Shown: in pieces, positions 1 through 55,338 of the stretch
Layout: each line of letters begins with the position of its first letter
How positions within the stretch are numbered: position 1 is the first letter of the stretch
NCBI GenBank assembly: GCA_949487855.1
Contig: CATAMV010000053.1
Coordinates: 1-55,338 of the forward strand
Direction: 5' to 3'
From: Bacteroidota bacterium
GTDB lineage: Bacteria; Bacteroidota; Bacteroidia; Flavobacteriales; Flavobacteriaceae
DNA length: 55,338 nucleotides
Program-made: the position numbers and the translations under genes
Notes under the pieces: model-generated
What the model saw: only the letters and a program-made list of their open reading frames with translations
Database searches by the model: none
What the model was told of the DNA's origin: nothing

Positions 1-104
1 AGTGTAGAATAATGTATACTTTTTAGGATGTCCGTTAAGTTCAGTTTCTTTTTTTAGGGTGTTACTTTTGTGCAGTTTTGTTGATTATTGAAAGAAAACA
101 AGGG

Positions 105-1499
105 TTACTTACCAATACAGAAGTTCGCAAAAATATTTCCTAAAATATCATCTGTAGTAACTTCACCCGTAATGGTTCCAAGTTCATGTAGTGTTTGTCG
201 AATGTCAATGGCCAGCAAATCACTACTGCGGTTTTCTTCAATGCCTTGCGCTACTTCGCTTATGCTTTTCATGGCGGCTTGCAAGGCTGCCCAATGCCGT
301 TGATTGCTAATAAGAGCAGTTCCGGTGTTCCATTGCAATTGTCCGCTGAAGTGGGTTTTTAGGGCATCAATATCCGCTTTGTTTTTTGTGCTGATATACA
401 TGGTCGCAAACACAAGTTTTTCCACATTTAAGGATACTAACGCTTTGGTGTAATACTCTACTATTTCTTTAGCGAGCAAATCTTTTTTATTGATTACAAG
501 TAATAGGGTAGTGTCTTCGCGATGCATGCTTTTTAGTGCATCTACTGTTTCGGTTGAGGTTTGGGTTTGTGGATCAACAACATATAAAATTATGGAAGCG
601 CTATCCATTTTTTCTTGTGTCCGTTTTACGCCCATAGCTTCTACTGTATCTTCCGTTTTGCGCAGTCCAGCCGTATCTATAAATCTGTACTGAATTCCCC
701 CAATAGTCAAGGTGTCTTCAATGCTATCTCTTGTGGTTCCTTCAATATCCGAAACCAAGGCTTTCTCTTCGTCCAGTAAAGCATTTAGCAACGACGATTT
801 TCCTGCGTTGGGTTTCCCCACCAAGGCAACAGGAATTCCGTTTTTTACTGCATTCCCGGTAGCAAAAGAGTCCAATAGATTTTTGAGGGTTTCTCTAATG
901 GTACTAATCAGTTCGCTGAGTTGTTTTCTATCGGCAAACGCCACATCTTCTTCGCTAAAATCGAGTTCTAACTCAATCAGGGAAGCAAAGGAAAGCAAGC
1001 GTTCACGTAATTCCCCTAAACTGCTGCTAATGCCACCTCTAAGGTGTTGCACCGCAATATGATGCGCCGCTTCACTTTCAGAAGCGATGAGGTCTGCTAC
1101 TGCTTCTGCTTGTGCCAAATCCATTTTTTTATTCAAAAACGCGCGTAGTGTAAACTCACCCGGTTCTGCCAATCGTGCACCCAAATCTTGTAACGTTTGC
1201 AATACTTGTTGTTGCACATAGACCGAGCCGTGACATGAAATTTCTACCACATCTTCACCCGTGTAAGAGTTTGGGTTTTTAAACACAGAAAGTAATACTT
1301 CGTCAAGTAATGTGTCCTTTTGATAAAAGTCACCTAGTAGCACGCTGTGCGTACTTTGATCTGTGAGTTTTTTGTTAAATCTTGAACGAAAGCATTTATC
1401 GGCAATAATTATAGCATCATCTCCACTCAGACGAACTACTGCAATAGCAGCTGCACCTGGTACGGTAGATAATGCAACAATGGTTTCGTTGATATTCAA
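105..1499 (-). CDS. mnmE: tRNA uridine-5-carboxymethylaminomethyl(34) synthesis GTPase MnmE
   Basis: 464 aa; N-term TIVALSTVPGAAAIAVVRLSG, GTPase motifs GKPNAGKSSLLN and DIEGTTRD, C-terminal CIGK. Confidence 0.97.
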   Translation of the reverse strand: MNINETIVALSTVPGAAAIAVVRLSGDDAIIIADKCFRSRFNKKLTDQSTHSVLLGDFYQKDTLLDEVLLSVFKNPNSYTGEDVVEISCHGSVYVQQQVLQTLQDLGARLAEPGEFTLRAFLNKKMDLAQAEAVADLIASESEAAHHIAVQHLRGGISSSLGELRERLLSFASLIELELDFSEEDVAFADRKQLSELISTIRETLKNLLDSFATGNAVKNGIPVALVGKPNAGKSSLLNALLDEEKALVSDIEGTTRDSIEDTLTIGGIQYRFIDTAGLRKTEDTVEAMGVKRTQEKMDSASIILYVVDPQTQTSTETVDALKSMHREDTTLLLVINKKDLLAKEIVEYYTKALVSLNVEKLVFATMYISTKNKADIDALKTHFSGQLQWNTGTALISNQRHWAALQAAMKSISEVAQGIEENRSSDLLAIDIRQTLHELGTITGEVTTDDILGNIFANFCIGK

Positions 1500-2626
1500 A
1501 AGCGTACTTCTTTACGATAGGTGCGACGACGTTTATGTAACTCGTGATTATAATTTTTCCAAAGGGCCTGAATGGCTTTGTTTTCTTCCAATTCGGGGTT
1601 GGTTTCTACGGCAGTTATTCCACGGCGGTTAAACATATCTTGAATCTCTTGAAAAATAATGGCTGTAACGCCTTTGTTTTGATAGCTTTCTTTGATGCCA
1701 ATAAGGTAAAACGCCGCTCGGTTATTTTTCCGTTGTGCGCGCCACAAATGATACAATCCAAACGGGAATATTTTTCCGTTGATTTTCTTTAGTGCAGCCG
1801 TAAACGAAGGCATGGTAATGGTAAATCCAATCATTTCATCGTTTTCGTCTACAACACATTTTATAAAATCAGGGTGCACATACGGAAGGTATTTTGTTTT
1901 ATAGTGCTCAATTTGATGCTGCTGAATAGGCACAAAAGATTGCAGTTTATTATAGGTTTGATTGAGTAAATCAAACATTTCATCTACTCTGGGTTCAACA
2001 TCAGCTGTCGATTTAAAATCTAAGGTTTTAAGCTCATAGCGTTTTTTAATTACTTGCGCAAACTTTTTTACTTTTTCAGGGGCATCTTTGGCGTCATAAA
2101 TATCAATTTTAAATTCAATCCATTCACTTTGCTTTACAAGCCCTAATTGCTCTAAATGTTCTTTTTGATAGGGGTGATGATACCACGTAATCATGGTGTT
2201 CATATGCTCATATCCTTTTACCAGAAGTCCAGCTTTGTCCATGTTTGAAAACCCCATTGGGCCTTCTATGTAAGTCATGCCCTCGGCGATAGCAATGCCT
2301 TCAACCGCCTCTATAAGTTTTTTGCTTACTTCAATGTCGTCAATGGTGTCATACCAACCAAAGCGCACTTTGGTCTTTTTTAACTCTTCTACTTCCACCC
2401 AATTAATCATTGCAGCAATGCGTCCAACGGTTTTGCCGTTTTTGGTTGCTAAAAAAAGGCGCGCCATTGCATGGTTAAATACCTTGTTTTTTTTGGGATC
2501 AAAAACATCTTCTTCCTCTTTGGTAATCGGTGGAACCCATTGGGGGCAATTGCGATAGAGTGTAAAAGGAAATCTAAAAAACGCTCGGTATTGCCGTCTG
2601 TTTTTAACTTCAATAATCTCAATCAT
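1496..2626 (-). CDS. GNAT-like N-acetyltransferase family protein (conserved hypothetical)
   Basis: 376 aa; 'YRNCPQWVPPITKEEEDVFDPKKN' and C-terminal acetyltransferase-like segment; 4-nt overlap with mnmE. Confidence 0.7.
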   Translation of the reverse strand: MIEIIEVKNRRQYRAFFRFPFTLYRNCPQWVPPITKEEEDVFDPKKNKVFNHAMARLFLATKNGKTVGRIAAMINWVEVEELKKTKVRFGWYDTIDDIEVSKKLIEAVEGIAIAEGMTYIEGPMGFSNMDKAGLLVKGYEHMNTMITWYHHPYQKEHLEQLGLVKQSEWIEFKIDIYDAKDAPEKVKKFAQVIKKRYELKTLDFKSTADVEPRVDEMFDLLNQTYNKLQSFVPIQQHQIEHYKTKYLPYVHPDFIKCVVDENDEMIGFTITMPSFTAALKKINGKIFPFGLYHLWRAQRKNNRAAFYLIGIKESYQNKGVTAIIFQEIQDMFNRRGITAVETNPELEENKAIQALWKNYNHELHKRRRTYRKEVRF

Positions 2627-3720
2627 CGCATTTTATTTAATTTGCGGTCAATGCGCTTTTGTTTTTTGTCCAATTTCCGCAATCCTTTATTGGTGCGTTT
2701 TTCAGCTTTCCGAACAGCTTTTTTTTCTTTTCTAGCATCTTTTCGGTTTCTGCGAGCTAGTTTCAATTCTCTTATATCTTGAGGTTGTCCAGTAAAAATA
2801 TTGTGCTTATCAATGCGATATGAAACTCCAATTCCGGCTGTCAATAGCTGAGGTGTGGTTTTCATGCTATGATGGGCAGCAAGGTCTAATTGAAGGTTCT
2901 CAGTAAGCAAATACGCTATTCCCGCACCAAGTGTTATATCGCGATAAAGTAAACTATCATCAATTTGGTACTCCCCGAAAACAGACCAATTATCACGCGT
3001 GCTATACGTTAGTGTTCCTATCAGTTTTTTTTGTTGGATATCAGCAGTAATATATCGCATACCAACATTGTGAATCAATACAAAACCTGGTTTTAAGTGT
3101 TGCTGTAAAATAAGCATAGCAGCTCCAGAAACAGTAGGTTCTATAATGGGACTATAATTAAAATTAAAAAGCGAGTAAAACGACTCTTGATACGGGTAGA
3201 TACCACCTGTAGCAAATTGCGCTCCTGCGTAAATTGAGACGGCAGGAATCAAATCGCGCCATCGAATACGATTATTCGCATGGTAGCTATATAGGTTTGG
3301 TTTATATTTATCGGTGTTGCGAAACGGATCGAAAACCAAGTATTTTACCCCTGCAGAAAAATCTCGAATTCCTTTACGCTGCATTGTGGTGTTGCCAAAA
3401 GCATTTTGAAATGTGAGCTCATCCATTTGGTAATCAACTGTTCCTAGAACTTCCAATTGTTCTTTATATATACCAACACGAAGCTGTATTTGGGTTCCTA
3501 ATCCGGCATAAGACGCATTATAAAACGAATCAAAAGCACCCTGCCTAAACGAAATGCCTTGTTCCCACTGATATACATTTTTACCCACACTAAACGCGCC
3601 CAAAGATTGACTGGGTCTGTTGCTATTTATAACTTCTGTGTATTGCGCATTGGAAGCACTCATAATAGAAATACTAAGAAATGCAGCCCAAAAATGTAGA
3701 ATAGAATTGTGCATATTCAA
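2623..3720 (-). CDS. outer-membrane beta-barrel/transporter-like protein with basic C-terminal tail
   Basis: 365 aa; signal peptide, alternating beta-strand pattern, Lys/Arg-rich C-terminus (RKDARKEKKAVRKAEKRTNKGLRKLDKKQKRIDRKLNKMR). Confidence 0.6.
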   Translation of the reverse strand: MNMHNSILHFWAAFLSISIMSASNAQYTEVINSNRPSQSLGAFSVGKNVYQWEQGISFRQGAFDSFYNASYAGLGTQIQLRVGIYKEQLEVLGTVDYQMDELTFQNAFGNTTMQRKGIRDFSAGVKYLVFDPFRNTDKYKPNLYSYHANNRIRWRDLIPAVSIYAGAQFATGGIYPYQESFYSLFNFNYSPIIEPTVSGAAMLILQQHLKPGFVLIHNVGMRYITADIQQKKLIGTLTYSTRDNWSVFGEYQIDDSLLYRDITLGAGIAYLLTENLQLDLAAHHSMKTTPQLLTAGIGVSYRIDKHNIFTGQPQDIRELKLARRNRKDARKEKKAVRKAEKRTNKGLRKLDKKQKRIDRKLNKMR

Positions 3721-3774
3721 AGATACATGAATTATAAATTCTGTTGGTTACCGATAGAGTTGTATTTTTGAAAG

Positions 3775-6165
3775 ATGATGCAATTTCTTAAGGCCCGATA
3801 TTTACTACCCCACGTACTTGTGACGCTATTATTTGCTGGTATTTCTTTGTTGTATTTTTATCCTGTACTTTCTGGAAAAGCTCTTGTTCAATCCGATATT
3901 GTACAGTTTAAGGGTATGCAGCGCCAAGTTTTGGAACATCGTGCAACATTTAATGAAGAACCCTATTGGATAGACAATGCTTTTGTGGGAATGCCTACAT
4001 ATCAAATTACACCACGATACCCAAATGATGTGTTGCGCTACATCGATAATGCCCTTCGTTTTCTACCGCGTCCTGCCGACACGCTTTTTTTGTATTTATT
4101 CTTTTTTTACTTGTTTGCTCAAAGCAGGCGATTTTCAATACCCATTTCTATTTTTGGATCCTTAGCATACGGATTTTCAACTTATTACATTATCATTTTG
4201 ATGGTTGGACATAACACTAAAGCGATGGCGCTGGCGTATGCGCCGTTACTGTTTTTAGGGCTATTACAAGTTTTAATTGATAAAAAGAAACTCGGATTTG
4301 TATGGTTTGCTCTTGGTTTGGCCCTACAATTACATGCCAATCACCTTCAAATGACATACTACACGCTTATTATGGCTGCAATAATGGTATTATTTTGGAG
4401 TGTCTGGGTGTATCGTAAAGAAGGAATTCAGTTAATTTTAAATCCTTTAGGGAAACTAATCGCGGCTGGACTAATTGCACTTTTGCTTAACGCGCAAGGT
4501 GTTTTAGCAACATTAGAGTACACTAAATTTAGCACGCGAAGCGCCTCTGAACTTACAATAAACCCCGACGGTTCGGCTAAAGAAGCTTCAACTGGATTGT
4601 CCTTTGATTATATTACGGAATACAGCTATGGCATCTTTGAGACCTTAACGTTTTTGGCACCAAACGTGGTGGGCGGTAGCTCAAGCGCAAGCTTTCCTAT
4701 GGACAGTGATTTTGTAAAGTTTCTTCGCACTTTAGATGCTGAATCTGCGAACACCATTTTTAGGTATGCACGACCCTATTGGGGCGATCAACCCATAGTT
4801 GCTGCACCAGTATATTTAGGCGTTGTTGTATTGTTTTTTGCTTTACTTGGATTAATTACAACAAACAGTAAAACACGAATCATATTAATCAGTATAATAG
4901 GGGTTTCGTTGTTGTTTTCTTGGGGAAAACATGTGGCTCCGTTCACCCAGTTTTTTATAGATTATTTTCCCTTGTATGATAAGTTTAGAGCTGTTAGTTC
5001 TGCACAAATTATGATAATGCTTTGTGTGCCTTTTGCGGCAATGCTAGGCATTCAGTTTTTGACAAAAGAAAATGTTATTATGCGGCAGAAATTACTTAAG
5101 TTATTCTATGTTTTTTCTGTTTTTATAGCCTTTATTTTATTTCTAGTAGCCGGTGCAAAGGGGTTCTTTTCGTTTACTTCGTCCTATGAGCCGTTTGCAC
5201 AGTATCCCGAAGTAATGAAACCATTGAAGGAAGCTCGCGCAGACCTTCTTTGGGACAGTATTCAAAATGCCATAGTTTTCGTTGTTCTTTTAGCTGGTAT
5301 AGTTCTCTTGTACTGCATTAAAATAATTAGGTCAATGTTGTTTGTTTCACTATTAATTGTGTTGGCACTTACCGATCTATGGATTCAAAATCGCAGCTAT
5401 TTTGATGAAGATCAATTTGTATCAGCATATAAGCACAAGAAAGCATTTCTCCCTACAGAGCAGGACAACGAAATTTTAAAGGATACTTCACGCTATCGTG
5501 TTTTTGAACCCCGATTAGGCGTTTCAAATGCCCGTACAGCTTATTTTCATCGCACCATAGGAGGTTACCACGGCGCTAAGCCTGCCGCTTTGCAGGAAGT
5601 ATATGACTTTTATTTACAACAAGAAGATAGCGTTGTCTTAGATATGTTGAATGTAAAATATGTGTTGGATAATGCGTTAGAAAACGGATATGCTCTACGC
5701 AAATCGGCATTGGGTACTGCTTGGTTTGTTGATGAACTTATATCTGTGGAATCAGCAAATGAAGAAATGACTCAATTAGGAGAAATTAATCCGAAGATAC
5801 AGGCAGTGTCACAAGAGTTAAAAACGACTGTATTTAAAGCTGATTTGTCAGATTATATAGCACTTACAACACAACGAAATAATGAATTGGAATACAAGGT
5901 CGTTACAGCAAATAGACGCTTGGCAGTATTTCCTGAAATGTATTATGCAAAAGGGTGGCAAGCCTATTTAAACAATACCCCCATTGACCATTATCGGGTA
6001 AATTATCTTTTACGCGGAGTAGTTGTTCCACCAGGATCACATGAGCTAATTTTTAAATTTGAACCTGATGTTATTCGTCGTGGAACATTTTTTATGGCAT
6101 CTGGTTGGTTGATTTTTTTGCTTACAATTGGTTTGATGCTACGTAAACCCAAAGCCATTGGATAA
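3775..6165 (+). CDS. YfhO family multi-pass membrane protein
   Basis: 796 aa polytopic protein; 'YFPLYDKFRAVSSAQIMIMLCVPFAAMLGI' and C-terminal 'YYAKGWQAYLNNTPIDHYRVNYLLRGVVVPPGSHELIFKF'. Confidence 0.85.
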   Translation: MMQFLKARYLLPHVLVTLLFAGISLLYFYPVLSGKALVQSDIVQFKGMQRQVLEHRATFNEEPYWIDNAFVGMPTYQITPRYPNDVLRYIDNALRFLPRPADTLFLYLFFFYLFAQSRRFSIPISIFGSLAYGFSTYYIIILMVGHNTKAMALAYAPLLFLGLLQVLIDKKKLGFVWFALGLALQLHANHLQMTYYTLIMAAIMVLFWSVWVYRKEGIQLILNPLGKLIAAGLIALLLNAQGVLATLEYTKFSTRSASELTINPDGSAKEASTGLSFDYITEYSYGIFETLTFLAPNVVGGSSSASFPMDSDFVKFLRTLDAESANTIFRYARPYWGDQPIVAAPVYLGVVVLFFALLGLITTNSKTRIILISIIGVSLLFSWGKHVAPFTQFFIDYFPLYDKFRAVSSAQIMIMLCVPFAAMLGIQFLTKENVIMRQKLLKLFYVFSVFIAFILFLVAGAKGFFSFTSSYEPFAQYPEVMKPLKEARADLLWDSIQNAIVFVVLLAGIVLLYCIKIIRSMLFVSLLIVLALTDLWIQNRSYFDEDQFVSAYKHKKAFLPTEQDNEILKDTSRYRVFEPRLGVSNARTAYFHRTIGGYHGAKPAALQEVYDFYLQQEDSVVLDMLNVKYVLDNALENGYALRKSALGTAWFVDELISVESANEEMTQLGEINPKIQAVSQELKTTVFKADLSDYIALTTQRNNELEYKVVTANRRLAVFPEMYYAKGWQAYLNNTPIDHYRVNYLLRGVVVPPGSHELIFKFEPDVIRRGTFFMASGWLIFLLTIGLMLRKPKAIG

Positions 6166-7405
6166 ACCTAAACATATTGCGTTAGTCGTTTATTATTGGC
6201 CGCCTTCAGGTGGCTCGGGAGTGCAACGCTGGTTGTTTTTTGCAAATCACTTTGCCAAAAATGGATTGAAAATAACGGTATTTACACCCGCTAACCCTCG
6301 TGTAGCGGAGACAGATAACACATTAGTCACTAAAATTAACAACAACATTGATGTAATTTATGTTGATGGATGGGAACCGTTACAAAAAAGTAAAAAGGCA
6401 ATAGGTGAAAATGTTGGACAAGAAAAAAGTCTAAAAAGCAATTTAATGCGATATGTACGTGCTAATTTTTTTATTCCAGATGCGCGTGTATTTTGGGCAA
6501 AAGCAGCATCCAAAGCCGTCCTAAAATCACACACAAAAACTCCTATTGATGTGTTAATCACATCTGGACCACCACATTCGCTACACCTTGTTGGATTAAG
6601 AGTTAAAAAAGAGCATGCTATTCGCTGGATTGCCGATTTTCGTGATCCATGGGTGGGGTTTTTTCAAAACGAGAGTTTGCCCATGGCAAAAGGCGCAAAA
6701 TACAAACACGAGCAGTTGCAAGAACAGGTTTTGAAAACCGCAGATAGGGTGGTGGTAACCGCCCCGTCTTTGGCAAAGGAATTTGAACAACACACCAAAG
6801 CGATTTCGATATTAACAAACGGCTTTGAACGATTATTAGCAAAGTTTACTGATCAAAAAGAAGCGATGGTATATGCTGGAAGCCTAAAAGCACAACAAAA
6901 CCCAAAGTTGTTTTGGGCGGCCATTTCAGAGCTCACACAAGAAAACAACGATTTTGCCTCACAGTTTTCACTCGAAATTTATGGCAAAGTTGCCGAAAGT
7001 GTCAAGCAAGAAATAAATCGGTTAGGCATAAAAAAATGGGTTAAATTCTTGGGATATCAGTCAAAAGTTGAATTGGATAAACGCTTGCCACAAGCAAAAG
7101 CATTATTATTGTTGGGAATTGATATGCCAAAAACACACAATATCATCCACGGGAAATTATTTGAGTATATGGCTGCGAAGCGTCCTGTTTTGGGAATTGG
7201 ACCCAAACCGAGTGACATGGAACCCTTGTTTGATTCACATCAAATGGGTGTTTATGCTTCTTTTAATGATAAGAAGCGCATTAAATCCACGTTATTACAT
7301 TGGTTTACAGGAACTGAAATTCCATTTCAAAGCAAAGAAATTGAACAATATCAACGTGATAAAATAGCAGAAAAATATCTAACGCTCATCTTGGAAAACG
7401 CATGA
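6158..7405 (+). CDS. glycosyltransferase (group 1-like)
   Basis: 415 aa; 'YYWPPSGGSGVQRWLFFANHFAKNG'; TTG start overlapping the upstream stop. Confidence 0.85.
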   Translation: MDKPKHIALVVYYWPPSGGSGVQRWLFFANHFAKNGLKITVFTPANPRVAETDNTLVTKINNNIDVIYVDGWEPLQKSKKAIGENVGQEKSLKSNLMRYVRANFFIPDARVFWAKAASKAVLKSHTKTPIDVLITSGPPHSLHLVGLRVKKEHAIRWIADFRDPWVGFFQNESLPMAKGAKYKHEQLQEQVLKTADRVVVTAPSLAKEFEQHTKAISILTNGFERLLAKFTDQKEAMVYAGSLKAQQNPKLFWAAISELTQENNDFASQFSLEIYGKVAESVKQEINRLGIKKWVKFLGYQSKVELDKRLPQAKALLLLGIDMPKTHNIIHGKLFEYMAAKRPVLGIGPKPSDMEPLFDSHQMGVYASFNDKKRIKSTLLHWFTGTEIPFQSKEIEQYQRDKIAEKYLTLILENA

Positions 7406-8862
7406 ACAACCTTACCTCACAATCCACAAAAAACTTAGTCGGTATTATGCTTGGCTTTGCTATTGGCGCCGTGAATACGTTGATTTTATATCCCTATTTT
7501 TTTGGAGCTGAGAAACAAGGCTTGGTTGTTTTCTTGTTATCCGTTTCAAATCTTTTGATGCCACTTATTGGATTTGGTGTTGCACAAACCATCATTAAGT
7601 TCCACAGCAGTTATCCCGAAAACGAACAGCAAGGGTTTTTGTCTTATGTGGTGCTGCTGCCTTTGCTCGTTGTGTTGCCTTTAGGCTTTGGCGCTGTTAT
7701 TTTTCACGATAGTCTTGCTGGATTACTATCAGTAAAAAACCCCATCATTGGCACTTACACTTGGGTGATTTTTGCTGTTGCCTTTGCAACCGCCTATTTT
7801 GAAGTCTTTTATTCATGGGCTAGAGTTCATTTCAAATCTGTTTTGGGCAACACGCTTAAGGAAATTTACCCTCGACTAAGCATTTTGATATTACTACTAC
7901 TTTTTGCAGGTGATGTAATTGATTTGAATGCCTTTTTTGGTCTTCTAGTGGGGTTATACTATTTGCGTTTAGTACTTATGATAATAATTGCATTCCGTAT
8001 CAAACTTCCAAAATTTAGCTTTCAAAAGCCTAAAAACTTAAACGAACTCCTTCGATATAGTTTGTATTTGGTTTTGGCGGCTTCTGCGGGAAGTTTGATT
8101 ATTGATATTGATAAATCTATGCTATCGCAATATTTGGAAATCAGCCAAACGGGTTTTTATGCTGTTGCCATTTATACGGCTACACTTATAGAGGTTCCGG
8201 GACGTGCATTGTTTCAAATTTTAAATCCAATGGTGGCAAAAGCCATTAACGAAAACAACACAAGTCAACTTGCAAAGCTTTACAAAGACAGTTCCATAAA
8301 CCTATTGCTTCTTGCAGGGTGGTTTTTTCTTCTAGTTAATGGCAATATAGCTTCGCTATTTGAATTATTGAATGATAAGGGCTACGGGAACGCCATTTGG
8401 GTGGTGCTGATGATATCATTCGCCAAACTCGTTTCTATGAGTTCAGGAGCTTCCACAACCATTCTAATCAACTCAAAAAAATATCAAACAGCATTGCTGC
8501 TCACCATATTTATGGCCGTTTTTGTGGTCATTGGAAACATCATTTTTATTCCAAAATTTGGGATTAATGGCGCAGCAGGTACAACCTTATTTCTTGTGGT
8601 TTTGTTTACGTTTATTCGTATGGGGTACGTATATGCCTATTTTGGGTCACAACCCTACGGAAGACATACGCTTTATGCTTTTTTGCTTATCGGAATAGTG
8701 TTTTGGGGGATTTCTTTTGTAAATTTCAATGCACATCCATTATGGGAAATTGCTCTTAAATCTATTATCATTACTGCGGTTTATGCCAGTGGAGTAGTTG
8801 GCTTAAAACTATCTCCAACGTTGCATCAAATGCTACAAAATCGATTTAAATATTTCTCTTAA
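7402..8862 (+). CDS. lipopolysaccharide/polysaccharide flippase (oligosaccharide flippase family)
   Basis: 486 aa, about 12-14 TM segments; follows the glycosyltransferase with a 4-nt overlap. Confidence 0.8.
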   Translation: MNNLTSQSTKNLVGIMLGFAIGAVNTLILYPYFFGAEKQGLVVFLLSVSNLLMPLIGFGVAQTIIKFHSSYPENEQQGFLSYVVLLPLLVVLPLGFGAVIFHDSLAGLLSVKNPIIGTYTWVIFAVAFATAYFEVFYSWARVHFKSVLGNTLKEIYPRLSILILLLLFAGDVIDLNAFFGLLVGLYYLRLVLMIIIAFRIKLPKFSFQKPKNLNELLRYSLYLVLAASAGSLIIDIDKSMLSQYLEISQTGFYAVAIYTATLIEVPGRALFQILNPMVAKAINENNTSQLAKLYKDSSINLLLLAGWFFLLVNGNIASLFELLNDKGYGNAIWVVLMISFAKLVSMSSGASTTILINSKKYQTALLLTIFMAVFVVIGNIIFIPKFGINGAAGTTLFLVVLFTFIRMGYVYAYFGSQPYGRHTLYAFLLIGIVFWGISFVNFNAHPLWEIALKSIIITAVYASGVVGLKLSPTLHQMLQNRFKYFS

Positions 8863-11617
8863 ACAGGTAGTTATACAGGCTAGATTTCTTGTTTTTATTT
8901 ACTTCTTCTGGAGTTCCCGTTGCTAAAATATTTCCTCCTTTTGTACCTCCTTCAGGTCCTAAATCGATGATGTAATCTGCTTGCTCTATAAGTCCGATAT
9001 TGTGTTCAATCACAATAAGCGAATGTCCACGCGCTATAAGGGCTCTAAATGAGCCAACAAGTTTGTTGATGTCGTGCATATGAAGCCCAGTAGTAGGCTC
9101 GTCAAATAAAAATAACGTCTTGTTTTTTTGCGCCCCTTTAAGAAGAAAACTTGCCAGTTTTATGCGTTGTGCTTCTCCTCCCGAAAGTGTAGAGGACGAC
9201 TGACCAAGCGCAACATATCCCATGCCTACATCTTGTAGAGGTTGCAATCTGTCTGCAATTTTGGTTTGTTTATGAATTTGGAAAAAAGCAATCGCCTCAT
9301 CGATGCTCATTGTAAGTAAATCGTGAATGGATTTCCCTTCAAACTTGACTTCTAAAACTTCTTTTTTAAAGCGTTTTCCGTCACACTCATCGCAAACCAA
9401 ATCAACATCTGCCATAAACTGCATTTCAATCTTCACCGTTCCTTCCCCCTTACAATTTGGACATCTGCCGCCATCTACGTTGAACGAAAAGTGCTTGGAT
9501 TGAAACCCACGCTGCTTAGAAACGTTTTGCTGCGCGTAAAGTTTCCGAATATCATCGTAAGCTTTGATGTATGTTACTGGATTAGATCGCGAGGATAATC
9601 CAATCGGTTTTTGACTGATATATTGAATATCTTGAAAGCTGTCCAAATCACCTTCTAATGCAGTAAACTCACCGCACTTATCTCCATAAATATCTTTTTC
9701 CTTTTTTACGGCAGGCAGCAAAATATCTTTCACAAGTGTGCTTTTACCGCTTCCCGAAACACCAGTCACGACTGTAAGCATGTGCAGTGGAAACAACACA
9801 TCGATGTTCTTTAAATTATGTTCTCTCGCACCAATGATTCGTAACTCATGAGTAGGCTTTTTTCGCTTTTCTGGAAGTGCAATTTCAGCTTTTCCTGAGA
9901 GATATTTTCCAGTCCACGAGTCTGCTTGAAGTATTTTATCAATACTCCCTTGCGCTACTATTTCGCCACCAAAAACACCTGCATCAGGACCTAAATCAAT
10001 AATTTCATCTGCTGCGTGCATGATGTCATCATCGTGCTCTACAACAATAACCGTATTACCCAAATCACGCAATTTTTGAAGGACCTCAATCAGTTTGGCA
10101 GTGTCTTTTGGATGCAATCCAATACTAGGCTCGTCTAAAATATAAAGCGAGCCTACCAAACTACTACCCAATGAAGTAGCAAGATTTATGCGTTGCGACT
10201 CGCCACCTGAAAGCGTATTTGCCCTACGATTCAAGGTCAAATAACCCAATCCAACCTGATTTAAAAAATGCAATCGGTCCTTAATTTCAACTAATAGCCG
10301 TCGTGCTATGTGTTGTTGATGTTCCCCCAAATTTAGCGACAGCATCGCTTTGGTGAGTTTGTCAATAGGCATGTCAACTAAGTCTGATAGGGTGTGCTGG
10401 TCAACACGGACGTAGGAAGCCGAAGTGTTTAGTCGTTTTCCCTGGCAGGTGCTACAAATAGTCCTTCCTCTATAGCGCGATAACAATACGCGGTTTTGAA
10501 TTTTGTAGTTTTTAGCTTCCAGTTTAGCAAAAAAGTGGTTGATGCCTTTCACATATTTATTGCCTTCCCAGAGTGATTTTTTTTGCGTTTCACTTAACTC
10601 AAAATAAGGCTTGTGTACAGGGAAATCGAATAAATAGGCACTGTCTATAAAATCATTTTTGTACCGTTGTAATCGTTCCCCTTTCCACGGCGCAACAGCT
10701 CCACCAAACACCGATAAATTTGTGTTTGGAATAACAAGTTGCTCATCAATCCCTATTAAATCTCCATAGCCTTCACAGTCTGGACATGCGCCAAGCGGAT
10801 TGTTAAAGCTAAACATATGTTCGTTTGGAGGGGTAAACGTGATGCCGTCAAGTGCAAATCTGTTGGAAAATTCACGTTGTAAATTATTTGATAAATTGTA
10901 GATGTGCAAGGTGCCGCTCCCTTCGTGAAATGCCGTTTCGATAGATTCTGCTACCCGATGAAAAAAGTCTTCATCATGTTTTAGAATAATTCGGTCAACA
11001 ATAAGCAAGATATCGTCTTTTTTAGTTGGTTTGGCGTCGTCTATGCGCACCATAGTGTCATTTAACCAAAGGCGTGCATACCCTTGTTGTTTGAACACGT
11101 CCAAAGTACCTTGTAAGGTTCGGTTTTTGGCAATATGAATTGGTGCTAGTATTAAAATTTTTGTGCCTTCTTTTATGGTTTTGAGATGCGCTATAACATT
11201 TTTAGTATCGTCTTTTTTGACTTCCTTTCCAGAAATAGGGGAGTAAGTTTTCCCAATACGTGCAAACAACAGTTTGAGGTAGTCGTAAATTTCAGTAGTT
11301 GTTCCTACTGTAGAGCGCGGATTATTGCTAATTACCTTTTGTTCAATAGCAATGGCAGGGGCAATCCCGTTAATTTGTTGAACTTTAGGCTTGTTTAGTC
11401 GTCCTAAAAATTGGCGTGCATAGGAAGATAAACTTTCTACATAGCGTCGCTGCCCTTCTGCATAAAGGGTATCAAATGCCAGACTAGATTTTCCTGATCC
11501 AGATAATCCAGTTATGACCACAAGTTTATTTCTAGGAATTTGCACATCCACATTTTTAAGATTGTGCATTTGTGCTCCCTTTATTTCAATATATTTTTCC
11601 TTTTTCAACGCTTTCAA
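8846..11617 (-). CDS. uvrA: excinuclease ABC subunit UvrA
   Basis: 923 aa; two ABC ATPase modules (GLSGSGKSSLAFDTLYAEGQRRYVESLSSYARQFL; LSGGESQRINLA; LSGGEAQRIKLA), zinc-finger CxxC motifs. Confidence 0.97.
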   Translation of the reverse strand: MKALKKEKYIEIKGAQMHNLKNVDVQIPRNKLVVITGLSGSGKSSLAFDTLYAEGQRRYVESLSSYARQFLGRLNKPKVQQINGIAPAIAIEQKVISNNPRSTVGTTTEIYDYLKLLFARIGKTYSPISGKEVKKDDTKNVIAHLKTIKEGTKILILAPIHIAKNRTLQGTLDVFKQQGYARLWLNDTMVRIDDAKPTKKDDILLIVDRIILKHDEDFFHRVAESIETAFHEGSGTLHIYNLSNNLQREFSNRFALDGITFTPPNEHMFSFNNPLGACPDCEGYGDLIGIDEQLVIPNTNLSVFGGAVAPWKGERLQRYKNDFIDSAYLFDFPVHKPYFELSETQKKSLWEGNKYVKGINHFFAKLEAKNYKIQNRVLLSRYRGRTICSTCQGKRLNTSASYVRVDQHTLSDLVDMPIDKLTKAMLSLNLGEHQQHIARRLLVEIKDRLHFLNQVGLGYLTLNRRANTLSGGESQRINLATSLGSSLVGSLYILDEPSIGLHPKDTAKLIEVLQKLRDLGNTVIVVEHDDDIMHAADEIIDLGPDAGVFGGEIVAQGSIDKILQADSWTGKYLSGKAEIALPEKRKKPTHELRIIGAREHNLKNIDVLFPLHMLTVVTGVSGSGKSTLVKDILLPAVKKEKDIYGDKCGEFTALEGDLDSFQDIQYISQKPIGLSSRSNPVTYIKAYDDIRKLYAQQNVSKQRGFQSKHFSFNVDGGRCPNCKGEGTVKIEMQFMADVDLVCDECDGKRFKKEVLEVKFEGKSIHDLLTMSIDEAIAFFQIHKQTKIADRLQPLQDVGMGYVALGQSSSTLSGGEAQRIKLASFLLKGAQKNKTLFLFDEPTTGLHMHDINKLVGSFRALIARGHSLIVIEHNIGLIEQADYIIDLGPEGGTKGGNILATGTPEEVNKNKKSSLYNYLFKRNI

Positions 11618-11672
11618 AATCGAAGCATTAAAGGTATTAATTCAAGTACACATAAACATACAATGTGGATTA

Positions 11673-11704
11673 TTTGTTCTATATCAAATATGTTTTTATA
11701 TTTG
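11673..11704 (+). promoter_or_regulatory. Bacteroidota-type promoter for the ECF sigma gene (TTTG-N20-TATATTTG)
   Basis: TTTG at 11673-11676 and TATATTTG at 11697-11704 match the TTTG/TAnnTTTG consensus. Confidence 0.55.
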
Positions 11705-11772
11705 TATCTCATTCTTTCGCCTATACAGACACTTTTACTCAACATTTTTGTTTAACCCAAAAAGAGTAACTT

Positions 11773-12354
11773 ATGTCTATAATCCCAGATAATATATTAA
11801 TCCAACAGTACTTAGTTGGGAACAACGAAGCGTTTGAAACGCTACTTTCCAGATACAAGCAGCGTATATATAGTTTTATATATTCCAAAGTAAAGGATAG
11901 AGAATTAACCGATGATATTTTTCAAGATACCTTTATTAAGGTAATAAAAACTTTAAAAAAAGGGACTTATAACGATGAAGGTCGATTTTTGTCTTGGGTA
12001 ATGCGTATTGCCCATAACCTTATTGTTGATCATTTTAGACGTAAGCAACGTATGCCTAAGTACGAATCACATAATGCTGAAAAAGATGTCTTTTATCGAG
12101 TTTCTGAGCCCACACAGAATATTGAAGATTTTCTAATAAATACCCAAATTAAAGAAGATTTGAATGCATTAATCCTTGAGCTTCCTGATAATCAATATGA
12201 AGTTTTGCAGATGCGTTTGTATCAAGATATGAGTTTTAAAGAAATTGCCGAACGCACTAATGTCAGTATTAACACTTCGCTAGGAAGAATGCGCTACGGG
12301 CTTATTAACCTGAGAAAATTAATTGAAGAACGAAACTTAACAATGACGCAATAA
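11773..12354 (+). CDS. RNA polymerase sigma-70 family (ECF) factor
   Basis: 193 aa; region 2 'DDIFQDTFIKVIKTL...EGRFLSWVMRIAHNLIVDHFRR' and region 4 'LQMRLYQDMSFKEIAERTNVSINTSLGRMRYG'. Confidence 0.93.
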   Translation: MSIIPDNILIQQYLVGNNEAFETLLSRYKQRIYSFIYSKVKDRELTDDIFQDTFIKVIKTLKKGTYNDEGRFLSWVMRIAHNLIVDHFRRKQRMPKYESHNAEKDVFYRVSEPTQNIEDFLINTQIKEDLNALILELPDNQYEVLQMRLYQDMSFKEIAERTNVSINTSLGRMRYGLINLRKLIEERNLTMTQ

Positions 12355-12391
12355 GTAGATAACAAGGAGCGTTATACCATTAAACAATTTA

Positions 12392-12532
12392 ATGGATAAA
12401 CTTTACACGTTACTTTCTTCAAAAAACACGCCTGCTCCAACTTTAGAAACATTGCAATTCATAATACAATTTGCTTCGGCTTACGAACCTATTAGCGTAG
12501 GCAGTACCACTGCTGATTTTATTGCAAATTAA
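12392..12532 (+). CDS. small ORF downstream of the sigma factor (46 aa)
   Basis: ATG..TAA: MDKLYTLLSSKNTPAPTLETLQFIIQFASAYEPISVGSTTADFIAN; 37 nt after the sigma stop, same strand; absent from the ORF track (too short). Confidence 0.5.
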   Translation: MDKLYTLLSSKNTPAPTLETLQFIIQFASAYEPISVGSTTADFIAN

Positions 12533-13175
12533 AATCGTGTTTTTTTAAAACTGTCTTTCTTCCAACAGTTTGGGTTATAATGTCTTTACTTATATCCCAA
12601 CCTCTTGCTGGGCAATACTCTCTACCATACCAAATGATTTGTAAGTGCAAATCATTCCACTTTTCTTTTGGAAATAAGCGTTTTGCATCACGTTCTGTCT
12701 GTGTTACGTTTTTTCCATTTGAAAAACCCCAGCGGTACATAAGTCGTTGAATGTGGGTGTCTACTGGAAATGCGGGCACACCAAAAGCTTGTGCCATCAC
12801 CACACTTGCTGTTTTATGCCCTACGGCAGGGAGCTCTTCCAGGGCTTCAAAACTCTGTGGTACTTTACCTTCATGCTTTTCAAGCAAAATTTCAGACAAT
12901 CCGTGAATTCCCCTAGACTTCATGGGCGAAAGACCAACAGGCTTGATGATTTCTCTAATTTCTGCTACACTTAATTTTACCATATCTGTTGGGTTGTCGG
13001 CTTTGGCAAACAGAAGGGGTGTAATCTGATTCACACGAACATCAGTGCTCTGTGCCGACAACAATACAGCGATTAATAATGTGTACGGGTCTTTGTGGTC
13101 TAAAGGAATGGGAATTGTAGGATATAGCTCCGCTAATTTTTTAATTACAAATGCGACCTTTTCGGCTTTGTTCAT
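12519..13175 (-). CDS. nth: endonuclease III
   Basis: 218 aa; HhH motif 'LEELPAVGHKTASVVMAQAFGVPAFPVDTHIQRLMYRWG'. Confidence 0.9.
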   Translation of the reverse strand: MNKAEKVAFVIKKLAELYPTIPIPLDHKDPYTLLIAVLLSAQSTDVRVNQITPLLFAKADNPTDMVKLSVAEIREIIKPVGLSPMKSRGIHGLSEILLEKHEGKVPQSFEALEELPAVGHKTASVVMAQAFGVPAFPVDTHIQRLMYRWGFSNGKNVTQTERDAKRLFPKEKWNDLHLQIIWYGREYCPARGWDISKDIITQTVGRKTVLKKHDFNLQ

Positions 13176-13206
13176 TTTCGTATTTTTATCATCTAAATTT
13201 ACAAAA

Positions 13207-13656
13207 ATGCTACAAGAAGGAAATAAAATGCCTGAGTTTTCGGGTTTAAATCATTTGGGCGAGCCTGTAAGCGATACAGATTATGCCGGAAAGAAGTTAA
13301 TCGTGTTTTTTTACCCACGTGCCAATACTCCTGGATGCACCGCAGAGGCGTGTAATTTGAGTGATAACTATGCTGCGTTACAAGCGCAAGGCTACGAGTT
13401 GTTGGGCGTAAGTGCTGATTCGGTAAAAAAACAAGCTGGTTTTGCAACAAAGTTTGGATTTCCATACCCACTATTAGCCGATGAAGATCACGTTGCTATT
13501 AAGGCCTTTGGCGTTTGGGGGCCAAAAAAATTTCAAGGTCGAGAATACGAAGGGATTATTCGTACCACATTTGTTATTGACGAAACGGGAACTATTGTGC
13601 GCGTCATTAATAAAGTAAAAACCAAAGACCACGCAGCGCAAATTTTAGAAGGCTAA
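13207..13656 (+). CDS. bcp: thioredoxin-dependent thiol peroxidase (BCP/PrxQ type)
   Basis: 'LIVFFYPRANTPGCTAEACNLSDNY'; start placed at ATG 13207 because the longer track ORF overlaps the divergent nth gene. Confidence 0.92.
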   Translation: MLQEGNKMPEFSGLNHLGEPVSDTDYAGKKLIVFFYPRANTPGCTAEACNLSDNYAALQAQGYELLGVSADSVKKQAGFATKFGFPYPLLADEDHVAIKAFGVWGPKKFQGREYEGIIRTTFVIDETGTIVRVINKVKTKDHAAQILEG

Positions 13657-13660
13657 TTCT

Positions 13661-15097
13661 TTAGGAAGATTTGTACCCAAAAAGCTTTTTGCTTTTAATC
13701 AATTTAGATACACCTGGTGGAAGTTTGTTTTCCCAACCACTTTCACCAGTTTTGATCTGGTCTAAAACATCCCTTGAATAGATTTTCATATCGTCAGTGC
13801 TATAGTCCAATATATCTACAACCTTATCATTGTATTTAAAGAAGTTATAAAGCTCCTTCAACCTCGGATGTACCCGAATTGAATTACTATCAATTATACC
13901 GCCATTTTTTTGATCAATAATAGGATATAGATATACCTTAAGGTTTTTAAAGAACAGCTTTCCGAATGCTTCCAAAATACCACCACTTAAGTGTCGGTAA
14001 TACTTTTCGTTAAAAATCTCAATGAGGTTGTTAACCCCCATGGTAAGACGTATTTTCTTCTCTGTATATTCAGAAAAATACTCCACTAGGCGGTAATATT
14101 CTTTGAAATTTGAGATCATAACGGTTTGTCCAAGCGAGCATAATAATCGTGCCCTGTGCATAAAGTCTTCTTCGTCAATCTCACCTGTTGACATTAGGTT
14201 TGAAAGGGTGATCTCAAAAATGACTAGTGTCTTTTTTGGGTCGGTATCAGGCTCTCTTTCAAAAATCTCCAAGGATTTTTGATACATGTCAACGTTAACT
14301 TTCGTTACAGGTCTAAAACTACCACGCAGGGCAATGATGTTTTTCTTATAAAGCTCACGAGCGGGTAATAAATTATTTCCGTCTGGACCAAACATAACAG
14401 CGTCAGTCATGCCCAAACGAACAAGCTCTAAACTCATCAAGCGATTGTCAACACCCTTAAACAACGGACCTGAAAAGTTTATGGTATCGATTTCAATGGC
14501 TTCTCTGTCGATATGATCAAACAAATATTGCAACATTTTCTTTGGACGATCATTTTGATAAAACGCACCGTAAATCAAATTCACGCCCATCATACCCAGA
14601 GTCAATTGCTGAGACTTTGTGTCATTTTCCTTAAAGCGAATATGCGCAGTAATAACCGAATACGGTTCATCAGGCTTGGTTTGAAACTTGATTCCAATCC
14701 AGCCGTGACCTTTAAATTTTTTTGCAAAATCTATTGTGGTTACGGTATTTGCGTAGGTGAAAAATAATTTATCTTGATTTTTATTTCGGTCAATACGCTT
14801 TTCAAGTAGCCCAATTTCCCATTCCAGCATCTTGTTAAGCCTAGATTCTGATACATACCTTCCATCATCTTCACGACCATAAATAGCATCGCTAAAGTCT
14901 TTGTCGTAAGCGCTCATGGTTTTTGCAATGGTTCCAGAGGCGCCCCCACATCGAAAAAAGTGACGTACTACTTCTTGACCAGCACCAATTTCGGCAAAAG
15001 TGCCGTAGATATTTTCGTTCAAGTTAATTCGCAAGGCTTTTGCTTCTAAAGAAGGTGTGTTTTCAAAAGGATGATCACCAGCTAATTCTATGGGCAT
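13661..15097 (-). CDS. conserved protein of unknown function (MPIELAGDHPFENTP family)
   Basis: 478 aa; highly ordered globular sequence without a motif I can assign. Confidence 0.6.
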   Translation of the reverse strand: MPIELAGDHPFENTPSLEAKALRINLNENIYGTFAEIGAGQEVVRHFFRCGGASGTIAKTMSAYDKDFSDAIYGREDDGRYVSESRLNKMLEWEIGLLEKRIDRNKNQDKLFFTYANTVTTIDFAKKFKGHGWIGIKFQTKPDEPYSVITAHIRFKENDTKSQQLTLGMMGVNLIYGAFYQNDRPKKMLQYLFDHIDREAIEIDTINFSGPLFKGVDNRLMSLELVRLGMTDAVMFGPDGNNLLPARELYKKNIIALRGSFRPVTKVNVDMYQKSLEIFEREPDTDPKKTLVIFEITLSNLMSTGEIDEEDFMHRARLLCSLGQTVMISNFKEYYRLVEYFSEYTEKKIRLTMGVNNLIEIFNEKYYRHLSGGILEAFGKLFFKNLKVYLYPIIDQKNGGIIDSNSIRVHPRLKELYNFFKYNDKVVDILDYSTDDMKIYSRDVLDQIKTGESGWENKLPPGVSKLIKSKKLFGYKSS

Positions 15098-15167
15098 GGA
15101 TGTGAGTTTTTCTCAAAATTATAAAACTTATTCTCAACCCTATGCATCAATCGTGTAATTTTGCAGC

Positions 15168-15938
15168 GTGAGCATCAAAATTTATTTTTTAGGAACAGGA
15201 ACTTCACAAGGAATTCCTATTATTGGCAGTACCGACCCAGTTTGCTTAAGCCAAAACCCTAAAGATAAACGCTTGCGTTCCTCAATTTGGGTGCAATGGG
15301 ACGATACAGATTTTGTGATTGATTGTGGCCCAGACTTCAGACAACAAATGCTTACATGTGGTTGCCCCAAAATAGATGCGCTTATATTTACCCACGAGCA
15401 TGCAGACCATACCGCTGGTTTAGACGACATCCGTCCCTTTGTTTTTAGTCAAGGTGCACTTCCAGTTTATGGATTACAACGTGTAATGGATAACCTTGCG
15501 ACTCGCTTTGATTACATCTTTAGTGAAAAGAACAAATATCCTGGAGCACCCTCTGTTATATCCAATATAATTAATGCCGAAAATCCATTTGTTTGTGATT
15601 CAAAAACTATAATTCCCATAAAAGTTGCACATTATGATTTGGAAGTTTTAGGGTATCGTTTTGGAACATTTGGGTATATCACGGATATGTTTTCTATTGA
15701 ACCGGACGAAGAAGCTAAACTGAGCGGGTTGGAGGTTTTGGTTGTTAATGCGTTACGCATCGACCCTCATCCATCGCACTTACATTTAGATGCTGCTATT
15801 GAATTTGCAAAACGGGTAGGTGCAAAACGAACTTATTTTACACACATTAGCCATAAACTTGGTTTTCACGACGCCGTAGAATCTTTTTTACCAGACGGAA
15901 TTCATTTGGCATACGACAATCTAACGATTACCCTTTAA
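15168..15938 (+). CDS. MBL-fold metallo-hydrolase (PhnP-like)
   Basis: 256 aa; 'FLGTGTSQGIPIIG...FTHEHADHTAGLDDIRPF'; GTG start. Confidence 0.9.
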   Translation: MSIKIYFLGTGTSQGIPIIGSTDPVCLSQNPKDKRLRSSIWVQWDDTDFVIDCGPDFRQQMLTCGCPKIDALIFTHEHADHTAGLDDIRPFVFSQGALPVYGLQRVMDNLATRFDYIFSEKNKYPGAPSVISNIINAENPFVCDSKTIIPIKVAHYDLEVLGYRFGTFGYITDMFSIEPDEEAKLSGLEVLVVNALRIDPHPSHLHLDAAIEFAKRVGAKRTYFTHISHKLGFHDAVESFLPDGIHLAYDNLTITL

Positions 15939-15939
15939 T

Positions 15940-16134
15940 ATGAAACAAAAAATACTTTTTTACGTCTTGATATTTTCCGCTTTAATTAATTTATACTTGA
16001 TTTCAGATTATGGCAAACGGCTAAACTATGCACAAGTCAAAATTGATAAACAGGGAGAAACAATCACAAAGTTAAAGGACTCTATTCAGGTTTTACATGA
16101 GCTTAAAGCTGTACCTGCAACCATTGAACAATAG
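15940..16134 (+). CDS. small membrane-anchored coiled-coil hypothetical protein
   Basis: 64 aa: N-terminal TM then a charged helix; starts 2 nt after the upstream stop; converges on the esterase gene. Confidence 0.55.
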   Translation: MKQKILFYVLIFSALINLYLISDYGKRLNYAQVKIDKQGETITKLKDSIQVLHELKAVPATIEQ

Positions 16135-16726
16135 AAGTTAAATTATCTTGATTGATACCATGTCCCTGCGGGTAGGAATGAAACACAGGCGAAAATCCGT
16201 ATTCTTTCAGTACTTCTACAGATTGCACTGCCCATGCATAAGGCACAACCATATCTTCTGTACCATGGGACACATAAATTGACGAAAGGGTAGTGTTGGT
16301 TACTTCTACAACCCGAGGATCTATATAGCCACTAAGTGCAGCGATTCCTTTTACGTTTTTTGTGGCAAGTCCAACAGCATAACTTAGCATGGCCCCTTGA
16401 CTAAAGCCCATTAAATACACGTTTTTGTTGTTAAAGTCGTGATTTGCGGTATAATATGCTATGAAGGCATGTATGTAATCTGTTGCTTTGTTAACTTCTT
16501 CAGGTGAGGTCCAGCGCTCCATACTTTCTGTAAAATGTATGGGAAACCAAGCAAAACTATTTTCACCCATGGTTAAAGGAGCTTGTAACGAAACAACATG
16601 AAAGCGAGCAGGAATATATTCAGCGAAAGAAAACAAATCTGCATCATTGCTTCCGTATCCATGCAGTAGAAGTAGGAGGGGAGCGTTGGGTTGTGATGCC
16701 TTGCGTTCTAAGCAAACAAAGGACAT
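16103..16726 (-). CDS. alpha/beta hydrolase (phospholipase/carboxylesterase type)
   Basis: 'LLLLLHGYGSNDADLFSFAEYIP', 'GFSQGAMLSYAVGLA'; start placed at ATG 16726, just after the pyrC stop. Confidence 0.85.
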   Translation of the reverse strand: MSFVCLERKASQPNAPLLLLLHGYGSNDADLFSFAEYIPARFHVVSLQAPLTMGENSFAWFPIHFTESMERWTSPEEVNKATDYIHAFIAYYTANHDFNNKNVYLMGFSQGAMLSYAVGLATKNVKGIAALSGYIDPRVVEVTNTTLSSIYVSHGTEDMVVPYAWAVQSVEVLKEYGFSPVFHSYPQGHGINQDNLTSIVQWLQVQL

Positions 16727-16727
16727 A

Positions 16728-17984
16728 TTAAGCGCTATAGACTTGTGATTTTCCTTGGGCAATAATTCCATATACCTTTCCAGGTAAATATTGCCCTTTG
16801 AAAAGACTGTTTTTTGAGGTAGAAAAAATGGAAGCTTTTGTGATTTCAGATACGCCATCGGGTGTAAACAATGATATGTCTGCCGTTGTGCCCACTTCAA
16901 TAGGTAGAGCAGGAATTCCAAACCGACTTTTTCCCCTAGTAAGTATTTCCGCCGTTTGTTCAATAGAGAACATGGATAACAAACAACCAAAACTATGTTC
17001 TAGCCCTATTGAGCCAAAATGTGCGCTGTCAAGTTCCACGTTTTTGAGTTCACTGTTAAGCGGTTGATGATCGCTGGTTACCATATCAATAACTCCATCT
17101 AAAAGTGCTTTTCGTAAAGCTTTTTGATCTGATACTTCCCGAAGAGGTGGAACTAATTTTGCATTGGCATTAAAGCCTTGTATGGCCTCGTCTGTGAAAA
17201 ATAAGTTATGAATGGCAACGCTGCAACTTACATCTTGTTTTGCTTTTTTTGCCGCCCTGATTAGTGCTACTGAAGTTTCTGTAGAAACTGTAGGGATGTG
17301 AAGTTTACCTTTTGCGTATTTCAGCACATCAAGATCGCGTTGTAGCTGCATGCTTTCTACCACACTTGGAATCCCGTTTAGCCCCAGAGCTGTACTCACT
17401 GCACCCTCGTGCATGACACCGCCATTTGCTATATCATTGTTATATGGAAAAGACTCTACAATCGCATCAAAGTCATTCGAGTATTGAAGTGCCAATTTTA
17501 AGGTGTTAGCATTTGTTATTGGAGTTTTGTGGTTGCTAAAACTGAGTGCACCAGCAGCATGAAGCTCACGAAGTGGCGCGAGTTTTTCGTCGCTTTGTGC
17601 AGAAGTTACACAGGCTTTTGGATAAAGTTTTACCGCATTTCCACTTGCTTGTTCCAATAAAAAAGCAATATCGGCGCGACTATCGGGCTTCGGCAAAGTA
17701 TTAGTGTTGTAGGTAATATGCGTAAACCCGCTTCTTGCTGCTACCACAAGCCCGTTTGTGATGGTTTCGCGTTCTTCAAATCCAGGCTCGCCAAAAGAAA
17801 CATTACTGTCAAACCAACCTTGGGAAACATGTAAATTATCAAGGGAAATTTGAGTTGCTTTTGGGTAATCTAAATTAGTACCAATCGCTTTTATAGTACC
17901 GTTTTCAATATAAATATCTTGCTGTGTGTTGTGATGCGAGCTGTTGGCATCTAAGATTTTTGCAGCTTTAATTAAGATATTCAT
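16728..17984 (-). CDS. pyrC: dihydroorotase
   Basis: 418 aa amidohydrolase; 'VSQGWFDSNVSFGEPGFEERETI', 'SDHQPLNSELKNVELDSAHFGSIGLEHSFG'. Confidence 0.88.
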   Translation of the reverse strand: MNILIKAAKILDANSSHHNTQQDIYIENGTIKAIGTNLDYPKATQISLDNLHVSQGWFDSNVSFGEPGFEERETITNGLVVAARSGFTHITYNTNTLPKPDSRADIAFLLEQASGNAVKLYPKACVTSAQSDEKLAPLRELHAAGALSFSNHKTPITNANTLKLALQYSNDFDAIVESFPYNNDIANGGVMHEGAVSTALGLNGIPSVVESMQLQRDLDVLKYAKGKLHIPTVSTETSVALIRAAKKAKQDVSCSVAIHNLFFTDEAIQGFNANAKLVPPLREVSDQKALRKALLDGVIDMVTSDHQPLNSELKNVELDSAHFGSIGLEHSFGCLLSMFSIEQTAEILTRGKSRFGIPALPIEVGTTADISLFTPDGVSEITKASIFSTSKNSLFKGQYLPGKVYGIIAQGKSQVYSA

Positions 17985-18039
17985 TCGCTAAACCGCTAAG
18001 TCGTTCGTTGTGCAAAGATAGAAAATCCACCAACACAAA

Positions 18040-18810
18040 TTAAAAGCCTTCAAAAACACCTAAGCCAAATAGGGCAAAATCATATTTTACAGGGTCATTT
18101 GGGTCTAAGGTTCTGAGTGTTGCGTCTAGTTCTTGCACAGCCGCTAAGTCATTTTGTTTGCGCTTTAACAACCCCAATGCGCGCGCTACATTTCCAGAAT
18201 GCACATCTAATGGACAGGATAGGAGTCGGGGAGAGATGTTCTTCCAAATACCTAAATCTACGCCAGCGTTATCGTTGCGCACCATCCAACGCAAAAACAT
18301 ATGCAAACGTTTTGCTGCTGATTTTTTCGCAGGATTTGCGACGTGTTTTACCGTCCTTTTTTGGTGTGGAACAGCAAAAAATAAGTTGTGAAAATCGATT
18401 AATACGTCGTGCATATGCGCTGTATTTGCGTGGGGCGTTAATACTTTTTCAAGACTTCCGTAGGCCGTGTAAATCTGTTGCAATCGTTGCGCGAAATACT
18501 TCACGTCTATTTCTTGAAACGTCCTGTGAACAAAGCCATTAAATACATTCAAATCTGCTTTGTTATGATTCAAAATAAAATCATGTGGCGCATGGTCCAT
18601 GCGCTCCATGAGTTTTGTTGCATTTGTGAGAATACTTTTACGGTTTCCCCACCCTATGGTTGCTGCAAAAAAGCCCGCAATTTCAATATCTTCTTTTTTT
18701 GAAAATGCATGCGGAACAGAAATAGGGTCAGTTTCAATAAACGATGGGCGGTTATACTGTTGCACCTTTTCGTCTAAAAAGGCTTTGAGCTCTTCTTGAT
18801 TTAACTCCAT
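18040..18810 (-). CDS. TIGR02757/DUF2400 family protein
   Basis: 256 aa; 'IEIAGFFAATIGWGNRKSILTNATKLMERMDHAPHDFI', 'LHMFLRWMVRNDNAGVDLGIW'. Confidence 0.88.
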   Translation of the reverse strand: MELNQEELKAFLDEKVQQYNRPSFIETDPISVPHAFSKKEDIEIAGFFAATIGWGNRKSILTNATKLMERMDHAPHDFILNHNKADLNVFNGFVHRTFQEIDVKYFAQRLQQIYTAYGSLEKVLTPHANTAHMHDVLIDFHNLFFAVPHQKRTVKHVANPAKKSAAKRLHMFLRWMVRNDNAGVDLGIWKNISPRLLSCPLDVHSGNVARALGLLKRKQNDLAAVQELDATLRTLDPNDPVKYDFALFGLGVFEGF

Positions 18811-19460
18811 TGGCCATCCACAAGGGTTAGTATACGGTCTGCTCTTGCTGCTAACGATTTGTTATGCGTCACCAAAACCATACTTATGGAAAAGGTGTCT
18901 CTGAGGTTTAAAAACATATCGTGAAGTTTATTGGCAGTAGAGGAATCCAAATTTCCACTTGGCTCATCTGCAAGGAGTAAACTAGGCTTGTTGATAAGCG
19001 CACGTGCAACAGCTACACGTTGTTGCTCTCCGCCAGAAAGTTCTGATGGCTTGTGTTTTGCCCTGTTGCTGAGTTCGAGGAAATCAAGTAATTCCATAGC
19101 TCTTTTTTCAGCCGCTTGTTTTGAAGTTCCTTTGATAAAAGCTGGCATACATATGTTTTCAATAGCGCTAAACTCAGGAAGTAGTTGATGAAACTGAAAC
19201 ACAAATCCTAAGGACTCGTTTCGAAATGCCGACAACGCCTTGTCGGAAAGCCCGCTGATAGCTTTTCCGTTAATGACAAGTTCCGTTTGTGGGTGCGCGT
19301 CAGGGTGTTCTAGAGTACCCAGAATGTGAAGTAGGGTGGTTTTTCCTGCTCCAGAAGGGCCAACAATGGAAACAATTTCAGATGGTGCTAACGAAAACGA
19401 TACGTCTTTCAACACGTTTGTCGTGCCATACGTCTTTGAAATATGCTTGGCTTGAATCAT
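18801..19460 (-). CDS. ABC transporter ATP-binding protein (LolD/MacB-like)
   Basis: '[15 protein letters not shown]', '[33 protein letters not shown]'; likely start M at 19460. Confidence 0.93.
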
Positions 19461-19572
19461 CTTGTGCAAAGTAATCAAATTTGATTTTTAAATGCATGAT
19501 AAAGTTTTATTCTTCTGTTGATAGGATAATAAACACAGATTGTTTAATTTTACTTAATAACAATTAAACATT

Positions 19573-20106
19573 ATGGCAATAGCTACTTTTGCCGGAGGCT
19601 GTTTCTGGTGTACCGAGACGTTATTTATGCGTCTTATGGGTGTGTCAGAAGTTGTTGCAGGCTATACAGGTGGCCATATAAAAAACCCGGCATACAGAGA
19701 AGTATGCACAGGAAGAACAGGGCATACAGAGTGCGTACAAATCACATTCGATCCATCACAAATTTCGTTTCAAACCTTATTGGAAATTTTCTTCGATACG
19801 CATGATCCTACCACCTTAAACCGTCAAGGAAACGATGTGGGTACGCAATACCGCTCGGGTGTTTACTATCATTCGGAAGAACAGAAAGATGTTACCGAGG
19901 CCTATATTAGTGACCTAGAGCAGCAAAATACTTTTGCCAACCCAATTGTTACGGAGGTAGCCGCTTTTGATGTTTTTTATGCTGCTGAAATAGAGCATAA
20001 AGATTATTACAATTTGAATAAGAAACAACCGTATTGCGCTGCTGTTATTTCACCTAAAGTCAAAAAATTAGTAAAAAAGTATTCATCAAAAATTAAGACG
20101 CTATGA
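19573..20106 (+). CDS. msrA: peptide-methionine (S)-S-oxide reductase MsrA
   Basis: 177 aa; '[10 protein letters not shown]...VVAGYTGG...[15 protein letters not shown]'. Confidence 0.96.
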
Positions 20107-20699
20107 CATTCGAAGCTAAGAACATCTACGATGCTGAAATGACCACATCGATTCAAAAACATTACCTGGAAGTGCTTACCGATTTGGGCGAAAATCCATT
20201 CCGCGAAGGACTGATTGAAACACCAAAACGCGCAGCCAAAGCCATGCAATTTCTAACACATGGCTATGATATGGATCCAGCAGCCATTCTGGAAGGCGCA
20301 AAATTTGCCGAATCCTACAACGAAATGGTTTTGGTGAAAGATATTGAGCTATATTCCTTATGTGAGCATCATATGCTTCCCTTTTTTGGAAAAGCGCATA
20401 TTGCTTATATCCCTGATGGGCACATAGTAGGGTTAAGTAAAATCCCACGTGTTGTGGATGTTTTTTCTCGACGTCTTCAGGTGCAGGAGCGTCTTACTGA
20501 GCAAATTTTGAACTGCATAGACGAAACACTTAAACCTAAAGGAGTTGCTATCGTAATTGAAGCATCGCATATGTGTATGATGATGCGTGGGGTACAAAAA
20601 CAAAACTCACTAACAACAACCTCAGGATTCCGAGGGGCTTTTGAAGCTATGGAAACCCGAAATGAGTTTTTAAAGCTGATCCAAGGAAAGTTGTCTTAG
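20103..20699 (+). CDS. folE: GTP cyclohydrolase I
   Basis: 198 aa; '[51 protein letters not shown]'. Confidence 0.97.
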
Positions 20700-22946
20700 C
20701 TAAAAAAGATACTTCGCAGATAGGATAAAATTACGACTGGGTTGTTCAACCCCAATCGTTTTTAGCCTAGATAAATGCGGAATATAATTTCGATTACCTA
20801 GGTTTCGAACCAAAACTTGTAAACGCAACACATCCCTTTTTCCAAGAGGAATATCAATATGTGTACCTAAATTAACCAGTTCATATGCGTTTGTTGTTGT
20901 TTCAAATGCACTCACATTGTTTTGGTTGTCAACCATGGTTAGCGAAACAAAGGCTGCCACAACTTCATTGATGCTCCAATGAATTTCTTGATTGAATGAA
21001 AATGGGGGGATAAGCGGTAGCGATGTACCGTCTTCTTGTTCTCCTTTTACATATTCAACTGATGTTTCGAAATGAATTTTTCCTTGTGGGTGATAATGTG
21101 CGTAAAACTCACCGCCCCATAGGCGCGCATTGACTTGATTATATTCAAAGACATTTACACCATTCTCCATTTCATTTGTTGGATTAAGAAAAATATAGTC
21201 TGAAATGGCGTTATAAAATCCATCAACGCCAAGGTTTAAGAATTTTGTTTGCAAATCAAATCCAAAGTCAAACTGTATGTTTTTTTCTGATTTTAAGTTT
21301 GCATTCCCAACCTCAAAACGTTGCGCACCATGATGTACGCCATAAGAAGTGAGCTCGGATAAATTAGGTGCGCGGTAGCCTGTACTTGCATTTAAACGCA
21401 GTTGTATCTTTTCTGTTAAGGGGTATATTAATCCAAGGGAACTGTTGAAGCTTGTAAATGTTTTGTCAATATTACCCTCTTCTTCATGTTCTACTCCGTC
21501 CTCTTCGTGGTGCGATGTAAAGGGTTCTGTTTTTATAAGTCGGGTGTCGTAACGCAAGCCTGCTTGCCACTTGATCTTGTTGGTTTCAAACTGATGTAAC
21601 CAATACGCACCAAAATCACGTTGGGTTGCATTTGGAATGAGCTTTTCTTCTCCATTATTAAGATTGCGATTTTCCAACCATTGTACTCCTGCAATTTGTT
21701 TCCATATACCAGATGAAGGCAGTGTGTTTTTTAAATCAAATGATAAAACCCGATTATGCATATTAAGTACAGCACCCTCTTCCTCATCTTCATGTTCATC
21801 TTCGTGGTCGTCATCATGTTCGTCTGCATATTCGTCATGTTCTTCAAATTCACGTCGTTGATTTAACGACATCCCCATGGTCATATCCCACAATCCAATG
21901 GACGTATCTAGTTTTTGTCGTAAACTAAACTGGTTGAGTTGTGTTTCTTGATAGGGGATTTCGATTCCAAGGTTTCGAGCACCGCCCGCTTTCTCCTCAA
22001 TAATTCCTGCTTGCTTATCGGCATAAGAAAAACGCAAAGTAGCTTGGTAATTTTTATTGCTAAATCGGGTATTAAAACCAGTTCCTTTAGAATTAAAACG
22101 GCTATTTGGCACAAAATAAGCAGTTGATGTTTCATAATCAGCGTGCGATAAGTGAGACGCATTAATGCCAAACTGCCATTTTCCAGCAGCAATACCTGCA
22201 GTGGCACTTGTCTCATCACCATATGATTGCGACATATAACGTTGCTGGATAGTTCCTGTTAATGAAGTGCTTTGCGTAAAATCCTGTGGTGTTATATACA
22301 CCACACCACCTATAGCATCAGATCCATATAATAAAGAAAAGGGACCTTTAATTACTTCAACAGATTTTGCTGTAGTTCCAATATCTAACCCGTGATCTGC
22401 GCCAAATTGATAGTTCTCTAAACGTAAATCGTTCGAAAAAGTTACGACACGGTTTCCACTGAGACCACGGATAACTGGTTTTGCTATTCCAGGTCCTGAA
22501 CTAATGGCAGATACCCCTGGAATTTGTTGTAACGCATCGGCCAAAACAGAGGCACCGCTTTCTTGAATATGCTCACTATTGATTTTTGTTACTGCAATAG
22601 TGTTTTGGTTTTCAAGATTTGAAAAAGGAGTTGATACCACAACTTCTTCCATTTCAAAAACAGAAGGGGATAAACTAATGAACACATCGTTTGAAGAAAC
22701 TTCAATTTCGATGGTTTTGTACCCAAGTCTAGATGCAATAACGATAAAATTGGTTTCAACGATATTTGAAAATTCAAATGTGCCATCGGCCCTTGAATAA
22801 ACAATATAATCCCGATTTGGGATTTGTATTTGAACCTCTTCAATAGGTTCGTTGGTTTCAGAGTTGGTGACGCGTCCTGATATTTGACTGTGACCGATAT
22901 AAAAAGTTAGCAATGCGAAAATTAATCCGCAATAAATGGATTTCAT
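20700..22946 (-). CDS. TonB-dependent outer-membrane receptor, probable metal transporter
   Basis: 748 aa; carboxypeptidase-like N-terminal domain, plug domain 'VLADALQQIPGVSAISSGPGIAKPVIRGLSGNRV', His/Asp/Glu-rich loops (HDEYADEHDDDHEDEHEDEEEG; HHEEDGVEHEEEG). Confidence 0.9.
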   Translation of the reverse strand: MKSIYCGLIFALLTFYIGHSQISGRVTNSETNEPIEEVQIQIPNRDYIVYSRADGTFEFSNIVETNFIVIASRLGYKTIEIEVSSNDVFISLSPSVFEMEEVVVSTPFSNLENQNTIAVTKINSEHIQESGASVLADALQQIPGVSAISSGPGIAKPVIRGLSGNRVVTFSNDLRLENYQFGADHGLDIGTTAKSVEVIKGPFSLLYGSDAIGGVVYITPQDFTQSTSLTGTIQQRYMSQSYGDETSATAGIAAGKWQFGINASHLSHADYETSTAYFVPNSRFNSKGTGFNTRFSNKNYQATLRFSYADKQAGIIEEKAGGARNLGIEIPYQETQLNQFSLRQKLDTSIGLWDMTMGMSLNQRREFEEHDEYADEHDDDHEDEHEDEEEGAVLNMHNRVLSFDLKNTLPSSGIWKQIAGVQWLENRNLNNGEEKLIPNATQRDFGAYWLHQFETNKIKWQAGLRYDTRLIKTEPFTSHHEEDGVEHEEEGNIDKTFTSFNSSLGLIYPLTEKIQLRLNASTGYRAPNLSELTSYGVHHGAQRFEVGNANLKSEKNIQFDFGFDLQTKFLNLGVDGFYNAISDYIFLNPTNEMENGVNVFEYNQVNARLWGGEFYAHYHPQGKIHFETSVEYVKGEQEDGTSLPLIPPFSFNQEIHWSINEVVAAFVSLTMVDNQNNVSAFETTTNAYELVNLGTHIDIPLGKRDVLRLQVLVRNLGNRNYIPHLSRLKTIGVEQPSRNFILSAKYLF

Positions 22947-22990
22947 GATAAAATTATTTAGTTAAACAAAAGGAAAATTAAAAAGTGCAA

Positions 22991-23299
22991 TTATGCACTC
23001 GGCGGACCTCTTTTTAGCTTACTAAATACTGTTTTGCTGTGTGCAGCAGAAACGTGAAGTGTTTTTTCTGATAAAAATAATTCGGACAGTGAAAGAAACG
23101 AAAATTCGGGAAGAACCGCCTGTACATTAGACACATAATCTAATAATTCACAAGTGGTATCGCCTTCGTGGAAATGAAGTGTGTTTTCATCACACACGGG
23201 GTGGTCGTGATGCTCAAAAATATGAACATGCTGCGCAAGAGTAGGGTAAAATAATAACCCTAAAAAAAACAACCGAAAAAAGAACAGTTTAGGCATCAC
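22991..23299 (-). CDS. small secreted His/Cys-containing hypothetical protein
   Basis: 102 aa; signal peptide then 'AQHVHIFEHHDHPVCDENTLHFHEGDTTCELLDYV'; directly upstream of the TonB-dependent receptor. Confidence 0.65.
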   Translation of the reverse strand: MMPKLFFFRLFFLGLLFYPTLAQHVHIFEHHDHPVCDENTLHFHEGDTTCELLDYVSNVQAVLPEFSFLSLSELFLSEKTLHVSAAHSKTVFSKLKRGPPSA

Positions 23300-23606
23300 T
23301 TTTTGATGTGAACAAAAAAGCTAACCCCATGCGAGAAAGCATTTTCTTTTCAAATTTCCAAAAAAATTTGAATTGACCAAATATAAATCCAAAAAAGACA
23401 AGTAAAACTTGATAAATGGGGAAAATCAAAAGGATTCTAGCTGGCCAATAAACCCACCCTGAAAAGTTTTCTGCCGTGATTCCCAAGTAGTTGGTTAGGG
23501 GAGTGGCAAGTTTTGCAGCAGACGAACCCGTTACTGCAAAAACGACCAAAATCATGACCAATTGGAAATTGGAGTTAATTCCCCAACGTTTTTTAAGTCG
23601 TTGCAT
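23289..23606 (-). CDS. DUF6787-like membrane protein
   Basis: 105 aa; 'MQRLKKRWGINSNFQLVMILVVFAVTGSSAAKLATPLTNYLGI', 2-3 TM. Confidence 0.6.
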   Translation of the reverse strand: MQRLKKRWGINSNFQLVMILVVFAVTGSSAAKLATPLTNYLGITAENFSGWVYWPARILLIFPIYQVLLVFFGFIFGQFKFFWKFEKKMLSRMGLAFLFTSKSDA

Positions 23607-23607
23607 T

Positions 23608-24558
23608 TTAGCCTAAAAGTTCACTGATTTGTTGCGCTAGCTCTGTACCAATACGATCCTGTGCTTCTTTAGTAGCAGCACCAATATGTGGTGTAAGCGA
23701 AATTTTTGGATGCATCAATAATGCAATAGCAGGAGTAGGCTCGTTAACAAATGTATCTAACGCTGCAAACGCCAAATGCTCGTTATCCAAAGCTGCTACA
23801 AGCGCTTCTTCATCTACCACGCCACCACGGGCAGCGTTGATAAGACCTGCGCCTTTTTTCATTTTGGCAAATTCAGCAGTACCAATTGTGGGCTTGTCCT
23901 GTGCAGGAACGTGTAGTGTTATAAAATCTGATTGTGAAAGCACCTCGTCAAATGAACGTGTCTTGATGTTAATATCTACAGACTGTCCATTAAAAAAGTC
24001 AACAGCAATAGTTGCTTCTTCCATAAATGGGTCGTAGGCTGCAACATCCATTCCTAATCCCAAAGCGATTTTTGCCGTTGCTTGACCAATACGACCAAAA
24101 CCAATAACGCCTAAAGTTTTACCACGTAACTCAATGCCACCTGCATAGGCTTTTTTGAGTGCTTTAAATTTCGTTTCACCATCAAGTGGCATGTTACGAT
24201 TTGCGTCGTATAAAAAGCGTACGGCACCAAACAAATGCGCAAACACCAACTCGGCCACAGAAGAAGAAGAAGCTGCAGGCGTATTGATTACGTGTAAACC
24301 CTTTCCACGTGCATATTCCACATCGATATTGTCCATACCAACGCCACCACGACCAATTAGCTTTAAGCCAGGGCATGCGTCAATAAGTTCTTTACGTGCC
24401 GTTGTGGCGCTACGCACCAACAAGCCTGTAATGTTATTTTCATTGATGTACGCAACAAGTTGTTCTTGTGCTACATTGGTGGTGGTTAAAGTGAAACCTG
24501 CCTGCGTTAACGCATCAATACCTGATTGCGATACGCCGTCATTTGCGTGAATATTCAT
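23608..24558 (-). CDS. serA: D-3-phosphoglycerate dehydrogenase
   Basis: 316 aa; 'GRGGVGMDNIDVEYARGKGLHVINTPAASSSSVAEL', NAD-binding 'GKTLGVIGFGRIGQATAKIA'. Confidence 0.92.
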   Translation of the reverse strand: MNIHANDGVSQSGIDALTQAGFTLTTTNVAQEQLVAYINENNITGLLVRSATTARKELIDACPGLKLIGRGGVGMDNIDVEYARGKGLHVINTPAASSSSVAELVFAHLFGAVRFLYDANRNMPLDGETKFKALKKAYAGGIELRGKTLGVIGFGRIGQATAKIALGLGMDVAAYDPFMEEATIAVDFFNGQSVDINIKTRSFDEVLSQSDFITLHVPAQDKPTIGTAEFAKMKKGAGLINAARGGVVDEEALVAALDNEHLAFAALDTFVNEPTPAIALLMHPKISLTPHIGAATKEAQDRIGTELAQQISELLG

Positions 24559-24565
24559 AGTTGAA

Positions 24566-25630
24566 TTATGCTTTTTGTTCTAATGTTTTCATTACATCTA
24601 CCAGTACTTGCACCGACTCAATTGGAAGCGCGTTGTACATCGATGCGCGGTAACCACCAACAGAGCGATGACCGTTAATACCATTCAGTCCGGCCTCTTT
24701 TGCCATAGCCTCAAAGTGGTCTTTAAGTTCAGGCTTATTCAGGGTAAATGTAGCGTTCATAGTGCTTCGGTCTTCAATAGCAGCAAATCCATCAAACAAT
24801 GGGTTACGGTCAATTTCGCCGTACATAAGCGCTGCTTTGGCGTTATTTTCCCTTTCAATAGCAGCAATACCGCCTTTGTTCTTAAGCCATTCTAAGTTGA
24901 GCATCGAGGTGTATACCGGAAATACAGGAGGTGTGTTAAACATACTTCCTTTGTCTGCATGAATTTTATAATCCAACATAGAAGGAATTTGATGCGTAAC
25001 CTTTCCCAATACTTCTTCTTTTACTACAACAAGCGTTGTTCCTGCAGGACCCATATTCTTTTGAGCTCCAGCGTATAAAACACCAAATTTGCTAAAATCC
25101 AGTTCACGTGAGAAAATATCAGATGATGAATCTGAAACTAATACCGCATCTGTTTCGGGTAATGCTTTGTATTGCGTTCCAAAAATGGTATTGTTTGTCG
25201 TAATGTGGAGGTAGTCTAAACCTTCTGGGATGTCATATCCTTTGGGAATATAATTGAAGTTGGTTTCTTTTGAAGAAGATACTTCTACCACTTCTCCTAA
25301 TAATTTTGCTTCTTTTATGGCTTTTGTTGACCATGTTCCCGTGTTGCAATATCCGGCTTTGTTCTCTAACAAATTATAGGCAGTAGCAATAAACTGCATA
25401 CTTGCACCACCTTGCAAAAACATGGCTTTATACCCTTTGCCCTGAAGCCCTAAAAGTTCGAGAGCCAAAGAGGTAGCACGTTCCATGATATCAATAAACG
25501 CAGGACTACGATGTGAAATCTCAATAAGTGATAATCCAGAATTGTCGAGTTCAACCACCGCCTCTGAGGCTTTTTGCAAGACTTCTTGTGGAAGGATACA
25601 AGGTCCAGCACTAAAGTTGTGCTTCTTCAT
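24566..25630 (-). CDS. serC: phosphoserine aminotransferase
   Basis: 354 aa; 'NFSAGPCILPQEVLQKA', 'YAGAQKNMGPAGTTLVVV', 'GHRSVGGYRASMYNALP'. Confidence 0.96.
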   Translation of the reverse strand: MKKHNFSAGPCILPQEVLQKASEAVVELDNSGLSLIEISHRSPAFIDIMERATSLALELLGLQGKGYKAMFLQGGASMQFIATAYNLLENKAGYCNTGTWSTKAIKEAKLLGEVVEVSSSKETNFNYIPKGYDIPEGLDYLHITTNNTIFGTQYKALPETDAVLVSDSSSDIFSRELDFSKFGVLYAGAQKNMGPAGTTLVVVKEEVLGKVTHQIPSMLDYKIHADKGSMFNTPPVFPVYTSMLNLEWLKNKGGIAAIERENNAKAALMYGEIDRNPLFDGFAAIEDRSTMNATFTLNKPELKDHFEAMAKEAGLNGINGHRSVGGYRASMYNALPIESVQVLVDVMKTLEQKA

Positions 25631-25692
25631 AGATATTTAAATTAAAGGTGCAAAGTAACAAAAACAGATGCGGTTACACACGTTAATTTGTG

Positions 25693-26727
25693 TTACTTTT
25701 TTAACAAAAATGCCATGGTATCTACATGATCGGCATAATCCGAGAGCTTTGGGCGTTGGGTTTGTCCAAACGCAAGGGAATTTTTTAAGCACTTACTTAC
25801 CACACATTGAATTTGTTCCTGTTGTAACTCGATTGATTTTTCAACTGCTTCTACATTTTTATATGTGCTGTAATGTATGCAAGCAATAGGGGAGTTTAGG
25901 CCAAGATCTTTTTTGAGCATAACAAATCCATTCTCTAATAAATCTATTTCTTGCATTAAATACACGGCTTTGTTGTAGTCGTAATTGTTGGCATATGCAT
26001 TGTGATGTATAAGTTCTTTGTATTCATATAATGCTAAAAATAAATCATTAAAATCATAACCTTCAGGCACCATCAGATGGGATACGCTTCGGCAACCCAA
26101 TCCAAAGTATTGCATAATATCAATGCAAAGTGCTGCAAGTTCTTCTTGGGTTTCAGTACCATCAAGAACGGCTACACCATTTCGTGTTTTACGCACAATG
26201 TGCGGAACATTTTTAAAATAGTATTCAAAATAACGTGCCGTATTGGTGCTTCCCGTGGCAATTACACGATCAAATTTTTCTAATTTTCCATCTGTAAAGT
26301 GAATTTTATTACGCCACTCAGGTTGTGCATTAGTCAAAAAGCCTAGTACAAAAGGAAGCAATATGCTATCATTACTTGAGGATTTGATTTCAATGCTATA
26401 TCCACATGCCAAGCCGCTTAGTACATCATGAAGTCCTACAAGCGGAATGTTTCCTGCCAACACCAACCCTAAACGTTGCGATGTTTGTTGGGTAGGATAG
26501 GCGTTTAGCCATGCAGATATTTTAGATTCTGTAAGTGTGTCCCCCCATGCTTGAATACAATAATTAAGGTTTTCTTTAGTAAACCATTTGTTTCGATTAG
26601 ACGCACTAACAATCGCATTATCAAGTTTTTCAATCCATTCATTAGAGTTGTTATTTCCGGTACTGTAATCTCTAAAAAGTTGTCCCAATGCTGTAAAAGC
26701 AGTAATCGTATTTTGATGTGAATTCAT
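25693..26727 (-). CDS. acyl-CoA reductase (LuxC-like)
   Basis: 344 aa; 'RLGLVLAGNIPLVGLHDVLSGLACG', 'RKTRNGVAVLDGTETQEELAALCIDIMQYFGLGCRSVS'. Confidence 0.85.
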   Translation of the reverse strand: MNSHQNTITAFTALGQLFRDYSTGNNNSNEWIEKLDNAIVSASNRNKWFTKENLNYCIQAWGDTLTESKISAWLNAYPTQQTSQRLGLVLAGNIPLVGLHDVLSGLACGYSIEIKSSSNDSILLPFVLGFLTNAQPEWRNKIHFTDGKLEKFDRVIATGSTNTARYFEYYFKNVPHIVRKTRNGVAVLDGTETQEELAALCIDIMQYFGLGCRSVSHLMVPEGYDFNDLFLALYEYKELIHHNAYANNYDYNKAVYLMQEIDLLENGFVMLKKDLGLNSPIACIHYSTYKNVEAVEKSIELQQEQIQCVVSKCLKNSLAFGQTQRPKLSDYADHVDTMAFLLKK

Positions 26728-26778
26728 ATTTTGCTGTGGTGTGCTTATACACTAACTTTGCAAAGTTAAAGAATTGCT

Positions 26779-27129
26779 ATGGCTATTATCATAACTGATG
26801 AATGTATTAATTGTGGGGCATGTGAACCAGAATGCCCTAACACTGCCATTTACGAAGGCGCTTTTGATTGGAAATATGCTGATGGCACCTCTTTAAGCGG
26901 CGATGTTGTATTGCCCAACGGAAATGCTGTTAACGCTGACGATATGCAGGAACCCATTTCTGATGAAGTGTATTTTATTGTTCCGGATAAGTGTACCGAG
27001 TGTAAAGGATTCCACGACGAGCCACAATGTGCTGCCGTTTGTCCTGTTGATTGCTGTGTTCCCGATGAAGACCACGAGGAAACCGAAGAAGTACTTTTAG
27101 GCAAGCAACGCTTCATGCATCCCGAATAA
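26779..27129 (+). CDS. 4Fe-4S dicluster domain-containing ferredoxin
   Basis: 116 aa; '[19 protein letters not shown]' and '[22 protein letters not shown]'. Confidence 0.93.
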
Positions 27130-27130
27130 T

Positions 27131-28225
27131 ATGAAAGCAGGTATTGTAGGGTTGCCTAACGTTGGCAAATCCACACTTTTTAATTGTTTATCTAGTGCAA
27201 AGGCACAAAGTGCCAATTTTCCTTTTTGTACCATAGAGCCTAATATCGGTGTGGTAAACGTTCCTGACCCACGTTTAAACCGATTAGAAGAACTTGTTAA
27301 CCCTGAGAAAGTAATTCCTGCTACGGTTGAAATTGTGGATATTGCAGGTTTGGTAAAAGGGGCGAGTAAAGGCGAGGGATTAGGCAACCAATTTTTGGCA
27401 AACATCAGAGAAACCGATGCAATTATTCACGTATTGCGTTGCTTTGACAACGATAATATTGTACATGTTGATAACTCTGTTGACCCCGTACGCGATAAGG
27501 AAACCATTGATATTGAATTGCAACTTAAAGACTTGGAAGCGGTAGAAAAACGCCTTGAAAAGGTAAAACGGACTGCTAGAACAGGAAACAAAGAGGCGCA
27601 AAAAGAACTTGCCGTTTTGGAAGTATTACACCAGGGACTTGAAGCAGCCAGCTCGGTACGTGCTATTGAAATTTCAGAAGATGATCGTTTAGCATTTGTT
27701 TCGCCTTTACAGCTTATCACAGATAAACCTGTGCTGTATGTGTGTAATGTTGACGAAAGTGCTGCTGCTTCCGGTAATGCCTATGTTACTAAAGTACAAA
27801 ACGCAATAGCTGCCGAAAATGCAGAGGTGTTGGTGCTTGCTGTTGCCACTGAAGCTGATATCAATGAATTGGAAACCTACGACGAACGCCAACTGTTTTT
27901 AGAAGACTTGGGATTAGAAGAACCTGGAGCTGCAAAGCTTATTCGCACAGCATATAACCTTCTTAATTTAGAAACGTATTTCACTGCAGGTGAGAAGGAA
28001 GTACGCGCATGGACTATTCCAGCGGGTGCTTCTGCACCACAAGCTGCAGGTGTTATCCATACCGACTTCGAAAAAGGCTTTATCCGTGCGGAAGTTATCT
28101 CCTATGCAGACTATGACCTTTTTGGCTCAGAACAAAAAGCTAAAGAAGCAGGAAAAGCCAGGGTAGAAGGTAAAGAATATACGGTGCAAGACGGGGATGT
28201 CATGCACTTTAGATTCAACGTGTAA
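27131..28225 (+). CDS. ychF: redox-regulated ATPase YchF
   Basis: 364 aa; 'MKAGIVGLPNVGKSTLFNCLSSAKAQSANFPFCTIEPNIG', C-terminal TGS-like segment. Confidence 0.97.
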   Translation: MKAGIVGLPNVGKSTLFNCLSSAKAQSANFPFCTIEPNIGVVNVPDPRLNRLEELVNPEKVIPATVEIVDIAGLVKGASKGEGLGNQFLANIRETDAIIHVLRCFDNDNIVHVDNSVDPVRDKETIDIELQLKDLEAVEKRLEKVKRTARTGNKEAQKELAVLEVLHQGLEAASSVRAIEISEDDRLAFVSPLQLITDKPVLYVCNVDESAAASGNAYVTKVQNAIAAENAEVLVLAVATEADINELETYDERQLFLEDLGLEEPGAAKLIRTAYNLLNLETYFTAGEKEVRAWTIPAGASAPQAAGVIHTDFEKGFIRAEVISYADYDLFGSEQKAKEAGKARVEGKEYTVQDGDVMHFRFNV

Positions 28226-28816
28226 TTACAACGTTTTAATAGAGCACCCAATAGCTTTGGTGGTGGTTACTTTAGGTAATTGACCGGCTAAAAGCGCATC
28301 AACAGCGTCTTCTACATAGCGTTGTTTCACCTTTTCTGGATTTCTGGAACTGTCATCGATAGCCCCAATATATTGCACCACATTGCCTTTATCTTTTTTT
28401 TCTAATATGAATACATGCGGGGTTTTTGTGGCGCCGTATTTTGGATAAATATGTTGTCCTTTGTCTTGCAAATACGGAAATGTAAACCCTTTTGCTGCGG
28501 CACGTGCTTTCATGGCTTTAAGTTGCTCGCCATCTTTGGCAGCAGGATCATTAGGGTTAATGGCAATAACAGGATAACCTTTTGGTTTATATTTATTATC
28601 TAAAGCAATGATGCGGTCTTCGTAAGCAACAGAATACGGGCAGGTATTACACGTAAAAATAACGATAAAGCCTTTGGCGTCTGCATAATCTGCTAAGGAA
28701 ACCATCTCGCCGTTGGTGCTAGAAAGTGAAAAGTCAGTGGCAACATCTCCGACCTTATAGCCGTGATTATGTATAAATAAAAATAAAGAACTGACAAGAA
28801 TAAGAATTGTTTTCAT
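28226..28816 (-). CDS. thioredoxin family/AhpC-TSA-like protein
   Basis: 196 aa; 'VGDVATDFSLSSTNGEMVSLADYADAKGFIVIFTCNTCPYSVAYEDRI'. Confidence 0.88.
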   Translation of the reverse strand: MKTILILVSSLFLFIHNHGYKVGDVATDFSLSSTNGEMVSLADYADAKGFIVIFTCNTCPYSVAYEDRIIALDNKYKPKGYPVIAINPNDPAAKDGEQLKAMKARAAAKGFTFPYLQDKGQHIYPKYGATKTPHVFILEKKDKGNVVQYIGAIDDSSRNPEKVKQRYVEDAVDALLAGQLPKVTTTKAIGCSIKTL

Positions 28817-28826
28817 GGGTTAGGGA

Positions 28827-29291
28827 TTAAAAAGTATTGATAATTTGATTTAATTCATCTTCGGAAAAAGACTGTTCATAGAACATACGTTTGTTTTGGT
28901 TGTAGATAAGTGTTGCAGGAATAGCACCGCTCCATGTGGAGTCAATGGCATTGATCCAAAAATTTTCGTTGGCATCGTCCAGGTGCACCACTTTTGATTG
29001 CAATTGGTTTTTTTTAATAAAGGGTAACAACCGACTCTCTTTGTGCTTGGGGAAATCTAAGCTTACCAAAAGAACGTCTGTGTTTTCCATTTGGTTTAGG
29101 GCTTCAAAATAGGGGAGTTCTTTGATACAAGGCGCACACCATGTTGCCCAAAAATTAACGACATAGGTTTTGTTTCCCTCGTTAAACAACATCGGTTTTA
29201 ACTCCTGATACGATAATGATGGAACTTCGGTTTTTGAAGTACGTGTACAGGCAAAACACACCACAAAAGCGAGTAAATAGGGCATTTTCAT
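28827..29291 (-). CDS. TlpA-like thioredoxin family lipoprotein
   Basis: 154 aa; lipobox 'LLAFVVCFAC', 'VVNFWATWCAPCIKELPYFEAL'. Confidence 0.88.
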   Translation of the reverse strand: MKMPYLLAFVVCFACTRTSKTEVPSLSYQELKPMLFNEGNKTYVVNFWATWCAPCIKELPYFEALNQMENTDVLLVSLDFPKHKESRLLPFIKKNQLQSKVVHLDDANENFWINAIDSTWSGAIPATLIYNQNKRMFYEQSFSEDELNQIINTF

Positions 29292-29389
29292 GAGTTAAAT
29301 ATACTAAAAAAAGCGAGGTGCATATTTTATTAAAATACTTGTTTAATTTTCACTAAATTTATAATGGATAACAATTAAAACAAACAATC

Positions 29390-29887
29390 ATGAAAAGAGT
29401 ACTTTTTATAACGCTAGTTTTAGCCGTAGTGGGTTGTGCAACTCCTGCTGCTGAAACTAAAGTGGAAGGCGTAGGTTTTTTTAAGCCCATGCCTGGTGAG
29501 AAATTCACTACAGGATCTGAAGACGTTTTAGATGTATGGATGAAATACATCGATGCACACAACAATCAGGATTTAGAAACGATTGCATCCATGGGTGTAG
29601 ACTCGCTCTACATTTTAGGTCCCGATGGTTCTGAGATTAAATCAAAAGAAGAGCAAGCTGCGCTTTTAGAAGGCTGGTTTGCTGCCGCAAACCCAAAATG
29701 GGATGCCTATTGGGGTATGCCTTACAAATCGGTGCCTAGCGGTGCTGATTGGGTAATTGCTGGACATAACGTAACCCAAACCATTGAAGGAGAAGAAACC
29801 ACCATACTACAAATGATTGATGGGGAAATTAAAGACGGCAAAGTAGTGCGCTTCTTTGTGTATTCTATTGAGCCTAAAACAGAATAG
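29390..29887 (+). CDS. lipoprotein with SnoaL/NTF2-like domain
   Basis: 165 aa; lipobox 'LVLAVVGCATP'; 'YIDAHNNQDLETIASMGVDSLYILGPDG'. Confidence 0.7.
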   Translation: MKRVLFITLVLAVVGCATPAAETKVEGVGFFKPMPGEKFTTGSEDVLDVWMKYIDAHNNQDLETIASMGVDSLYILGPDGSEIKSKEEQAALLEGWFAAANPKWDAYWGMPYKSVPSGADWVIAGHNVTQTIEGEETTILQMIDGEIKDGKVVRFFVYSIEPKTE

Positions 29888-29917
29888 GGAAACCCTCAAA
29901 ATTTAATTTTTAGAAAA

Positions 29918-29947
29918 GGCGCAAAACATGGTTTTGCGTCTTTTTTA
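29918..29947 (+). terminator. Rho-independent terminator
   Basis: ggcgcaaaac-atg-gttttgcgtc stem (10 bp, one G.U) followed by TTTTTTA. Confidence 0.8.
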
Positions 29948-30075
29948 TTCTAAAGGCTGAATGTAATCCAACGTTCCGCTAAACAGAATTTCGCTCTGGG
30001 GTTTTGAATAGGCTTATAAATGTTTAAGCTTTTTAAAATGAGCACGCAGTCGCGCCGGGTGGATGCGGTTGTTAG

Positions 30076-30972
30076 TTACGGTTTTATTTCAATTGTTTTA
30101 CCAGCTTCAAGCTTTTCAATTCCAGTTGATAGCCTTAACCATATGGACGCATTTTCTTGTGGATTAGTAATTTTATCGCTGTCAATTTTAACTTTTTTAA
30201 TAGCTTTTAGATATTGTGTTAGTTAGCCGTTGCCAACAGACCAAATGTCGTTGGATTTTCCAATTTTCTCTCAAAACTCAACCATATTATCCCAGCGGTT
30301 CTGATCTCCAAATTCCCATGAGTGACCCCAAACATAGAAAAGCGATAATTCTTGTTTGTCCAAGTCTAAATATGCATCGAGGTAATCTAACGCTTTACTG
30401 TCATGACAGGTTGGATTCCAGATCATATAATTTTGTGGCAAATCAAACTTGTACGTATCAGCAACTGTTCTTCCATTTATAACTCCTGTTTTGGCAATCA
30501 ATTTTGAAATACTACTATTGGTATTTCCAAAAGGGTATGCCATACTGATTATTTCTCTGCTGGTAAGTTGAGTTAAAACCTCCAGATCAGTATTTACTTC
30601 TTCAAGAATTTCATCATTTTTAATAGCAGTGAAATTTTTGTGTAGAGCACCATGTACAGCAATTTCATGATTTTTATAGATAATCAATAATGAATCTTTT
30701 GGAACATATTTTTGAAAAATAGTGTCTCCGTCTGTTTGTGGCCAACCACGAGTAACTCCTAAATATCCTGAGTTAAGATTAAATATTCCAACAAGATTGT
30801 TTTGGTAAAATAAACGAGCTAATTCAATATCTTGAATAGTTCCATCATCATAACTTAACACTAATGCTTTGGATTTACCATCAGGGTAAGTGAAATCAAT
30901 AAAACTTGGTTTTTCGTTGCAGGACAAGCAAAGCAAAAAACAACTACAGATTGTAATGATTACTTGTTTCAT
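30076..30972 (-). pseudogene. polysaccharide deacetylase family protein, interrupted by two in-frame stops (TGA 30271-30273; TAA 30223-30225)
   Basis: Track ORF 30271..30972 ends WGHSWEFGDQNRWDNMVEF*; same frame continues EKIGKSNDIWSVGNG*LTQYLKAIKKVKIDSDKITNPQENASIWLRLSTGIEKLEAGKTIEIKP*. Confidence 0.8.
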
Positions 30973-31070
30973 TTATTCTAATTATAGCTAATGTCGTACA
31001 AAATTTAGTGGCGTAATTAAGTGCCAAAACAACCAATACAAAAAACTTTTTAAAATAAGCACGAGACACA

Positions 31071-31107
31071 GCCCTGATTGCAGCAGGCAAGCTCACGCTA
31101 GCAGGGC
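31071..31107. repeat. imperfect inverted repeat (gccctg...cagggc)
   Basis: gccctgattgcagcaggcaagctcacgctagcagggc. Confidence 0.5.
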
Positions 31108-31179
31108 GTATAATTAAATTTCATTCTTAGAATTGCACTTGACTACTATTTTTTATATACCGTGTTATGCCACGCTAGT

Positions 31180-31347
31180 TTATTTTTCTTCTTTTTTATA
31201 CCCTAATGTAAATCCTACGATTGAAGCTATTAACATAGGTACAATAAAGTTTTGTTTGAAAATGAACCATAATAACAGGGAAACAATTTGCCCTACAATT
31301 ATAAACAAAATAAAAGCTTTCACTTTCTTTCTAGTTATCGCTACCAT
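31180..31347 (-). CDS. small two-TM membrane protein (55 aa), candidate immunity-like protein
   Basis: ATG at 31347 overlaps the 3' end of the upstream frame (atATGgTAG): MVAITRKKVKAFILFIIVGQIVSLLLWFIFKQNFIVPMLIASIVGFTLGYKKEEK*; below the ORF-track size cut-off. Confidence 0.65.
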   Translation of the reverse strand: MVAITRKKVKAFILFIIVGQIVSLLLWFIFKQNFIVPMLIASIVGFTLGYKKEEK

Positions 31348-32228
31348 ATCCAGTCTAAGAATTTAGTAACTGCTACTCCAACTGAGCCAGCAACAGCACC
31401 TCCTACTATAGCTCCTCCGTAAGCCACTTGTCCTGCGCCTGGAACAACATTCACTATCCAAGCTCCTGCGGCACCTGCTACTGCTCCCCCAACATCAGCT
31501 TTTACAATATCTTTTGCATCCTCACAATTACATCCACAATGTCCGTCTGTACACTCCTCTCCCTTATTAAAGAAATATTCACTATGATTTAAAACTTTAT
31601 TAGTTGAGCCTTCCAATTCTGTCCATTTACTCCAGTTTTCTAACCAATACTTATATGAATATTTGGCTGTCTGTGTTGCAGAAAACAGAGTGATTAATTG
31701 TTCATCGCTTTAATCAACTTCATTTTCAATATCTTGTTCTAAGTTTGAGATACTCTCTTCAATGTTGTTGTCTTTAGTGAAATCTATTTTCTCTAAAATC
31801 TCATTTAAAGAGTTTAAATACTCTTCTTCTTTACTAGATAATTCACTAGAAGTTTTTTGTGAATAAGTTGAACGTTTTGTAAATGTTTGTTTTTCTTTAA
31901 AAATACGTTCAACATTCTCTATTCCAATTTCATTTGAATGGTCAGAATATTTTCTGTTTGCTCTAACACGTGAAATTAAAAAATCTTCTAAGTCTTCTTT
32001 TTTGCTTTTAGAAGATTTGTTCATATAACTCTTTTTACTAGATTCTTTTTTTAAAAATTCATAAGTTTCATCTAACATTATGTTATGTTCTATTCCAACA
32101 AACTCAATGTTTGTTGCATTTATTACCTCTGAGGTAATATCATCCGTTTCCATGCTTTTGTTTGTACAAGAAAATATTGCAAAGCTCAAAATAGCTGTAA
32201 AAAAGGTAATTAATTTAATTTTTTTCAT
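31341..32228 (-). pseudogene. lipoprotein with C-terminal Cys cluster and glycine-zipper segment, interrupted by a single in-frame TAA (31710-31712)
   Basis: Track ORFs 31710..32228 and 31341..31616 share a frame. Between them only one stop: ...LEQDIENEVD*SDEQLITLFSATQTAKYSYKYWLENWSKWTELEGSTNKV...GEECTDGHCGCNCEDAKDIVKADVGGAVAGAAGAW...TKFLDWIW*. Confidence 0.75.
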
Positions 32229-32437
32229 AATAAATTTGAGGTTTAATGAAAGGTTGCTTTTTGTTTTTTTAAACTTTCATAAATTAAACATAATCTACTC
32301 TTTACACTATGAGTAGGCTGCCTCTTCTATTTTTAATGTCTGTTCAACAGAATTTTTCATATTTTGACGTTGGATGGTCAGTTCGTTTTCAACCGCTATG
32401 TTTCTTTAATGTGCCATAACTTATATTAATGCATTTC

Positions 32438-32458
32438 GCCTACCTGCGGCAGGCAGGC
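32438..32458. repeat. REP-like short hairpin (gcctacctgc-g-gcaggcaggc)
   Basis: 10-bp arms with one G.U pair around a single central base. Confidence 0.6.
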
Positions 32459-32672
32459 ATATCCAACTCCTCTAAACTGTAAAAAATAAAAAAAGCGAAT
32501 TAGGTTAAGTCTTTAAAGTCAACAATTTGGAGATTTGTTTGACGATAAGTTAACAAAAAATGAATACCTGATGCTAGCTCAACTTTATTTTAACAATTCC
32601 AACGCCTTATTTGTTAATTTCTTTAGCGCAACAGCTATTTTTATTTCTGTATGATGTTTTAAATTAGCCCTC

Positions 32673-34526
32673 ATGCCACAAACCACACAGTATAACGAAG
32701 ACAATATCCGTTCCTTAGATTGGAAAGAGCATATTCGCATGCGCCCGGGCATGTATATTGGCAAGCTCGGCGACGGTTCTTCTCCAGATGATGGGATTTA
32801 TATTTTACTCAAAGAAGTCTTAGACAACAGTATAGACGAATTTGTCATGGGCGCAGGTAAAACCATAGAAATCACTATTGCCGAGGGGAAGGTTACGGTG
32901 CGGGACTACGGTCGTGGTATTCCATTGGGTAAAGTAGTTGATGTGGTTTCTAAAATGAACACGGGTGGAAAATACGATTCCCGTGCTTTTAAAAAATCGG
33001 TTGGACTTAACGGCGTAGGTACCAAAGCCGTAAATGCCCTTTCCATGGATTTTTCGGTCTATTCGGTACGTGAAGGACAAATGAAGGTAGCGCGTTTTAG
33101 CCAAGGAATACTAGAGGAAGACGCTGAAGTAGTCACATCCTCAAAGCGCAACGGAACAGGCGTGTCTTTTATGCCCGATGAGTCTATTTTTAAAAAATAC
33201 CGTTACCGTCATGAGTATGTGGCAAAAATGCTCAAAAACTATGTGTACTTAAATCCGGGGCTTACCATTGTTTTTAACGGCGAAAAATTTATTTCCAAAA
33301 ACGGGCTAAAAGACCTGTTGGAAGACAACAACAACACAGAAGATTTCATATATCCTGTTATTCACCTTAAAGGCAACGATATTGAAGTGGCCATTACGCA
33401 CAGTAAAACCCAGTACAACGAAGAATATCACTCATTTGTAAACGGTCAACACACCACGCAAGGAGGAACGCATCAAACCGCATTTCGGGAAGCCTTAGTA
33501 AAAACCATTCGTGAGTTTTACGGCAAACAATTTGATCCCTCAGATATTCGTAAATCTATTATTTCTGCGATTAGCATCAAGGTTATGGAACCTGTGTTTG
33601 AATCGCAAACCAAAACCAAATTAGGCTCTACCGAAATGGGAGGTGATTTGCCTACGGTACGTACCTACATCAATGATTTTGTAGGGAAGCAATTAGATAA
33701 TTTTCTACATAAAAACGCCGATACCGCAGAGGCGTTACAACGCAAAATTCTTCAAGCCGAAAAAGAACGCAAAGAACTTTCGGGTATTCGTAAGTTGGCG
33801 CGAGAACGTGCTAAAAAAGCAAGTCTTCACAACAAAAAATTACGAGATTGCCGCGTGCATTTGGGCGATATCAAAAAAGACCAGCGCTTGGATTCCACGC
33901 TGTTTATTACCGAGGGCGACTCTGCAAGTGGTTCCATTACCAAATCTAGAGATGTAAACACACAAGCGGTGTTTAGCCTTCGTGGGAAGCCGTTGAATTC
34001 GTATGGCATGTCCAAAAAAATTGTATATGAAAACGAGGAGTTTAACCTGTTGCAAGCCGCATTGAATATCGAAGAATCCATGGAGGATTTGCGCTACAAC
34101 AATATCGTAATTGCTACAGACGCCGACGTTGATGGCATGCACATCCGGTTGCTACTCATCACTTTCTTTTTACAGTTTTTCCCAGAGCTTATTAAAGATG
34201 GGCATTTATATATTTTACAAACGCCATTATTCCGTGTGCGCAACAAAAAGAAAACGATTTACTGCTACTCGGAACAAGAGCGCGTTGATGCCCTAAGGGA
34301 ACTAGGAAAACAAGCTGAAATTACACGATTTAAGGGATTGGGTGAGATTTCCCCCGACGAGTTTTCACATTTTATTGGCGATGATATTCGCCTTGATCCT
34401 GTAATGTTGGACAAAAACATGACGATTGATGAGTTGTTATCGTTTTACATGGGTAAAAACACACCCAAACGGCAAGAATTTATCATCGACAACCTAAAAG
34501 TAGAGTTAGATAAAGTTGAATCATGA
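32673..34526 (+). CDS. parE: DNA topoisomerase IV subunit B
   Basis: 617 aa; '[13 protein letters not shown]', '[13 protein letters not shown]', '[13 protein letters not shown]', '[14 protein letters not shown]'. Confidence 0.95.
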
Positions 34527-37108
34527 ACGACGAGCAGCACCTTTCTTCAGACGATCAGTTGATTCGCGTAACCGGCATGTACAAAGATTGGTTTTTAGAC
34601 TATGCTTCGTATGTGATTTTGGAACGTGCCGTACCGGCTATTGAAGATGGTTTTAAACCTGTTCAGCGTCGTATTCTACATTCCATGAAAGACCTAGACG
34701 ATGGACGCTACAACAAGGTTGCCAACGTTGTGGGACACACCATGCAGTACCACCCTCACGGCGATGCTTCTATCTCAGATGCCATGGTGCAGATTGGACA
34801 AAAAGATTTGCTTATTGACATGCAAGGAAACTGGGGAAATATCCTAACAGGAGATTCGGCAGCAGCTTCTCGATACATAGAAGCACGACTATCCAAATTT
34901 GCTCTCGATGTGGTATACAGCCCAAAAGTTACGCAGTGGCAACTTTCCTATGACGGACGTAAAAAAGAACCAATTCACCTGCCTGTAAAGTTCCCCATGC
35001 TGCTAGCGCAAGGCGGCGAGGGTATTGCCGTAGGGCTTTCTACCAAAATTTTACCCCATAATTTCAATGAACTCATAGATGCTTCTATCAAGCACTTACA
35101 AGGCAAACGCTTTACGCTTGTGCCTGATTTTCCAACAGGTGGCGTTATGGATGCCGACAACTATAACGACGGGCTTCGTGGGGGTAAAATACGCGTGCGT
35201 GCACGAATTAATCAACAGGACAAACAAACCTTGGTGATTTCTGAAATTCCATTTTCAACCACCACGTCTTCGCTAATAGACTCCATTCTAAAAGCCAACG
35301 AAAAGGGAAAAATTAAAATTAAAAAAATTGAAGATAACACTGCGGCAGCTGTTGAAATTAAAATCATACTTCCGCCCAATGTTTCTCCCGACAAAACCAT
35401 AGATGCCCTTTTTGCTTTTACAGCGTGTGAAACCTCTATTTCTCCTTTAGGCTGTGTCATTGAAGACAACAAACCCAATTTTATTGGCGTGTCTGAAATG
35501 CTGCGCCGTTCCACCGACCACACATTAGAACTCTTGCGTTCTGAGCTTGAAGTAAAACAGGAAGAACTGGAGGAGCAATGGCATTTTGCATCCTTGGAGC
35601 GTATTTTTATTGAAAACCGTATTTATCGAGATATTGAAGAAGTCGAAACATGGGAAGGCGTGCTCAAAGCCATTCATAGCGGTTTGGCACCGCATACCAT
35701 TAATTTGAAGCGCCCTGTTACAGATGATGATGTGGTGCGCTTAACGGAAATTCGCATTAAGCGTATTTCAAAATTTGATTTAGACAAAGCGCAACAGAAA
35801 ATTGTGGCACTCGAGGCAGAATTAGATCAAGTAGCATATAATTTAGCCCATATTGTAGATTTTGCTATTGATTATTTTAAACGCCTTAAAAAAACCTACG
35901 GCAATGGAAAAGAACGCAAAACAGAACTTAGCGTTTTTGCAGATGTAGATGCCCGGAAAGTCGTTATTCGAAACACAAAATTGTATGTAAGCAGAGAAGA
36001 AGGTTTTGTGGGGACGTCACTGCGCAAAGATGAATACGTTGCCGATTGTGCCGATATTGATGATGTGATTGTATTTACTGCCGAAGGTAAAATGATGGTT
36101 ACCAAAGTAGATACCAAAACCTTTGTGGGTAAAAATATCATTCACGTTGCGGTATTTAAAAAGAAAGATACGCGTACCATTTACAACATGATTTATCAAG
36201 ACGGTCGTGGCGGTACATCCTATATAAAGCGCTTTGCCGTTACAGGCGTTACTAGAGACAAACACTACGACCTAACAAATGGAAAAGCGCAATCCAAAGT
36301 GCATTATTTTTCTGCAAATCCAAATGGAGAAGCCGAAATTGTAACGATACATCTAAGGCAAAGCGGTTCTATTAAAAAATTGAAATGGGATTTGGACTTT
36401 GCCGATTTGGTCATAAAGGGAAGGGGAGTCCGTGGAAATACGGTAACCAAATACGCCATCAAGCGAGTAGATTTAAAAGAAGTGGGTGTTTCTACACTTA
36501 AACCGAGAAAGATTTGGTACGACGAAACTGTTCAACGTCTTAATGCTGATGAGCGCGGACGCCTAATAGGTGCATTTAAAGGAGAAGATCGAATACTGAT
36601 TGTTACACAATCGGGGAAAGTAAAAACCCAAATTCCAGATTTGAGCATGCATTTTCCACCCGATATGTTGCTTTTGGAAAAATGGGAGCCTCAAAAACCG
36701 CTTTCTGCCGTTTATTTTGACGGAGCAAAAGAGCGCTACTTTGGAAAACGTTTTCTTATTGAATCTCCAGATAAAGAAGAGCAGTTTGTACAAGAAGGTG
36801 CAAAAATCAAATTAGAATGGTTTTCTGCCGATTGGCGCCCCGTATGCACGCTTCATTTTACAAAGCCACGTGGCGGCGAGGCAAAAGCAGCACAACGGCT
36901 GGAGTTTGAAGACTTTATTGCACCAAAAGGAATAAAGGCCATCGGGAACCAGCTTACTACAGATAAGTTAAAACGCATTGAAGAAAACGAACCTTTACCA
37001 TATACGCCAGAACCTGAAACTGAGGCAGTTGATATTGAAGCAGAAGTGGAAGAAGTAAAACCCTCAGAAAGCGATGACGGCGAAGGACAGATTAGTTTAG
37101 AACTTTAA
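34523..37108 (+). CDS. parC: DNA topoisomerase IV subunit A
   Basis: 861 aa; '[29 protein letters not shown]', '[18 protein letters not shown]'; 4-nt overlap with parE. Confidence 0.95.
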
Positions 37109-37884
37109 CTTTTTGCTTTGCGTTTTCTAAAACGCATATTCAGAAATTCCACCAACAGCGAAAAAGAAATTGAAAAGTATAAATACCCCTTAGGAATGGC
37201 GCCAACACTTGTTCCTAGTACTTCTAAATGTGACAGGTGCGCACCCTCCGCAATAAGCATAAATCCAATCAAAATAAGAAATGAAAGTGCCAAAATTTGC
37301 AAGGATGGGTGTTTGTGAACAAAGCGCGTAACGGGATGCGCAAACCACATCATCGCTACAATGGAAATAACGACAGCGGTAACCATAATCCAAAGTGCCC
37401 CATCTATGCCGCTGGTCATGCCCACGGCAGTCAGAATTGAATCAACAGAGAACACCGCATCAATCAGAATAATCTGAAGCAAGATTTTCCCCATTGTGTT
37501 TGCAGTTTTATTTTTTACCTGTTCGCTTTTTTCACCCGCATGGTCAATCTTTTCATGAATTTCTTTGGTGCTTTTGTAAAGCAAAAAGAGTCCCCCTGCA
37601 AACAAGATAAGCGATTGACCATTTACTGCCACATAAATCATCGAATTTGAAATTTCAAAAAGGGAGGATTGCATGGCAATAAGCCAAGAAATAGCAAAAA
37701 GTAAAATTATACGCAGTACAAGAGCAAGAAGAAGCCCAATATTGGTTGCGCTTTTTCTTTTTTCTAGTGGGAGTTTCCCTACTACAATGGAGATAAACAC
37801 GATGTTATCTATTCCTAGAATAATTTCCAAAAAAGTAAGAGTCAACAGCGAAGAAATCGACTCGGGAGTAAACAGAAAATCCAT
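37105..37884 (-). CDS. TerC family membrane protein
   Basis: 259 aa; 'LEIILGIDNIVFISIVVGKLP', 'IILIDAVFSVDSILTAVGMT'. Confidence 0.93.
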   Translation of the reverse strand: MDFLFTPESISSLLTLTFLEIILGIDNIVFISIVVGKLPLEKRKSATNIGLLLALVLRIILLFAISWLIAMQSSLFEISNSMIYVAVNGQSLILFAGGLFLLYKSTKEIHEKIDHAGEKSEQVKNKTANTMGKILLQIILIDAVFSVDSILTAVGMTSGIDGALWIMVTAVVISIVAMMWFAHPVTRFVHKHPSLQILALSFLILIGFMLIAEGAHLSHLEVLGTSVGAIPKGYLYFSISFSLLVEFLNMRFRKRKAKS

Positions 37885-38262
37885 TTAATTACGCAGTTTA
37901 GTTACCACACCACGTTGTTTATTGGCACTGTCGCCAACCAAATTATATTCAAAGGTGTACGTGTTGTCTTTAGTTGTGAGAATTTTCATGTGCACCGCCT
38001 TTGAATCTTGATAGCTAAGGGGGCGTAATTTTTTCACAATACACTCACAGTCATTCAGCCAGCGCACAGATGAGCTATCCACTCTATTTAAATAATAATC
38101 TACTTCAATACTATCGGTACGTGTGAATTTTGTAGTCAACGTATCGCCCAACACCGTAGAAGTAAAGGAAAAAGTTCCAGTCTGAAAATCGCTACAATTG
38201 CGTTGTGGCGAAAAACAAGCGGAAACAGACAAAAACAATATACTAATCGTGGCAATTCTCAT
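37885..38262 (-). CDS. hypothetical lipoprotein
   Basis: 125 aa; lipobox 'LFLSVSACFS'. Confidence 0.65.
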   Translation of the reverse strand: MRIATISILFLSVSACFSPQRNCSDFQTGTFSFTSTVLGDTLTTKFTRTDSIEVDYYLNRVDSSSVRWLNDCECIVKKLRPLSYQDSKAVHMKILTTKDNTYTFEYNLVGDSANKQRGVVTKLRN

Positions 38263-38274
38263 ACCCCAAAAATA

Positions 38275-38682
38275 TCACTTTTTATTGGTGTATGTGCTAC
38301 AAGTACCATCGGTATAAAAAACGGTAACACGTTCCACTTCTTTTACATCGTGAATGCCGTCTTGTGGAATACGATGTTGAAGCGGCTGTTGAGGGTGCTC
38401 AATTTCAGGCTGATCTGTTTGAATGTCTTGTTTGGGTGGGAATAATGTTGAAACATCAGCTTGAATATGTTCCTGCGTATCTTCTTTACCAAGAAGCAAC
38501 CAATCGGAATGTAGGGTAGGGAAGGCGTGAAGCACTTTTAAGACAAAATCCAGGCTCGGCTTGTTTCTTCCCGATAAGATGTGAGAAATAGAAGATCGCT
38601 GTACCCCAATTCGATCCGCAAATGCGGCAGAACTAAGTTCACTATCGTCAATTACTTTTTTAATACGCTCAATCAAAGACAT
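38275..38682 (-). CDS. XRE-family helix-turn-helix transcriptional regulator
   Basis: 'IERIKKVIDDSELSSAAFADRIGVQRSSISHILSGRNKPSLDFVLKVLHAFP'; start taken at ATG 38682 (MSLIERIKK). Confidence 0.9.
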   Translation of the reverse strand: MSLIERIKKVIDDSELSSAAFADRIGVQRSSISHILSGRNKPSLDFVLKVLHAFPTLHSDWLLLGKEDTQEHIQADVSTLFPPKQDIQTDQPEIEHPQQPLQHRIPQDGIHDVKEVERVTVFYTDGTCSTYTNKK

Positions 38683-38794
38683 GGTTACATTTGTATATTT
38701 AGATTTGTAAATCACTGATATTTTCAAATGTAAGCAATTATTTATGATGTTTTATATTAAACTAATACTCCCTTAAATAATGCTTAACTGATAC

Positions 38795-38926
38795 GTTTAC
38801 AACGCTTTAATATAACATAAAATTTAGCAACAAAAAAATGTATCCAGTTGTAAACAGTAGCGTTTTAAAATTGTTTACAAAAATAACTTCAGTATGTATA
38901 TAATTGTAAACATGTTAAAGTTTACA
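38795..38926. promoter_or_regulatory. cluster of TTGTAAAC/GTTTACAA operator-like sites
   Basis: Sites at 38795-38802, 38848-38855, 38873-38880, 38904-38911, 38920-38926; includes palindrome TGTAAAC-atgttaaa-GTTTACA. Confidence 0.7.
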
Positions 38927-38936
38927 TTTGCAAACG

Positions 38937-40028
38937 ATGAATGATTTCTTAGCCATACAACCTCAGTTAAAATCGCAAAAAATTCAAGGGCGTTATATAA
39001 CACACAATGCGATTGAGTCAATTGTAATGCAGTTTCCCAACAAACTCATAGGAACTAGTGTAGAAACCCGTCCAATTCAAGCCATTGATATCGGTAGTGG
39101 TCCTGTTAAAGTTTTGATGTGGTCACAAATGCATGGCAACGAATCCACAGCGACTAAGGCTCTTGTAGATGTTTTGTGTTATTTACAGCAAAATCCTGCT
39201 TTTTTAGCAGCTTTTACGCTTAAGGTGATTCCTATACTCAATCCAGACGGTGCAGCTGCTTACACGCGTGTAAACGCCAATGAAGTGGACCTTAACAGAG
39301 ATGCCATAGAGCAATCACAGCCAGAATCAAAGTTGCTTGTAGATTTGTTTCATACGTTTATGCCTGATTATTGCTTTAATCTTCACGATCAGCGTACTAT
39401 TTTTGGAGTACATGATAATCCCTGCATGCTTTCGTTTCTTTCCCCTGCTGCTGATGAAACCAAAAAGCGCACAACTGCACGTGAAAAGGCGATGGGTGTT
39501 ATTGGCTATATAAAGAACGCCTTACAAGAACATATTCCAAATCAGGTTGGAAGATATGACGATACCTTTAATCCAAATTGTATGGGTGATTTTTTTACGC
39601 AACAGGGAACACCTACACTCTTGTTTGAAGCTGGGCAAGTAGGACAAGACTACGTACGTTTAGAAACACGAAAATGGTATGGTTATTCAATTTTAAAAGC
39701 ATTAGAGAGTATTTCACTAGCGCTTTATATGCCTGCCATCTACCAAGAAATCCCAGAAGTAGCAAAGTCTTTTGTAGATGTATTGATTAAAAATATAAGC
39801 AGTGGGAATAGGACTGTTGATATTGCTCTACAATACGTAGAAGTGTTAAAAAATGATGAAATAATTTTTGTGCCTATTTTGCACAAAATGGGGGAGTTAG
39901 CTAGCCTAAATGGACACAAAACAGTCGATGTTTCTGGAAAAAACATCCGTTTTTCAGAGGAATTGGCACTTGGTTCTAATGCACTTGAATTGTCAAAATT
40001 GTTAAATTTAACACAATATTCACATTGA
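38937..40028 (+). CDS. M14/succinylglutamate desuccinylase-like zinc peptidase
   Basis: 364 aa; 'LMWSQMHGNESTATKALVDVL', 'NPDGAAAYTRVNANEVDLNRDA', 'CFNLHDQRTIF'; start placed at ATG 38937. Confidence 0.88.
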   Translation: MNDFLAIQPQLKSQKIQGRYITHNAIESIVMQFPNKLIGTSVETRPIQAIDIGSGPVKVLMWSQMHGNESTATKALVDVLCYLQQNPAFLAAFTLKVIPILNPDGAAAYTRVNANEVDLNRDAIEQSQPESKLLVDLFHTFMPDYCFNLHDQRTIFGVHDNPCMLSFLSPAADETKKRTTAREKAMGVIGYIKNALQEHIPNQVGRYDDTFNPNCMGDFFTQQGTPTLLFEAGQVGQDYVRLETRKWYGYSILKALESISLALYMPAIYQEIPEVAKSFVDVLIKNISSGNRTVDIALQYVEVLKNDEIIFVPILHKMGELASLNGHKTVDVSGKNIRFSEELALGSNALELSKLLNLTQYSH

Positions 40029-40090
40029 ATTTAAGCTTTAGATGTTTATTATTCAACGTTTTTTTAGTTTCTTTGCTAAAAATTTAAATA

Positions 40091-40570
40091 ATGACTAAAT
40101 TCAAGCTTGACGATATAGATCATCAAATTTTAGATATTCTTATCGATAATATGCGAACTCCTTTTACGGATATCGCAAAACGTCTTTTAATTTCTGCTGG
40201 TACGGTGCACGTTCGTGTTCGTAAAATGGAAGAGGCGGGAATCATTAAAGGATCTTCACTGGCTTTAGACTACACAAAAATGGGGTATTCTTTTATCGCG
40301 TATGTGGGGATTTATCTAGAAAAAACGCATCAAACAAAATATGTGTTAGAGCGTCTTCGTGAAATTCCTTTCGTAACAGTTGCGCACATCACAACAGGTA
40401 AGTTCAATATTTACTGCAAGTTACGTGCAAAATCTACTGAACATGCAAAAGAAATTATCTTTAAAATTGATGACATTGATGGTATTTTACGGACCGAAAC
40501 AATGATTTCTTTGGAAGAGAGCATCAATGACAAGAAACGTCTTATGCACACTATTTTTAACGACCTATAA
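40091..40570 (+). CDS. Lrp/AsnC family transcriptional regulator
   Basis: 159 aa; 'LDDIDHQILDILIDNMRTPFTDIAKRLLISAGTVHVRVRKMEEAGIIKG'. Confidence 0.95.
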   Translation: MTKFKLDDIDHQILDILIDNMRTPFTDIAKRLLISAGTVHVRVRKMEEAGIIKGSSLALDYTKMGYSFIAYVGIYLEKTHQTKYVLERLREIPFVTVAHITTGKFNIYCKLRAKSTEHAKEIIFKIDDIDGILRTETMISLEESINDKKRLMHTIFNDL

Positions 40571-40578
40571 ATAAACTT

Positions 40579-43152
40579 GTGAATCCACGCACTAAACTAG
40601 AACGCTTTGAAAGCGGCGTTTTGTCCAAATTTAAGCTTTACGATAGTATTTTTTCAACCCTACCGTACTCAAACATAACAAATACAGCCACCTTATTACC
40701 TCTTTTTGCAGCTAGTTGTGCCGAGGGTTATAACCAAGAGCAAAATCCCAAAACCATTGTTGAAGGGTTTTTTGCGCGCTATTATCCAGACTTCAGTAAA
40801 GCACAACAAACCGACTTGTTGTTTCGCTTTATTCAATTTATTGAGCGTAGGGTAGTACTTTTTGATGCTGTTGAAGACGCAGCATTTAGCCGCATCAACA
40901 ACATGAGCGGAATAGGTACACTTCGCAATCTGAAAGAAGAAGCGCAGTCAAAGCAGAAAACGGGTGAACTTAAACAATTACTTAAAGAAATAAATGTACG
41001 TCCTGTACTAACTGCGCATCCTACACAATTTTATCCTGGCTCTGTGTTAGGCATTATTACTGATTTGGGGAAGAGCATTCAAAGAAATGACTTGCAAGAG
41101 ATTAAGCAATTGCTGGCGCAATTGGGTAGAACTCCCTTTTTTAAGAAGAAAAAACCAACTCCTTTAGACGAAGCACGTAGCCTTATTTGGTATTTGAGTA
41201 ATGTTTTTTATCCTTCCATTGGCGAAATTCAATCTTATGTGCAACGGCATATTTTTCAAGACGAAGTTTTGTCTAGTGAAACAGTAAAGCTTGGATTTTG
41301 GCCTGGTGGTGACCGCGACGGGAACCCTTTTGTAACCACAGAAATTACTCGAAAAACAGCACAGTTACTTCGTAGCAGCGTTATTCGAAATTACTACCGA
41401 GATCTGCGTAAATTACGCAGAAGACTAACTTTTGCAGGCGTTGAAGAAGCCGTATTAAGTGTTGAAAAGAAACTGTATAACAGCATCTTTAAACTTGAAG
41501 AGGCACCCGAAATTTCATTGGTTGATTTAAAAAAAGAATTAAACAGTATTCTTGATAAAGTTGAAGCAGATTATCACGGCCTTTTTGCAAATGAGTTGCG
41601 AGACTTTATAGCGAAAGTTAATGTTTTTGGATATCACTTTGCAAGTTTAGATATACGCCAAGATTCCAGGGTACACCACGATGCGTTTTTGACGCTATTG
41701 GAACAAACCAATAAAAGCGGTGTTACCGATGCTGCCTTTAATTATATAGATGCTTCTGAAGAGGATAAAATTTCATTTTTGACTGGACTTCAAGGAGATG
41801 TTGATCCAGATTCTTTTGAAGACGAAACGGTTCGCAAAGCTTTAGGCTCTATTCGTGCCATGAAAGAAATCCAACAAACCAATGGCGAGGCAGGGAGCGA
41901 TCGTTACATTATTAGCAATAATCAAACAGCTCAAAATATATTTGAGGTTTTTGCCATGATTCGCCTAAGTGATTGGGCAACCCCTTCTATTGATGTTGTT
42001 CCTTTATTCGAAACCATTCCTGATTTAGAAATTGCGTTAGAAGTAATGGACAAAGTGTATTCAAATCCTGTTTACAGGGCACATTTGGCTAATCGAGGCG
42101 ACAAACAAACGATCATGTTAGGTTTTTCTGACGGTACTAAAGACGGAGGTTATTTGATGGCAAACTGGAGTATTTTCAAGGCCAAAGAAGAACTTACCGC
42201 TATTTCACGTAAACATGGAATAAAAGTTGCATTCTTTGACGGACGTGGTGGACCACCAGCACGAGGCGGAGGAAATACACATCAGTTTTATGCATCTATG
42301 GGGTCTGGAGTTGAAGCTGATGAAATTCAGTTAACCGTTCAAGGACAAACAATTAGCTCTAATTTTGGGACTTTTGATTCATGTCGTTATAACTTAGAAC
42401 AATTACTTAGTTCGGGTATCTCTAACCGATTGTTTTCAGACAGAACAGTTGATCTAGATGAAGAAGACAGGGCCACAATGACGAAGTTGGCCGAAATCAG
42501 CTACGAAACGTATAAAAATTTTAAAGCGCATCCAAGGTTTTTATCTTATTTAGAACACATGAGTACGTTGCAATACTATGCAAAAACGAATATCGGTTCA
42601 AGGCCTTCGAAACGTAAATCCAGTAAATCCTTAGATTTTTCAGCATTGCGTGCCATTCCTTTTGTGGGAAGTTGGAGTCAATTAAAGCAAAATGTTCCTG
42701 GTTTTTACGGAGTTGGTACTGCTTTGGAAAATTTTGATAAAGCTGGAGAGTTTGACAAAGCACTTAAATTGTATCAAAACAATGCTTTCTTCAGAACGTT
42801 GATTTCAAATTCCATGATGAGTTTACAGAAATCTTTCTTCAAGCTTACTGCGTATATGGAACAAGATGAAACCTATGGTGCATTTTGGAAAATGATTTAC
42901 GATGAATTCCTTCGTTCTAAAAAGTATATTTTGATGCTTACAGGAATGGACGAACTTATGCAAGACCAACCTGCTGGAAAAGCTTCGATTAAAATCCGTG
43001 AGGAAATCGTACAACCGCTACTTACCATTCAACAATATGCATTGTTAAACATTCAACAAACCAAGATGAACGATGCCGAACGTGAGGTGATGGAAAAAAT
43101 GGTAACGCGCTCGTTGTTTGGAAACATCAACGCAAGTAGAAACTCTGCTTAA
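40579..43152 (+). CDS. ppc: phosphoenolpyruvate carboxylase
   Basis: 857 aa; 'VRPVLTAHPTQ', 'FWPGGDRDGNPFVT', 'MLGFSDGTKDGGYLMANW', 'FFDGRGGPPARGGG'; GTG start. Confidence 0.96.
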   Translation: MNPRTKLERFESGVLSKFKLYDSIFSTLPYSNITNTATLLPLFAASCAEGYNQEQNPKTIVEGFFARYYPDFSKAQQTDLLFRFIQFIERRVVLFDAVEDAAFSRINNMSGIGTLRNLKEEAQSKQKTGELKQLLKEINVRPVLTAHPTQFYPGSVLGIITDLGKSIQRNDLQEIKQLLAQLGRTPFFKKKKPTPLDEARSLIWYLSNVFYPSIGEIQSYVQRHIFQDEVLSSETVKLGFWPGGDRDGNPFVTTEITRKTAQLLRSSVIRNYYRDLRKLRRRLTFAGVEEAVLSVEKKLYNSIFKLEEAPEISLVDLKKELNSILDKVEADYHGLFANELRDFIAKVNVFGYHFASLDIRQDSRVHHDAFLTLLEQTNKSGVTDAAFNYIDASEEDKISFLTGLQGDVDPDSFEDETVRKALGSIRAMKEIQQTNGEAGSDRYIISNNQTAQNIFEVFAMIRLSDWATPSIDVVPLFETIPDLEIALEVMDKVYSNPVYRAHLANRGDKQTIMLGFSDGTKDGGYLMANWSIFKAKEELTAISRKHGIKVAFFDGRGGPPARGGGNTHQFYASMGSGVEADEIQLTVQGQTISSNFGTFDSCRYNLEQLLSSGISNRLFSDRTVDLDEEDRATMTKLAEISYETYKNFKAHPRFLSYLEHMSTLQYYAKTNIGSRPSKRKSSKSLDFSALRAIPFVGSWSQLKQNVPGFYGVGTALENFDKAGEFDKALKLYQNNAFFRTLISNSMMSLQKSFFKLTAYMEQDETYGAFWKMIYDEFLRSKKYILMLTGMDELMQDQPAGKASIKIREEIVQPLLTIQQYALLNIQQTKMNDAEREVMEKMVTRSLFGNINASRNSA

Positions 43153-44201
43153 GAGGCGTAAAAATCAAAAGATTTTTTTATGATCTCATCTGAAACCGAT
43201 TTGTTCCAGATGGGTTTACCTATTGCCTCAAGCAGAACAAAAAGCACATTTCCGTTTTCATTTTTCTTGTCGTGTGTAAGCATTGACATAACTGCTGCAA
43301 TGGTTTCGGCATCAAAGGAAACGGCAGGATAAATTTTTCCAAAAACAGATTTTATGCGCTTGGCATCATCAATAGGCAACCCTGTAAGCGATGCAGAAAT
43401 AAAACCTTCTAACACCATCCCAATAGCTATCGCCTCGCCGTGCAGTAATCTCTTTTTATTTGGCGCAACCAAAAAATGTGATTCGATTGCGTGACCCAAA
43501 GTATGTCCAAAATTTAAGATTTTTCGAAGTCCGTGTTCATAGGGGTCTTCGCTGACTACTTTTGCTTTAACACCAACAGAATGGTGAATGTGCTCCAATA
43601 TGGCATCCCGATCTAAAAACGGACTTAGCGATTCAAAATATATTGGTTCTTGAATAAGGCCGTGTTTTAACATCTCAGCATAACCACTGCGGTATTCATT
43701 TTCTGGTAATGTTTCTAAAAAATCGGTATCCACCAAAACCATTTTAGGTTCTTCAATAACGCCCACTTGATTTTTTAATGGCCCTAAATCTATCCCTGTT
43801 TTTCCGCCAACAGAGGCATCTACCATAGCCAATAGCGAAGTTGGAATGTTGATGAAATCAATACCCCGCTTAAAAGTGCATGCTACAAATCCTCCTAAAT
43901 CGGTAACTACGCCGCCACCAAGATTGATAAGTAAACTTTTGCGGTCTGCACCCAATTTAGAAAGCGACTCCCAAAGCGAAACACAAGTGGTAATGTGCTT
44001 GTGCTCTTCGCCAGCTTGCATTTTAAGTTCAGTGTATTCAAACCCTGCCTGTTGCTTGAAATTCGGAAGGCAATGTATTTGTGTATTTGTGTCAGTTAGC
44101 ACAAAAACAGTAGAGTAGTGGTGTGTGTTTATCCAAGAATTTAAGGCATCCCAACTTGTTGCTCCAAAAATGACTTCGCTGTATTTTGTTTTTAGTACCA
44201 T
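43149..44201 (-). CDS. aroB: 3-dehydroquinate synthase
   Basis: 350 aa; 'LGGGVVTDLGGFVACTFKRGIDFINIPTSLLAMVDASVGGKTGID', 'LNFGHTLGHAIE'. Confidence 0.97.
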   Translation of the reverse strand: MVLKTKYSEVIFGATSWDALNSWINTHHYSTVFVLTDTNTQIHCLPNFKQQAGFEYTELKMQAGEEHKHITTCVSLWESLSKLGADRKSLLINLGGGVVTDLGGFVACTFKRGIDFINIPTSLLAMVDASVGGKTGIDLGPLKNQVGVIEEPKMVLVDTDFLETLPENEYRSGYAEMLKHGLIQEPIYFESLSPFLDRDAILEHIHHSVGVKAKVVSEDPYEHGLRKILNFGHTLGHAIESHFLVAPNKKRLLHGEAIAIGMVLEGFISASLTGLPIDDAKRIKSVFGKIYPAVSFDAETIAAVMSMLTHDKKNENGNVLFVLLEAIGKPIWNKSVSDEIIKKSFDFYAS

Positions 44202-44279
44202 AGACGGTGGCGAAATTACTGCTTTTGTCTATTATTTTCCTAATTTTGATAGCGTTGTACTGAATTAAACTTTACTATT

Positions 44280-45431
44280 TTGATGTTTAATACCTCACAC
44301 TATCCGCATAAATCGTCTAAAGAACTACGTGCCTCGTTACTTTTGTTCCAACTTTTATCTTATCCATTATTAATACGACTTGTATTGACGCTGTGGAAAT
44401 TTGTACACTTTTTCAGAGTCCCTATTTCTCCATTTATTCAGCTCACGGGTTATTATCAATTTTGTGCGGGTAAAGATGTGGCTTCATGCCATGTGGCTAC
44501 TTCTCACATGAAAGTATTCAATGTAAAAAGTGTATTGGATTACGCAAATGAACATGCTAAAAAAGAATCTGATTTTGAACAAAATCTCGAAATAATACTT
44601 AAAACAATTCATGAAGCAGCAAATAATGACGCTTATCCGTTTGCCGTGTTAAAGCCCAGTGCCATCGGTTCATTTTTACTTTATGAGAAAATGTCAAATG
44701 GATTTGCATTTAATCCAATTGAATTAGCTTCTTGGGAGCGAATAAAGATACGGCTTGAAGCATGCACATTAGCTGCAGCTAAATCTAAAATTGTATTAAT
44801 GATAGATGCCGAGGAAAGCTGGATCCAACCTGGCGTTGATACATTGATTTTACCACTTATTAAGGCATACAATAAAAAGCGGGTCGTGGTTGCTATCACA
44901 ATTCAATTGTATCTTAAGGGAGCTCTTGATTACTTCAAACAACTTACAGCAGACACAACAATTTATTTTTTGGGTGTTAAACTGGTTCGTGGCGCATATA
45001 TGGAAAAAGAACGAAAGCGCGCACAGTTACTGGGGATACCCTCGCCAGTATGCGATACCAAAGCACAAACGGATTATCAATACCGTCAAGCGTTGGTGTT
45101 GGCTCTTGAGCACATTGACAGAAACTTATGTATTGTTGCAACACATAATGAGGATGATATCAACTGGATGAAACATCATGTTAAAAAAGATGTCGGCATT
45201 CAGCATAAAAACGTATGGTTTAGTCAGTTGTATGGCATGCGTGATTACATTTCATTTTCGCTTGCCGCAGCGGGTGCTAATGTGTTAAAGTATGTGCCCT
45301 TTGGACCGCCAAGACAATCTATCCCTTATCTAATGCGGCGTGCAATTGAAAACAGTTCGGTGAAATCACAAACAAAAAAAGAACTGAAAATGCTAAAACA
45401 AGCGTTAGAATCGAGAAAAACTAACGCATAA
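44280..45431 (+). CDS. proline dehydrogenase family protein
   Basis: 383 aa; 'KLVRGAYMEKERKRAQLLGIPSPVCDTKAQTDYQY', 'ATHNEDD', C-terminal 'RRAIENSS'. Confidence 0.9.
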   Translation: MMFNTSHYPHKSSKELRASLLLFQLLSYPLLIRLVLTLWKFVHFFRVPISPFIQLTGYYQFCAGKDVASCHVATSHMKVFNVKSVLDYANEHAKKESDFEQNLEIILKTIHEAANNDAYPFAVLKPSAIGSFLLYEKMSNGFAFNPIELASWERIKIRLEACTLAAAKSKIVLMIDAEESWIQPGVDTLILPLIKAYNKKRVVVAITIQLYLKGALDYFKQLTADTTIYFLGVKLVRGAYMEKERKRAQLLGIPSPVCDTKAQTDYQYRQALVLALEHIDRNLCIVATHNEDDINWMKHHVKKDVGIQHKNVWFSQLYGMRDYISFSLAAAGANVLKYVPFGPPRQSIPYLMRRAIENSSVKSQTKKELKMLKQALESRKTNA

Positions 45432-45744
45432 AAAAAGCCGTGTCATTACAGTTTTTTACCGAAAATATCTTATCGTCAACTTCCAACACATATACGTTAC
45501 AAGAATCTATACCGATAACACTTTCACCAAAATTAACGTCCATCTTTTTAAACCATTTAACGGTGTCTTTGATGGCGTAAAACCCATCTTCAAACTCCCA
45601 TTTTTTTTGTTGAATATCGTTTATCACTCTCGCTGACGGGGCATAATTGCATTGTGTACGCTTTCCGTTAAAAAAGAAAAACAAGAATATCAATCCAACA
45701 GAAAATCCGCCTAAATAAAAGCCTAATCGTTTTAAGAAACTCAT
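45421..45744 (-). CDS. hypothetical membrane-anchored protein
   Basis: 107 aa with N-terminal TM; overlaps tsaE start by 4 nt. Confidence 0.65.
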   Translation of the reverse strand: MSFLKRLGFYLGGFSVGLIFLFFFFNGKRTQCNYAPSARVINDIQQKKWEFEDGFYAIKDTVKWFKKMDVNFGESVIGIDSCNVYVLEVDDKIFSVKNCNDTAFFMR

Positions 45745-46193
45745 GTAAATGTTATTTTTCGTGTAATTGTATTTATGGATTCAAGGGAAATTTTGTGGTA
45801 CGGCTCTGGGATGAAATCCATTGCAATTTTTGGCCATTCGATAAGACAAAAACCACCTGAATATAGATACTCTTCAAAGCCAAACTGCACCAATTCATCT
45901 GGATGTTCAATACGGTACAAGTCTAAATGATATGCAGTTTCAGATGGGAGATGCACTTCGTTTACAATGCCAAAAGTAGGACTTGAAACGGCATCCGCTG
46001 CACCGAGCACCTTGAAAATAGCTTTAACAAGTGTGGTTTTTCCAGCTCCTAAATCCCCTTCTAATAATATGATTTTATGCGAAAACACCGAAGCAAGCTC
46101 TTGTGCAAAAGCACCTATGTTTTCAAGTGTAACCTCTTTAACCATAAGGCAAAAATACACTACTTCGGAGAAAAGACCGCAAAGGGGATACAC
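45741..46193 (-). CDS. tsaE: tRNA threonylcarbamoyladenosine biosynthesis ATPase TsaE
   Basis: 'LLEGDLGAGKTTLVKAIFKVLGAADAVSSPTFGIVNEV'; start could be ATG 46145 (MVKEVTLEN). Confidence 0.93.
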   Translation of the reverse strand: MYPLCGLFSEVVYFCLMVKEVTLENIGAFAQELASVFSHKIILLEGDLGAGKTTLVKAIFKVLGAADAVSSPTFGIVNEVHLPSETAYHLDLYRIEHPDELVQFGFEEYLYSGGFCLIEWPKIAMDFIPEPYHKISLESINTITRKITFT

Positions 46194-47707
46194 ATCTCTT
46201 CTAACGAAATTCCACCATGCTGATATGTGTTTCTAAAGTAATTGACAAAGTGATGGTACCGGCTAGGGTAAACGAGGTAATAATTGTCTTTAGCAAAGGC
46301 AAAAGAGCTACTCATGTTAATTGTTGGTAAGCCAATACTACTTGGTTCTGAAACCATAAACACATGTTTATGATCATCTATTTTTAACCTTCTTCCTGTT
46401 TTGTATCTGATATTGGTACTCGTTTCTCTGTCCCCAATAATTTTGGAGGGTTGGGCTACATTAATCGTCCCGTGATCTGTAGTGATGATAAGTTGATACC
46501 CCTTTTTTTGTGCTGTTTTGATAATTTCTAATAACATGCCATTTTCAAACCAGCTCTTTGTTAAGGAACGATACGCTTTGTCGGAACTTGCTAATTCTTT
46601 TATCACCTCCATTTCTGTTTTGGAGTGTGAAATCATATCTACAAAATTATAGACCACAACCTTTAGAGGCATTGCATTTTCTGATTTTAGTGTATCCAAA
46701 AATTTAGTAGCCTCATGAGGTCGATTAATTTTATGATAGGAGTGAGGTGCGCTTATGTTCAAATGTTTAAGTTGATTGGCTAGAAAATCTGCTTCATGCA
46801 AATTTTTTCCTCCATCATCGTTATCATTCTTCCACCAATTTGGATGTTTTGATTCCATTTCAGATGGGAGTAAACCTGAAAAAAAGGCATTTCGAGCGTA
46901 TTGTGTTGCAGTGGGCAATATGCTGAAATACTCCGTTTCATAATCCAAACTGTAATAAGGAGAAATGTTTGGTAATATGCATTTAAATTGATCATAGCGA
47001 AGGTTATCAATCATCAATAGCAAAGTAGGTTTCGACTCCAGCCGTGGGGTTACCAAATGCTTAAACGCCTGATGTGAAAAAACACGTTCGTTATTGTCAT
47101 AAAGGATTGAAGCGTAATTTTTTTCAACAAATCTTGAAAATGTCAAATTTGCCTCTGTTTTTTGAAAGTGAAAAATCTCTTGTAACTCAGGTGAATCAAT
47201 AGCGTCTAATTCCATTTCCCAAAAAAGAATTTTTTGGTACAAATTACACCAATCCGCTAACGATTGTACTTGCATGAGTAAGCCGTTGAGTTCTTGAAAA
47301 GATTGTTGATAGCTTGAAATTGTTTTTTCTGTTACCAACTTCGTAGAATCCAAATTTTTCTTAAGTGATAATAAAATTTGATTTGGGTTTACAGGCTTAA
47401 TCAAGTAATCTGCAATTTTAGCACCAATTGCTTCTTCCATGATATTCTCTTCCTCGCTTTTGGTAATCATGATAACTGGAAGCGATGGTTTGAGCTGTTT
47501 TAGCTTACTTAATACCTCTAATCCTGACATCCCAGGCATGTTTTCATCTAATAATACGATATCAAACGAGTGTACTTCTACCATTGATAAAGCATCTTGA
47601 CCACTGTGAGCTTTGTGAACGTTATAGCCCTTTTGGGAAAGAAAAAGAATGTGTGCTTGAAGTAAATCTATTTCATCATCAATCCATAAAAGTTCAATCT
47701 GCTGCAT
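46160..47707 (-). CDS. porX: response regulator with PglZ/alkaline-phosphatase-like domain (PorX)
   Basis: 515 aa; receiver 'LLWIDDEIDLLQAHILFLSQKGYNV...LLDENMPGMSGLEVL' plus phosphatase-like domain 'LLMIDNLRYDQFK', 'IITTDHGTINV'. Confidence 0.93.
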   Translation of the reverse strand: MQQIELLWIDDEIDLLQAHILFLSQKGYNVHKAHSGQDALSMVEVHSFDIVLLDENMPGMSGLEVLSKLKQLKPSLPVIMITKSEEENIMEEAIGAKIADYLIKPVNPNQILLSLKKNLDSTKLVTEKTISSYQQSFQELNGLLMQVQSLADWCNLYQKILFWEMELDAIDSPELQEIFHFQKTEANLTFSRFVEKNYASILYDNNERVFSHQAFKHLVTPRLESKPTLLLMIDNLRYDQFKCILPNISPYYSLDYETEYFSILPTATQYARNAFFSGLLPSEMESKHPNWWKNDNDDGGKNLHEADFLANQLKHLNISAPHSYHKINRPHEATKFLDTLKSENAMPLKVVVYNFVDMISHSKTEMEVIKELASSDKAYRSLTKSWFENGMLLEIIKTAQKKGYQLIITTDHGTINVAQPSKIIGDRETSTNIRYKTGRRLKIDDHKHVFMVSEPSSIGLPTINMSSSFAFAKDNYYLVYPSRYHHFVNYFRNTYQHGGISLEEMCIPFAVFSPK

Positions 47708-48955
47708 ATGTGTATCTTTGGGCGTAATTTAATTAAATTGAAGCTCACTCAATACAACGACCCAATTTACGGATTTATTACAATCCCAACTCCTTTTATT
47801 GCAAAACTTGTCAATCACCCTTTTGTACAGCGCTTGCGGCGCATCAAGCAAATGGGGTTGTCGTTTTTGGTATTTCCGTCAACAGAACACACGCGATTTC
47901 AGCATGCCTTAGGGGCGATGCATTTAGCCACAAGAGCTGTGTCCGCATTGCGCCAACAAGGAGTTGAAATCAGCTACGAAGAGGCAGAAGCATTATATGC
48001 TTGCATGTTACTTCATGACCTAGGACACGGTCCTTTTTCGCACGCTTTAGAGCATGTTTTATTTCCCAACAATACGCATGAAGACATGTCAATTGTACTA
48101 ATGGAAAAGTTAAATGCTGAGTTTGATGGAAAGCTGGATTTGGCAACCCATATGTTTAAGAATACATATTCGCGTCTTTTTTTTCATCAATTGATTTCCT
48201 CACACATTGACCTTGACAGACTAGATTACCTTAAGCGCGATAGTTTTTATTCGGGTGTAACAGAAGGTAATGTCAATTCAGAACGTCTTATTTCTATGAT
48301 GCTTGTGCATAACGACCAATTGGTTTTTAACACAAAGGGGGTTTATTCAATTGAGAAGTTCTTATTGGCAAGAAGGATGATGTACTGGTCGGTTTATTTG
48401 CATAAAACAAGTTTTGTAGCAGAAGAACTTTTAGTGCGTTTTTTTGATCGTGCTACAACGCTAATTCGTTCAAATCAACACGTGGAAACTAGTGATGCTT
48501 TGGGTTTCTTTTTACAGCGCGCAGATGTGGATTTATACGAAAAACGCAATGCCTTTGTTGCGTTGGACGATTCCGATGTTTGGATGATGCTAAAAGATGC
48601 CCTCACCAGTAAAGACATCGTTTTATCAACGCTTGCCAACATGCTTGTAAACCGCAAGCTTCCAAAAATAAAATTGGAAAATGAGCCCTTTTCAGAAGAA
48701 GGGATAGCAGCACGGAAATCTATTATTTCAACAAAACACGGGCTTACGGATGATGAAGCTTCATATTTTATTTTTTCAGGAAGTTTAGAAATTCAAGGTT
48801 ATCAGCAAAATGAAAATTCAATTCAATTATGCAACCAAAACGGCTTGTGTTCATTATTTGATACATCACCAGATACAGCACTTCTGCACACTCTCACCAA
48901 AAAAGACACAAAGTACTTCTTGGCATTTCCAAAGGGTGACGGATATTTTTCTTAA
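47708..48955 (+). CDS. HD domain-containing phosphohydrolase
   Basis: 415 aa; '[19 protein letters not shown]', '[16 protein letters not shown]'; a TATCTTTG -7-like element at 47713-47720 suggests a true start near TTG 47738. Confidence 0.9.
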
Positions 48956-48965
48956 TTTTGCACTT

Positions 48966-49994
48966 ATGAATTTCACAGCCTCTCAAATAGCCGATTTAGT
49001 TTCTGGAACGGTTGAGGGAAATAACAATGCAGAGGTCAACAGGCTTTCCAAAATTGAGGAGGGTGAAAAAGGTAGTTTGTCTTTTTTAGCAAATCCAAAA
49101 TACACACCTTATTTATACACTACTGACGCCACGATAACCCTGGTTCGAGATTCCTTTGTGGCTGAAAAAGAATTTAAAACCACTTTAATTCGAGTAGAGG
49201 ACCCATATGATGCGTTTTCAAAATTATTAGAGCATTACAATGAAATACAACAGCATTATTCATCTGGAATTGCCCATACTGCTATCGTTTCTCAAGAGGC
49301 AATTATTGCTGCATCTGCCTTCATTGGCGACTATACTCAAGTTGGTGTAAAAACCACAGTAGAGGACCAAGTAATGATACAACCAAATGTTTATGTTGGC
49401 AATAATGTTTTCATTGGAGCAAATACAAAAATACATTCTGGTGCCAGAATTCTTGACGGTACTATAATTGGTAAGGACTGTGTCATTCACAGCAATGCTG
49501 TAATTGGTGCTGATGGTTTTGGATGGGCGCCAAATGCGAATGGATCTTACGATAAAGTGCCACAAACAGGAAATGTGACAATTGGTGATCATGTTGATGT
49601 TGGCGCAAACACAACGATTGACCGCGCTACATTGGGCGCAACAAAAATTGGCAATGGAGTAAAATTGGACAACCTTATCCAAATTGGTCACAATGTAGAA
49701 ATTGGCGATCATACGGTAATTGCGGCACAAACAGGAATTGCGGGATCTACAAAAATTGGAACACATTGCCAAATTGGTGGACAAGTAGGTATAGGCGGAC
49801 ATTTGACCATTGGAAATCGAGTTGGTATTCAAGCCAAATCAGGCATTTTAAAAAACATTAAAGACGACGGAAAGGTCATGGGGTATCCCGCCTTTGATTA
49901 TACAGCATTTAATAAAGCATACGTACATTTTCGTAATTTGCATACACATATTTCAGATTTAAATTCCCTAAAAAAGAAGCTTGACCATGAGTAA
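48966..49994 (+). CDS. lpxD: UDP-3-O-(3-hydroxymyristoyl)glucosamine N-acyltransferase
   Basis: left-handed beta-helix hexapeptide repeats, '[26 protein letters not shown]'; start ATG 48966 ([14 protein letters not shown]). Confidence 0.95.
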
Positions 49995-51387
49995 ACAAAC
50001 CACCATTTCAAAGTCTATTTCTCTAAGCGGTGTTGGTATTCATACTGGAAAAGAAGTAACACTTACATTTAAGCCTGCTCCAGAAAATTACGGCTATGCT
50101 TTTTGCAGAGTTGATTTAGAAGGCGCACCTGTTATTGAAGCTGACGTAAGCCTTGTTGTGAACACACAACGCGGTACAAACTTGCAAAAGAATGGCGTGA
50201 CTATCCAAACATCAGAACACGTTCTAGCTGCACTTGTAGGTTTAGAAATTGATAATATTTTAATAGAATTAGACGCATCAGAGCCGCCAATTATGGATGG
50301 ATCTTCAAAGTTTTTTGTTGATGCATTACTCAAAGCCGGAATCAAGGAGTTAGATTCCGAGCGATACGAATATGTAGTTCACGAAAACATTTCATTTGTT
50401 GACGAAGAAACAGGTAGTGAAATTACTGTTATTCCGGCCGATTCTTATCAAGTAACCACCATGGTAGATTTTGGCACCAAAGTGTTGGGAACCCAAAATG
50501 CAACACTAAAAAATATTGCTGATTTTAAAGACGACTTTGCCCACGCCAGAACATTTAGTTTTTTGCATGAAATTGAAATGCTTTTAGAGGAAGGGTTAAT
50601 AAAGGGAGGTGACCTAAATAATGCTATTGTATATGTTGACAAAGAGCTTTCAGCGGAAACCATGCAAAAATTGTGTGCTGCCTTTAACAGAGATTCCATC
50701 GCTGTAAAGCCAAATGGTATTTTAGATAATCTTACACTCAAGTACCCAAATGAGGCTGCGCGCCACAAGCTCCTTGACGTGATTGGTGATTTGGCTTTAG
50801 TAGGTTGTCGTATTCGTGGAAAAGTTATTGCAAACAAACCAGGGCATTCCTTAAATACCAATTTCGCAAAAAAATTAGCTAAAATAATCAAGCAAGAGAA
50901 GCGCAATAGAATTCCAACATTTGACCTTAATGCGGAACCACTTATGGATGTAAATGCCATAATGGATGTTATTCCACACAGGCCTCCGTTTTTATTGGTT
51001 GATAAAATTTTAGAACTTAGCGATACGCACATCGTTGGTGTTAAAAGTATTACGATGAATGAACCGTATTTTGAGGGGCATTTTCCTGGTCAACCTGTTA
51101 TGCCTGGTGTGTTGCAAATAGAAGCAATGGCGCAAGCAGGAGGCGTTTTGGTTTTGAACACAGTACCAGATCCAGAAAACTATCTTACCTTTTTCATGAA
51201 AATTGAAAATGCCAAATTTAAAAAACCTGTTGTTCCAGGAGATACGTTGGTGTTTAAGATGGAATTATTGTCCCCAATAAGACGTGGAATATGTCATATG
51301 CAAGCTACGGCTTATTCTAGAGGAAGAATTACAACAGAAGCTGAAATGATGGCTCAAATTGTACGAAAAGATCAAGTAAAAGTATGA
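49987..51387 (+). CDS. lpxC/fabZ: bifunctional LpxC deacetylase / FabZ dehydratase
   Basis: 466 aa fusion: LpxC part '[21 protein letters not shown]', FabZ part '[13 protein letters not shown]...[21 protein letters not shown]'. Confidence 0.96.
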
Positions 51388-52166
51388 ATCAGCCGTTAGC
51401 GTATGTGCATTCAAATGCCAAAATTGCCAAAAATGTAGTTATCGAACCCTTTACAACAATAGATAAAAATGTTGTTATTGGAGAGGGTACATGGATTGGA
51501 CCAAATGTGACCATAATGGAAGGCGCAAGAATTGGGAAAAACTGTAATATTTTTCCTGGTTCAGTAATTAGTGCCGTACCACAAGATTTAAAGTTTAATG
51601 GAGAAAACACCACCGCTGAAATTGGCGATAACACAACCATACGCGAGTGTGTTACCATCAATCGCGGAACAAGCTCCAGAGGAAAAACAGTCATAGGAAG
51701 CAATTGCCTTATTATGGCGTATTCACACATCGCACATGATTGTTTTGTTGGAGACTATTGTATTTTTTCAAACAACAGTACGTTGGCGGGGCACATCAAT
51801 GTTGGCACTCACGTTATTTTGGCTGGAATGACTGCTGTACATCAGTTTTGTTCTATTGGAGACCACGCATTTGTTGCGGGTGGTTCTTTGGTACGAAAAG
51901 ATATTCCTCCGTTTGTAAAGGCAGCTCGCGAGCCGCTATCCTATGCAGGTGTAAACTCTGTAGGACTACGACGAAGGGGATTTGATTCAGACAAAATCAA
52001 AGAAATTCAGAGTATATACCGCATTTTGTATCAAAAAAACTTTAACAACTCTCAAGCCACACAAATTATTGAAGCCGAAATGGAAGCCTCAACCGAGCGC
52101 GATGATATTTTGCAGTTCATTAGACAATCACAGCGTGGTATCATGAAAGGATATATTCAAAACTAA
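51384..52166 (+). CDS. lpxA: acyl-ACP--UDP-N-acetylglucosamine O-acyltransferase
   Basis: 260 aa hexapeptide protein; 'INRGTSSRGKTVIGSNCLIMAYSHIAHDC', 'NSVGLRRRGF'. Confidence 0.96.
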   Translation: MNQPLAYVHSNAKIAKNVVIEPFTTIDKNVVIGEGTWIGPNVTIMEGARIGKNCNIFPGSVISAVPQDLKFNGENTTAEIGDNTTIRECVTINRGTSSRGKTVIGSNCLIMAYSHIAHDCFVGDYCIFSNNSTLAGHINVGTHVILAGMTAVHQFCSIGDHAFVAGGSLVRKDIPPFVKAAREPLSYAGVNSVGLRRRGFDSDKIKEIQSIYRILYQKNFNNSQATQIIEAEMEASTERDDILQFIRQSQRGIMKGYIQN

Positions 52167-52168
52167 TT

Positions 52169-52735
52169 ATGGCATCAACATCAGATATTCGAAAAGGACT
52201 TTGTATTCATTACAATAACGATATATACAAAATCATTGAATTTTTACATGTTAAGCCGGGGAAGGGCCCTGCGTTTGTTCGTACAAAATTAAAAAGTGTT
52301 ACGTCAGGAAAAGTGATTGATAACACCTTTTCAGCAGGTCATAAAATTGAGGATGTTCGTGTTGAAACACGAAAATATCAGTTTTTATATGCTGAGGGAG
52401 ATATGTATCACTTCATGAACACAGAAGACTACAACCAAATTGAGCTTCAAGAAAGTATTTTAGACCAACCAAAATTGATGAAAGAAGGAGAGGTAGTAAC
52501 GGTAATGATCAATACCGAAGATAGCAGTCCACTTTCTGTAGAAATGCCAGCAAGTGTTATTTTAGAAATAACACATGCAGAGCCAGGTGTTAAAGGAAAT
52601 ACGGCAACCAATGCCACAAAACCTGCCACTGTAGAAACGGGTGCTAAAATTAATGTACCACTATTTATCAATGAAGGAGATAAAATCAAAGTAGATACCG
52701 AAAAAGGAACATATATAGAACGAGTTAAAGCATAA
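52169..52735 (+). CDS. efp: translation elongation factor P
   Basis: 188 aa; 'FLHVKPGKGPAFVRTKLKSVTSGKVIDNTF'. Confidence 0.97.
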   Translation: MASTSDIRKGLCIHYNNDIYKIIEFLHVKPGKGPAFVRTKLKSVTSGKVIDNTFSAGHKIEDVRVETRKYQFLYAEGDMYHFMNTEDYNQIELQESILDQPKLMKEGEVVTVMINTEDSSPLSVEMPASVILEITHAEPGVKGNTATNATKPATVETGAKINVPLFINEGDKIKVDTEKGTYIERVKA

Positions 52736-52736
52736 C

Positions 52737-53609
52737 ATGAGCGTATTAGTAAATAAAACATCCAAAATAATTGTACAAGGATTCACTGGAAGTGAAGGAA
52801 CATTTCATGCCGGTCAAATGATTGATTATGGCACCAATATTGTTGGTGGCGTAACACCTGGTAAAGGCGGACAAACACATCTTAATAAACCTGTTTTTAA
52901 CACGGTTGCTGAAGCAGTAGAAAAAGTACAAGCAGACACATCTATTATTTTTGTACCACCAGCATTTGCTGCTGATGCTGTAATGGAAGCTGCTGAAGCA
53001 GGTATCAAAGTGATTATCACCATTACCGAAGGCATTCCTGTAAACGATATGGCTAAAGTAATGGAATATGTAAAAGGCAAAGATTGTCGTGTCATTGGAC
53101 CAAATTGTCCTGGAGTTATTTCTCCCGAAGAAGCAAAAGTGGGAATTATGCCCGGCTTTGTGTTCAAAAAAGGAAAAGTAGGAATTGTTTCAAAATCTGG
53201 AACACTTACGTATGAAGCTGCAGATCAAGTGGTAAAAGAAGGTTTTGGTATTACGACAGCCATTGGTATTGGTGGCGACCCCATTATTGGTACAACCACG
53301 AAGGACGCCGTTCAGTTACTCATGGAAGATGACGAAACAGAATGTATTGTAATGATTGGTGAAATTGGAGGGCAACTAGAAGCCGATGCTGCAAATTGGA
53401 TTAAAGCCCAAGGAAATCCGAAGCCGGTTGTTGGGTTTATCGCTGGTGAAACGGCACCTAAAGGACGTACAATGGGACACGCTGGAGCTATTGTTGGTGG
53501 TGCTGAAGATACTGCAGAAGCCAAAAAATCAATTATGAAAGCTTGTGGTATTCACGTGGTAGATTCACCTGCCGCTATTGGAAAAACAGTTGCTAAAGCA
53601 TTGGCATAA
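52737..53609 (+). CDS. sucD: succinate--CoA ligase subunit alpha
   Basis: 290 aa; 'VQGFTGSEGTFHAGQMIDYGTNIVGGVTPGKGG', 'AGETAPKGRTMGHAGAIV'. Confidence 0.97.
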   Translation: MSVLVNKTSKIIVQGFTGSEGTFHAGQMIDYGTNIVGGVTPGKGGQTHLNKPVFNTVAEAVEKVQADTSIIFVPPAFAADAVMEAAEAGIKVIITITEGIPVNDMAKVMEYVKGKDCRVIGPNCPGVISPEEAKVGIMPGFVFKKGKVGIVSKSGTLTYEAADQVVKEGFGITTAIGIGGDPIIGTTTKDAVQLLMEDDETECIVMIGEIGGQLEADAANWIKAQGNPKPVVGFIAGETAPKGRTMGHAGAIVGGAEDTAEAKKSIMKACGIHVVDSPAAIGKTVAKALA

Positions 53610-53611
53610 CT

Positions 53612-54358
53612 ATGGAATTAGTCAAAGGAAAAAATGTTCTTATTACAGGTGCAAGTAGAGGCATTGGTAAAGGAATTGCACAGGCATTTGCACAACAGGG
53701 TGCAAATGTTGCTTTTACTTACAGTTCATCTGCAGGCCCTGCGCAGGAGTTAGAAAAAGAATTAACTGCATTGGGTGTAAAGGCAAAAGCTTATCAGTCT
53801 AATGCCGCCGATTTTGAATCTGCACAGCAATTAGCTTCCGCTGTTTTAAACGAATATGGAACTATAGACGTGCTTATAAATAATGCGGGTATTACCAAAG
53901 ATAATTTATTGATGCGCATCTCCGAGGAAGATTTTGATAAAGTCATTGAAGTAAACTTGAAGTCTGTTTTTAACATGACCAAAGCCGTACAGCGCACCAT
54001 GCTAAAGCAACGTCACGGAAGTCTTATTCATATGAGCTCTGTGGTGGGTGTAAAAGGAAATGCAGGCCAATCAAATTATGCAGCTTCAAAAGCAGGTATT
54101 ATTGGTTTTTCAAAATCAATTGCGCTGGAACTGGGCTCAAGAAATATTAGATCAAACGTAATTGCGCCAGGTTTTATAGAAACAGAAATGACAGGAAAAC
54201 TTCCTGAAGATGTAGTTGCACAATGGCGTGCTGGTATTCCGCTAAAGCGTGGCGGTTCTCCTGATGATGTTGCCAACGCTTGTTTATTTTTAGCCTCCGA
54301 TTTATCTACGTATATTACAGGACAAGTCTTAAACGTAGACGGCGGTATGTTAACCTAA
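53612..54358 (+). CDS. fabG: 3-oxoacyl-[acyl-carrier-protein] reductase
   Basis: 248 aa SDR; 'VLITGASRGIGKGIAQAFAQQGA', 'NNAGITKDNLLMRI', 'SNYAASKAGIIGFSKS'. Confidence 0.95.
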   Translation: MELVKGKNVLITGASRGIGKGIAQAFAQQGANVAFTYSSSAGPAQELEKELTALGVKAKAYQSNAADFESAQQLASAVLNEYGTIDVLINNAGITKDNLLMRISEEDFDKVIEVNLKSVFNMTKAVQRTMLKQRHGSLIHMSSVVGVKGNAGQSNYAASKAGIIGFSKSIALELGSRNIRSNVIAPGFIETEMTGKLPEDVVAQWRAGIPLKRGGSPDDVANACLFLASDLSTYITGQVLNVDGGMLT

Positions 54359-54368
54359 TTTTTAAATC

Positions 54369-55187
54369 ATGAATAAAATTCCAAAACTCGGACTACCAGT
54401 AATAGTCATTATTTTAGTATGCATTATTTTTATTTCAAAATCTTCTGTGAATATCGGTTCCGGTGAAGCAGGAGTATTATTTAAAACTTTCGGAGGCGGA
54501 GTTGTTACTGACAAAGCGCCTTTAAGTGAAGGTTTCCACATCATTGCTCCGTGGAATCGCGTATATATTTACAATATTAAGCAACAGGAAGAATTTGAAA
54601 GTGGCATGCGTGTACTTTCTTCTAACGGATTAGAAATTTCGTTGGATGTTTCGGTATTGTATCAGCCAAAAATTGACGAGTTGGGCTTGTTGCACAAAAC
54701 CAAAGGCGAAAATTATCTGAATATTGTGATTGCGCCTGAAATTCGTGCGGTTGCTCGTTCAGTAATTGGACGCTATACACCAGAACAATTATACTCCACA
54801 AAACGAGACGCCATTCAAAATGAAATTTTTGAAGAAACCAGACGAAAAGTAGAACAACAGCATGTACAGCTAAATTCAGTTTTAGTCCGTGATGTTACAC
54901 TTCCGAAATCTATTAAAGAAGCTATTCAGCGTAAGCTTACGCAAGAACAAGAATCATTGGAATATGAATTCCGATTAGAAAAAGCACGTCAGGAAGCTGA
55001 GAAAGTACGTATTGATGCAGAAGGAAAGGCGATAGCAAACCGTATTTTAGCTGCATCGCTTACACCAAATATTCTTAAAGAAAAAGGAATCGAAGCCACA
55101 CTAAAACTTGCCGAATCACCAAATTCTAAAGTAGTGATAGTAGGTAATGGAAAAGATGGTTTACCACTTATTTTAGGAAATCAGTAA
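54369..55187 (+). CDS. prohibitin/SPFH family membrane protein
   Basis: 272 aa; N-terminal TM, 'GEAGVLFKTFGGGVVTDKAPLSEGFHIIAPW', 'RDVTLPKSIKEAIQRKLTQEQESLEYEFRLEKARQEAEKVRIDAEG'. Confidence 0.93.
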   Translation: MNKIPKLGLPVIVIILVCIIFISKSSVNIGSGEAGVLFKTFGGGVVTDKAPLSEGFHIIAPWNRVYIYNIKQQEEFESGMRVLSSNGLEISLDVSVLYQPKIDELGLLHKTKGENYLNIVIAPEIRAVARSVIGRYTPEQLYSTKRDAIQNEIFEETRRKVEQQHVQLNSVLVRDVTLPKSIKEAIQRKLTQEQESLEYEFRLEKARQEAEKVRIDAEGKAIANRILAASLTPNILKEKGIEATLKLAESPNSKVVIVGNGKDGLPLILGNQ

Positions 55188-55220
55188 GATTTGAAAAAAA
55201 AGTTCGATATTTGCATTCAA

Positions 55221-55274
55221 ATGAAAACAACACATACACACCACCACGTAAAGTCATCGTTTCAAACGAACTAG
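55221..55274 (+). CDS. histidine biosynthesis operon leader peptide (17 aa)
   Basis: atg aaa aca aca cat aca cac cac cac gta aag tca tcg ttt caa acg aac tag = MKTTHTHHHVKSSFQTN. Confidence 0.8.
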   Translation: MKTTHTHHHVKSSFQTN

Positions 55275-55297
55275 GTGAGGTGTATCCATAACCGACT

Positions 55298-55330
55298 AAC
55301 CCGTTTGAAGCAACTCAAACGGGTTTTTTT
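55298..55330 (+). terminator. attenuator terminator hairpin
   Basis: aacccgtttga-agcaac-tcaaacgggtt perfect 11-bp stem followed by T tract. Confidence 0.9.
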
Positions 55331-55338
55331 GTATCAAT

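Follow-up and report, generated by a model that had tools for sequence, protein, structure and literature searches.

A conserved XRE regulator and divergent M14 peptidase gene in Flavobacteriaceae with palindromic operators overlapping both predicted promoters

The genes for a small XRE-family regulator and an M14-family metallopeptidase lie back to back in a Flavobacteriaceae genome, and the region between them carries an array of 16-bp palindromic operators, with one operator on the −7 element of each promoter. On the comparative evidence presented below, the XRE protein is very probably a dedicated local repressor of its own gene and of the divergent peptidase gene, acting through these operators. 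A first-pass annotation of this DNA had suggested that the XRE protein controls a divergent, autoregulated switch, and the conservation of the sites, the way they track the XRE gene and their overlap with the −7 elements of both promoters support that suggestion at the level of sequence comparison. We judge the locus to be a real switch of an ordinary kind, an autoregulated repressor with a divergent target, that has an unusually wide conservation.

Results and Discussion

The window is the whole stretch of 55,338 nucleotides that was analysed. The genes considered first are the following.

38278–38682, minus strand: XRE regulator coding sequence, 135 aa, with its stop codon at 38275–38277
38937–40028, plus strand: M14-family metallopeptidase coding sequence, 363 aa
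37885–38262, minus strand: small lipoprotein-like gene, 12 nt 3′ of the XRE gene

The regulator belongs to the XRE class by its curated Pfam score (HTH_3, 34.7 bits, cut-off 23). Its AF2 model consists of an N-terminal five-helix HTH domain (residues 1–60, pLDDT ca 90), a disordered linker and a C-terminal β-hairpin. The best Foldseek matches include P22 c2, the 434 repressor and 434 Cro, with target TM-scores of 0.75–0.83 and E-values of just 0.003–0.006, and the model has the five-helix fold of the 434 and P22 repressors. A C-terminal S24 or λ CI-type oligomerisation and autocleavage domain is found neither by Pfam, which returns HTH models only, nor in the AF2 model. There are weak matches to HigA and HipB models, which would fit a toxin–antitoxin module with the XRE protein as a HigA-like antitoxin. 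However, all antitoxin matches are below their curated cut-offs (24.5 bits vs 47.7 for the HigA equivalog TIGR02607), the two genes are divergent, and the M14 gene persists without the XRE gene in 17 examined loci. This reading was rejected, and we regard it as extremely improbable.

The peptidase is recognised by Pfam Peptidase_M14 (37.4 bits, cut-off 21.6), and the zinc and catalytic residues of the M14 pattern (HxxE, R, H, E), namely H66, E69, R121, H150 and E231, are invariant in 24 sequences. Its model shows a carboxypeptidase fold with an extra C-terminal β region and matches the Burkholderia M14 structure 4b6z. The M14 motifs are shared with the cytosolic carboxypeptidases of this family and with the murein tripeptide amidase MpaA, but the sequence match to the latter is weak, far below the NCBIfam equivalog cut-off (31.6 bits vs 157).

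The lipoprotein-like gene is a neighbour that is also kept in many relatives, and it is probably co-transcribed with the XRE gene. Together with a gene for a TerC-family membrane protein it fills positions 37105–38262 on the XRE strand, the gaps being 12 and 0 nt, and because of this arrangement both genes may be co-regulated with the XRE gene.

We now consider the 254-bp intergenic region (38683–38936), in which the following sites were assigned. Full operators have no strand, and the PWM scores refer to the matrix described below.

38683–38698: weak XRE-proximal operator GGTTACATTTGTATAT in the XRE 5′ leader, 3 mismatches, PWM 9.2
38697–38712: weak operator ATTTAGATTTGTAAAT, 3 mismatches, PWM 8.0
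38720–38735: weak operator ATTTTCAAATGTAAGC, PWM 5.5, containing the XRE −7 element TACATTTG
38795–38802, minus strand: isolated half-site GTTTACAA
38840–38855: operator GTATCCAGTTGTAAAC, 2 mismatches, PWM 15.6
38873–38880, minus strand: half-site GTTTACAA in the place of a third operator, 23 bp from the next operator
38896–38911: operator 2 GTATATAATTGTAAAC, 2 mismatches, PWM 10.3, covering the −33 region
38920–38935: operator 1 GTTTACATTTGCAAAC, 1 mismatch, PWM 22.9, containing the peptidase −7 element

The region holds five exact copies of the heptamer TGTAAAC/GTTTACA, compared to a mean of 0.19 in 5000 dinucleotide shuffles (maximum 3), and every 254-bp stretch elsewhere in the window holds at most one. 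The five near-identical sites and two degenerate copies described in the first-pass annotation could all be located: TTGTAAAC or its complement is present at 38795–38802, 38848–38855, 38873–38880 and 38904–38911, GTTTACA at 38920–38926, and the degenerate strings TTGTAAAT and TGTAAGC at 38705–38712 and 38729–38735, respectively. The two inverted pairs that had been proposed, with spacers of 17 nt (38848–38880) and 8 nt, are present as text, but the alignment of the family's intergenic regions shows that each of them joins halves of neighbouring operators. The dyad that emerges from this alignment is instead the 16-bp palindrome GTTTACA-NN-TGTAAAC, of which the sites at 38795 and 38873 are half-sites. 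When the region is scored as GTTTACANNTGTAAAC, six sites are found at three or fewer mismatches, vs 0.11 in the shuffles, and none of 2000 shuffles reaches six.

The frequency matrix of the closest operator copies is almost invariant at most positions, which in part reflects selection, since the copies were picked at one mismatch or less. The first 71 loci, from which the PWM was derived, form part of the larger scored set as well. Operator 1 is the best motif match in the window's own genome and the only near-consensus operator in the window, the sites on the XRE side being weak (PWM 5.5–9.2). An operator near the XRE start codon, the counterpart of 38683–38698, is kept across the family, as is the 24-bp distance from the start of operator 2 to that of operator 1. 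A search for known RNA elements in the intergenic region gave no Rfam match up to E = 1.

The arrangement is found in almost all of the family. In most of the 80 peptidase relatives that were retrieved first, an XRE relative adjoins the peptidase gene divergently at a distance of 250–340 bp. The set was later enlarged with loci from further genomes to 226 XRE loci, of which 215 are divergent to an M14 gene, giving 201 distinct intergenic regions. The XRE gene is present in 287 of 301 Flavobacteriaceae genomes and is single-copy in each genome listed. The 201 regions contain 4.17 sites each; dinucleotide-shuffled versions give 0.041, and M14 coding sequence of equal length gives 0.020. Conservation at orthologous loci, which the annotation had named as a check on its proposal, is thus observed: 182 of these 201 unique regions carry at least three sites.

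The sites could in principle belong to another factor and lie beside the XRE gene by chance. One candidate is the product of the Lrp/AsnC gene located at 40091–40570, just downstream of the M14 gene. Another is a regulator of the BlaI/MecI type, as BlaI operators are TACA/TGTA dyads (TACA-NN-TGTA) similar to those seen here. The distribution of the sites speaks against this. In eight genomes with the M14 gene but without a close XRE relative, no cluster is present upstream of M14 and at most one weak site is found there; nine further XRE-free M14 loci whose upstream sequence is complete likewise show one weak site at most. Conversely, in two order-level genomes, G203 and G204, where XRE is present and M14 was not detected, two operators lie upstream of each XRE gene and are the sole matches in the genome at one mismatch or less. 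In a third genome, G118, the two genes are ca 30 kb apart, with operators at XRE and none at M14. Since the cluster is absent without XRE, retained without a detectable M14 gene and stays with XRE in G118, the sites belong to XRE.

Outside the locus, moreover, the motif occurs only at the control rate. Among 22 genomes, 36 of the 60 matches at one mismatch or less fall within the XRE–M14 region, as mapped from their coordinates, and the remaining 24 equal the number given by a reversed-pattern control (24). In the window's own genome, three of the eight matches at two or fewer mismatches are in this region, and the control gives six. The regulator therefore appears to be dedicated to one locus, and a wider regulon was rejected on the same count. 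A BlaI/MecI-type binder was also rejected, as no Penicillinase_R (BlaI) protein was found in the window's genome. Binding by any other factor is, taken together, very unlikely.

Two side observations were made in these genomes. In G203, a 6-phosphofructokinase-like gene takes the divergent position opposite the XRE gene, and an operator followed by a terminator-like hairpin lies between the two. Several XRE-free Flavobacteriaceae genomes have a second, longer M14 paralog with an open frame of ca 470–496 aa.

Turning to the promoters, the feature needed here is the following.

38923–38930, plus strand: peptidase promoter −7 element TACATTTG, predicted +1 near 38935, leader of ca 2 nt

The annotation had placed a consensus −7 element under the last site, immediately upstream of the peptidase ATG (38937), and a second one on the minus strand ahead of the regulator. 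Both are indeed there, as TACATTTG at 38923–38930 and at 38732–38725, and both agree with the Bacteroidota σA element TAnnTTTG. If positions are numbered as in F. johnsoniae, where the TAnnTTTG element has its G at −5 (PMC6847099), the peptidase +1 is predicted near 38935, two bases 5′ of the ATG. Only a minority of flavobacterial mRNAs are leaderless (5.5% in F. psychrophilum, PMC9723704). In the relatives, gene starts were projected from alignments and the leader lengths were not relied on. In the −33 region there is a TTG at 38904, followed by 16 nt to the −7 element; the −33 motif is itself weak in F. johnsoniae (PMC6847099).

The comparison of the operators suggests how the two functions are combined. 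In 143 loci, the peptidase-proximal operator has a central TT in every case and contains TAnnTTTG in 142, while the next operator upstream, operator 2, contains it in 35 of the 143. The corresponding operator on the XRE side, at the place of 38720–38735 in the window, has a central AA instead, and TAnnTTTG reads toward XRE in 95 of 95. From these counts, the palindrome appears to be tuned at its two central bases to yield a correctly directed −7 element.

As an operator lies on the −7 element of each promoter, a bound repressor should block the polymerase, and the overlap at both promoters indicates that repression would be steric. In the mechanism that we propose, the XRE protein would bind the GTTTACA-NN-TGTAAAC operators between its own gene and the M14 gene, and a dimer on the −7-containing operator would block RNA polymerase at the peptidase promoter and at the XRE promoter. 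Some signal, possibly acting via the C-terminal β-hairpin or the linker, would then release the repression. An alternative is that the XRE protein binds the same sites and activates the peptidase gene, or has mixed roles. Some XRE proteins do activate, and operators are also present upstream of the promoter core. However, at both promoters it is the −7 element itself that the most conserved operator covers, where a bound protein would be expected to block polymerase, and we consider this reading unlikely.

The spacing of the operators is also regular. In the family set, the distance between adjacent operators is 24 bp in 153 cases and 34–36 bp in 192, and neighbours at these distances probably bind cooperatively. 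To describe the separation of the XRE-side and peptidase-side clusters, one fixed distance was taken per locus, from the operator at the XRE start to the second peptidase operator. In 109 loci it clusters at ca 237, 248, 259 and 268–270 bp, with a best period of 10.74 bp (R = 0.70; the maximum of a smoothed null is 0.26). The fitted period depends on the operator pairs used and ranges from 10.7 to 11.7, and the helical repeats of lac loops in vivo are 11.1–11.6 bp (PMC1762422). When all operator pairs were tested for phasing at 10.5 bp, the result was weak; the signal became clear with the fixed pair. Mapped on a protein tree, these distances require at least 19 changes of class. For 18 path-disjoint pairs of species that differ by at least 5 bp, the differences are mostly 9–13 and 18–21 bp (p = 0.005 against a simple uniform null).

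Between the two clusters there is one more conserved feature.

38754–38797, no strand: AT-rich middle block, family-conserved, score 6.7 in the window vs a family median of 19

The block is mostly 143, 152–153 or 162–164 bp from the second operator, in phase with the clusters. It is not an operator and has no Rfam match, and it is possibly a site for another protein.

Distances in approximately whole helical turns suggest that the clusters face each other, the simplest reading being that they would touch through a DNA loop. We give the loop itself roughly an even chance, because related species are not independent and the fitted periods vary with the operators chosen. The contrary view, which concerns the looping step only and to which we give close to an even chance, is that the helical spacing results from local cooperative binding or shared ancestry. 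The 24-bp and 34–36-bp steps within the clusters already give quasi-periodic distances, layouts are common to relatives, and no loop-forming domain is recognised in the XRE protein. Nevertheless, the distances remain quantised when a single fixed inter-cluster value is taken for each locus, with at least 19 changes of class on the tree, the middle block shares the phase, and in G203 and G204, where no M14 gene was detected, a distal operator is retained at 179 and 191 bp from the proximal operator. A more specific version of looping is that a small XRE protein lacking a CI domain closes a loop between clusters separated by ca 180–260 bp, possibly together with a third protein at the middle block, with helical phase kept family-wide, and that the loop still serves the XRE promoter where the peptidase is not detected. 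This we put forward tentatively, at somewhat less than an even chance.

Comparison with Known Systems

The closest parallel is with the phage repressors of the λ class (λ OR, 434, P22 c2), where several palindromic operators of similar size likewise govern divergent promoters along with the gene of the repressor itself, and whose P22 and 434 members, including 434 Cro, are nearest to the XRE protein in HTH fold. The centre-to-centre spacing of λ OR1 and OR2 is 24 bp, equal to that of the present array. In contrast to the phage systems, the locus is chromosomal and near-universal in a bacterial family, its regulator lacks the S24/CI C-terminal domain, no phage genes are seen adjoining it, and the partner is a metallopeptidase.

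As in the general class of autoregulated XRE/HTH_3 repressors, a small HTH_3 protein has a divergent target and operators over both promoters. The present locus differs in that each promoter has one operator merged with the Bacteroidota TAnnTTTG −7 element, and in the helical phasing of the two clusters, which many species preserve. Distances that change by helical repeats are shared with looping of the Lac/AraC type, while looping would here follow from comparative spacing only.

Conclusions

The XRE–M14 pair appears to form part of the core of Flavobacteriaceae as a single-copy regulatory module, apparently undescribed in the searchable literature: in a limited search of mostly open papers, we found no description of GTTTACA in connection with Flavobacterium, or of XRE with M14. 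The module offers an exactly defined operator, what appears to be a one-locus regulon, and a direct opportunity to test promoter–operator fusion in a phylum with promoters unlike those of the E. coli type. The spacings recorded across species amount to an experiment by evolution on helical phasing, and so bear on DNA looping in vivo. Finally, the inducing signal, if found, would help to show what this widely conserved M14 peptidase does in the cell.
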